Part shown: one piece after another, positions 1 to 42,846 of the stretch
How positions within the stretch are numbered: the first letter of the stretch is position 1
Layout: each line of letters opens with the position of its first letter
Origin: Candidatus Taylorbacteria bacterium RIFCSPHIGHO2_01_FULL_46_22b
GTDB taxonomy: Bacteria; Patescibacteriota; Minisyncoccia; Phycocordibacterales; DSPV01
DNA length: 42,846 bases
Assembly: GCA_001820875.1 (NCBI GenBank)
Contig: MHRF01000003.1
Span: 1-42,846 of the forward strand
Reading direction: 5' to 3'
The notes under the pieces: generated by a model
The model's input: only the letters and a program-made list of their open reading frames with translations
The model's database searches: none
Told to the model about the DNA's origin: nothing
Position numbers and translations under genes: made by a program

Positions 1-77
1 AAGAGTGCAATGAGGGAGGCCACGAGCATGAGTTCGATGAGGACGAGGCCGGAGGTGGACGAGATCTTTTTATTCAT
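1..77 (-). CDS. Prepilin-like protein, truncated by left window edge (MNKKISSTSGLVLIELMLVASLIAL...)
   Basis: Reverse complement of 77..1 reads from ATG into a GLVLIEL-type prepilin cleavage/methylation N-terminus with following hydrophobic stretch. Confidence 0.6.
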   Translation of the reverse strand, partial: MNKKISSTSGLVLIELMLVASLIAL

Positions 78-105
78 AGATGTTTTTAAAATGTGTAAAC
101 ATTAA

Positions 106-396
106 TTAAATCGGCACAACGCGAGGAGGAGCCTTTTCAGGAAATACCACTCGCGTGCCTGAAGGAAGTTCTTGAGATGAACTTGGTCCGCCAAATACAA
201 AAAAGAGAATTGCAATGGTAATACAGACCGCAACAACTCCAATGAGAATTTTCTCGGCTCCGGTTCGAGTTTGGGTGAACCCTTTCTTCACCAGCCAGCC
301 AGCAAGCCCCGCTTCCGCTTGTATTGCGTGATAATCCAAAATCTGAGCGGCTCCCCTCGCCTTTATATCTTCGTCTTCAAGATGGACTATTGCCAT
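106..396 (-). CDS. Small single-TM hypothetical protein
   Basis: 96-aa ORF with one clear hydrophobic segment (ILIGVVAVCITIAILFFVFGG); no family recognised. Confidence 0.55.
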   Translation of the reverse strand: MAIVHLEDEDIKARGAAQILDYHAIQAEAGLAGWLVKKGFTQTRTGAEKILIGVVAVCITIAILFFVFGGPSSSQELPSGTRVVFPEKAPPRVVPI

Positions 397-455
397 AGAG
401 ACAATTATATACCCCTCTCCTCACTCACAAAAGTCCAATGGGATATAATAAGAGC

Positions 456-3400
456 ATGAGCAAATTCGTGCACCTGCATATCCATTCCCATTACAGTCTC
501 CTTTCTGCGTTACCTAAGATACCTGATCTCGTCACTATTGCAAAAGAAAGCGGCATGAAAACACTCGCGCTCACTGATCTGGGCAACCTCTACGGCGCAG
601 TAGAGTTTTACAAAGAATGCCAAGATAATGGCATTAAGCCTATTATCGGAGTCGAAGCCTACACTGCAGCGCGGACACGTACTGATCGGCAAGCGGGCAT
701 CGACAATCGCCGCGGCCGTCTCGTGCTCCTTGCAGAAAATCTTGAGGGGTACAAAAACCTTTTGAAATTGGTGACTCAAAGTGCACTTGAGGGATTTTAT
801 TATCGTCCGCGCGTAGATCGAGAACTACTTGAAACGTATGCAAAAGGTCTCATCGCGATCAGCCCCGCATACAACGGAGACATTGCCCAAGCGCTCCGAA
901 ATAAAAACACGGAAAAAGCCGAGGAGTGGGCATCATTCTTAAAAAAAACTTTCACTAATCGCTTCTATCTTGAGATTACCCGTCATACGGAAAAAGAAGG
1001 GTACGATCTGGAAGATCTGGTTTCATTTGGACACGAACGCAAAATCCCTTTAGTTGCTGGACACGATCTCTATTATCTCTCTCCCGACGACAAGCAGGCG
1101 CACGACACACTGATGTCAGTGCAAAACAATCCCGATTACGGAGATATTTCAACCCGCAACAATGGCCTTGATTTGTCTTTTCTTTCAGTAAAAGAAATAG
1201 CCGAAAAATTCAAGGATCTGCCAGAAGCAATAGAAAATAACGCGCTTATTGCTGATCAATGCTCGCTTAATCTCACGCTCGGCACATGGGTCTTCCCCGC
1301 TTACCAAACTTCAAAAGGGAAAAGTCATGATGATGAATTGCGCGACAAAACACTTGCAGGACTTGCGAACAAAAAAATGGAGGCAAGTCCTGAAATCAAA
1401 GCTCGTATTGAATATGAGTTGTCTATCATAAAACAAAAAGGGTACGCACCGTATTTTCTCGTGGTCGCCGATCTCCTTCATCACGCACATGAGACGAAAA
1501 TACTCACTACCACTCGCGGATCAGCAGCAGGATCACTTGTCTCATATCTGACCGGCATCACCAACGTAGATCCGATCGCCTATCTGCTTCCCTTTGAACG
1601 ATTCCTCAATCCCGAGCGTCCATCCCCGCCTGATATTGATATGGATATCGCGGACAACAAACGTGATGCCATGATTGATTACGTCCGCCAGAAATACGGT
1701 GCCGATCGTGTTGCGCAAATCGGGACATTCGGCACCATGCTTGCGCGCGGCGCCGTTCGAGATGTCGCGCGCGCGCTCGGTTATGAATATTCGCTCGGCG
1801 ATCGCATCGCCAAACTCATCCCCTTTGGTTCGCAGGGATTCCCCATGACGCTTGCACGCGCCATCGAGACAGTGCCTGAACTTGCAGAACTTGAGAAGAA
1901 AGAGAAGGAGGTGCGGAATGTGATCGCAATGTCGAGAAAAATAGAAGGGTGTGCGCGACACATCAGCGTGCATGCCGCCGGTGTCGTCATCTCTCCCACG
2001 CCACTGACCGATTACGTTGCACTCCAATATGATCCAAAAGGTGAGGGTAAGATCATCACCCAATACGATATGCACGCAGTCGAAGACGCGGGGCTTTTGA
2101 AATTTGACTTCCTCGGCATTAAAAACCTCTCCATACTCGCCGCCGCGGTTGATCTGGTTGAAAAAATTGAAGGAATCAAAGTTGATATCGAAAATGTTCC
2201 GCTTGATGATCAAAAAACATTTACCATGCTCGCCAAAGGCGAGACAATCGGACTGTTTCAATTAAACGGCAGTGGTATGACGCGCTATCTCAAAGACCTC
2301 AAACCCACCACGATTCACGATATCAACCTCATGATCGCCCTGTATCGTCCGGGGCCAATGGAAAATATCGACGAATACATTGCGCGCAAACACGGACGCA
2401 AACCCGCTGTGTATCTCCATCCAAAAATGAAATCGTATCTCGGGCCGACCTACGGTGTGCTTGTCTATCAAGATGATCTTCTGATGACCGCGGTTGAAGT
2501 GGCTGGCTATTCGTGGGGCGAAGTTGATAAATTCCGCAAAGCTGTCGGAAAAAAGATTCCGAAAGAAATGGCAAAACAGCATGATTTGTTCGTCGCAGGA
2601 TGCAAAAAGCACAGCAAACTCTCCGAGGCAGAAGCAGAAAAATTATGGATGCTCTTCAAGCCTTTTGAAGGATATGGTTTCAACAAGGCACATGCCGCAA
2701 GCTATGGCAAAGTCGCCTACCAAACTGCCTATATGAAAGCTAACTTCCCTGCGATTTATATGTCAGCCGTGCTCACAGCCGATTCAGGCGATGTCGAAAA
2801 AATTGGTGAGACCATTTCCGAATGTAAGCGCATGGGAATTCCCGTGCTCCCGCCTGATGTCAATGAAAGTTTTGAAGGATTCACCGTGGTGAAATCAGAG
2901 CGAGTAGCGAAAAGCAAAGAGCGAGAAGAACATAGGGACAAAATTCGCTTCGGCCTCACCACCATCAAAAATTTCGGCGAAGGTATCGCACATGTAATCA
3001 TCGAGGAACGTAAACGGGCGGGCAAATTCAAGTCGCTTGGCAATTTCCTTGAGCGCGTTGAGGATAAAAATTTAAATAAAAAATCACTCGAATCACTTAT
3101 CAAAGCTGGTGCACTCGATAGCTTTGGCGAACGAGGGGTGATGCTTGCAAATCTTGAACAACTCCTCCAATACCACAAAGAATTTGCTGCGGGCACAAAA
3201 AATCAATCTTCGCTTTTTGGAGAATCAAGCAATGCTGATAATCTTCGCCTCACACCGGCCGCAGCCGCAACCCAAGCCGACAAACTTCTTTGGGAAAAAG
3301 AACTTTTGGGTCTCTACATTTCCGGACACCCGCTGGATAAATTTAAAAGCGTGCTGGAAAAACGGGCAGTCAATATCAAACATGTCAAAGAGGAATATCG

Positions 3401-3686
3401 GGAAGGTATGGCGGTCGTTCTCGGGGGCATCATTGAAGAATTGAAGCCGATTATGACCAAAGGCAACGAGCAGATGGCGTTTTTAAAACTTGCCGATCTT
3501 TCTGGAAGCGTTGAAACAGTTGTATTTCCACGCGTCTTCACTGAATTTAAAAATCTGCTTGTTCCTGAAGCCTGCATCGCCGTCAAAGGTCGTGTCTCAA
3601 ATCGAAACGGTGAGATAAGTATTTTGGTAGAGAAAATAAAGAAATTGGATCTCCCTTCTGTTGCTCCCGAAAAATCTACTGATTGA
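456..3686 (+). CDS. dnaE: DNA polymerase III subunit alpha
   Basis: PHP N-terminus (VHLHIHSHYSLLSAL), PDIDMDIAD catalytic region, YRPGPM, C-terminal OB-fold; start likely MSKFVHLH at 456 rather than 438. Confidence 0.97.
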   Translation: MSKFVHLHIHSHYSLLSALPKIPDLVTIAKESGMKTLALTDLGNLYGAVEFYKECQDNGIKPIIGVEAYTAARTRTDRQAGIDNRRGRLVLLAENLEGYKNLLKLVTQSALEGFYYRPRVDRELLETYAKGLIAISPAYNGDIAQALRNKNTEKAEEWASFLKKTFTNRFYLEITRHTEKEGYDLEDLVSFGHERKIPLVAGHDLYYLSPDDKQAHDTLMSVQNNPDYGDISTRNNGLDLSFLSVKEIAEKFKDLPEAIENNALIADQCSLNLTLGTWVFPAYQTSKGKSHDDELRDKTLAGLANKKMEASPEIKARIEYELSIIKQKGYAPYFLVVADLLHHAHETKILTTTRGSAAGSLVSYLTGITNVDPIAYLLPFERFLNPERPSPPDIDMDIADNKRDAMIDYVRQKYGADRVAQIGTFGTMLARGAVRDVARALGYEYSLGDRIAKLIPFGSQGFPMTLARAIETVPELAELEKKEKEVRNVIAMSRKIEGCARHISVHAAGVVISPTPLTDYVALQYDPKGEGKIITQYDMHAVEDAGLLKFDFLGIKNLSILAAAVDLVEKIEGIKVDIENVPLDDQKTFTMLAKGETIGLFQLNGSGMTRYLKDLKPTTIHDINLMIALYRPGPMENIDEYIARKHGRKPAVYLHPKMKSYLGPTYGVLVYQDDLLMTAVEVAGYSWGEVDKFRKAVGKKIPKEMAKQHDLFVAGCKKHSKLSEAEAEKLWMLFKPFEGYGFNKAHAASYGKVAYQTAYMKANFPAIYMSAVLTADSGDVEKIGETISECKRMGIPVLPPDVNESFEGFTVVKSERVAKSKEREEHRDKIRFGLTTIKNFGEGIAHVIIEERKRAGKFKSLGNFLERVEDKNLNKKSLESLIKAGALDSFGERGVMLANLEQLLQYHKEFAAGTKNQSSLFGESSNADNLRLTPAAAATQADKLLWEKELLGLYISGHPLDKFKSVLEKRAVNIKHVKEEYREGMAVVLGGIIEELKPIMTKGNEQMAFLKLADLSGSVETVVFPRVFTEFKNLLVPEACIAVKGRVSNRNGEISILVEKIKKLDLPSVAPEKSTD

Positions 3687-3710
3687 CAAAACAAAAGATG
3701 AGTCTAGGAT
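3683..3710 (+). promoter_or_regulatory. Sigma70-like promoter TTGACA-16-TAGGAT at the dnaE stop
   Basis: TTGACA 3683-3688, TAGGAT 3705-3710, upstream of 3730 ORF. Confidence 0.6.
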
Positions 3711-3729
3711 GGTCGAGGAGACCAAAACT

Positions 3730-3897
3730 ATGAATGCTGAACGCTCTGCTCTGCGGAGAATCTTCTCCGAAAAGCCGGAGAAATCACAACAACGGCGCGA
3801 AGCAAGGCTCCGATTTGAAAAAGGAGAAAAACTCACTCGAGAACTTCTCGCCCGAAACGGTTCTGAAACACACAAAAGAAAAGGGGGTGGCCGGTGA
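3730..3897 (+). CDS. Small basic hypothetical protein (55 aa)
   Basis: ATG at 3730 preceded by GGTCGAGGAG RBS and promoter 3683-3710; stop overlaps next GTG (GTGA). Confidence 0.5.
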   Translation: MNAERSALRRIFSEKPEKSQQRREARLRFEKGEKLTRELLARNGSETHKRKGGGR

Positions 3898-4163
3898 TAC
3901 AAATACCTTCTTCCGTTCTTCAAGACGGGTTCCAACTGGAAACAGTTACTCTTCCTCCAGAAATACCTCACTGTACAAGCCACTGCATTCTTGTTGCACG
4001 GGTAAAAGGATCTCGCTGGGTCACTTGTTACGACATTACAAACCCCAGTGATTACTTTTCGCTCCGCGAACAATTCCTACGAGTTGGGAGCTATATCGAG
4101 AGCATCGAGCTCTGGATCGTTCCACTCTACGCTCTTCAACCCACCACGACCGCCCGCAACTAA
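3894..4163 (+). CDS. Hypothetical protein (89 aa), GTG start translationally coupled to preceding ORF
   Basis: GTGA overlap at 3894-3897; stop lies in loop of downstream terminator hairpin. Confidence 0.5.
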   Translation: MIQIPSSVLQDGFQLETVTLPPEIPHCTSHCILVARVKGSRWVTCYDITNPSDYFSLREQFLRVGSYIESIELWIVPLYALQPTTTARN

Positions 4164-4184
4164 TGACGGGCGGTTCGCTTTTTC
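4150..4184 (+). terminator. Intrinsic terminator ACCGCCCGC-AACTAATGA-CGGGCGGT + T-tract
   Basis: Hairpin followed by TCGCTTTTTCCC. Confidence 0.7.
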
Positions 4185-4186
4185 CC

Positions 4187-4211
4187 ATTTTGGGAGTCCG
4201 ACTCCCAAAAT
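4187..4211. repeat. 25-bp perfect inverted repeat ATTTTGGGAGTC-C-GACTCCCAAAAT
   Basis: 12-bp arms, 1-nt spacer. Confidence 0.85.
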
Positions 4212-4283
4212 ACTGGACAATCCTAAATTTCTGATTTAAGGTGCAGTCAGAAACCAACGGAAACCCGAAACCCCATTCACCGT

Positions 4284-4637
4284 ATGAAAACTATCGGCCT
4301 AGTTGTCCGAATCGGCTGTAACCACTACCGTGTCACCTACGCAGGAAAGAAAGAAGGAACCTGTGAGTCCCAGTTCGTCATAACAGGTGTCCATCGACGC
4401 AAATACGCCAAGGTCGCACAAGTACAACGTGCAATCAAGGATGGTTCCTTTTGCACCAAAATCTTCAAGATCTTCGCACCAATCTACTGTGTCATGAAGG
4501 TCAGTGAAGACGGTACCACTGCGACAGTGCGAACTGTCACGTTCCAAAGTCTAAAGACGGGCTGGGCGATAGCAGAAGATTCCGGTACTACATTCTTCAC
4601 ACGCGTAGAATCTTTCCTCTGCGTCTTTGATGACTGA
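4284..4637 (+). CDS. Hypothetical protein (117 aa)
   Basis: ORF between flanking terminators; no recognised family. Confidence 0.6.
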   Translation: MKTIGLVVRIGCNHYRVTYAGKKEGTCESQFVITGVHRRKYAKVAQVQRAIKDGSFCTKIFKIFAPIYCVMKVSEDGTTATVRTVTFQSLKTGWAIAEDSGTTFFTRVESFLCVFDD

Positions 4638-4655
4638 TCCAAACTTTTGACTTCG

Positions 4656-4690
4656 AGCGCCCCGTCCTTCGGCGGGGCGCTTTCCTTTTC
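4656..4690 (+). terminator. Intrinsic terminator AGCGCCCCG...CGGGGCGCT + TTTCCTTTT
   Basis: 9-bp GC stem with T-rich tail. Confidence 0.75.
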
Positions 4691-4770
4691 ATACATGAAT
4701 TGACTTTCTCCCTCCTTTAACTAATATCTCAAACAGGACGCACCACGGACAAACCTCAACCTACCTAACC

Positions 4771-5265
4771 ATGAAAGCAATGTACACCTACGCACTTCTC
4801 ACTGGCCTCTTCTGGGGCTGTTACGGGCCAGCACTCGCAATCGCACGCGGACAACTCAAAAGCCCTTGGGCTCCCTATCTCGCTATCGGGATTGCCTACC
4901 TCGTGTGGGCCGTTGTCTGCGGATGGATCGGCATGAAAGCGCGAGGCGAGACGATCAGCATCAGTAACCCTGGATTTTGGTGGGCATTCGGAGCGGGCAC
5001 CCTCGGCGCCTTTGGCGCTTTGTCCCTGACACTCGCCATGGTCTCCGGCGGGTCACAAATGCCCCAAGTCATCATGGCGATGGTGTTTGGAAGTGCTGTT
5101 CTCGTCGCCGCCGTTGTCGCGTTCATCCAACTGCACAACGAACACCATGTGCCTTTAGGCCTCTGGATAGGCATCGTCGCAGTGGCTGGAGGAGTTATCC
5201 TGATCTCCTACAATACGCCAGTCAAACATCCTGTCCGAACTGCCGCTCCAACCGTCAGGTTGTGA
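4771..5265 (+). CDS. Multi-pass membrane protein, EamA/DMT-like
   Basis: Several hydrophobic helices; promoter TTGACT-16-TAATAT upstream (about 4699-4726); terminator downstream. Confidence 0.65.
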   Translation: MKAMYTYALLTGLFWGCYGPALAIARGQLKSPWAPYLAIGIAYLVWAVVCGWIGMKARGETISISNPGFWWAFGAGTLGAFGALSLTLAMVSGGSQMPQVIMAMVFGSAVLVAAVVAFIQLHNEHHVPLGLWIGIVAVAGGVILISYNTPVKHPVRTAAPTVRL

Positions 5266-5288
5266 GAAACAGAAGAGAAGCTTCGAGA

Positions 5289-5324
5289 GGGAGTCAGCAC
5301 TCGCGCTGACTCCCCCTTTTCTTT
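5289..5324 (+). terminator. Intrinsic terminator GGGAGTCAGC-ACTCGC-GCTGACTCCC + T-tract
   Basis: 10-bp stem followed by CCTTTTCTTTT. Confidence 0.8.
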
Positions 5325-5358
5325 TGCCAAAAACCCAAAAATCCCCTATGATTTCCTT

Positions 5359-7077
5359 ATGTCCATATCACTCGAATATAAACGCCATTCACTCGCCCAT
5401 CTACTTGCCGCAGCGGTTTTAGATCTGTATCCAGAAGCAAAACCTACTATCGGCCCCGCCATTGATAACGGCTTCTATTACGACTTTGACAATATCTCAA
5501 TCAGTGAGAAAGACTTGCAGGCAATCGAGAAAAAGATGCGAGAACTCGTGAAATCATGGAAAAGTTTTGAAGGAAAAGAAGTTTCAGAAAAAGAAGCGGG
5601 GGCACATTTTAAAGATAATCCCTACAAACTCGAACTCATTGGTGATATCGCAAAAGAAGGATCAAAAATAACTTTCTATACATCAGGCGACTTCACCGAC
5701 CTCTGTCGCGGCGGACACAGCGAAAATCCGTCAAAAGATATCGCACCGAGCTCATGGAAGCTTGATCGCACTGCAGGCGCATACTGGCGTGGCAATGAGA
5801 AGAACGCGATGCTCACTCGCATCTACGGCCTCGCATTTGATACTAAAGAAGAACTTGAGAATTACCAGACGCAGTTGGAGGAAGCCAAAAAGCGCGATCA
5901 CAAGAAGCTCGGTCAACAACTTAAACTCTTTATGTTCCATGAGACCGCACCGGGTATGCCGTATTGGCTTCCGAAGGGACTTATTCTCTACAACGAATTA
6001 GTGGACTTCTGGAGAAAGGAACATCGAGAATACGGGTACCAAGAAATCGCGAGTCCTTTGGTGAACAAAGCCGAACTTTGGAAAACTTCGGGGCACTGGG
6101 ATCACTACAAAGACGACATGTTCATTGCGGACATGGGAGAAAACGAAGTATATGGCATTAAGCCTATGAACTGTCCAAATGCGATGCTCGTATTTCAATC
6201 TATGCAGGTAAGCTACAAGGATCTGCCTGTACGTCTTTCTGATACAGACCGTCTACACCGCTATGAACGTTCTGGGACGCTCAACGGACTTTTTCGCTGT
6301 CGCTCATTCCAACAGGACGACTCACACAATTACATCTCTGAAGACATGATCGCGTCAGAATACGCACACATATTTGAAATCTGTAAAAAGTTCTACGGCA
6401 TTTTCAATCTCTCCTACTCCTTCCGACTGGGGACCCGACCCGAGAAATTCCTTGGTGAGAAAGCGACGTGGGACAAAGCCGAGCAGGCACTGCGTGATAT
6501 TTTGAAACAGTCAGGAGTTGCTTACACAATTGCCGAAGGTGATGGTGCGTTCTATGGACCAAAAGTGGATATTCTGATGAAAGATTCTCTCGGCCGTGAC
6601 TGGCAAATGGGCACCATCCAGCTTGATTTCCAGCAACCGCTTCGATTTGGTCTTGAATATACTGACAAAGACGGAAAAAAGAAAACACCAGTTGTCGTGC
6701 ATCGTGTCGTATACGGATCACTTGAACGCTTTATCGGCGTATTGATAGAACACACCGCTGGCGCATTCCCCCTCTGGCTCTCGCCAGTGCAAGTGGTTGT
6801 GTTACCTGTGAGCGAAAAGCATGAAGGTGCGGCTCGCGAAGCGCTCGCCGCCCTCAAATCCGCCAACATCCGCGCCGAGCTCTCCGACCCAAATGAATCC
6901 CTTGGAAAACGCGTCCGCGAAGTCAAACTCCAAAAAATTCCCTACTGGCTCGTTATCGGCGACAAAGACGTTGCCGCCAACATGGCCACACTCGAATCCC
7001 GCAATGAACAACTCGGTCAACTCTCCATCAAAGAAATCTCCAACAAACTTCTGGAGGAAATAAAAGAGAGAAAGTAG
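5359..7077 (+). CDS. thrS: Threonyl-tRNA synthetase, lacking N-terminal TGS domain
   Basis: HSLAH...CRGGH editing domain, class II catalytic core, C-terminal anticodon-binding domain; protein begins directly at the N2 domain. Confidence 0.95.
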   Translation: MSISLEYKRHSLAHLLAAAVLDLYPEAKPTIGPAIDNGFYYDFDNISISEKDLQAIEKKMRELVKSWKSFEGKEVSEKEAGAHFKDNPYKLELIGDIAKEGSKITFYTSGDFTDLCRGGHSENPSKDIAPSSWKLDRTAGAYWRGNEKNAMLTRIYGLAFDTKEELENYQTQLEEAKKRDHKKLGQQLKLFMFHETAPGMPYWLPKGLILYNELVDFWRKEHREYGYQEIASPLVNKAELWKTSGHWDHYKDDMFIADMGENEVYGIKPMNCPNAMLVFQSMQVSYKDLPVRLSDTDRLHRYERSGTLNGLFRCRSFQQDDSHNYISEDMIASEYAHIFEICKKFYGIFNLSYSFRLGTRPEKFLGEKATWDKAEQALRDILKQSGVAYTIAEGDGAFYGPKVDILMKDSLGRDWQMGTIQLDFQQPLRFGLEYTDKDGKKKTPVVVHRVVYGSLERFIGVLIEHTAGAFPLWLSPVQVVVLPVSEKHEGAAREALAALKSANIRAELSDPNESLGKRVREVKLQKIPYWLVIGDKDVAANMATLESRNEQLGQLSIKEISNKLLEEIKERK

Positions 7078-7704
7078 ATGAACAAACTTCTTCTCCTATC
7101 CACCGCCCGATTTCTCATAAATCATTCGAGCGTATTCGGCAAACCGTTGAATGAATACAAAATGCTCCATATCATTACGGCTTCAAAAGGTGTTACAAAT
7201 CTTGCGTATCTTGAACGAAACCAAAAATTCTTTGATGAACAGGGGTGTGCGAGAACAGAATACGATTTGGATGGAAAAAATGAAGACAACATCCAAGAGC
7301 AATTAAAGAAACATGATCTGGTCTATCTCGAAGGAGGAAATACGTTTTATCTGATGAAATCTATTCGCGAAAGTGGGTTTGAGAAAGTCCTAAAAGAATT
7401 TTTACCCAAAGGTCTTGTCTATATGGGCGGGAGTGCCGGAAGTTATGTCGCATGTCCCAGTATCGAGATGTCATTATGGAGACATCAAGATAAATACGAG
7501 CATTATGGAGTAACGGACATGACTGGAATGGGATTAGTCCCTTTCATGCTTAGCGTCCATTACAAACCGGAGTATGCAGATATTCTGCGGCTGAATATCC
7601 CAAAAGTAAAATATCCAGTGCGTATTCTCACTGATGAGCAAGCAATCTCGGTTATTGATGACACATACAAACTAATCGGAGACGAAAAAGAAATCACGCT
7701 TTAA
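7078..7704 (+). CDS. Peptidase S51 (dipeptidase E)-like protein
   Basis: YLEGGNTFYL and MGGSAGSYV nucleophile motif; ATG immediately after thrS stop. Confidence 0.85.
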   Translation: MNKLLLLSTARFLINHSSVFGKPLNEYKMLHIITASKGVTNLAYLERNQKFFDEQGCARTEYDLDGKNEDNIQEQLKKHDLVYLEGGNTFYLMKSIRESGFEKVLKEFLPKGLVYMGGSAGSYVACPSIEMSLWRHQDKYEHYGVTDMTGMGLVPFMLSVHYKPEYADILRLNIPKVKYPVRILTDEQAISVIDDTYKLIGDEKEITL

Positions 7705-7719
7705 TCTATACAGAAGTAT

Positions 7720-7744
7720 TTATCCGAGGTTTCGCCTCGGATAA
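7720..7744. terminator. Hairpin TTATCCGAGG...CCTCGGATAA downstream of S51 gene
   Basis: Perfect stem, weak T-tail. Confidence 0.45.
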
Positions 7745-7774
7745 CGTTTCTGCAAGGTCAACCTTGCAGAAACG
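7745..7774. repeat. 30-nt inverted repeat CGTTTCTGCAAGGT-CA-ACCTTGCAGAAACG
   Basis: 14-bp perfect arms, 2-nt spacer. Confidence 0.8.
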
Positions 7775-7810
7775 GACAAAAAAACCAGCCGACGCGGAAC
7801 GCGTCGGCTG
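7775..7810 (-). terminator. Intrinsic terminator of the minus-strand Zn-ribbon gene (CAGCCGACGC-loop-GCGTCGGCTG, then GGTTTTTTTG on minus strand)
   Basis: 10-bp perfect stem plus T7 tract on minus strand. Confidence 0.8.
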
Positions 7811-7835
7811 TATGATCAGAATTGTGGGAAGTTGG

Positions 7836-8099
7836 TTACCCACTTTGGCAGTGGCAACTCAAGTCCACTACCTTGGCGAGGTTACTCTCGTAGGCACATT
7901 TCGGACAATAAACAAAGTACCTCCAGAGGCAATTCGCGAGATGAGCACCAGTTGATGCCACAGTTCCTCGAAAAACATGGCTGCAGCCGAGACACTCAAA
8001 ATTCTCAAGTGTCTCTCCAACAATGTTGTCTCTGTGACGAATCTTGCTGTGAAGAACTGCGACTGCTACCTGTAAAGGAGTAAACGCACTAGGTTTCAC
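7836..8099 (-). CDS. Small Cys-rich (zinc-ribbon-like) protein, GTG start
   Basis: CLGC...CPKC motif; AAGGGAAAGGATTTGAA-GTG gives RBS; terminator at 7775-7810. Confidence 0.55.
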   Translation of the reverse strand: MKPSAFTPLQVAVAVLHSKIRHRDNIVGETLENFECLGCSHVFRGTVASTGAHLANCLWRYFVYCPKCAYESNLAKVVDLSCHCQSG

Positions 8100-8121
8100 T
8101 TCAAATCCTTTCCCTTGAGGG

Positions 8122-8571
8122 TTATGCTGCGATCGGCTCCACGTCTGTGATGACAAGAACTGTGTTGGGGCCGAGACCTCCCTCAACCTGAGGCATGGTC
8201 AGCATCGACCGACCGAGTAGTCCTCCAGTGTAAAGCGGAACTACCATTTGATGGAGTCGTGCCGCTGACTGAATGGCAGCAAATTTTGCCAGAACCTGCG
8301 CAAGCTCCGTGGTGTCACTGAACGTCTGCTCGCAAGAGGTTTTTCCAACGTAGTTTCCGTTCTCGATGACGATGAATGTGAATTTGAACTTGAGCACCGC
8401 CTTTCGAGCCGGTTCGTCAATGAGGAGCTCAAGCGTCGCCTTGTCAGTGATGGGGCAACCGTCTGAGTGATCGAGAAAACCTCGTTCACAGGCCAGCCAA
8501 TCAGGTTTTCTCTGTTGAATGGCTTTTCGACCTTCGAGTGTGAAAAGAACATCTGTGTCCGCTGTAGACAT
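8122..8571 (-). CDS. Hypothetical protein (149 aa)
   Basis: ORF with upstream TTGACA-17-TAATTT promoter (minus strand, about 8636-8608) and adjacent downstream small CDS. Confidence 0.6.
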   Translation of the reverse strand: MSTADTDVLFTLEGRKAIQQRKPDWLACERGFLDHSDGCPITDKATLELLIDEPARKAVLKFKFTFIVIENGNYVGKTSCEQTFSDTTELAQVLAKFAAIQSAARLHQMVVPLYTGGLLGRSMLTMPQVEGGLGPNTVLVITDVEPIAA

Positions 8572-8634
8572 ATGCTTCCTTACTGGTTGATGGTTTCGGT
8601 TTCGTGTTGAAATTACTATACCATTACACTTCTG

Positions 8635-9222
8635 TCAATCCCCTTTCAATCTCTCCAGCCAAAATCCAAGCGAATGTGTGTCAGTTGCTTGAAATGCTTT
8701 TCCTCCTATGTCCGTAAACGCTTGGCAATGCTCGGAAGAATCATCTATGAGAACTGATTTCGAAATATCAGCTCTGTGCCCAGACACTATGTTCTCAAAT
8801 AATTCCCTATTCTTTCTCGCCCGATGTGAATGCGAACTAACAATCTCATCGAAATAAGTATTCAGCCTTTGTGCCGGAATCGTAAATCGTCCAAATGAAT
8901 CCATATTGTCAGTTACCAAAATCACTCTGTGTTTCTCCCGCAAGAGTGAAATTGCATCAAGATCACTTTTCTCAATATGCATTGTCTTTGCGTCAGAAAC
9001 AAAAATCTCCCAGAGTCTCCCGTAGTCAAGCGAAAATTCTTTTGCAACCAGCTGATTTATTTCCTCTGAAGTCCTTTTTCCTTCCATCCATTCTTCAACC
9101 AATTCTGGATGCAAACCAAATATAAAATGCTCAACTTTTTCCCGCAGTTCCTTCTCCAATCCTCGCCAGAATTTATCATGTGACAGCGTCCTATAAAAAT
9201 CAATAAGCAAAAGCGGTTTCAT
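8635..9222 (-). CDS. HAD-superfamily hydrolase-like protein
   Basis: Motif I LLIDFYRTL, motif II LVTDN, motif IV VLIDDS. Confidence 0.75.
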   Translation of the reverse strand: MKPLLLIDFYRTLSHDKFWRGLEKELREKVEHFIFGLHPELVEEWMEGKRTSEEINQLVAKEFSLDYGRLWEIFVSDAKTMHIEKSDLDAISLLREKHRVILVTDNMDSFGRFTIPAQRLNTYFDEIVSSHSHRARKNRELFENIVSGHRADISKSVLIDDSSEHCQAFTDIGGKAFQATDTHSLGFWLERLKGD

Positions 9223-9249
9223 AAATACATTGTATCAAGATAAAAAAAC

Positions 9250-9274
9250 AGTGCCCTGTCGGAGACAGGGCACT
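9250..9274 (-). terminator. Intrinsic terminator of cupin gene (AGTGCCCTGTC-GGA-GACAGGGCACT + T7 on minus)
   Basis: 11-bp stem and T-run on minus strand. Confidence 0.8.
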
Positions 9275-9293
9275 GGCGCGTTGAGTTGAGAGG

Positions 9294-9710
9294 TCAGAAG
9301 AGCTTTTCCGGCACATCGTGTGCAGAATCGTACTGGAGATTCGAAAATCCCCACAAACTTGCTCCACCTTCATCCGGCATAAACGCATGACTATTCCCTG
9401 GAGGAATCAGACACGCATCGCCGTTGTGCATGATGTATTGGGAGTGGTTAGCAGTTTGGCCTGCCTCGCACCACCGGAAAGTGAACAGTGGAAGCGCAGG
9501 CGGTCCGACGGCAACAAAGAATTCCCACCGGTTGCACTCCACAATGTGGTAGTGATTCCCCACTGCAAACTTCCCTACCGACTCCGGTTTGAAACGAATG
9601 ACCTTGGTCTGGACAACTGGGAATGGGATGTCCTCCACCACAATGTCAGTAATCACTCTTCGGTGGTCTTCATGACCACCAACAACAGCTTTTTGGAGAC
9701 GAACTAACAT
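9294..9710 (-). CDS. Cupin-fold protein
   Basis: VGNHYHIVECNRWEFFVAVG and DACLIPPGNSHAF pattern; ATG 9710 has AAAGGAACC RBS. Confidence 0.6.
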   Translation of the reverse strand: MLVRLQKAVVGGHEDHRRVITDIVVEDIPFPVVQTKVIRFKPESVGKFAVGNHYHIVECNRWEFFVAVGPPALPLFTFRWCEAGQTANHSQYIMHNGDACLIPPGNSHAFMPDEGGASLWGFSNLQYDSAHDVPEKLF

Positions 9711-9790
9711 GGCCGGTTCCTTTCGTACGAGGTTAACCACAATTCGGGTTCGGGCGATATTATATATTATAATTACCCATCCGTCAATAC

Positions 9791-11026
9791 TTATGAAATC
9801 CTGTCACGGCGGCGTCGATGGAAGGAAATCGCGAAACGGTGTGCTTCGCTGTTGGCAAGTAAAATCCCCTGCTCATATTTGTGTATGTATTCGACATCAC
9901 CAAGGATGTGATGTGGGCGATGTCTTTCGTCTTTAACGACAGAAACGATAGGAGGCGCGCCATATTGCAAGAGTATCCGGCGCGCCGCATTCAACTGCGC
10001 TGTGCCACCGTCAATCACCACCAGATTAGGAGTCCCCCATTCTGTATGTTTGAACCGCCGTTCCAACATTTCTTTGAGTGCGCCAACGTCATCCCCTGCC
10101 ACCGCATTTTTTATCTTAAACAGACGATATGCATTTTTATCAACTTGTGTTCCCTGCACCACTGTCATAACACCTACCGTCTCTTTTCCTGCGGTATGTG
10201 CCACATCAAACGCTTCAATCCTCATCCTTAAAAACTCCAGTTTGTAAGGATGTTGTGTTGAGTCAGAACTTGAGATAAGAGCGACATCGGAAATGTGCTG
10301 AAGCGCAAAAAGTTGCCTCCTAATTTCTACTGCTTTTTCAAATTCCTGTAATTTAGCATACCGCTTCATATCCTGCGTCAGTGCACGAACAATTGTAGCT
10401 TTCTTACCTTCAAACAGTCGGCGAATGTTTTGTATCAGTCGTCCATACTCTTTTTTTGAAATCTCGCCTGTACAGACGCCTGCGCACAACCCAATCTGTC
10501 GATTGAAACAAGGCTTACCTTGATTAGGAGTGCACTTATTATCTCGATATGGAAAAATCTTTCTGATTATCTTGAGCGCAACTGCAAGCTTCCCTCCTTC
10601 GGGGAACGGGCCATAAGTAGCGAGAAGCGAAAAGCGATCAGCAAAAAGATCTGATTCCAGATCTTTTTTACGGACAACTAACACGCGTGGGAAATCTTCA
10701 TCTGTAATCACTACACAGTTAAAACTCTTGTCGTCTTTATCATCGGTGTTGTACGGCGGTTTGAATTTCTTTATCAAATCCGCTTCAAGTAAAACTGCCT
10801 CGAGTACAGAGTCGGTTTTCCTAAAATCGATTGATTTCGCATCGTTAATCATTTTGACGATTTTCGGCCCGCGCGTTTCAGACAAATCATGAGAAAAATA
10901 ACTGCGCACCCGATCACGAAGGGTCGTTGCACGGCCGATATACAAAATTTCTTTCCTCTTCCCCAGAAAGAAGTACACGCCTGACGAGTCAGGAAGCTTA
11001 TATTTTGAAAACTGTTTGGCCTGCAT
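9791..11026 (-). CDS. uvrC: Excinuclease ABC subunit C, short form
   Basis: GIY-YIG N-terminus (GVYFFLGKRKEILYIGRA), Cys cluster, UVR region, RNase H-like domain (VVIDGGTAQLNAA); ends without recognisable HhH domain. Confidence 0.93.
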   Translation of the reverse strand: MQAKQFSKYKLPDSSGVYFFLGKRKEILYIGRATTLRDRVRSYFSHDLSETRGPKIVKMINDAKSIDFRKTDSVLEAVLLEADLIKKFKPPYNTDDKDDKSFNCVVITDEDFPRVLVVRKKDLESDLFADRFSLLATYGPFPEGGKLAVALKIIRKIFPYRDNKCTPNQGKPCFNRQIGLCAGVCTGEISKKEYGRLIQNIRRLFEGKKATIVRALTQDMKRYAKLQEFEKAVEIRRQLFALQHISDVALISSSDSTQHPYKLEFLRMRIEAFDVAHTAGKETVGVMTVVQGTQVDKNAYRLFKIKNAVAGDDVGALKEMLERRFKHTEWGTPNLVVIDGGTAQLNAARRILLQYGAPPIVSVVKDERHRPHHILGDVEYIHKYEQGILLANSEAHRFAISFHRRRRDRIS

Positions 11027-11053
11027 GGGCTCTAAAATAACACAAAAAAGAGA

Positions 11054-11079
11054 GGGCGGCGAATATGCATTCGCCGCCC
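11054..11079 (-). terminator. Hairpin GGGCGGCGAAT-ATGC-ATTCGCCGCCC downstream of pyrE-like gene
   Basis: 11-bp perfect stem, followed on minus strand by TCTCTTTTTTG. Confidence 0.8.
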
Positions 11080-11109
11080 TTGAATCTCAAAAACTGTCAG
11101 AACTTGATC

Positions 11110-11880
11110 TTAACTCTTCCCTTGTTCGGCCAAGAAAGCCGCGCCATGGCCAAATTGGGTGTTGATTGGAACTCCTGCTCTGCAGAGGCCATGATCTGCA
11201 CACTCCTCTCTGGTGAAGATCTGACGCTTCACTCTCAAGAGAGACTCGAGTCGAAAAACTCCAAGATCATCTGCCGTAACGCCCCCACCCTCCACCAGCG
11301 CGCCAACACCGACAAGGATACCGCCGGCTGCCTTGATGGCATCGGCAGTACCTCGGGCAGACAAACCAGTTGTGAGAGTGTCCTCAACGGCGAGCACTCG
11401 CTTCCCTTTCACATCGGCAGCAAAACCCCTTTTCAGAACGAAGGAGGTCTTCACAACGACAAGCTTTTCGCCTGGAAACAGACGGAGTACGTCTGTCGCG
11501 TCGTCATGTTTATGCCAAGGCAACTTGATGACAACTGGTTTTGACCCTGGTTCGCATTGCGCTTCGATTGTCTCAAGATGTTCAGAGTAGAGTGCCAGTA
11601 CTTCAGGGCGATCCGGACGGAGCTGCGACAAGTGGTATGCAGTCCATTGAGACAGTGCGATGGCGCCGACCGCTGGGGCAACCACCACGTCCACGTCTTC
11701 TTGAGCAAAACGCCTGGCAATCTCGAGACATAATTCAAACGAAACGCTCGTGAGACGTGTTGCGCGATCTTTGGCGACATACAACGAGAGATGTTTGCCA
11801 CTAGTACCAACAAAATGGCCTTCGATCACCGCGCCCGTTGAAGCGAGAATCTCACGCACTCGATCGGGAGAAAGGATCAT
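11110..11880 (-). CDS. pyrE: Orotate phosphoribosyltransferase-like protein
   Basis: PRPP motif VLAVEDTLTTGLSARG; coupled to OMP decarboxylase-like gene (11877 overlap). Confidence 0.75.
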   Translation of the reverse strand: MILSPDRVREILASTGAVIEGHFVGTSGKHLSLYVAKDRATRLTSVSFELCLEIARRFAQEDVDVVVAPAVGAIALSQWTAYHLSQLRPDRPEVLALYSEHLETIEAQCEPGSKPVVIKLPWHKHDDATDVLRLFPGEKLVVVKTSFVLKRGFAADVKGKRVLAVEDTLTTGLSARGTADAIKAAGGILVGVGALVEGGGVTADDLGVFRLESLLRVKRQIFTREECADHGLCRAGVPINTQFGHGAAFLAEQGKS

Positions 11881-12641
11881 GACTGACCTCCTTTCCCAAA
11901 TTCTATCGCCTGCGCGATCCGAACATTGAGTGCTTCCGCCGCATCACGCGGGGGAAGTTTCGGATTTCTGAGAATCTCATTGCCAATGACTAGCCAGTCG
12001 GCGCCGTTTTCAATCGCCACCTCCTGTGTCTCAACATTCTTCTGATCCTGATGTTCTGCTCCTGGAGAACGCGTCCCGGGAATGACCTTGATCAGGTTGC
12101 CCAACTGAACTTCAGGATGCTCCTTCCGGCCAGAGTATCTGGCCAGAAATGCAAGTTCCTTGGGTGAACAGATAAGTCCGTCACATCTGGTGTACGCTGC
12201 CATACGAGCCAAGTAGAGCACTTTCGCGTTACGCGAGGCACCGTGGTCAAGTTCGACGTTTTCCGTGTCGTGACTTGTAAGCTCGCTCACGGCAAGAAGG
12301 TCGGCATCACCTTTGTTCGCAACCGCAGCCAACAAGGCCTCCACACCAGAATCGGCGTGAACGTTGATGAACTTGGCACCGTGTTTTGCTGCTTCCCTGA
12401 CGGCTGCGGCAACTGTCCGGGGAACGTCTTTTGGTTTGCCATCCCAGAAGGTCTCAAAACCTAGGGATCGCGCAACCGCAACAACTTCCCCAGCAAGCTG
12501 GGCAGTGATCAGTTCGAGACCAACTTTGACCCATCTGATCTGGTCAACCACTTGCTCCATCACTTTCCGCGCCTCCTCAACAGTCGGCACGTCAAGCGCA
12601 AGGATGATCCGACTACTGTCTCTTGTGTTTGGTTCACTCAT
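11877..12641 (-). CDS. pyrF: Orotidine 5'-phosphate decarboxylase (copy 1)
   Basis: IILALDVP, DGKPKDVPRT (DxKxxD), HAD; start MSEPN at 12641. Confidence 0.85.
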   Translation of the reverse strand: MSEPNTRDSSRIILALDVPTVEEARKVMEQVVDQIRWVKVGLELITAQLAGEVVAVARSLGFETFWDGKPKDVPRTVAAAVREAAKHGAKFINVHADSGVEALLAAVANKGDADLLAVSELTSHDTENVELDHGASRNAKVLYLARMAAYTRCDGLICSPKELAFLARYSGRKEHPEVQLGNLIKVIPGTRSPGAEHQDQKNVETQEVAIENGADWLVIGNEILRNPKLPPRDAAEALNVRIAQAIEFGKGGQS

Positions 12642-12711
12642 AGGAATTCTCCTGTCAAATGTAGGCGTGCGTAAGCATGCCCTGTCCACCACGAATCGCG
12701 TAGCAAACTCT
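12642..12711 (-). ncRNA. Candidate structured 5' leader of pyrF copy 1 / pyrE operon
   Basis: Shares GAGTTTGCTACG(N)GA(N)TCGTGGTGGACA and following hairpin with leader 13616-13687; hairpins at 12684-12708 and 12663-12682. Confidence 0.6.
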
Positions 12712-12717
12712 GGTATC

Positions 12718-12745
12718 AGAGTACTCAAAAATTGGCCGAGGTCAA
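12718..12745 (-). promoter_or_regulatory. Promoter TTGACC-16-TACTCT for pyrF1-pyrE
   Basis: -35 at 12740-12745, -10 at 12718-12723 (minus strand); same arrangement as pyrF2. Confidence 0.55.
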
Positions 12746-12761
12746 ATTATGAAAAGAAAGT

Positions 12762-12789
12762 GGGCGGTGAATGCATGCATTCACCGCCC
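12762..12789 (-). terminator. 28-bp perfect palindrome/terminator GGGCGGTGAATGCATGCATTCACCGCCC after pyrF copy 2
   Basis: Self-complementary, followed by ACTTTCTTTTC on minus strand. Confidence 0.75.
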
Positions 12790-12835
12790 CTTGAAATCCT
12801 TCTATGAAAACAACTAACCTCCCCAATCCTCACAC

Positions 12836-13615
12836 TTAAGCGGGCGGGGTGATCTCCTGAATAATCCTCATCGCCGCTTGGCGTGGATTTTGTGGCAAAC
12901 CCTTTGTGTTGGGTTTTGCATCGGTGATCGGATCACCGACGATAATCCATGTTGCTCCAAGTGCAATCGCTTCGCTTGGAGTAACAGCCTGATCAGCATC
13001 CGGACTATTATCGGAAGCTGTGAACCAATCGGGTCGCACCGTCGGCGCGGCAAACTGCAGTCCAGTGACTCCGGCGTCGAGAACTGCTTGGATATTGCGC
13101 GCTCCAAGCATCAAACCATCAAGCCCTGCCGCCTGCGCCACTTTGGCAAAATGGACGATAGTATCGGCAATTGATCGCCCGTGATGTTGTTCCACTTCTT
13201 TCTCCTGCATATGGTTGAGAAGTGTAACCCCGAGCACCTTGGTCTCACGACTCAATGTTTCCCGAAACACCGTGAGACCTTCTAGACCGCAACTGCACAT
13301 CACGGTCACGAATGCTGGACGAATCTCGTTAAGCAAATGTGCCTCCCTCCGAAGGGTGTCTGGAGAATCGAAGAGCTTGGTGTCAGAAAAAAAACGAAGT
13401 CCGAAGGTCTCAACCATAGGACCTAGTTGATCACACCCAACTGCTCGAGAAAGCGAGTGCACCTTGATACAGAGATCGAGAGATCCGAGGTCTCCTATCA
13501 ACCTCATGGTCTCTTGCCAGACATCTCCAGTTTTCAAAACTCTTGCTGGATCTCTCGCTGGATCAACATCCACTGCCACAATCAATCGCTGAGCTGGTTC
13601 AATATGCATCTTCAT
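12836..13615 (-). CDS. pyrF: Orotidine 5'-phosphate decarboxylase-like protein (divergent copy 2)
   Basis: LIVAVDVDP, SDTKLFDSPDT (DxKxxD), GATWIIVGDPITDA C-terminal phosphate-binding motif; start MKMHIEP at 13615. Confidence 0.75.
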   Translation of the reverse strand: MKMHIEPAQRLIVAVDVDPARDPARVLKTGDVWQETMRLIGDLGSLDLCIKVHSLSRAVGCDQLGPMVETFGLRFFSDTKLFDSPDTLRREAHLLNEIRPAFVTVMCSCGLEGLTVFRETLSRETKVLGVTLLNHMQEKEVEQHHGRSIADTIVHFAKVAQAAGLDGLMLGARNIQAVLDAGVTGLQFAAPTVRPDWFTASDNSPDADQAVTPSEAIALGATWIIVGDPITDAKPNTKGLPQNPRQAAMRIIQEITPPA

Positions 13616-13687
13616 AATCAAGTTCCTCTCAAAGAAAGGTATGCGGGTGCACACCTCTTGTCCACCACGACTCACGTAGCAAACTCC
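13616..13687 (-). ncRNA. Candidate structured 5' leader of pyrF copy 2
   Basis: Homologous to 12642-12711; hairpins at 13660-13684 and 13637-13656. Confidence 0.6.
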
Positions 13688-13694
13688 AGAGAAC

Positions 13695-13722
13695 AGACTA
13701 CTGGGAAACCTGATATAGTCAA
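13695..13722 (-). promoter_or_regulatory. Promoter TTGACT-16-TAGTCT for pyrF2
   Basis: -35 at 13717-13722, -10 at 13695-13700. Confidence 0.55.
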
Positions 13723-13806
13723 TTGCACTTGACTGGTGCCAGATTAGCGCTAGGATTCTATTGGGGACAGTACACAAGGGACAAACAATCAAACTTCGGA
13801 GGACCC

Positions 13807-14271
13807 ATGAACAGTCAAAAATCCCTCCCTACAGAGGAGGCGGTCACGGAAGACTTCCCACCCAAAATGGGGACGTCTGTCGGACTCGGTACGCTCATCT
13901 GGATAGATGGAATTGCCATCATCCTTTGCATCGCCAGCATGTGCGGCGCGTTTTCAAAACAAACCGCCATTATCTCCGGCATCATGACAATCATCCTCAC
14001 GTTCATCCTTCTTTGCTGGTGGATCAAGGGAACAGGGGAAGCAATGATCAACGGGGTTGGTGGAGAAGGTGCCGTTGAAGATGATGACGACATCATCCCT
14101 GATTCGACTCCGCCAAGCACGGTCTCTGGAACACTGGCCGCCATGAAGGTCATAGTCGAAACAGCGCCGGACGATCTTCTGCAAAACCACCGTTCATCAG
14201 ACATCACCGAAAGGGATCGCCGTCGTCACCTACAGGCGGGACGCCCTGAAATGAAGGACTGGGGACCGTAA
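13807..14271 (+). CDS. Two-TM hypothetical membrane protein
   Basis: ATG 13807 preceded by GGAGG; two hydrophobic helices. Confidence 0.65.
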   Translation: MNSQKSLPTEEAVTEDFPPKMGTSVGLGTLIWIDGIAIILCIASMCGAFSKQTAIISGIMTIILTFILLCWWIKGTGEAMINGVGGEGAVEDDDDIIPDSTPPSTVSGTLAAMKVIVETAPDDLLQNHRSSDITERDRRRHLQAGRPEMKDWGP

Positions 14272-14294
14272 TCTCCCAGCACGCAGAAACAAGA

Positions 14295-14332
14295 CGGCGC
14301 CCCGCTTCAAGCGAGGGCGCCGCTTTCTTTTG
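14295..14332 (+). terminator. Intrinsic terminator CGGCGCCCCGC...GCGAGGGCGCCG + TTTCTTTTG
   Basis: GC stem plus T-rich tail. Confidence 0.75.
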
Positions 14333-14369
14333 TCTCCTTTTTCTATTCTTTACTCTGATCTCTCAACTC

Positions 14370-16940
14370 TCATCTCTTTCTTAGTGTTTTCCTCAAATAC
14401 TCGCTCGTATGCGAATCCCCTTGCGCTACCTCCTCCGGCGTTCCCTTTTCAACCAGTTTTCCGCCCGCATCGCCCCCGTCAGGACCTATATCAATCACGT
14501 AGTCAGAGGATTTAATCACATCAAGATTGTGCTCAATCACCACCACCGTATTGCCGCGGTCAACCAGCTTCTGCAAAATCTCAATCAATTTTCGCACATC
14601 CTCATAATGTAAACCGATAGTCGGTTCATCCAAAAGATAAATAGTCTTTTGCAAATGCGGGCGATAGAGTTCTGAAGAAATTTTCACGCGTTGCGCTTCA
14701 CCTCCCGAAAGTGTCGTCGCTGATTGGCCGATCGTCAGATACCCAAGCCCTACTTCATCTAGAGTCTTCAAACGATCATATATAGCTGGAATATCCTCAA
14801 AAAATTTCAATGCCTCCTCAATGGTCATCCCAAGCACTTGATAGATGTTTTTCTTTTTATATTTAACCTCCAAAGTCTCCTTCATAAATCGCTTACCCCC
14901 ACAAACTTCGCAGGTTACATACACCGTCGGCAAAAAATGCATTTCAACAGCGATCTCGCCATTTCCTTCGCAGGCTTCGCACCGCCCACCTTTGACGTTG
15001 AAACTAAACCTACTTGCTCCCCATCCGCGCGCGCGAGCTTCGCTTGAGGCAGCAAACAATTCACGAATGAACGTAAATGCACCTGTGTACGTCGCAGGAT
15101 TGGAGCGTGGCGTACGGCCAATCGGCGACTGATCAATCAAAATCGTGCGTCCCAAATACTCTGTACCGGTAAAACTCTGGCAATTGAAAGTTTCGGCACT
15201 CCGATATCTCCGTTCCAAACGCGCCAAGAGATTCTTGTGCAGGATTTCATACACAAAAGACGATTTGCCTGATCCTGAAACTCCCGTCACCGAAACCAAT
15301 TTCCCAAGCGGAATATCGACATTCAAATGCTTGATATTAAATACTTTCCCGCCGCGGATTTTGATGCTTCCTTTATCAGATTCCCTGCGCTCTGCCGGAA
15401 CAGGGATCATCCTTTCTCCGCGCAGATATTCTAACGTGAGAGATTTTGGCGGTTTCTTTACGGTCAACAATTCCTCCAAATTCCCCGCAACAACAATCTT
15501 CCCGCCATGCTCTCCCGCCCCCGGCCCTATATCAACAATATAATCAGATGAAAAAATAGTGTCTTCATCGTGTTCAACTACAATAATACTGTTCCCCGCA
15601 TCACGAAGTTCAAGTAAGGTTTTAATCAATCGATCATTGTCATGCGCATGCAAACCAATCGTCGGTTCATCAAGCACATACAGAGCCCCGACAAGGCCTG
15701 ATCCTAGCTGGGAGGCAAGCCGAATACGCTGTGCTTCACCACCAGAGAGCGTATGTGCTCTGCGTTCAAGCGTCAGGTATCCGATACCCACATTGAGCAT
15801 AAAAGAAAGACGTGAGGAAATCTCTTTGACGACCACTTTTGAAATCGTCTTCTCGGATGGAGAAAGTGAGAGTTTCTTGAAAAAGTCTGCGGCGGCTTCG
15901 ATCGAAAGAGCGACAAAATCGACAATCGAAATTCCTCCAACTTTCACGCCAAGGGCTTCTGCACGCAAACGCGCACCGTTGCACTTCGGGCACACCTCAT
16001 CACCAAAAAAATGCCGAGTGCCGAGTCCATTACATTCAGGACATGCGCCATACGGCGAGTTGAAGCTGAACAATCGAGGCTCAACTTCCGGATACGAAAA
16101 TCCGTCATAGGGACACATGAATTTGGAAGAAATAATCCGCTCTTCGCTCCCCGCTTCGATTTTCACCAACCCGTCAGATTCTTGTAGCGCGCGCTCAATT
16201 GATTCATTGAGACGTTCGGCGACATCTTCGGTCAATTTTCCCAATTCCTCCGTGAAAAATTCATCAACCAATACATCAATATTGTGCTTTTTGTTTTTTG
16301 ATAAAATAATCTGTTCGCGCAGTTTCTTAAGTTCCCCGTCAACTTTCACATGCGTATATCCCTTACCCAAGAGATCGTAAAGCAACTGGTAGTATTCTCC
16401 TTTCCTGCCGATCACCACTGGAGAAAAAATCTTCAATTTTTCGCCGGTATAGGGAACCCCCATCACCTGCTTCTTTTTATTTGCCGAATCAGCTGATTGC
16501 ACACTTTCAATGATCGTCTCGCGTATCTCTTCATTCGAAAGGCGTTTGATGACGCGACCGCAAATTAGACAATGTGGAACACCTATGCGCGCATACAGAA
16601 CGCGCAAATAATCATAAATTTCAGTAATGGTCGCCACGGTTGAGCGCGGGTTGTTGGAACGGGATTTCTGATCAATGGAAATTGCAGGGGACAAACCGAT
16701 AATCTCGTCCACATCAGGCTTCTGCATCTGGCGCAAAAATTGACGCGCGTAAGAAGAGAGCGACTCAACATAGCGCCGCTGGCCTTCCGCAAATATAGTA
16801 TCGAATGCAAGCGAAGATTTTCCTGAACCCGAAAGCCCAGTAAATACCACCAGTTTGTTGCGTGGCATCTCAACCGTGATATTTTTTAGGTTGTGAGTTC
16901 TTGCTCCTTTTACTATTATTTTATCGTTTGTATTCTCCAT
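14370..16940 (-). CDS. uvrA: Excinuclease ABC subunit A
   Basis: Two ABC cassettes ([38 protein letters not shown] x2), zinc-binding CxxC motifs. Confidence 0.97.
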
Positions 16941-17065
16941 TTTGGATAATTATTCTTGGTCCCAGATAATTTTCTGCTGAAAATTTCTGTGACCTCGCCT
17001 CGCGCCGTCGCGCTCCGGCCTTGCGAAGCTCCAAGTATTCGCTTCTCACCTTTTACTATTATTTT
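16906..17065. repeat. Direct repeat of uvrA 5' coding sequence: CCTTTTACTATTATTTT at 16906-16922 and 17049-17065
   Basis: 17-nt perfect repeat (20 nt with one mismatch), encoding DKIIVKG in both. Confidence 0.7.
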
Positions 17066-17161
17066 GTCCCCTCCATGTATCTCTTTATCTGACATGTTTT
17101 TTGCCCCACCATGAGGGGTGGGGTTTGATAGCGAGTGTAACACAAACAGCAGAAAAGAAAA

Positions 17162-17188
17162 ACCTGCGGCCCAAACGAATGGCCGCAG
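17162..17188. terminator. Hairpin CCTGCGGCC...GGCCGCAGG
   Basis: 9-bp perfect stem; on minus strand followed by TTTTTCTTTTC. Confidence 0.6.
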
Positions 17189-17376
17189 GCGCTCCAAGAA
17201 ATGGTCATCGCGTGCTAGCACGATTGAGCCCATGTCTCTGGAGAAATACAAAGGGCAGGAAAAGTCCCTGTTCTTTATAGACCGCAAAAGCGGACCCGGA
17301 GGAACATGTCGACCTTCTCCTGCTCTGAGAGCAAAGGCTACACTGTTGAGATTATCTCGTCAAGAGACATGGAGGA

Positions 17377-18171
17377 CTACTTCCCTCCGTCAATCGCGCG
17401 CTTGATTTCCTCGACAATTTCATCGAGGTTCATGGTGGCTTTTACTAAAAATTTCTGCGCGCCAAGCTTTTCGCCTTTTTCGACATCCGCTTTTTGTCCT
17501 AAATTCGAAAGCAAGATAACAGGAATCTTCTTCACTTTTACATTTTCTTTCAGCCGTTTTAATATTTCAAATCCATCAATACCCGATAGCAAAATATCAA
17601 GCACAATCACATCAGGCATTTCTGCCTCTACCAAAGAAAGTGCTTCCTCACCGCTCGTGGAATGCACTAATTTGCATCCCTCGCCAACCAATTTACGAGA
17701 AATGATATCACTCAAGAATTTATCGTCCTCAACCCACATCACTTTCTTTCCAGTGAGATTGGCAAGCTTTTCGCCTCCTCCTGTCTCATGATCCTGTTGA
17801 TCCAATTGATGCCGAACCTTACTCAAGACTTCATCGGGATCAAATTGCGCTTTTACAAGGTAATCTTTTACCCCAAGAGAAAGTGCGCGATTGATTTCAA
17901 CCGGCTGACCGGAGTTTGAAACCACAATGACCGGAATATCTTTAAGTTCTGGGTTGGCATTCTTTTCCATCAATACGTCAAATCCGCTCTTTGTCGGAAG
18001 AATGATATCGAGCAAAAGAAGATCAGGCTTGAATTCAGCAAGCTTCTTGACTCCAACACCTCCGTCACGAGCAAGCTCTGCGTCATATCCTTCTGCCTGC
18101 AATTTCTTTATGAGCACATCGCCCAAAAAGATGTCGTCTTCAATAATGAGAATTTTTCGTTTGTTGACCAT
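17377..18171 (-). CDS. Dual-receiver (REC-REC) response regulator
   Basis: Two REC domains (ILIIEDDIFLGD...LLLLDIILP; VMWVEDDKFLSD...VIVLDILLSG), no output domain. Confidence 0.9.
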   Translation of the reverse strand: MVNKRKILIIEDDIFLGDVLIKKLQAEGYDAELARDGGVGVKKLAEFKPDLLLLDIILPTKSGFDVLMEKNANPELKDIPVIVVSNSGQPVEINRALSLGVKDYLVKAQFDPDEVLSKVRHQLDQQDHETGGGEKLANLTGKKVMWVEDDKFLSDIISRKLVGEGCKLVHSTSGEEALSLVEAEMPDVIVLDILLSGIDGFEILKRLKENVKVKKIPVILLSNLGQKADVEKGEKLGAQKFLVKATMNLDEIVEEIKRAIDGGK

Positions 18172-18178
18172 GGAAAAA

Positions 18179-19282
18179 TTAAATCTGTTTATAGGCGTCC
18201 TCGGCCTTCATAAGAGGTATTGTAACATAAAAGACTGATCCCTTTCCCTCTTCGCTTTCAAACCAACATTTGCCGCCATGTTGTTCGATAATTTTCTTCA
18301 CCATATATAACCCTAACCCCGTACCACTCGGCTCGGTCTTGATAGCATTTCCTGCGCGGAAAAATCTCGTAAAAATCTGGCCTTGTTGGTTTTTGGGAAT
18401 ACCGATACCTGAATCACGAATAAGCACACGGACATCACTTCCCACTACCTCAAGCGTAATCGTGACTGTCCCTCCTTTCAGGGTATACTTCACCGCATTT
18501 TCAAGCAGATTCTGAAGTACCGCGCGCAATTTAGTCGGATCTACCAGCACCATAAATTTCGCATCAACGGGAATACAAGCAAAATCAAGTTTGAGTCCAC
18601 GCTTTTGCGCATTCGGAAATACTTCAAATAGAACATTTTCAACCAAATCTCGCATATTTATCCGCAACAGCGTATATTTCAGGCGTCCTGATTCGATGCG
18701 ATCGGCGGCAAGCATATCATTGACGAGTGCGATCATGCGCTCGTTGTTCTCATAGCTTTTGAGTAGAAATGTTTTCTGTTCGTTTGACATCGCTCCGAAA
18801 TCGCCGTTAATGAGCATGTGCAATGTCCATTTGAGACCCGAGAGCGGAGTACGAAGCTGATGAGCTACTACTGACACAAATTCGCTTTTGCGCCGTTCAA
18901 GCATTTTTGCTTCGGTAATATCCTCGATCCAAATCAGCGCCCACGCGTTATAGCGCACTTGATCTTCTTTTGAAAGACAGCTAAAGAAAATCTGAAAAAT
19001 TTCCGAGTCTACTTCTATTTCAGGCACATGAAACGGCTTCCCTGGTGAAGCCGTAGTGACGCATTGATTGATTTCCACCCCTTTGAATTTCCGGCGAAAG
19101 GCATCGAGAATCGATTTGCTATCATGGTCTGTTTTAGCAAGCCCGAGCATCACGCGAGCCGCAGGATTGATAAAAAGCACTACCTGATGCTCATCGAGGA
19201 GAATCGCCCCCTCCCGCATATTTTCGGTTACGATATCAAGCTTTGCTTTTTCTGTGCGTGATTGTTTGGAGATAAAAAACAT
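18179..19282 (-). CDS. Soluble PAS-containing sensor histidine kinase
   Basis: H-box SVVAHQLRTPLSG, N-box NLLENAVKYT, G-boxes DSGIGIP/GTGLGLY; no TM segment seen. Confidence 0.93.
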   Translation of the reverse strand: MFFISKQSRTEKAKLDIVTENMREGAILLDEHQVVLFINPAARVMLGLAKTDHDSKSILDAFRRKFKGVEINQCVTTASPGKPFHVPEIEVDSEIFQIFFSCLSKEDQVRYNAWALIWIEDITEAKMLERRKSEFVSVVAHQLRTPLSGLKWTLHMLINGDFGAMSNEQKTFLLKSYENNERMIALVNDMLAADRIESGRLKYTLLRINMRDLVENVLFEVFPNAQKRGLKLDFACIPVDAKFMVLVDPTKLRAVLQNLLENAVKYTLKGGTVTITLEVVGSDVRVLIRDSGIGIPKNQQGQIFTRFFRAGNAIKTEPSGTGLGLYMVKKIIEQHGGKCWFESEEGKGSVFYVTIPLMKAEDAYKQI

Positions 19283-19344
19283 GAGAAATAGATTTCAGTG
19301 GGATTGTAATATAAAACAACAATGTCCAAATTATACCGTACAAA

Positions 19345-19412
19345 AGTCTGAAAACGAAAAGTCCTGCAGGGTGTCGAAGCTATTGTCAGCCTAGACACTC
19401 ACCTGCAGGACC
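19345..19412 (-). terminator. Terminator hairpin GGTCCTGCAGG...CCTGCAGGAC + TTTTCGTTTTC (minus)
   Basis: GTCCTGCAGG(G)TGTC pairs GACAC(TCA)CCTGCAGGAC. Confidence 0.7.
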
Positions 19413-19835
19413 GTTTCTCCACATCTCAAGACTGGCTCCGCAATCTCGAGTCACTTTGGCACCACAACGCGTTCGTGGTGTTGCACTTCCCTCCTAGGAA
19501 GGAAGTGGGCTGGACACATCACGTGCCAATGGAGGCCTTGAACCGCCCCAAACCCTCGAGCGCATTCGCGAGGAAGGATTCGCGGGAACCGTCCCGCACC
19601 TTCCAGTTCGCAACTTCGCGGCACTGGGTCGTTGGGCGCATACGGCCGGATTCTGCCAATTCCCCGGACGAGGTGCACCGTACTCAAACGGGCGTCAACC
19701 TCTCGGAGGGGGAACGGTTAGTCGCGGCCGAACTCGTAGTTGAGCGCTCACAGGCGCTCGTCGACTAGCCAAGTAAGCCAGTTTTCCCTAAAGGCCTTGC
19801 GGCCTGTGGTCGTGCGGCTCCCACAACCAAACCCA
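19345..19835 (-). ncRNA. Candidate long structured ncRNA (unassigned)
   Basis: Promoter TTGACG-16-TAGCAT (minus, 19869-19842), many perfect stems including GGCC-GCAA-GGCC, GCGGGA-CGGT-TCCCGC, CACCAC...GTGGTG; ends in long hairpin + TTTTCGTTTTC. Confidence 0.5.
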
Positions 19836-19841
19836 AGTGAA

Positions 19842-19869
19842 ATGCTATACCTTTCCTGAAAATCGTCAA
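19842..19869 (-). promoter_or_regulatory. Promoter TTGACG-16-TAGCAT overlapping uvrB stop
   Basis: -35 at 19864-19869 shares TGA stop of uvrB; -10 at 19842-19847. Confidence 0.45.
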
Positions 19870-21935
19870 GTCTTTGGGCGTTTTCCTGTTGTTTGTGAAA
19901 TTTTCTCCGGAGCAGATGCTTCCATCCTTCTGGTGAGCACCACAATCTCGTCACGCAAAATTGCCGCAGTCTCGAAATCAAGGACTTTGACTGCAGCGCT
20001 CATTTGTCGCTCTTTTTCTTTGATCAACGCTTTCGGATTCTTTTCAAATAACCCACCGTCAATGGTCAGAAGTTCACCCACAGCCTTCTCATGCTCCGAT
20101 TGCATACTTTCAGTGATATCTTTGATATTTTTCTTGATGGTCTGCGGAGTGATTCCGTGTTTCTTATTATAGGCAAGCTGTATGGTACGGCGCCGCTTAG
20201 TCTCTGCAACTGCACGTTCAATTGAACCAGTGCTCGTATCGGCATATATAATCACTCTACCGTTTACGTTGCGTGCCGCGCGCCCCATGATCTGAATGAG
20301 TGATGTTTCAGATCGTAAAAATCCTTCTTTGTCGGCATCCAAAATTCCAATCAAAGAAAGTTCAGGCAAATCAAGACCTTCACGCAAAAGATTAACGCCC
20401 ACCAAAAAATCAAACGTTCCTTTCCGAAAATCCGTCAAAATTCTGATGCGCTCAATCGTCTTTATTTCGCTATGCAAATATTCAGCTTTGTATCCTGCTT
20501 CTTTGAGATACACACTTAAATCCTCGGCCATCTTCTTGGTAAGCGTGGTTGCAATCACTCGTTCGCCTTTTTTGATCACCTTCCCTGCTTCTTCAATAAA
20601 ATCTTTTATTTGACCTACATACTTCCCTTTCGCAGAAACTGGTTTGATTACAATCTCTGGATCAATAAGTCCGGTCGGTCGAATAACCTGTTCAACAATT
20701 TGAGTTGATATTTCACGTTCATAAGTAGACGGAGTAGCTGAAGTGAAAATCACCTGTCCGACACGCTGGGTAAATTCATCAGCAGTAAGTGGCCGATTAT
20801 CAGCGGCGCTCGGAAGACGAAATCCGTATTCAACCAATGTTTTCTTGCGCGAAGCATCTCCTGCCTGCATTCCACCAATTTGAGGTACAGTAACATGCGA
20901 CTCATCAATAATAGTGAGAAAATCGGGTGCGCCATCCTTTGTTTTTGGAAAATACGAAAGGAGTGTATCCGGCGGACTGCCAACCGGTTTACCTGAAAAA
21001 TGCCTCGCATAATTTTCAATCCCGTTGCAATATCCAATCTCGCGGATCATCGCAAGATCATAATTCGTGCGCCGCTTTAGACGTTCTGCTTCAAGCGGCT
21101 TGCCCTGTGTCTCAAATTCTTTCAGGCGCATCGCCAGCTCTTTTTTGATGCTCTCAATCGCACGCTTCTGCTGATCCTCCTGTGTCACAAAGTGCTTTCG
21201 CGGAAAGAGAAAAACGGTATCGGTCGATTTCAGATGAACTCGACTCACGGGATCAAATACATCAATCGCCTGTATGCCCTCATCCGAGAGCTCCAAGCGG
21301 AACAACACACGCTCGTTAGGCGGCATAATTTCTACTGCATTTCCTACTGCACGGAACAGGCCGGGCTCAAGGTCTGCATTAGTCCGCTCATAATGAATGT
21401 CGGTCAGTGCACGCACCAATTGCGCACGCGGCATTTTCATTCGAGTGGTAAGTTGCAGATGTTCCTTCAAATACTCTTCGGGACTACCGAGGTTGTAAAT
21501 GCACGAAACTGATGCGACCACAATACAATCACGTCGCGTCAACAACGTTTGAGTGGTTGCATGTCGAAGTCGATCAATCTCATCATTAATCATCGCTTCT
21601 TTTTCAATATACGTATCGGTCACCGGCATATATGCTTCCGGTTGATAGAAATCGTAATAGGATACAAAATAATTCACTGCGTTTTCAGGAAAAAATTCCC
21701 GATATTCCTGCACCAGTTGCGCTGCAAGCGTCTTATTGTGCGCAATTACCAAAACCGGCTTATCTTGTTGCGCGATTACATTCGCCGCCGTAAACGTCTT
21801 TCCTGAACCGGTAACGCCAAGGAGTGTTTGATAGCGATCACCACGCGCAACTCCTTTCGACAACGCCAAAATCGCCTTGGGCTGATCGCCCGCGGGAGTA
21901 AATGGACTATGCAATTTAAACAATGGTTTGGACAT
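19866..21935 (-). CDS. uvrB: Excinuclease ABC subunit B
   Basis: LLGVTGSGKTFTAANVIA, YYDFYQPEAY, DESHVTVPQ, C-terminal UVR motif. Confidence 0.97.
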   Translation of the reverse strand: MSKPLFKLHSPFTPAGDQPKAILALSKGVARGDRYQTLLGVTGSGKTFTAANVIAQQDKPVLVIAHNKTLAAQLVQEYREFFPENAVNYFVSYYDFYQPEAYMPVTDTYIEKEAMINDEIDRLRHATTQTLLTRRDCIVVASVSCIYNLGSPEEYLKEHLQLTTRMKMPRAQLVRALTDIHYERTNADLEPGLFRAVGNAVEIMPPNERVLFRLELSDEGIQAIDVFDPVSRVHLKSTDTVFLFPRKHFVTQEDQQKRAIESIKKELAMRLKEFETQGKPLEAERLKRRTNYDLAMIREIGYCNGIENYARHFSGKPVGSPPDTLLSYFPKTKDGAPDFLTIIDESHVTVPQIGGMQAGDASRKKTLVEYGFRLPSAADNRPLTADEFTQRVGQVIFTSATPSTYEREISTQIVEQVIRPTGLIDPEIVIKPVSAKGKYVGQIKDFIEEAGKVIKKGERVIATTLTKKMAEDLSVYLKEAGYKAEYLHSEIKTIERIRILTDFRKGTFDFLVGVNLLREGLDLPELSLIGILDADKEGFLRSETSLIQIMGRAARNVNGRVIIYADTSTGSIERAVAETKRRRTIQLAYNKKHGITPQTIKKNIKDITESMQSEHEKAVGELLTIDGGLFEKNPKALIKEKERQMSAAVKVLDFETAAILRDEIVVLTRRMEASAPEKISQTTGKRPKT

Positions 21936-22016
21936 CGAATGAAATCTACTATACCTCGGCCTTATGTCCTATACAAATATGGCTTTATTAAAAGCTCATT
22001 TAAGGGTGTGCATAAC

Positions 22017-22045
22017 TTGACTTTAACAGTCAGGGGTGGTATACT
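22017..22045 (+). promoter_or_regulatory. Promoter TTGACT-17-TATACT with dyad TGACT-TTAAC-AGTCA over the -35
   Basis: Near-consensus elements. Confidence 0.7.
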
Positions 22046-22097
22046 ATTGACAGTGGGCTTGAGGATGCGCCCCAGAAATCCTCAGAAAGGAGCTGCT

Positions 22098-22205
22098 ATG
22101 CTTGGCATCGCACTCACCGTTTGGACGATTGTTTCTGTCATCTTCTGTTTCGCACTCTGCTGCTCCGCAGCGGGGTCGCGAACAACAAAAGCTGTGGCGG
22201 CCTAA
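22098..22205 (+). CDS. 35-aa single-TM microprotein (MLGIALTVWTIVSVIFCFALCCSAAGSRTTKAVAA)
   Basis: AAAGGAG RBS, strong promoter, leader hairpin 22060-22084 and terminator 22223-22248. Confidence 0.6.
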   Translation: MLGIALTVWTIVSVIFCFALCCSAAGSRTTKAVAA

Positions 22206-22222
22206 CCTCCACCACCGCACCC

Positions 22223-22248
22223 CAGCCGACTGGATTCCCAGCCGGCTG
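22223..22248 (+). terminator. Hairpin CAGCCGACTGG...CCAGCCGGCTG
   Basis: 11-bp stem with one A-C mismatch. Confidence 0.5.
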
Positions 22249-22272
22249 TGTCATTTCTGGATTGCCACCAAT

Positions 22273-23466
22273 TTATATTTTTATATACCGACTCAAAAAT
22301 TCTTCGCTGAATTTTTTAAACTCCCCTCTCACAATCGCCTCGCGGGCATTCTCAACTAACCGAACAATAAAGCGAAGGTTGTGGATTGACGCAAGTGTCG
22401 CCGCAAGCATCTCATGTGCATCAAATAAATGGTGTAGATAGGCACGCGTAAAATTTTTACAGGTATAACAATCGCATCCTACCTCCAGTGCAGAGAAATC
22501 TTTCTCAAATTTTGCATTTCCAATATTGATCTTCCCCTCTCCCGTATAAATCGTTCCCGTACGACCAGCACGTGTCGGCGCCACGCAGTCAAATGTATCG
22601 CACCCGTTTTCAATCGCAATCAAAACATCAAGCGGCTCGCCGATGCCCAAAAGATGCCGCGGTTTGTCTTTCGGAAGCAATTCATTGACCCACCTAACTG
22701 CATTTCCCATATCCTCTTTGAGAAATGTGCCTCCGATACCAAAACCATCAAACCCCATTTCTCCAATCGCTTTCGCACTTTCTCGGCGTAAATCTTCAAA
22801 CCGCCCACCCTGCACAATACCAAATAACAGCTGATCCCCTGCTGAACCTTCTCCTAATTCCTTGTGTCTCGCGAGACTGCGAAGCGCCCAACGATGCGTC
22901 CGCTCCATTGCTTCGCGTTGATAATCGTGATCGGTTTCAGGCGAAGGACATTCATCAAATGCAAAAATGATATCTGCTCCGATTGCGTGCTGTATCTCAA
23001 TAGATCGCTCGGGAGTAAACCGATGTTCGCTCCCATCTCTGTGTGATCGAAAGGTTACCCCTTCATCATCGACTTTCGCCAATGGCAATGATTCCTCTAT
23101 TTTTTCTGACTCTTCTTTTCTGTTTCCAAATTTTGATAGCCGCTTGCCAAATGCCGCACCGAGCGAAAAAACCTGAAACCCGCCGGAATCAGTCATGGTC
23201 GGCCCGTGCCATCCCATAAATTTTCCCAACCCACCTGCCGACTCAAGCAATTCGGGTCCTGGCTGCAAATACAAGTGGTATGTGTTTGCAAGCACCGCTT
23301 GTGTCCGAAGTGTACCAAGAGCCTCTGGAGTCACTGCTTTAACCGTTGCCTTTGTCCCTACAGGAATAAACGCCGGCGTCTCTATAGCACCATGTGCAGT
23401 TTCAATAACACCTGCCCGCGCCAAAGATCCGTCTGTCGACGATTCAATGCGAAAAGAATTTCCCAT
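22273..23466 (-). CDS. tgt: Queuine tRNA-ribosyltransferase
   Basis: LANTYHLYLQPG, MTDSGGFQVFSL, FGIVQGG, C-terminal CDCYTC zinc site. Confidence 0.96.
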   Translation of the reverse strand: MGNSFRIESSTDGSLARAGVIETAHGAIETPAFIPVGTKATVKAVTPEALGTLRTQAVLANTYHLYLQPGPELLESAGGLGKFMGWHGPTMTDSGGFQVFSLGAAFGKRLSKFGNRKEESEKIEESLPLAKVDDEGVTFRSHRDGSEHRFTPERSIEIQHAIGADIIFAFDECPSPETDHDYQREAMERTHRWALRSLARHKELGEGSAGDQLLFGIVQGGRFEDLRRESAKAIGEMGFDGFGIGGTFLKEDMGNAVRWVNELLPKDKPRHLLGIGEPLDVLIAIENGCDTFDCVAPTRAGRTGTIYTGEGKINIGNAKFEKDFSALEVGCDCYTCKNFTRAYLHHLFDAHEMLAATLASIHNLRFIVRLVENAREAIVRGEFKKFSEEFLSRYIKI

Positions 23467-23486
23467 AAGTAAGATAGGACGAAAAC

Positions 23487-24059
23487 TTACTGCGCTTCTA
23501 CAGATCCAGAAACACTCATTTCGTCAACACCGACAAGAAATACATCAAAGATCAGACTCGCGTTCGGAGGAATAATCACCACACCATCAGGAGTAGCGAT
23601 ACCGTCCGTTCCGTATGCAAGATTCGCAGGGATGACAATATGCCGCACTCCCCCAACTCGCATCCCTGCAATCCCTTGTTCAAATCCGGCAATCAGTTGT
23701 CCCTGACCGAATACAAATACTAATGGCTGGCTACGTTCAAGCGAACTGTCAAACTGTGTTCCATCTGCTGCCAATTTACCCACATAATGCAGGGCTGCCG
23801 TTTTTCCTTCGACAATTACATCTCCTTTGCCAATCACCACATCGCTGACTTTGAGGCCTGGAGCAATTTCTGAAAGTGAATCTGCAGACACCGTCACATC
23901 GGTCAATTTCGTTTGAGCTTCAGCTAACTGTTGACTCATTGAACCAACAGGGATTCCACCGGACGGATCCATCGTACCTGGGATTCCAAACCAGAAAAAC
24001 AACGCGACCACCCCGATTCCTAACGCAACCGCAATAATGGTTTTGACATGTGGATGCAT
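23487..24059 (-). CDS. FKBP-type peptidyl-prolyl isomerase, N-terminally anchored
   Basis: ALHYVGKLAADGTQFDSS, GMRVGGVRHIVIPANLAYG; N-terminal hydrophobic segment. Confidence 0.92.
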   Translation of the reverse strand: MHPHVKTIIAVALGIGVVALFFWFGIPGTMDPSGGIPVGSMSQQLAEAQTKLTDVTVSADSLSEIAPGLKVSDVVIGKGDVIVEGKTAALHYVGKLAADGTQFDSSLERSQPLVFVFGQGQLIAGFEQGIAGMRVGGVRHIVIPANLAYGTDGIATPDGVVIIPPNASLIFDVFLVGVDEMSVSGSVEAQ

Positions 24060-24163
24060 GATAAAAAATTAACTTATTACATTCATTGTAACTTGCGGTA
24101 GAAATAACGCAATACACAGAAAAAAGCGTTTGCAAAAGCCTTAATTGGCCGTACAATATCAGC

Positions 24164-24868
24164 ATGCAAAAAGATTCAACACATCCGCTGAAAGCATCAA
24201 GACCCATTACCGCAGAGGAAGTTGCCTCTGATGCAAAAAAGCGAGTTTCGCTTATCGACAAAGAGTTCACTGAAGGATTAGAGTTTATACGCAAATACGA
24301 GAAATCGGTCAGCATCTTCGGGTCTTCCATGCTCCCCGATAATAGTCCGTACTGCCAAAAAGCGCGCGAGATAGGCGCGGCGATTGCAAAAATCGGATAC
24401 ACCGTCATCACCGGAGGTGGACCTGGAATCATGCAGGCGGCAAATCAGGGTGCATTTGAAGCGGGAGGTAAATCAATCGGCTTGAACATCACGCTTCCCC
24501 ACGAACAAGCACCAAACCCCTATCTGACGGATTATTATGAATTTTACTATTTCTTCTCGCGAAAAGTTGCATTAACCTTTGCCGCCGAAGCATATCTCTT
24601 TTTCCCCGGAGGATACGGTACGATGAACGAATTCTTCGAAATTGCGACACTGGTACAAACACAACGCATTGAATCTGTGCCAATCATCCTCGTATGCAGT
24701 GAGTTCTGGAAACCGTTTGATTCATTCATCAAGGAAATGCTGTACAAGAAAAACAAAATGATTGATGATCATTCTCTCTCCCTCTACACGCTCTGCGATG
24801 ACGAAAAAGAAATTATCTCAATGATACAGCGGACTCCCATTATTGATACCGTACCATTTCCAAAATGA
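24164..24868 (+). CDS. LOG-family protein (TIGR00730-like)
   Basis: GGGPGIMQAANQGAF and FPGGYGTMNEFFE motifs. Confidence 0.88.
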   Translation: MQKDSTHPLKASRPITAEEVASDAKKRVSLIDKEFTEGLEFIRKYEKSVSIFGSSMLPDNSPYCQKAREIGAAIAKIGYTVITGGGPGIMQAANQGAFEAGGKSIGLNITLPHEQAPNPYLTDYYEFYYFFSRKVALTFAAEAYLFFPGGYGTMNEFFEIATLVQTQRIESVPIILVCSEFWKPFDSFIKEMLYKKNKMIDDHSLSLYTLCDDEKEIISMIQRTPIIDTVPFPK

Positions 24869-24870
24869 TC

Positions 24871-24910
24871 ACAACAAGACACCCCGCCTGAAGGCGGGGT
24901 GTCTTGTTGT
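24871..24910. terminator. Bidirectional terminator, 18-bp perfect stem ACAACAAGACACCCCGCC-TGAA-GGCGGGGTGTCTTGTTGT
   Basis: Perfect inverted repeat between convergent genes. Confidence 0.85.
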
Positions 24911-24916
24911 CTGGTA

Positions 24917-27637
24917 TTAGCGATGCATCTTCCCGACCTCTTCTGCGCGGAGAAGTGCAATTTTTACGCCAAGCGATGCAGAACGGTATTTCTGATCCAT
25001 ACTTGAGATCAATACGCCGATAAGCTGTTCAAGTTGTTCATTAGGAATAGTTGCCACGGTGCGAACCAGTCGATCACTCACTTGTTCATCGACTTCATCA
25101 AATCGAGCGCGGTAAACGAGATCAAGATCAAGGATCACTTTCTTAAGGAACGGTCCAACGCCCGCTGACTGTTCTCGTAATTGTTTAAGATAGTGTGCAA
25201 CTTGCTTGGTATCTCCAGATGAAAGCCATTCGACAAACAACGCCGTATCCACCGTTCCATGTGACACCGGTTGAGAATAAGTGACAGGATTTTTCTGTGC
25301 CGGTGGCATAGGAGACACAGGAGGCACTACACGAACAGGAGCCGGAGCAGGAACAGGCACAGGTGCTGGTTCTTTTATTGACATCGATGCGGAAACTGGC
25401 GAAACAGACGAGAGCGAGGACGATATTTTCTCTTTGTTCAGGAGAAGCCAACCGTCTTCGCGATCATATGTTTTTTCTGCATTGCCAATGATGGTGTCTA
25501 AGAGACTAAGCACTGTATTGGCATCATATCCAGACTGCGACGCAACCAGTTTCATACCCTCTTCGGATATCACTACTCGTTTGCGCTGCGCTTCAGAAGC
25601 AATAACATCAAGAATTCCTGCTTGAATCATATGTGTGGTTGTTCCATTGGTAATCGAGAATAAATCGTCTGTCGGCACAGAAACAGTCGGACGGGAAGTT
25701 TGATGTGTGTCATACGGCATCCACTCTTCATTAAGTGAATCGCCAGTTTTAATCTCCATAACTTCATCAGCCAAAGAAGATTGCGCGATAGGAGAAACGG
25801 GGCTGTGTCCAAAACGTAAGCTTAGTTTCTGTTTCCACAATTTTGAGCGGAAGAAATACACGGCAGCCGCACTCCAGAGCGCAAGCACTAGAATAAACAA
25901 CGCAATTTTGTACCAATCCCCAAAACCGGTATACGGAATTTGAGAGAGATAGATAGCAGACAGCACCTGCCCCACCGGAGGCTTTTTGAGAAGCACAACG
26001 GTAGGCGGATTGAATCCTCCACCACCACAATTCTGCGTACAACCTGGGGGTGGCAAAACGTTTAATTCACATGATGTAGAGATTGTGTTAGAACCGGAAG
26101 TAACTGTTACCATCGCACTCTTACTTCCCGCAGAAGCATATGTTTTATCAACTGTCTGGGTTGTGCCAGACAATCCATCGGTTCCACTCCATGTATACGC
26201 ATACGTTCCTGTTCCGCCAGAAGCGGTTGCTGCCCATTGCACTGACTCGCCAGTACGAATTGACGCAGGGCTTACCGAACAACTTGCGGAAAACGACGGA
26301 ATCGAAATACTAGTGACACTTGTATCACAAGTTGCAGTTACGCTATTAGAACCAGAGGTAATTACCACCGTTGCCTGTTTGTTTCCTACGGTAGTGTATG
26401 ATTTCACAACTGAATTGGCAGTGCCAGACAATCCATCGGTGCCACTCCATGCATAGGTGTAAGTGCCCGTACCTCCCGAAGCAGATGAGCTAAAAGTTAC
26501 CGGCGTACCCATAAAGGTTGAAGTTGGATTTGCAGTACAAGAACCGATCAATTGAGGGGGCGGCACAGAGCCAATATCTATTGTGCATGAACGAGTGATA
26601 GTGTCGCTGCCGGAAACAATGGTCACTGTTCCGGTCTTAGTGCCAATAGAGGTGTATGTCTTGAGTATCGAAGCAACAACCCCTGAAAGTCCGTCCGTGC
26701 CAGCCCATGTGTAACTATAGGTACCCGTGCCACCTGAAGCAGTTGCGCTAAAGGTTACCGGATCGCCGATGTTGGCTGACACAGGAGCAATAGTACAAGA
26801 TCCATCAAGTAGTGGTGGGCATGTATTAGTTACGTTAGTTCGAACCGTGTTGCTATGCACCCACGTGGTAAAGTTTGCATACTCAATAGAGGTAACAGAC
26901 GCTTTGTTGTCTACATGAAATGACCCGCACAAAAGTGGTGCAGTGATTTCACCTGTCCAAGTAATAGAAGCGCTCTGTCCAGGAGTTAACGTACTCGTAT
27001 GCCATGTCAGTGTGCGATTTGCTGTCTGATAAAGTGGTACCGAGCTATGATCGGTTACATACCCTGGGATGACATTTGCGCTATGAGTCTCGGCAATAAA
27101 ATTAAGATGTGGGTCAACCACGTCCTGAACTTTTACTCCACTACCAGTACAATTTGCCGTGCCAGTATTTTTATACTCAATAGTATAGGTAAGAATATCT
27201 CCTACCTGTGCAGTAGTTTTGTCGACAGTTTTAGTAATCTCAAGCACGCATTGCGGCGGAGGCGCAGTAACCGTTATCTGACAAGATCGAGTGATTTTCT
27301 CTACGAGACCCATATCAAGCACCATTGAAATCACTACGGTTGCATTTTTGATACCCGGAGTGGTATAGGTTTTTGCAAGCGTTTGAGAAGTCCCTGACAA
27401 ACCGTTAGTGCCTGACCATACCCATTCATAGTGGCCTTCGTGCGGAAGCATAGTAGAAGTCTGTGTGGCAGACCAAAGTACACTGTCTCCTACAGACACA
27501 GAAGACGGGACCCCCACACAGGAACCCTGAAGATTCCATGCCAAAGCGCTCTGCGGGACGACAGAAAGCAAGCCTAAAAGAAACAGGGTTGCTACTGTTA
27601 TACGGCTGATAGGTGAAGTGTGTGAAGTTGTTTTCAT
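24917..27637 (-). CDS. Large surface protein: signal peptide, PKD/Ig-like modules, DUF11 domain, internal IPYTG + TM sorting-like signal, cytoplasmic C-terminal domain
   Basis: Repeated GGTGTYxYxWxGTDGLSG modules; DUF11 (EITKTVDKTTAQVGDILTYTIEYKNTG); IPYTGFGDWYKIALFILVLALWSAAAVYFFRSKLWK at about 25925. Confidence 0.85.
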   Translation of the reverse strand: MKTTSHTSPISRITVATLFLLGLLSVVPQSALAWNLQGSCVGVPSSVSVGDSVLWSATQTSTMLPHEGHYEWVWSGTNGLSGTSQTLAKTYTTPGIKNATVVISMVLDMGLVEKITRSCQITVTAPPPQCVLEITKTVDKTTAQVGDILTYTIEYKNTGTANCTGSGVKVQDVVDPHLNFIAETHSANVIPGYVTDHSSVPLYQTANRTLTWHTSTLTPGQSASITWTGEITAPLLCGSFHVDNKASVTSIEYANFTTWVHSNTVRTNVTNTCPPLLDGSCTIAPVSANIGDPVTFSATASGGTGTYSYTWAGTDGLSGVVASILKTYTSIGTKTGTVTIVSGSDTITRSCTIDIGSVPPPQLIGSCTANPTSTFMGTPVTFSSSASGGTGTYTYAWSGTDGLSGTANSVVKSYTTVGNKQATVVITSGSNSVTATCDTSVTSISIPSFSASCSVSPASIRTGESVQWAATASGGTGTYAYTWSGTDGLSGTTQTVDKTYASAGSKSAMVTVTSGSNTISTSCELNVLPPPGCTQNCGGGGFNPPTVVLLKKPPVGQVLSAIYLSQIPYTGFGDWYKIALFILVLALWSAAAVYFFRSKLWKQKLSLRFGHSPVSPIAQSSLADEVMEIKTGDSLNEEWMPYDTHQTSRPTVSVPTDDLFSITNGTTTHMIQAGILDVIASEAQRKRVVISEEGMKLVASQSGYDANTVLSLLDTIIGNAEKTYDREDGWLLLNKEKISSSLSSVSPVSASMSIKEPAPVPVPAPAPVRVVPPVSPMPPAQKNPVTYSQPVSHGTVDTALFVEWLSSGDTKQVAHYLKQLREQSAGVGPFLKKVILDLDLVYRARFDEVDEQVSDRLVRTVATIPNEQLEQLIGVLISSMDQKYRSASLGVKIALLRAEEVGKMHR
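26060..26830 (-). repeat. Three tandem PKD/Ig-like module-coding repeats
   Basis: Repeated SC..P....G.PV.FSA.ASGGTGTY.Y.W.GTDGLSG blocks. Confidence 0.75.
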
Positions 27638-27674
27638 AAAAGCTTGTTAGTGTCTACCTTACTGATATATCTGC

Positions 27675-28334
27675 TTAAGGCAAGTCCTTAATAAACCGCG
27701 CGTGGACGACAAACCGATCCGACCGTGCACCGAACGTGTCACACGTAGATAGGGTCAGCAATTTCTCGCCCGTAGAAAATTCAACTAGAGCTTTGTCGGA
27801 ATCAGCAAGCGATACTGAAAATACGCGGTAGCGGTATTCAATGCCTCCGGAAGTAACCGTAATGATGTCTCCAATCTGGAGTTCTCCAAGACGATTGAGT
27901 GATTTGTACGCCTGATTGTACACAGCGGTTCGGTTAGTACTGTGTCCAAACAAAAACATATTGCTATCGTCGTCGAGACCGCCAGAACCAGGGAAGCGGA
28001 CTATTCCTTGCATCAGAGCGGCATCAAGTACTGTAATGTCACGCGTGGCTGGGTTGACAATCGGGGCATCTACTCCGATTTTTTCTATGGAAAGGTGATC
28101 AGGTAAAATCACTTCTTGAACAACCGCGGCTGAAGCTCCAGTTTGCGCAAATGCATTATTTGAAACAGAAACAACTGCTTCGCGCGACACGGGGGTGAGT
28201 ATTGAGAAAAGAGCATTCACCGCCGCACTGTTTGCGTCGGAAAGTTCAGCTGGCACCAAGCGGACAACTGACAATATTGTGTAGCTCATCACGAAAATAA
28301 CAAGCCACAGTGAAAATATGCGTGTAATTTGCAT
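27675..28334 (-). CDS. Sortase family transpeptidase
   Basis: FLFGHS (His), LLTLSTCD (Cys), SDRFVV (Arg) catalytic triad; start could also be 28379. Confidence 0.88.
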   Translation of the reverse strand: MQITRIFSLWLVIFVMSYTILSVVRLVPAELSDANSAAVNALFSILTPVSREAVVSVSNNAFAQTGASAAVVQEVILPDHLSIEKIGVDAPIVNPATRDITVLDAALMQGIVRFPGSGGLDDDSNMFLFGHSTNRTAVYNQAYKSLNRLGELQIGDIITVTSGGIEYRYRVFSVSLADSDKALVEFSTGEKLLTLSTCDTFGARSDRFVVHARFIKDLP

Positions 28335-28453
28335 ATAATGTATAATCCTTATTATATATGAAGTCATGATAAATGTCAACTACCCCCACTTGACAAAAAA
28401 TCAATTATAGTATAGTATCCATTCTAACGAATTAGACAGTATAAATAGGAACT

Positions 28454-29527
28454 ATGCAACCAACCCAGAAAAAAACATTCGGATTGTCACAAGCCGTCGG
28501 CATCGCGGTGATTCTATTTCTTTTGGCCGCAGGCGTATGGACAGCAGCCCAGTTTGGACCATATCTCCCTAATGCATTTAACCGCATTGGTGCAGCTTTA
28601 ATTAACCTTACCCAGACCTTTATCCCTGCACAAAAACTTACAGTTTCAATAGACCAAACTACTACCGTTTCAGGGGAGAAAGTAACTTTCTCTTGGGTAC
28701 ATACCAATCCCAAAAAAGAGGGGGTGTATTCCCTGCTCTACCCTTGTATCACCGGCGCTTATGTCGGCATGCAAGTGACCACTGGTGAAAAAACTCTTCT
28801 ATGTGATACCCCTTCTGATATTTATAGCGACACCAACAGCATCACGCTCATTACAGTTTCTGAAAATGATGGTACCACCACTATCCCTATTACACTCTCA
28901 TTTACCCAGATAGAGGACACGGAAGCTTCTCTCTCTGCAACTGCCATTGTGACAGTGCAAACGGAAAGCGACACGAACGTAACAGATAGTACAACTGACA
29001 TTAAACCTATAGAACCAACTATCACTGGAACTCCTGCAACAAATCCGACACAACCTGTCACAACTGACGGAGGAAAGAAAGCAGTAACTGCGGGAACTAC
29101 AACCCAGAAAGTGTACCCGATCACCAACACAAAAACACCGGCGCCGTATGGCAAGACTGATCTTGCTCCGCGCGTACTTGAAATCGGTGTAATCAATAAG
29201 ATCACTAACGAATTCACTGCGACCTCTTCGCTCCGTGTCTACGATCGAATTGCCGTACGATTCGTCGTTGAAAACCTCGGAAGTAGCGCGTCAGGACATT
29301 GGCAATTCAGCGCAGTTTTACCAACATTCCCAATGCACATCTTTGAATCGGAAGGCCAGCAATCACTCGAACCCGGAGACCGGATTGAATACACCATCGG
29401 ATTTGATCAGGTGGAACCAGACGTAGATGGACGGTTTGTCATCAATGTCGATCCGACAAGCTCCATCGCGGAAGCAAGTGAGAGCAACAACATCGCTACG
29501 ACAACAATTCGAGCAAAATCAAATTAA
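28454..29527 (+). CDS. Surface/periplasmic protein with N-terminal TM and C-terminal CARDB-like domain
   Basis: N-terminal hydrophobic anchor; VRFVVENLGSSASG...VDPTSSIAEASESNN pattern. Confidence 0.7.
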   Translation: MQPTQKKTFGLSQAVGIAVILFLLAAGVWTAAQFGPYLPNAFNRIGAALINLTQTFIPAQKLTVSIDQTTTVSGEKVTFSWVHTNPKKEGVYSLLYPCITGAYVGMQVTTGEKTLLCDTPSDIYSDTNSITLITVSENDGTTTIPITLSFTQIEDTEASLSATAIVTVQTESDTNVTDSTTDIKPIEPTITGTPATNPTQPVTTDGGKKAVTAGTTTQKVYPITNTKTPAPYGKTDLAPRVLEIGVINKITNEFTATSSLRVYDRIAVRFVVENLGSSASGHWQFSAVLPTFPMHIFESEGQQSLEPGDRIEYTIGFDQVEPDVDGRFVINVDPTSSIAEASESNNIATTTIRAKSN

Positions 29528-29545
29528 TCAAACAAACATAAATAC

Positions 29546-29583
29546 AACACGGTCGGCTCCTTTAGGAGCCGACCGTGTTTTTT
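29546..29583. terminator. Intrinsic terminator AACACGGTCGGCTCC-TTTA-GGAGCCGACCGTGTT + T6
   Basis: 15-bp perfect stem plus T-tract. Confidence 0.9.
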
Positions 29584-29596
29584 AATGAAAAAGAGC

Positions 29597-29628
29597 GAGC
29601 CCTTCGGACGACAGTGTCCAAAGGGCTC
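29597..29628 (-). terminator. Hairpin GAGCCCTTCGGAC...GTCCAAAGGGCTC, pilin terminator
   Basis: Followed by GCTCTTTTTC on minus strand. Confidence 0.65.
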
Positions 29629-29643
29629 AAATGCAGGCGAACA

Positions 29644-29997
29644 TCACTTGGCGGCAGGCGTAGGCGGAGGAATGACATGCGGTGCCCAACCATTGGTGAT
29701 TGAACACGTCACCGGCACAGTGACAGTACCGATGGTATATGTTCCACCAGCTAGGCATTGCAAGGGCTTCTCGTTCGGAAACAGTGACTCGAGTGTCACG
29801 GTACCGTCGTTCGTGCCGGAGCCGCGGGCGAGCTTCGCCCCCTCAATCCGAAGAAGTTTCCCGACGCAGTCCCGCCGTATGTGTTCTGCCCGCGCCCGAA
29901 CAAAGTTCGGGATGGCGATGGCGGCGAGAAGGCCGAGGATAGCGACGACGATCAGGATTTCGATGAGCGTGAATCCGTGTTTTTGTTTGCTTTTCAT
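29644..29997 (-). CDS. Type IV prepilin-like protein
   Basis: KHGFTLIEILIVVAILGLLAAIAIPNF; RBS/ATG at 29997. Confidence 0.9.
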   Translation of the reverse strand: MKSKQKHGFTLIEILIVVAILGLLAAIAIPNFVRARAEHIRRDCVGKLLRIEGAKLARGSGTNDGTVTLESLFPNEKPLQCLAGGTYTIGTVTVPVTCSITNGWAPHVIPPPTPAAK

Positions 29998-30142
29998 GGA
30001 GGTGGTGCTGCAGTAGTTCGGTAGTGTGCTTTTCCCAATTATTGTTGGCCACATAAGGTAACCATATCGGGAAGGACCCGACCAGAAACTACCACAATAA
30101 AAAAGACTGTCAATAGTCCGCGGGAGTGTCCTGCTGTCCTAC

Positions 30143-32245
30143 TTATATATCGAGATTTGCCATCTTGGCATTCGACTGGATGAACGATTTGCGAGCCGGA
30201 ACATCAGTCCCCATCAACATATCAAAAACATGATCGGCTTCGCGACCATCATGAATAGCAACTTGCTTGAGAATGCGCCGAGCGGGATCCATAGTGGTCT
30301 CCCACAATTCATCGGAGTTCATTTCACCTAGACCTTTATAGCGTTGAATACGGATCTTTTCAGACTTTGGTTTGGGAACTTTTGAACCTTTTTCAATTTT
30401 TTCCGCAACTGGTTCTGTGTCTCCCTCAACTGAAACTTCTTCCCCTTCCTCCTCGACTGCCATGTCTGATTCCGAAAACGCACCGAATGCTTTGTGGCGT
30501 TCTTCTTCGGAATAGAAATAGAAAATCTCTTTGCCACGTTTTACCTTATACAGCGGTGGTTGTGCAATGTAGACATATCCGCCATCAATGAGCGGACGGA
30601 AATAACGATAGAGCAAAGTTAAAATAAGCGTTCTGATGTGTGCACCGTCCACGTCGGCATCCGTTGCAATAATAATTTTGTGGTAGCGCAATTTTGAAAT
30701 ATCAAACGTGTCTCCAATAGCTGTGCCGACAGCAACCACCAAATTCTTTATCTGTTCTGATGCAAGCATCTTGTCGAGACGTGCGCGTTCAATATTGAGA
30801 ATCTTTCCGCGCAAAGGCAATATTGCTTGTATACGGCGATCTCGCCCCATTTTTGCCGTACCGCCTGCGCTATCCCCTTCCACAATGAATAGTTCGGATT
30901 CTGCAGGATCGTGCGACTGGCAGTCCGCAAGTTTCCCTGGCAACGTCATTCCTTCAAGCGCGCCTTTGCGCAACACAGAATCCTTGGCGGCTTTCGCCGC
31001 CTTGCGCGCGCGCATAGCAAGTGCGACTTTGTTTATGATGGCGCGGGCATCATCTGGTTTCTCTTCAAGATATGCTCCAAAACCTTCGGCAAATACTGTA
31101 TTAACTGCCGCCTGCGCTTCCACGCTTCCTAATTTGCCTTTAGTCTGACCTTCAAATTGGATTTCACGAAGTTTAACGGAAATCGCCGCAGTCAAACCTT
31201 CAAGCACATCATCTCCAGTAAAACTGTCATCATTCCCTTTGATCAAATTATTCGCTTTTGCGTAGGTGTTTATGGTACGAGTCAGTGCGGTCTTAAACCC
31301 AGTTACATGTGTGCCTCCTTCACCGGTGTAGATATTATTTGCAAATGGCAAAATGCGCGTAGACATGTCGTCCACATATTGCAAAGCGACTTCAACTGAT
31401 TCCACTCCTTCCACAGGCTTCTCGACATAAAAGACGCTCTTATGAAGTGGTTTGAAATTCTTGTTGTAGTAAGAAACGAGCGAGGTGAGTCCTCCTTCAA
31501 AATAAAACGTCTGGGAAGGAATATCCAAACCCAATTCGCGCAGATAAAAAACATCAGCAAGATCAATCTTTCCTACAAACACCCGTGCGTCCAAGACGCT
31601 AATGCGAAGTCCGCGTACCAAATACGCCTGCTGGCGCATGTGATTGACTACGCGTTGATAATCAAATTTAATTTCAGGGAAAATCGCCGCATCCGGTTCA
31701 AACGTAACAATGGTTCCATGTAAATCAGAACTACCCATCTTTTTTACTTTGCCTTTCGGTTTTCCCTGCTTATATTCCTGATAGTGCACCCCACCATCGC
31801 GATGCACGATAACCTCACAAAAAATTGAGAGTGCATTGACAACAGAAGCACCGACACCATGCAAACCTCCTGAAACTTTATATCCCTCTCCACCAAACTT
31901 TCCACCCGCGTGAAGCGTGGTCATAATGGTCTCAAGTGCAGAAACTTTTGTCTTCTTGTGCATATCCACCGGAATACCACGACCGTTGTCGGTTACGCGT
32001 ATGCGGTTGTTCGGAAGAAGTACTACTTCAATATCATCACAGAAACCACCCATCGCTTCGTCGCGAGAGTTGTCGAAAATTTCACGAATAAGATCGTGTA
32101 AACCATCGGGACCCGTGGTACCGATATACATTCCGGGGCGCTTCCTGACCGGTTCAAGACCTTCAAGAACAGTGATTGATTCAGCGTTGTAGTGGTGTCC
32201 ACTTCCCTTCTCCTTTTCTTCTTTTTTTGATGCTTTTTCAGCCAT
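30143..32245 (-). CDS. gyrB: DNA gyrase/topoisomerase IV subunit B
   Basis: GHKL ATPase motifs, EGDSAGG, DADVDGAHIRTL, C-terminal RYKGLGEM. Confidence 0.95.
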   Translation of the reverse strand: MAEKASKKEEKEKGSGHHYNAESITVLEGLEPVRKRPGMYIGTTGPDGLHDLIREIFDNSRDEAMGGFCDDIEVVLLPNNRIRVTDNGRGIPVDMHKKTKVSALETIMTTLHAGGKFGGEGYKVSGGLHGVGASVVNALSIFCEVIVHRDGGVHYQEYKQGKPKGKVKKMGSSDLHGTIVTFEPDAAIFPEIKFDYQRVVNHMRQQAYLVRGLRISVLDARVFVGKIDLADVFYLRELGLDIPSQTFYFEGGLTSLVSYYNKNFKPLHKSVFYVEKPVEGVESVEVALQYVDDMSTRILPFANNIYTGEGGTHVTGFKTALTRTINTYAKANNLIKGNDDSFTGDDVLEGLTAAISVKLREIQFEGQTKGKLGSVEAQAAVNTVFAEGFGAYLEEKPDDARAIINKVALAMRARKAAKAAKDSVLRKGALEGMTLPGKLADCQSHDPAESELFIVEGDSAGGTAKMGRDRRIQAILPLRGKILNIERARLDKMLASEQIKNLVVAVGTAIGDTFDISKLRYHKIIIATDADVDGAHIRTLILTLLYRYFRPLIDGGYVYIAQPPLYKVKRGKEIFYFYSEEERHKAFGAFSESDMAVEEEGEEVSVEGDTEPVAEKIEKGSKVPKPKSEKIRIQRYKGLGEMNSDELWETTMDPARRILKQVAIHDGREADHVFDMLMGTDVPARKSFIQSNAKMANLDI

Positions 32246-32475
32246 AAAACCCCGAACGAAAACTTAAAGATTGTAATTGTGGTATTACGTTGTCCCTTCA
32301 GTTAACCAAACCTTTTTCTCTCTGAACTCCTCACTTTTTATTGGTTTTCTGACGGGGCAAGAACAAAAATTGCGTCAGTTTCCTGACCACTTCATTATAC
32401 CAAAATGCCTAGTAAAAACAACGATATTTTGTGCAAAAGTATGGCCTGATTTTGTGTAAAAACAAAGGAGAAATA

Positions 32476-32503
32476 TTGACAATTTATGTATCTATGATAC
32501 AAT
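32476..32503 (+). promoter_or_regulatory. Promoter TTGACA-16-TACAAT
   Basis: TTGACA 32476-32481; TACAAT 32498-32503. Confidence 0.75.
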
Positions 32504-32509
32504 ATAAAC

Positions 32510-32911
32510 ATCAGCACTTTTACAAGCCGCGCAACGTCTGCGGGGAGAGGTCTCCCCCGACAGCGCAGGCACATTGAAAGCTACTTAGGTTGGGGTTGTG
32601 CAAATCCTACCGTAGCAAGTCAGGCGGGGCGCCGGTGAGGTGCACCTGACTCTCGGAGCTCGCGACTCCTTTCGACCGAGACCGATCGTCTCTGATCACA
32701 AGTCCGGTTGATAGTTTGGGGAGGTGTACAACTCTCCGAAAATCCGCAATTGACGCGAAGAGCTGGGAACAGTGGCTAGGGAGAAACCTTTTCTACCTGA
32801 GGCGCCCAATCCAGTCCCTTATTGGGACAAACAGCTAATCTGGATCTCAGTGCTGGATCCAGAACACACACTACCCTGCGACGACTCCGGTTGTCGCAGG
32901 GTTTTGCTTTT
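32510..32911 (+). ncRNA. Candidate large structured ncRNA (about 400 nt, unassigned)
   Basis: Strong promoter, terminator, no long ORF, many perfect local and nested stems. Confidence 0.6.
32874..32911 (+). terminator. Intrinsic terminator CCCTGCGAC...GTCGCAGGG + TTTTGCTTTTC
   Basis: 9-12 bp stem plus T-rich tail. Confidence 0.85.
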
Positions 32912-32918
32912 CTTGTAA

Positions 32919-32946
32919 TTGACAAATACACTCTTGTCAGTAAAGT
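32919..32946 (+). promoter_or_regulatory. Promoter TTGACA-16-TAAAGT
   Basis: Upstream of 32991 ORF. Confidence 0.6.
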
Positions 32947-32990
32947 GATGAAAGCAAGTTTCGGTAAACCCCCAATCTCGGAACCATCCT

Positions 32991-33206
32991 ATGAGACACC
33001 TTGACTTCGTTCTTTGGGTCACATTCCCACTCATCATGTGGGCAGTCTGCAGGCTCGCTACGAGCATTCAGAGCCTACGTCCCCCACCTGAAAATGTGGG
33101 GAATCAGGATCCCAGAGTGCTCAAACCTCTCATCTGGATTCTCTATATCGGAATTTCCATTCCTTGGGCGCTGATCGCCCAAGAGATCTGGTACGCAGCG
33201 AGGTAA
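32991..33206 (+). CDS. Small two-TM membrane protein (71 aa)
   Basis: Own promoter and terminator (33234-33261), two hydrophobic helices. Confidence 0.6.
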   Translation: MRHLDFVLWVTFPLIMWAVCRLATSIQSLRPPPENVGNQDPRVLKPLIWILYIGISIPWALIAQEIWYAAR

Positions 33207-33233
33207 TCGCAAAACAAAATCCTCGCTCACACA

Positions 33234-33271
33234 CAACCCGCCGCGTTCTACCGGCGGGTTGCTCATTTTTG
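33234..33271 (+). terminator. Intrinsic terminator CAACCCGCCG...CGGCGGGTTG + T-tract
   Basis: 10-bp perfect stem followed by CTCATTTTTG. Confidence 0.75.
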
Positions 33272-33310
33272 TACTACACCCCACCCCCTTGTCACCCTTC
33301 ACCCTTTTTT

Positions 33311-34450
33311 CTACCGCAACACTGCGCCGAAGCGAGAGACGGTCTGTGCAGATACTTTTTCGTGAAGTGCGTTTACTTCTTCGTTGGTGAGCGTCCGCTC
33401 GAGAGAACGGTATACCGTCCGATATGTATAACTAATTTTTCCTTCGCCGAATTTTTTTGCGTTCTCATATGAATCGATTTGTTTCACCTCTTCAATGAGA
33501 TTCCCTCCGATATCGCGGATTAAATCAAAGTAATCATTCACCGCCACCGTTTTATCTACCACAAATGAAATATCGCGCACGACGGGAGGGTATTTCGAAA
33601 CATCTTCGTATTTGTGCCCGAGTGTTAGTTGACGCTTGATACGTTCATCCTCTGACCACAAAAGGCGGATATCGGGAAGATCCATAGAAATCATAGCGAG
33701 TCGCTCGATGCCGAAACCAAATGCCCACCCGTGGTAGCCAGTCAACCCCATATTCGCGAGTACGCTTGTTCGGGCCATTCCAGAACCAAGCATCTCAACC
33801 CATGTCCCTCGTATTTCGGCTTCCATCTCGAAGCTCGGATCGGTATACGGGAAGTTATGATCGTAGAAACGAAAATTAGTTCCCTCGCCGAAGGTACTCC
33901 GCGCAATATCTGAAAGCACCTTTTTCAAGTCGTCAGGCGTAAGTTTCATTTTCCCATCAGGCACCAGATACAAACCGCCAATTTGATGAAAGACATTCAT
34001 GTGCGTCCGATCAATCTCATCTTTCCGGTACACTTTTCCAAAACACATCGCTCCGATCGGCTCTTTGTTTTCAATGCGTTTCTTAACGTCTGGCTGATTC
34101 AAATAGTAGTACCAAAATACGGTGTCGTGGGTTCGAAGAATGTTCTCGTCATCGACATAATAGGTATCAGATTTTGAGCGTGCAGGATGACCGAGAGGCA
34201 TGTTGAAGAGATCGAACAGGATATGCGTCGAGATAATCTCGGGAACTTTAATAATATCCAAGTCTTTGATGGTAGAAACAGAGAGTGTGCGGTCCACTAC
34301 TTCTTTGAGCGGACTACCTTCAGTGCGCGACAAATCTGACATCTGGAGGAAACGCTTGATGCGAAGCGCATCAGCATCAGTCCGCGCATCAAGCGCCCTG
34401 ATAAGCTCCTTTTCTTCTGGTGAATCGATACTGATCTCTTTGTGCTTCAT
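33311..34450 (-). CDS. pheS: Phenylalanyl-tRNA synthetase, single-chain type with C-terminal FDX-ACB domain
   Basis: Class II PheRS-alpha motifs (HPARSKSDTYYV, GMARTSVLANMG..GWAFGFGIERLAM) followed by FDX-ACB (YPPVVRDISFVV...SYTYRTVYRSLERTLTNEEVNALHEKV). Confidence 0.88.
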   Translation of the reverse strand: MKHKEISIDSPEEKELIRALDARTDADALRIKRFLQMSDLSRTEGSPLKEVVDRTLSVSTIKDLDIIKVPEIISTHILFDLFNMPLGHPARSKSDTYYVDDENILRTHDTVFWYYYLNQPDVKKRIENKEPIGAMCFGKVYRKDEIDRTHMNVFHQIGGLYLVPDGKMKLTPDDLKKVLSDIARSTFGEGTNFRFYDHNFPYTDPSFEMEAEIRGTWVEMLGSGMARTSVLANMGLTGYHGWAFGFGIERLAMISMDLPDIRLLWSEDERIKRQLTLGHKYEDVSKYPPVVRDISFVVDKTVAVNDYFDLIRDIGGNLIEEVKQIDSYENAKKFGEGKISYTYRTVYRSLERTLTNEEVNALHEKVSAQTVSRFGAVLR

Positions 34451-34493
34451 GGTATGCAGATGTTTACTCTAACAAAACCCTAGTGCGCGTCAA

Positions 34494-34955
34494 TTATGTA
34501 TCTTGAGACAGTGATGTTAAATCGAGGGCTTTCTTGATGCGCAATGCAACTTGCGAGAGTTCTTCTTCCGGTGTTTCTGGCCGATCCCCTGTGCGATAAA
34601 GAAATTTTCGCGGATCATAGTTATGGATTCCCGTATCCCCTTTCTTGCGGGGCACAATGTGCAAATGCAGGTGCGGGACCGATTGGCCAGCAACTTCCCC
34701 GTCATTCCAAGCAAAATTGAATCCTTCAGCACCAAATGCTGATTTCAAAGCTTCTGTTATTTGGTATCGCAATTCCTCCAGGGCACGGCGTTCATCTTCA
34801 GTAAGCTCTTCGAATCGCCCCACACAGCGAACAGGGACCACCAACGTATGCCCTTCAGTAATAGGAATATTGGTGGGAAATGCCCACGCGAGTTTGTTTG
34901 ATCCAATAATCATACGCGCCCTGATATCGAGATTGGTGCAAAAAACACAGGCCAT
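34494..34955 (-). CDS. HIT-family protein
   Basis: HLHLHIVPR histidine triad. Confidence 0.93.
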   Translation of the reverse strand: MACVFCTNLDIRARMIIGSNKLAWAFPTNIPITEGHTLVVPVRCVGRFEELTEDERRALEELRYQITEALKSAFGAEGFNFAWNDGEVAGQSVPHLHLHIVPRKKGDTGIHNYDPRKFLYRTGDRPETPEEELSQVALRIKKALDLTSLSQDT

Positions 34956-34956
34956 G

Positions 34957-35232
34957 TTATTTTTCTTCTATGTGAGTCGTAAGCGATTGTGCTTGTGCAA
35001 GAGCCTCCCGCCACGAATCAGCTGTGTTAATAAATAGCACTACGCCCGCACCACTTGAGAGCAGGTAAAACTTATGATCAGAACCGAGTCCTATCGTCAC
35101 CTCCTGCTCATTCCCCTGCACCAGTTCCGTTCTCAAAAACGAAATGCCTGTACGCAGAGTGAGCTCCTGTTCGAATTCGTGAACAGTAGAAAAGGTATCA
35201 AGAAAAGGATCTTTTTGTTCTTATCTCTCCAT
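34957..35232 (-). pseudogene. Possible interrupted small CDS: ATG GAG AGA TAA then an 87-codon open frame
   Basis: Minus frame after TAA (35221-35223) stays open to stop at 34957 with protein-like sequence (EFEQELTLRTGISFLRTELVQGNEQEVTIGLGSDHKFYLLSSGAGVVLFINTADSWREALAQAQSLTTHIEEK). Confidence 0.35.
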
Positions 35233-35294
35233 ATATCAGATTAACTTTAACAGAAAAATCGATGATTTTCACGCGGAAATGACCGAGAAGAAAT

Positions 35295-35322
35295 TTGACA
35301 AAGAGACTATCGCGTCTAGACT
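35295..35322 (+). promoter_or_regulatory. Promoter TTGACA-16-TAGACT
   Basis: Upstream of MglA-like gene. Confidence 0.6.
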
Positions 35323-35396
35323 AGACAGCGGTACAGCAAACGGCATGCTGAACTGTTCATCACATACACTGCCGAAACTGAAGAAAGGTCCGACCC

Positions 35397-36026
35397 ATGG
35401 CAATCATAAACCGCACAGAAAGAACACTCGCTATCAAGGTTGTCTATTACGGGCCGGAAGGCTCGGGGAAAGAAACAAACCTTACGCAACTGCACCAACT
35501 ACTCGCTCCAGAGATGGGAAAGAAGGGGCCGCTCGTTTCACTCCCCACAGGGAAAAGTCGCACTCTGTCTTTTAACTTCACACCTGCGGAAGAATTCCAT
35601 CCGGAATGGAAGACAACTTTTAACATCTGGACACTCACTGGGAGGGTGCTGTACGACCACACCAGACAACTTGTACTTCGCGGTGTGGATGCAATCGTCT
35701 TTGTCGCTGAATCGCAAGAGAGCCGGTGGATGGAAAATCAGGACACCTGGCAAAACCTCAAGGAAAATCTGAAGGTTCTGCAAAAAGAGCTTCCAAGAAT
35801 CCCTGTTGTGTTGCAATGCAACAAGTGCGAACTTACACTTCCATCAAAGATTCCTGCGTTGGAACGACTCCTCGACCCAGACGGGTTCTTACACCAAAGA
35901 GGGTCAGGGTGGGTATCTCTGCAAGCAATCGCCAACCGTGGCTCCGGCGTTATAGAGACATTCGATCAGGTCAAAAGACTGATCATCGAAAAGTATGTCC
36001 GCAAACCAGAGGAGGTCACCGTATGA
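35397..36026 (+). CDS. MglA-like Ras-superfamily GTPase (divergent motifs)
   Basis: MAIINRTERTLAIKVVYYGPEGSGKETNL...VLYDHTRQLVLRGVDAIVFVAESQESR...QCNKCEL. Confidence 0.78.
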   Translation: MAIINRTERTLAIKVVYYGPEGSGKETNLTQLHQLLAPEMGKKGPLVSLPTGKSRTLSFNFTPAEEFHPEWKTTFNIWTLTGRVLYDHTRQLVLRGVDAIVFVAESQESRWMENQDTWQNLKENLKVLQKELPRIPVVLQCNKCELTLPSKIPALERLLDPDGFLHQRGSGWVSLQAIANRGSGVIETFDQVKRLIIEKYVRKPEEVTV

Positions 36027-36310
36027 GCGAATTCTTTTTCATTGTTGCAATCGCAGGGATGCTCATTGCTGTCCTTGGCATGGCATACGACCGAAACGGG
36101 GTGGTACTCATTGGAACGATCCTCTTTCTTGTCGCAATCATTGTGGCACTATGGATAACAGCATCACAACGCAGCACCGCGCCTCGGCGCGGTGTTTCTT
36201 TTTCTACAAAACTTGAGCCACCTCTCGAATTCGCCCGCGACTCTCATCCGCCTACCGGCGAATTCGGTCTGGGCACCACCTCGTCTATTTTGTCTGCTGA
36301 CCAAACATGA
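36023..36310 (+). CDS. Two-TM small protein translationally coupled (ATGA) to MglA-like gene; 3' end uncertain
   Basis: ATGA overlap at 36023-36026, two hydrophobic helices; terminator hairpin inside ORF at 36174-36205. Confidence 0.5.
   Translation: MSEFFFIVAIAGMLIAVLGMAYDRNGVVLIGTILFLVAIIVALWITASQRSTAPRRGVSFSTKLEPPLEFARDSHPPTGEFGLGTTSSILSADQT
36174..36205 (+). terminator. Intrinsic terminator GCACCGCGCC-TC-GGCGCGGTGT + TTCTTTTTC
   Basis: Perfect GC stem followed by T-rich tail. Confidence 0.8.
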
Positions 36311-36381
36311 CTCCGGTGTTCGAATCCGACCATAAGCCAAGCAGTTGGCTTATGGGGTCGTCTCACTCACTACGTTCGTGA

Positions 36382-36453
36382 GCCACCTCTCGGATTCGAA
36401 CCGAGGACCTTCACTTTACAAAAGTGTTGCTCTACCAACTGAGCTAAGGTGGC
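36382..36453 (-). tRNA. tRNA-Thr (anticodon TGT), CCA not encoded
   Basis: GCCACCT-TA-GCTC-AGTTGGTA-GAGC-A-ACACT-TTTGTAA-AGTGA-AGGTC-CTCGG-TTCGAAT-CCGAG-AGGTGGC cloverleaf. Confidence 0.92.
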
Positions 36454-36527
36454 ACAAGGGAGCCTCTTTTTCCCCACAAAATACATGGTACACGATAAAA
36501 TTCCACTCGCAAGCAGACAAATAGAAA

Positions 36528-36947
36528 CTATTCGTGCGTATGATTTTGCTTCAATTCTTCTTTGTATGCGGCAACATCTTTGATGAAAGCGGAGGTCGCC
36601 GGCTTGCGCTCAATTTTCCGTTCGCGGGCAAATTCGCGCCAACTGCGCACACGGCGCTCGACACCCTGTACCAAGCGATGAAGCGCCACTGTCGAGATTA
36701 GTTGCGAAGAATGTAGAAAAAGTCCTGCGCGCTGCCACGCAACAATAAATCCGTTGCGCGTGGCTGATGAAATCTGCAATACCAGTTGCCCCAAAGGCGC
36801 GTCAAAACGGGAGAGAAATGACGAAAAGAAAGCCTGTCGGCCACTATTCATCCCCACCATCTTTCCTCCAATCATAACCGCAAGTCCTACAAGTGATATA
36901 AAGAAAATGAAAGAGGAGACTGGCATATTAGAGAGAGAAACGGACAA
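36528..36947 (-). CDS. Hypothetical membrane-anchored protein
   Basis: N-terminal TM, downstream of tsf on same strand. Confidence 0.6.
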   Translation of the reverse strand: MSVSLSNMPVSSFIFFISLVGLAVMIGGKMVGMNSGRQAFFSSFLSRFDAPLGQLVLQISSATRNGFIVAWQRAGLFLHSSQLISTVALHRLVQGVERRVRSWREFARERKIERKPATSAFIKDVAAYKEELKQNHTHE

Positions 36948-37506
36948 ATTTAACCATCTCTATCTTTTCTCCAAATTTCTGAATAGCACTCTCAATCAAA
37001 TCTTTGACTGACATATCCGGATTCTTGATAAACGGCTGATCTAAAAGCGTTTTTTCTTTAAAGTATGCCGCGAGCTTCCCTTCCATGATTTTCTCCCGCA
37101 TTGCTTCAGGCTTTCCGGCAACTTCAGCTGCAAATACCTCACGTGCGACTTTCTTCGATTCTTCCGGCACATCATTTATGCTCAAGAATTCAGGGTTGGA
37201 AGCGGCAACTTGCATCGCAATATCGTATGCAAGATGCTTAAATTCTTCGTTGTTAGAAACAAAATCAGTCTCGCAGGAAAGCGAGACAAGGGCTGCGATA
37301 GAACCGTTGCCATGCACATACGCGGCGATTGTTCCTGATCCAAGCGTTCGATCTGCTTTCTTAGCGGCAATTGAAGCACCTTTTTTTCGAAGCAACACAA
37401 GGGCTTTCTCCATGTCGCCACCCGCTTCTTCAAGCGCTTTTTTGCACTGCATAATAGAAATGCCTGTCTGGTCACGCAATTTCTTGACTGTCTCGGTCGT
37501 AATCAT
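36928..37506 (-). CDS. tsf: Elongation factor Ts
   Basis: MITTETVKKLRDQTGISIMQCKKALEEAGGDMEKA, SCETDFVSNNEEF. Confidence 0.96.
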   Translation of the reverse strand: MITTETVKKLRDQTGISIMQCKKALEEAGGDMEKALVLLRKKGASIAAKKADRTLGSGTIAAYVHGNGSIAALVSLSCETDFVSNNEEFKHLAYDIAMQVAASNPEFLSINDVPEESKKVAREVFAAEVAGKPEAMREKIMEGKLAAYFKEKTLLDQPFIKNPDMSVKDLIESAIQKFGEKIEMVKFVRFSL

Positions 37507-37547
37507 ATACAAAGACGACAAAATTAGTCTTATAACAAAGAGGAAAA

Positions 37548-38258
37548 CTAAGCGCGGCGAGTGCGACCGTCGTGGAAAGCCTCGGCGAACGCATTCACGA
37601 AAAATGCAATGCTCTGCGATGAAGTGTCGTTTCCAACAATTGGATAGGTGACTTTTGAAAGATCGCAATCAGAACTCGCGAGTGCGATAACTGGAACTTT
37701 CATTTTGGTCGCTTCAGAAACCGCAATATGCTCTTTGCCTAGATCAACTACAAACACAGCTGCAGGAACACTCGTCATAGATACCAAACCTGAAAAGAGT
37801 GTTTCGAGTCTTTCAATCTCACGATCAATCAGCAATCGCTCTTTCTTGGTGTATTTTTGCAATTCCCCTGTCTTTCGCTTTTCCGTCAAATCAAGAAGCT
37901 TTTCAATGCGCGCGCGGATAACCGAAAAGTTGGTCAGTGTGCCTCCTACCCATCGTCCGGCGACAAATGGCATGCCAAGCATATCAGCGGCGCGTTTTAC
38001 TGCTGAAAGCGCTTCGTGCTTGCTTGCAACAAAGAGAACTTGTTTCCCTTCCGTGCCCAGTTTATGTGCAAACGCTAGGGCGGATTCAAGGGCTACTTTG
38101 GTCTTTTCAAGATCAAAAATATCCACACGGTTTTTTGCTCCGAATATAAAAGGCTTTACCGAAGGATGTCGGCGGGATCGGGCATATCCGTAATGTGCTC
38201 CTGCTTTAAAGAGAGCGTTAATGACTGGATTATCCTTTAGTTCGTTGGTATTTTCCAT
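37548..38258 (-). CDS. rpsB: 30S ribosomal protein S2
   Basis: LFKAGAHYGYARSRRHPSVKPFIFGAKNRVDIFDLEKT; upstream of tsf. Confidence 0.95.
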   Translation of the reverse strand: MENTNELKDNPVINALFKAGAHYGYARSRRHPSVKPFIFGAKNRVDIFDLEKTKVALESALAFAHKLGTEGKQVLFVASKHEALSAVKRAADMLGMPFVAGRWVGGTLTNFSVIRARIEKLLDLTEKRKTGELQKYTKKERLLIDREIERLETLFSGLVSMTSVPAAVFVVDLGKEHIAVSEATKMKVPVIALASSDCDLSKVTYPIVGNDTSSQSIAFFVNAFAEAFHDGRTRRA

Positions 38259-38287
38259 AGAGGGACAGTGTAACAAAAGTTGCTCGC

Positions 38288-39274
38288 TTATGCAACGGGG
38301 GCCGATTCAGGAGCTTTTGGCGAGTTTCCCGCCTTCTCAACAGCGTCAAGAATTGGATCAATATTACCGGCAAAAATATGTTCTATATTATGCCACGATT
38401 CTTTGATACGGTGATCAGTCACTCGATCTTGCAACCAGTTATAGGTGCGAATTTTCTCACTGCGATCTGCAGTACCAATCTGACTCTTGCGTTCAGATGA
38501 GAATTTCTTTGCGTCCTCCTCTTCTTTGATAACCTGAAGCTTTGCTTGGAGAATTTCAAAAGCATGCTCACGGTTTGCATTCTGGCTGCGTTCGCTCGTA
38601 GAACGCACCGTCAAACCTGATGGCTTGTGAGTCAGACGAACTGCGGTTTCAACTTTATTAACGTTCTGCCCTCCCTTGCCTCCCGCGCGTGAAAATTCAA
38701 TTTCAAGATCGGCAGGATTAATCTCAAACTTTTTAAGTTTTCGCAGCGGCAAAATCGCCACCGATGCAGTCGAGGTATGAATACGGCCAGATTTTTCTGT
38801 CTCGGGAACTCGCTGAATTCGGTGCACGCCGGTCTCAAAACGCAATCGCCGATAAGAATCTCTTCCGTGAATCTCAAAAACCACTTCTTTGTAACCTCCA
38901 ATGTCAGTGCGCGACTCATCAACCATCTGCATCGTCCACCCCTGCATTTCCGCATAACGCTGATACAAGAGCGCAAGTTGAGCAGCAAACAATGCCGCTT
39001 CTTCTCCCCCTGCTCCCGCACGGACTTCAAGAATAAGATTATTAGGAAACTCCTCCTCTTGTTTTTCAGACGCAACGATTTCGTCCATCTGCTTCTTTAC
39101 TTCGGCCAACTGTTTGGATAACTCGGCAAGTTCCAACGTAGCGAGTTCTCCCATGCTTGGATCTTTTGCCATTGCTTGCGTTTCTTTGTATTGCGAAAAC
39201 AGGCGCTCATACTCTTGAGCTAAAAAGAGTGTTTTTCGATTTTCCTTATAGGGAGTGAGATTAATTTCCTGCAT
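38288..39274 (-). CDS. prfA: Peptide chain release factor 1
   Basis: [44 protein letters not shown]. Confidence 0.95.
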
Positions 39275-39291
39275 GGTATACAAATACAAAA

Positions 39292-39312
39292 GGCGCCCCG
39301 CAAAGGGGCGTC
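39292..39312 (-). terminator. Hairpin GACGCCCC-TTTGC-GGGGCGCC + TTTTG downstream of rpmE
   Basis: Stem plus T-tail on minus strand. Confidence 0.65.
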
Positions 39313-39320
39313 AGGTCCCG

Positions 39321-39560
39321 TTATTTCGAGGCCTTTTTGGCAGAAACTTTCGGAGTTGTCTTCTTGGCAAGCCGAGCTTTGAAACGTTCAACGCGGCCAG
39401 CGGTATCAAGCACCTTGTCAGCACCAGTATAGAACGGGTGGCAAGCACTGCAGATTTCAATTTGCATGGTTTCTTTAGTAGAGCCAACAATAAAGGTATT
39501 TCCGCAGGAGCAGTTTACTGTTGCTTTATCAAAATATTTGGGATGAATCTCTTTTTGCAT
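39321..39560 (-). CDS. rpmE: 50S ribosomal protein L31
   Basis: [23 protein letters not shown]...[10 protein letters not shown]. Confidence 0.95.
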
Positions 39561-39622
39561 GGTTATTTCGGGCCAATAAACCCGAGACAGATACTTTACA
39601 CTAGAAATCGAGATGGTGCAAC

Positions 39623-40963
39623 TTAATTGGAACGTTCGAGAATATCAATAAGTCCTTGATATTTGGCCGCCAATTCCATCACATCATCCCCATAAAATGC
39701 GTACGCGGATTTGGTTGCATTCGCCCAACCAGCAAGATAGCGCAAAGCGGCAAGGCGTTCTGCAGCAAATGTCTTTTTGGTTGCTCCATTATCTGCCATC
39801 AAAAGTCCGGTTGCCATGAACGCATCTTGCGGATCCCATGGATTGGGAGGCTTATGCCCTGTTGCATCTCCAATCCGATCTTCATACAGAATCCATGTAG
39901 ACGGAATAAATTGCGCTGGACCCATAGCGCCTCCATATCCATACCAAGGCTTCTTGGAAACCGGCATCTTGTCAGGATCAAGTCCCAACCGTTTGGTGAT
40001 ATCCAAAAAAGGAACTGTGTCGCGGGGATTTTTCATATCAACTTTCCAACTTCCCGTACCCACATTTTCTCCCAAATTTGACTCTTCGGCGATAATACCC
40101 AAGATGAGTGCGGCTCGCACACCAGTCTTTTCTGAAACTTTCACCGCATACTCATAGGCGCGCTCGAACGGAATTGCTGCGCTACCGCGCAAAGAGAATA
40201 ATTCTGTTCGGATTGCAGCCGCATCTTTTTCTTTTCCAGAAATAATTTTTTGATACAGCGCCTCTACCCCTTTTGATTCTTTCAAAATCTTCTGTTTTTG
40301 GGCCTCCTGATCTTTGAGTTTCTGCTGTTCAAGTTTTTGTGCGGCAAGCAACGCAACTTCTTCTGATTGCTTATCTTCAAGATCTTCCTTTTCTTCTTGG
40401 GTAGCCCCCCTACTCTCCACCACAGCAGAATATGAATTACGAAGTGAGGCTTTTACTGCATCAAAATTATCAAGATCTTCAAAAAACCCTGAGATATCTT
40501 CGCCACTCAATATCATTTCTGCAAATGAAAAGGAATCAATCTCATTGGTACGTCTGATAATTTGAGAGAGGGACTGCTTTTCGCGATCAAGTTTGTCAGA
40601 AAGACTTCCAATCATTCTTTCCTTTTCAGCGATATCATTTTTGATTTGTTCTATGGCGATATTGAGGGCTCTTATTGAAAGCTGTGATTTCTGAATATTG
40701 GCGTCAATAATAGCAATATCCCGTTCAAGGGAAACTGTCTCGCGCTGTTTGACGGACAAAATACCCTTTTGATCTTCAATTTCTTTTTCGATGGCATCCA
40801 ACTGTCTTTGTAGTTCTGCTCGCCGAGCCGTGACAGCATCGCTCGTCACTTGCGCCAAAGCATCTTGGGTGGAAGGTATCAGCAAAAGACCTCCGAGAAG
40901 AAGGGTTCCTAAAAGACATAATTGTACCGACAAAAAGCCGGCATGAGCGCGTATAAGTCTCAT
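39623..40963 (-). CDS. Secreted coiled-coil protein with C-terminal lytic transglycosylase (MltB/SLT-like) domain
   Basis: Signal peptide, PcsB/EnvC-like coiled coil, [20 protein letters not shown] and [16 protein letters not shown]. Confidence 0.85.
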
Positions 40964-40984
40964 ACCTTATAGTATACCGCGGGG

Positions 40985-41656
40985 TTATTTCTTTGCGCCA
41001 GTTTCTAGAGCTGGTGCTGCCTCACCCTCTTCTCCTTCAGCAGCTTCCTTGCCTTTCTTTTCTACTTCAATAGTTGAGAGATCAATAGGTGCAGAGGGCT
41101 GTTCTTCCTCTTCTTTCGGTTCGGCAATTGCGGCAACGACATCTCCGACGTTATTAACCAACGTGACGCCTTCGGGCAATGTGATATCTCCGGCAGTCAT
41201 CTGGCTCTTGAAATCAACAAGACCTCCCAAATCAATCGAGACGCGCTGCGGCAAATCTTTTGGGAGAGATTCAATTTCAAGCTCATGCATAACTTTAATC
41301 AAAATACCACCCAAGTCTTTGACTGCAGGAGACGAACCGGTAAATTCAATCGGTACCTTAATTTTAAGTTTCTTGTCTTTCTCAATAACATAAAAATCGA
41401 CATGAATGGGTTTACCAGAAAGAGGGTCCTGTTGAACATCCTGAATTAAAACCGTCTGTTCGTCATCCATTCCACTCAAAGTAATAATGGAACTTTCGCC
41501 AGCTGCTTTCCAAACTTTGAGGAAATCGCGCAAACCGACAGAAACCGCCGTTGCAGACGCTTTACGGCCGTAAAATACAGCTGGAACACGACCTCCACGC
41601 CGTACGGCGATAGGTGTTTCTTTCGTATCTCTCTTTTGGGCTACCAGTGAAATCAT
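40985..41656 (-). CDS. rplY: 50S ribosomal protein L25/CTC
   Basis: TL5/Ctc features: RRGGRVPAVFYGRK, HVDFYVI, acidic/Ala-rich C-terminal tail. Confidence 0.9.
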   Translation of the reverse strand: MISLVAQKRDTKETPIAVRRGGRVPAVFYGRKASATAVSVGLRDFLKVWKAAGESSIITLSGMDDEQTVLIQDVQQDPLSGKPIHVDFYVIEKDKKLKIKVPIEFTGSSPAVKDLGGILIKVMHELEIESLPKDLPQRVSIDLGGLVDFKSQMTAGDITLPEGVTLVNNVGDVVAAIAEPKEEEEQPSAPIDLSTIEVEKKGKEAAEGEEGEAAPALETGAKK

Positions 41657-41752
41657 AAAGCACCATTATATCTATCAAATCAAAAAAGGCAACTGTAACC
41701 AATCTTAAAGCTTTCATAACCTAATGACGCCTCTGTGGGATCCAACAAGGAC

Positions 41753-42274
41753 TTAATTCCCTAGCAATATATTTAATTTAGCACCAACAACATTCCAACC
41801 AGAGAAAATCCCTGGTTTCCCTTCTAGACGAGTAGCCAAGATATAGTCCGAGTTTAAACCCGAATTTGTATACGTGGTAGCACCTGTCTTTTTGTATTGT
41901 CGAGCATAATAATAACCATATTCTGCGTTAGTGTTTGTAGGATCAAGCGGAACCGATCGCAAATAAGTCGTGATCGATATACCGCTCCCGTTTAATGTAG
42001 AAAGTGCCCCGTATGCATCCGTAGTGGGACTAGAACAAATATTTACATTGGAACCCCCTGTGCAAGTTGGGTATGAACCAACGTCATCATAAAATTGTTC
42101 AAGTGCAAGCTGGATTTGAGTTAAATCAGACATGCGCACCGCATCACGCGCTTTCAGACGAGAGACATTGAAACTTGCGAGTACGAACGTCGCCAAGATA
42201 CCAATAATGGCGATAACTACCAAAAGCTCTATGAGAGTAAAACCACACACATTTCTTTTTATGTGCTTCTTCAT
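41753..42274 (-). CDS. Type IV prepilin-like protein
   Basis: CGFTLIELLVVIAIIGILATFVLASFN. Confidence 0.93.
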   Translation of the reverse strand: MKKHIKRNVCGFTLIELLVVIAIIGILATFVLASFNVSRLKARDAVRMSDLTQIQLALEQFYDDVGSYPTCTGGSNVNICSSPTTDAYGALSTLNGSGISITTYLRSVPLDPTNTNAEYGYYYARQYKKTGATTYTNSGLNSDYILATRLEGKPGIFSGWNVVGAKLNILLGN

Positions 42275-42276
42275 AT

Positions 42277-42846
42277 TTATGGCAGAAGTGTTTGCGGGGT
42301 TTCGTTAGGTACACACGTTGATCCGTTATACAGATACCCTGTAGGACACGCAATCGCACTTTGGCAAGCAGGAAACGTGTCGATATAAGGATGAGTTAAA
42401 TAACCTGCATAATCCTCGAGAAGCTGTCTATCAGCGTAGTCGATTGTCCCATCACCATTCACATCCGCACGTCTTCGGTCTTCACCAGACAAAGGAGGAT
42501 TAGTTATAGAATCATATTGAACCAGCCTAGCGTCTTTGTTGGTTACCAATCCATCACGATCAATATCGCCAATTGAATTACAGGGTGATGGGCGAAGGTG
42601 GCAGGCTGGAAAAGTGTCTATCTCGCCAGAAAGATAGTAATGAACTGTGGTGACAAAAATCAGAGGGTACACAATTCCATAATATCCGACATCCGCTCTC
42701 CTTTGTTGTTCCAACGTAAAAGTTCCAAGACCGGGAGAAAATACCATATCACGATCCCCCTGACTCACCCACCCATCATTGTTGACATCTCCATAGGAAT
42801 CGCAGGGAGGAGCTTTAGCTCCGGGAGGAGGTCTTTGTCCTCTGTT
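42277..42846 (-). CDS. Dockerin/EF-hand repeat protein, truncated by right edge
   Basis: Frame open to window edge; GDVNNDGWVSQGDRDMV, GDIDRDGLVTNKDARLV, ADVNGDGTIDYADRQLL plus repeated IDTFPAC segments. Confidence 0.8.
   Translation of the reverse strand, partial: NRGQRPPPGAKAPPCDSYGDVNNDGWVSQGDRDMVFSPGLGTFTLEQQRRADVGYYGIVYPLIFVTTVHYYLSGEIDTFPACHLRPSPCNSIGDIDRDGLVTNKDARLVQYDSITNPPLSGEDRRRADVNGDGTIDYADRQLLEDYAGYLTHPYIDTFPACQSAIACPTGYLYNGSTCVPNETPQTLLP

Follow-up and report, generated by a model that had tools for sequence, protein, structure and literature searches.

A shared promoter and 5' hairpin leader upstream of two far-diverged pyrF-like genes in a Candidatus Taylorbacteria genome

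Stem-loops at the 5' end of a message stabilise mRNA in several systems, among them the ompA-type 5' UTR and the 5' roadblocks of Bacillus, which give strong stabilisation of mRNA against RNase J1 (PMC3997798). At least 90% of Patescibacteria/CPR genomes retain RNase J, an exonuclease working in the 5'-to-3' direction (PMC12641178). Structured leaders of pyr genes are represented by the PyrR attenuators of pyr operons in Firmicutes and by the leaders of pyrC and pyrD in enterobacteria, which act through start-site selection. In the enterobacterial case the Shine-Dalgarno sequence is sequestered by a hairpin. Orphan cis-regulatory RNA motifs and riboswitch candidates are likewise structured leaders on the genes of one pathway, and they recur across genomes with covariation. 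The leader described here, found upstream of two pyrF-like genes, shares features with each of these systems and differs from each.

The window is the whole stretch of 42,846 nucleotides analysed from Candidatus Taylorbacteria bacterium RIFCSPHIGHO2_01_FULL_46_22b (contig MHRF01000003.1), and coordinates refer to it. The size of the genome and the style of its genes are in keeping with a Patescibacterium. The gene pyrF1 (11877..12641, minus strand) encodes an orotidine 5'-phosphate decarboxylase of 254 aa that matches PF00215 at 2e-34 and TIGR01740 with 112.6 bits, above the cut-off of 92.3. Its end is overlapped by a gene for a pyrE-like phosphoribosyltransferase (11110..11880, minus strand; PF00156, with pyrE_Therm as the best NCBIfam match at 1.8e-26, under its cut-off), which indicates a pyrF1-pyrE operon. 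The gene pyrF2 (12836..13615, minus strand) encodes a divergent protein of the OMP decarboxylase superfamily with 259 aa (PF00215, 9.9e-19). The DxKxxD motif is retained in pyrF2, although with TIGR01740 the protein scores 58.6 bits, under the NCBIfam pyrF cut-off of 92.3; its activity may have shifted inside the superfamily. The two proteins are 25% identical across 201 aa, and in gapped alignment the coding DNA of the two genes is no closer than shuffled DNA (63.0% versus 63.7%). No close homologue of pyrF2 was found among the other four genomes of the family, which argues for gain in this lineage, and its best relatives in the whole order sample are 35-37% identical. The original prediction had called the two transcription units divergent; in the transcriptional sense they are a tandem on the minus strand, with pyrF1 downstream and a separate promoter for each. 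An inverted repeat with a T-rich tail, GGGCGGTGAATGCATGCATTCACCGCCC (12762..12789, minus strand), is the likely terminator of pyrF2. Opposite pyrF2 lies a small ORF with hydrophobic stretches (13807-14271, plus strand), which matches nothing in NCBIfam and is served by a promoter of its own, TTGACT-16-TAGGAT.

The matching promoters claimed for the two genes are present in the sequence and alignment. For pyrF1 the -35 element TTGACC (12740..12745, minus strand) is separated by a 16-nt spacer from the -10 element TACTCT (12718..12723, minus strand), and for pyrF2 the elements TTGACT (13717..13722, minus strand) and TAGTCT (13695..13700, minus strand) are spaced identically. Each promoter is followed by a leader of ~70 nt that contains a hairpin designated P1, a second designated P2, and then the Shine-Dalgarno sequence. 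P1 begins a fixed few nucleotides past the -10 in both copies. With transcription probably starting ~7 nt past the -10, P1 would set in ~2-5 nt past the start, in pyrF1 ~2-4 nt, and would be 5'-terminal, no more than ~5 nt from the end of the transcript. The Shine-Dalgarno sequence of pyrF1, AGGAG (12649..12653, minus strand), is inside a weak third local hairpin (-5.2 kcal/mol) of a stability ordinary for the genome, and that of pyrF2, GAGAGGA (13624..13630, minus strand), could according to the predicted folding pair with CCTTTC just upstream, overlapping P2. P1 and P2 themselves leave the Shine-Dalgarno sequence free. The pyrF leaders resemble those of enterobacterial pyrC and pyrD in being short with a hairpin near the pyr transcription start, but differ in that the hairpins exclude the Shine-Dalgarno sequence.

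P1 is a stem of 10 bp, identical between the copies, located by exact match and predicted fold at 12684..12708 (minus strand) in the pyrF1 leader as GTTTGCTACG-CGATT-CGTGGTGGAC and at 13660..13684 (minus strand) in the pyrF2 leader as GTTTGCTACG-TGAGT-CGTGGTGGAC. P2 was located by predicted fold at 12663..12682 (minus strand, GGGCATGC-TTAC-GCACGCCT) and 13637..13656 (minus strand, AGGTGTGC-ACCC-GCATACCT), respectively. The 25-base block GTTTGCTACGNGANTCGTGGTGGAC has exactly these two P1 sites in the window; when up to three mismatches were allowed the same two were the only sites across the 921-kb assembly, and no site was obtained in 100 shuffles. In either leader the fold of lowest free energy is P1 together with P2 (-22.1 kcal/mol, z -2.4, and -24.9 kcal/mol, z -2.7, relative to dinucleotide shuffles), with an equal or better fold in 4 of 200 shuffles for each leader. 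The results agree with the conserved hairpin and differing second hairpin of the original prediction. All ten positions of the P1 arms pair as RNA, whereas six of the ten are complementary as DNA. Since the remaining four are all G-U, the arms favour an RNA element.

Alignment of the two copies revealed homology from the -35 to the ATG in islands comprising TTGAC, AGTANTCTG, P1, the P2 stem, TTTGANAGGA and the ATG. The P1 block is identical at 28 of 30 positions, both changes being in the loop, versus 6 of 16 positions for the promoter spacer (Fisher p 9e-5). The spacer, the discriminator and P2 are strongly diverged inside the shared block, P2 having 12 of its 20 bases in common. In P2 the copies differ by one double change of C-G to U-A and by one A-U/G-U change, and copy 1 contains one A-C mismatch. 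The covariation to which the original prediction had looked amounts, in two sequences, to one compensatory pair and one break in P2 and none in the invariant P1. The 25% protein identity combined with the 6/16 spacer indicates that P1 has been kept specifically, and P1 is apparently either under selection or lately homogenised. The leader is far more conserved than the coding sequence, as had been claimed. The comparison also excludes, to judge from the alignments, a recent segmental duplication that took in the genes themselves; the same does not apply to a duplication of the promoter-leader block, which is weighed below.

The explanation that we tentatively prefer, with a confidence somewhat short of even, is that a promoter with a structured 5' leader was duplicated locally and now serves the native pyrF-pyrE operon as well as a second pyrF that looks unrelated, with P1 acting as an mRNA stabiliser. 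The gene pyrF2 would have been acquired in the lineage and come to be driven by a copy of the promoter and leader of pyrF1, or the copying may have gone the other way. The transcript would open with P1 2-5 nt from the 5' end, followed by P2 and then by an open Shine-Dalgarno sequence and start codon. P1 (and P2) would slow 5'-end-dependent decay of the RNase J class and keep the ribosome site clear. The outcome would be high and equal expression of both pyrF genes, for which a ligand switch would be unnecessary. The arrangement is like that of known 5'-terminal stabilisers in having a stem-loop a few nucleotides from the inferred 5' end and an accessible Shine-Dalgarno sequence, and in that orthologues keep the structure in place while its sequence is free. 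It is unlike them in that P1 is identical on two genes with no detectable coding-DNA similarity, and here the stabilising effect is a prediction of the model.

Hairpins in other leaders are in keeping with protection of the message by a 5'-terminal stem-loop. The pyrF leaders of a genome from the same family (G001) and one from the same genus (G003) have a hairpin of unrelated stem sequence 8-11 nt past a TAGTCT/TAGTAT -10, followed in G003 by a second hairpin in tandem. A survey of leaders was conducted over 351 kb of the host genome, in which 83 genes have a good predicted promoter. The leader is 25 nt or less in 35 of the 83 and essentially absent in 22. In the window, leaderless-looking starts were observed at 106, 5359, 8635, 24164, 39623 and 40985, where the -10 ends ~6-8 nt before the ATG. 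A hairpin at the start of the leader was found in 14 of the 38 genes with leaders of 30-110 nt versus 9.2±2.1 in shuffles, while genes with short leaders had 0 versus 2.9 expected. At least four further cases are clear (L120:6061, L132:9220, L129:1892 and window 35397), with hairpins of unrelated sequence directly after a TTGACA...TANNNT promoter, as exemplified by GGACAACG-tatgtg-CGTTGATCC. The genome-wide enrichment, based on predicted promoters, is modest, and the 5'-terminal hairpin as a structural rule for leadered genes is offered as a hypothesis. Such a rule for the pyrF genes of the order was rejected, as hairpins at 4 of 15 loci versus 3.8 by chance are not above chance.

Further instances of the leader were sought with a covariance model built from the two copies and run on 397 genomes of the same order and 384 of the same class, sets which partly overlap. 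Beyond the two known copies, the weak matches were at chance numbers in both sets. Those inspected proved to be terminators, intragenic stretches or chance matches of low score, and downstream of them no pyr gene was recognised; the pyr-linked recurrence foreseen in the original prediction did not emerge in either set. A three-mismatch pattern applied to 297 genomes of the order returned 3-mismatch matches (one with two mismatches) at approximately the level of the reversed-pattern control. Pattern matches in genome contigs were seven, in unrelated taxa, each under a long open frame and thus attributable to chance; such frames include those for valyl-tRNA-synthetase-like proteins in L004 and L007. 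Viral contigs, phages and plasmids gave no match. Sequence of the GTTTGCTACGNGANTCGTGGTGGAC type is absent at the pyrF orthologues of G001 (protein 65%) and G003 (59%), and the host pyrB and pyrD are without the P1 sequence, their leaders being short and hairpin-free or none.

The Rfam search gave no leader match at the gathering threshold, and at E ≤10 just SmY and Yar_3, at chance level. PyrR was not found in the assembly, which is 98.7% complete: PF00156 identified only a ComF-like protein, a fusion of a phosphoribosyltransferase with repeats, and PyrE. The fusion (L113, contig C6 at ~6442 of the host genome) is unusual in that the phosphoribosyltransferase domain is followed by PQQ/WD-type beta-propeller-like repeats in one 472-aa frame, as judged solely from PF00156 and visual inspection. 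The known PyrR loop consensus is not seen in the pyrF leaders, and a literature search for pyrF leaders or riboswitches in these bacteria returned nothing specific. Since there is no Rfam match, no recurrence and no PyrR, and since pyrB and pyrD are without the sequence, the leader belongs neither to a known family nor, as far as these searches show, to a general pyrimidine control. The original prediction had likewise not recognised it as a known pyrimidine attenuator or PyrR site; in common with PyrR attenuators it is a leader RNA of pyr genes, but it has no terminator/antiterminator pair. In contrast to orphan motifs, the pyrF leader was found twice, in one genome. The claim of a functional cis-regulatory RNA is supported only insofar as the two genes have a leader with structure in common; a riboswitch-like element or control of a pyr regulon is not supported, most of the refuting conditions set in the original prediction having gone against it.

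The base-for-base identity of P1, four G-U pairs included, beside a diverged spacer is unexplained by a generic stabiliser because structure, not sequence, suffices for that role. The main rival is a shared binding partner of P1, with a short conversion tract second. The former, possible though doubtful, holds that P1 is the site at which a lineage-specific trans-acting factor, either a small RNA or an RNA-binding protein, would act on both pyrF genes together, the site being kept within a genome while drifting between genomes. It would account for the identity of the copies where spacer and coding sequence are saturated; the non-Watson-Crick positions, all G-U, point to recognition of RNA over DNA, and pyrF1 and pyrF2 both belong to the same pathway step. 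However, P1 has just two sites in the genome and is lacking from pyrB, pyrD and the family orthologues, and no PyrR-type protein is among the phosphoribosyltransferases found. It is rather unlikely that such a partner co-evolves with P1 so fast that genomes of the same genus differ in the hairpin while two non-orthologous OMP decarboxylase genes are co-regulated.

A duplication or gene conversion of fairly recent date, limited to the promoter-leader block and giving P1 no special role beyond that of an ordinary leader, is judged improbable. The block is short, occurs in one genome and precedes neighbouring genes ~1 kb apart whose pyrF proteins are unrelated at the DNA level, all in keeping with such an event. 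Uniform drift after a single event does not match 28/30 in P1 versus 6/16 in the spacer, although a conversion tract of ~40 nt could fit.

A pyrimidine-sensing riboswitch or attenuator, in which P2 or the region past it would switch translation or termination on UMP, UTP or a related metabolite, is very improbable in spite of its apt location upstream of pyrF-pyrE and pyrF, the compensatory change in P2, and the predicted capacity of the 3' arm of pyrF2 P2 to pair alternatively with the Shine-Dalgarno sequence (CCTTTC/GAGAGG). That pairing has no conserved counterpart in pyrF1. Shine-Dalgarno folding is ordinary for the genome, as is the local fold around the start codon, for which reason a Shine-Dalgarno switch was set aside. 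No T-run follows either hairpin of the pyrF1 leader in sequence or fold, leaving P2 without that feature of a terminator, no other instance exists in either genome set, pyrB and pyrD are without the element, and 70 nt with two simple small-loop hairpins leave little room for a ligand pocket. Scarcely credible also is a DNA operator, at which a transcription factor would bind P1 as an imperfect inverted repeat across the transcription start. Although P1 lies just past the -10 at two co-functional genes only, its arms match better as RNA than as DNA and orthologues keep a hairpin and not the sequence.

Overall, the locus gives the impression of a control region duplicated locally, not of a new and widespread RNA switch. 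Gene control in such reduced genomes is little known, and many of the sampled genes appear short-leadered or leaderless. Two far-diverged genes for enzymes of the same step have kept this leader, which makes them a clean natural experiment on the role of a 5' hairpin. If it is true that 5'-terminal hairpins mark the leadered genes of the lineage, they would constitute a simple rule of mRNA stability.
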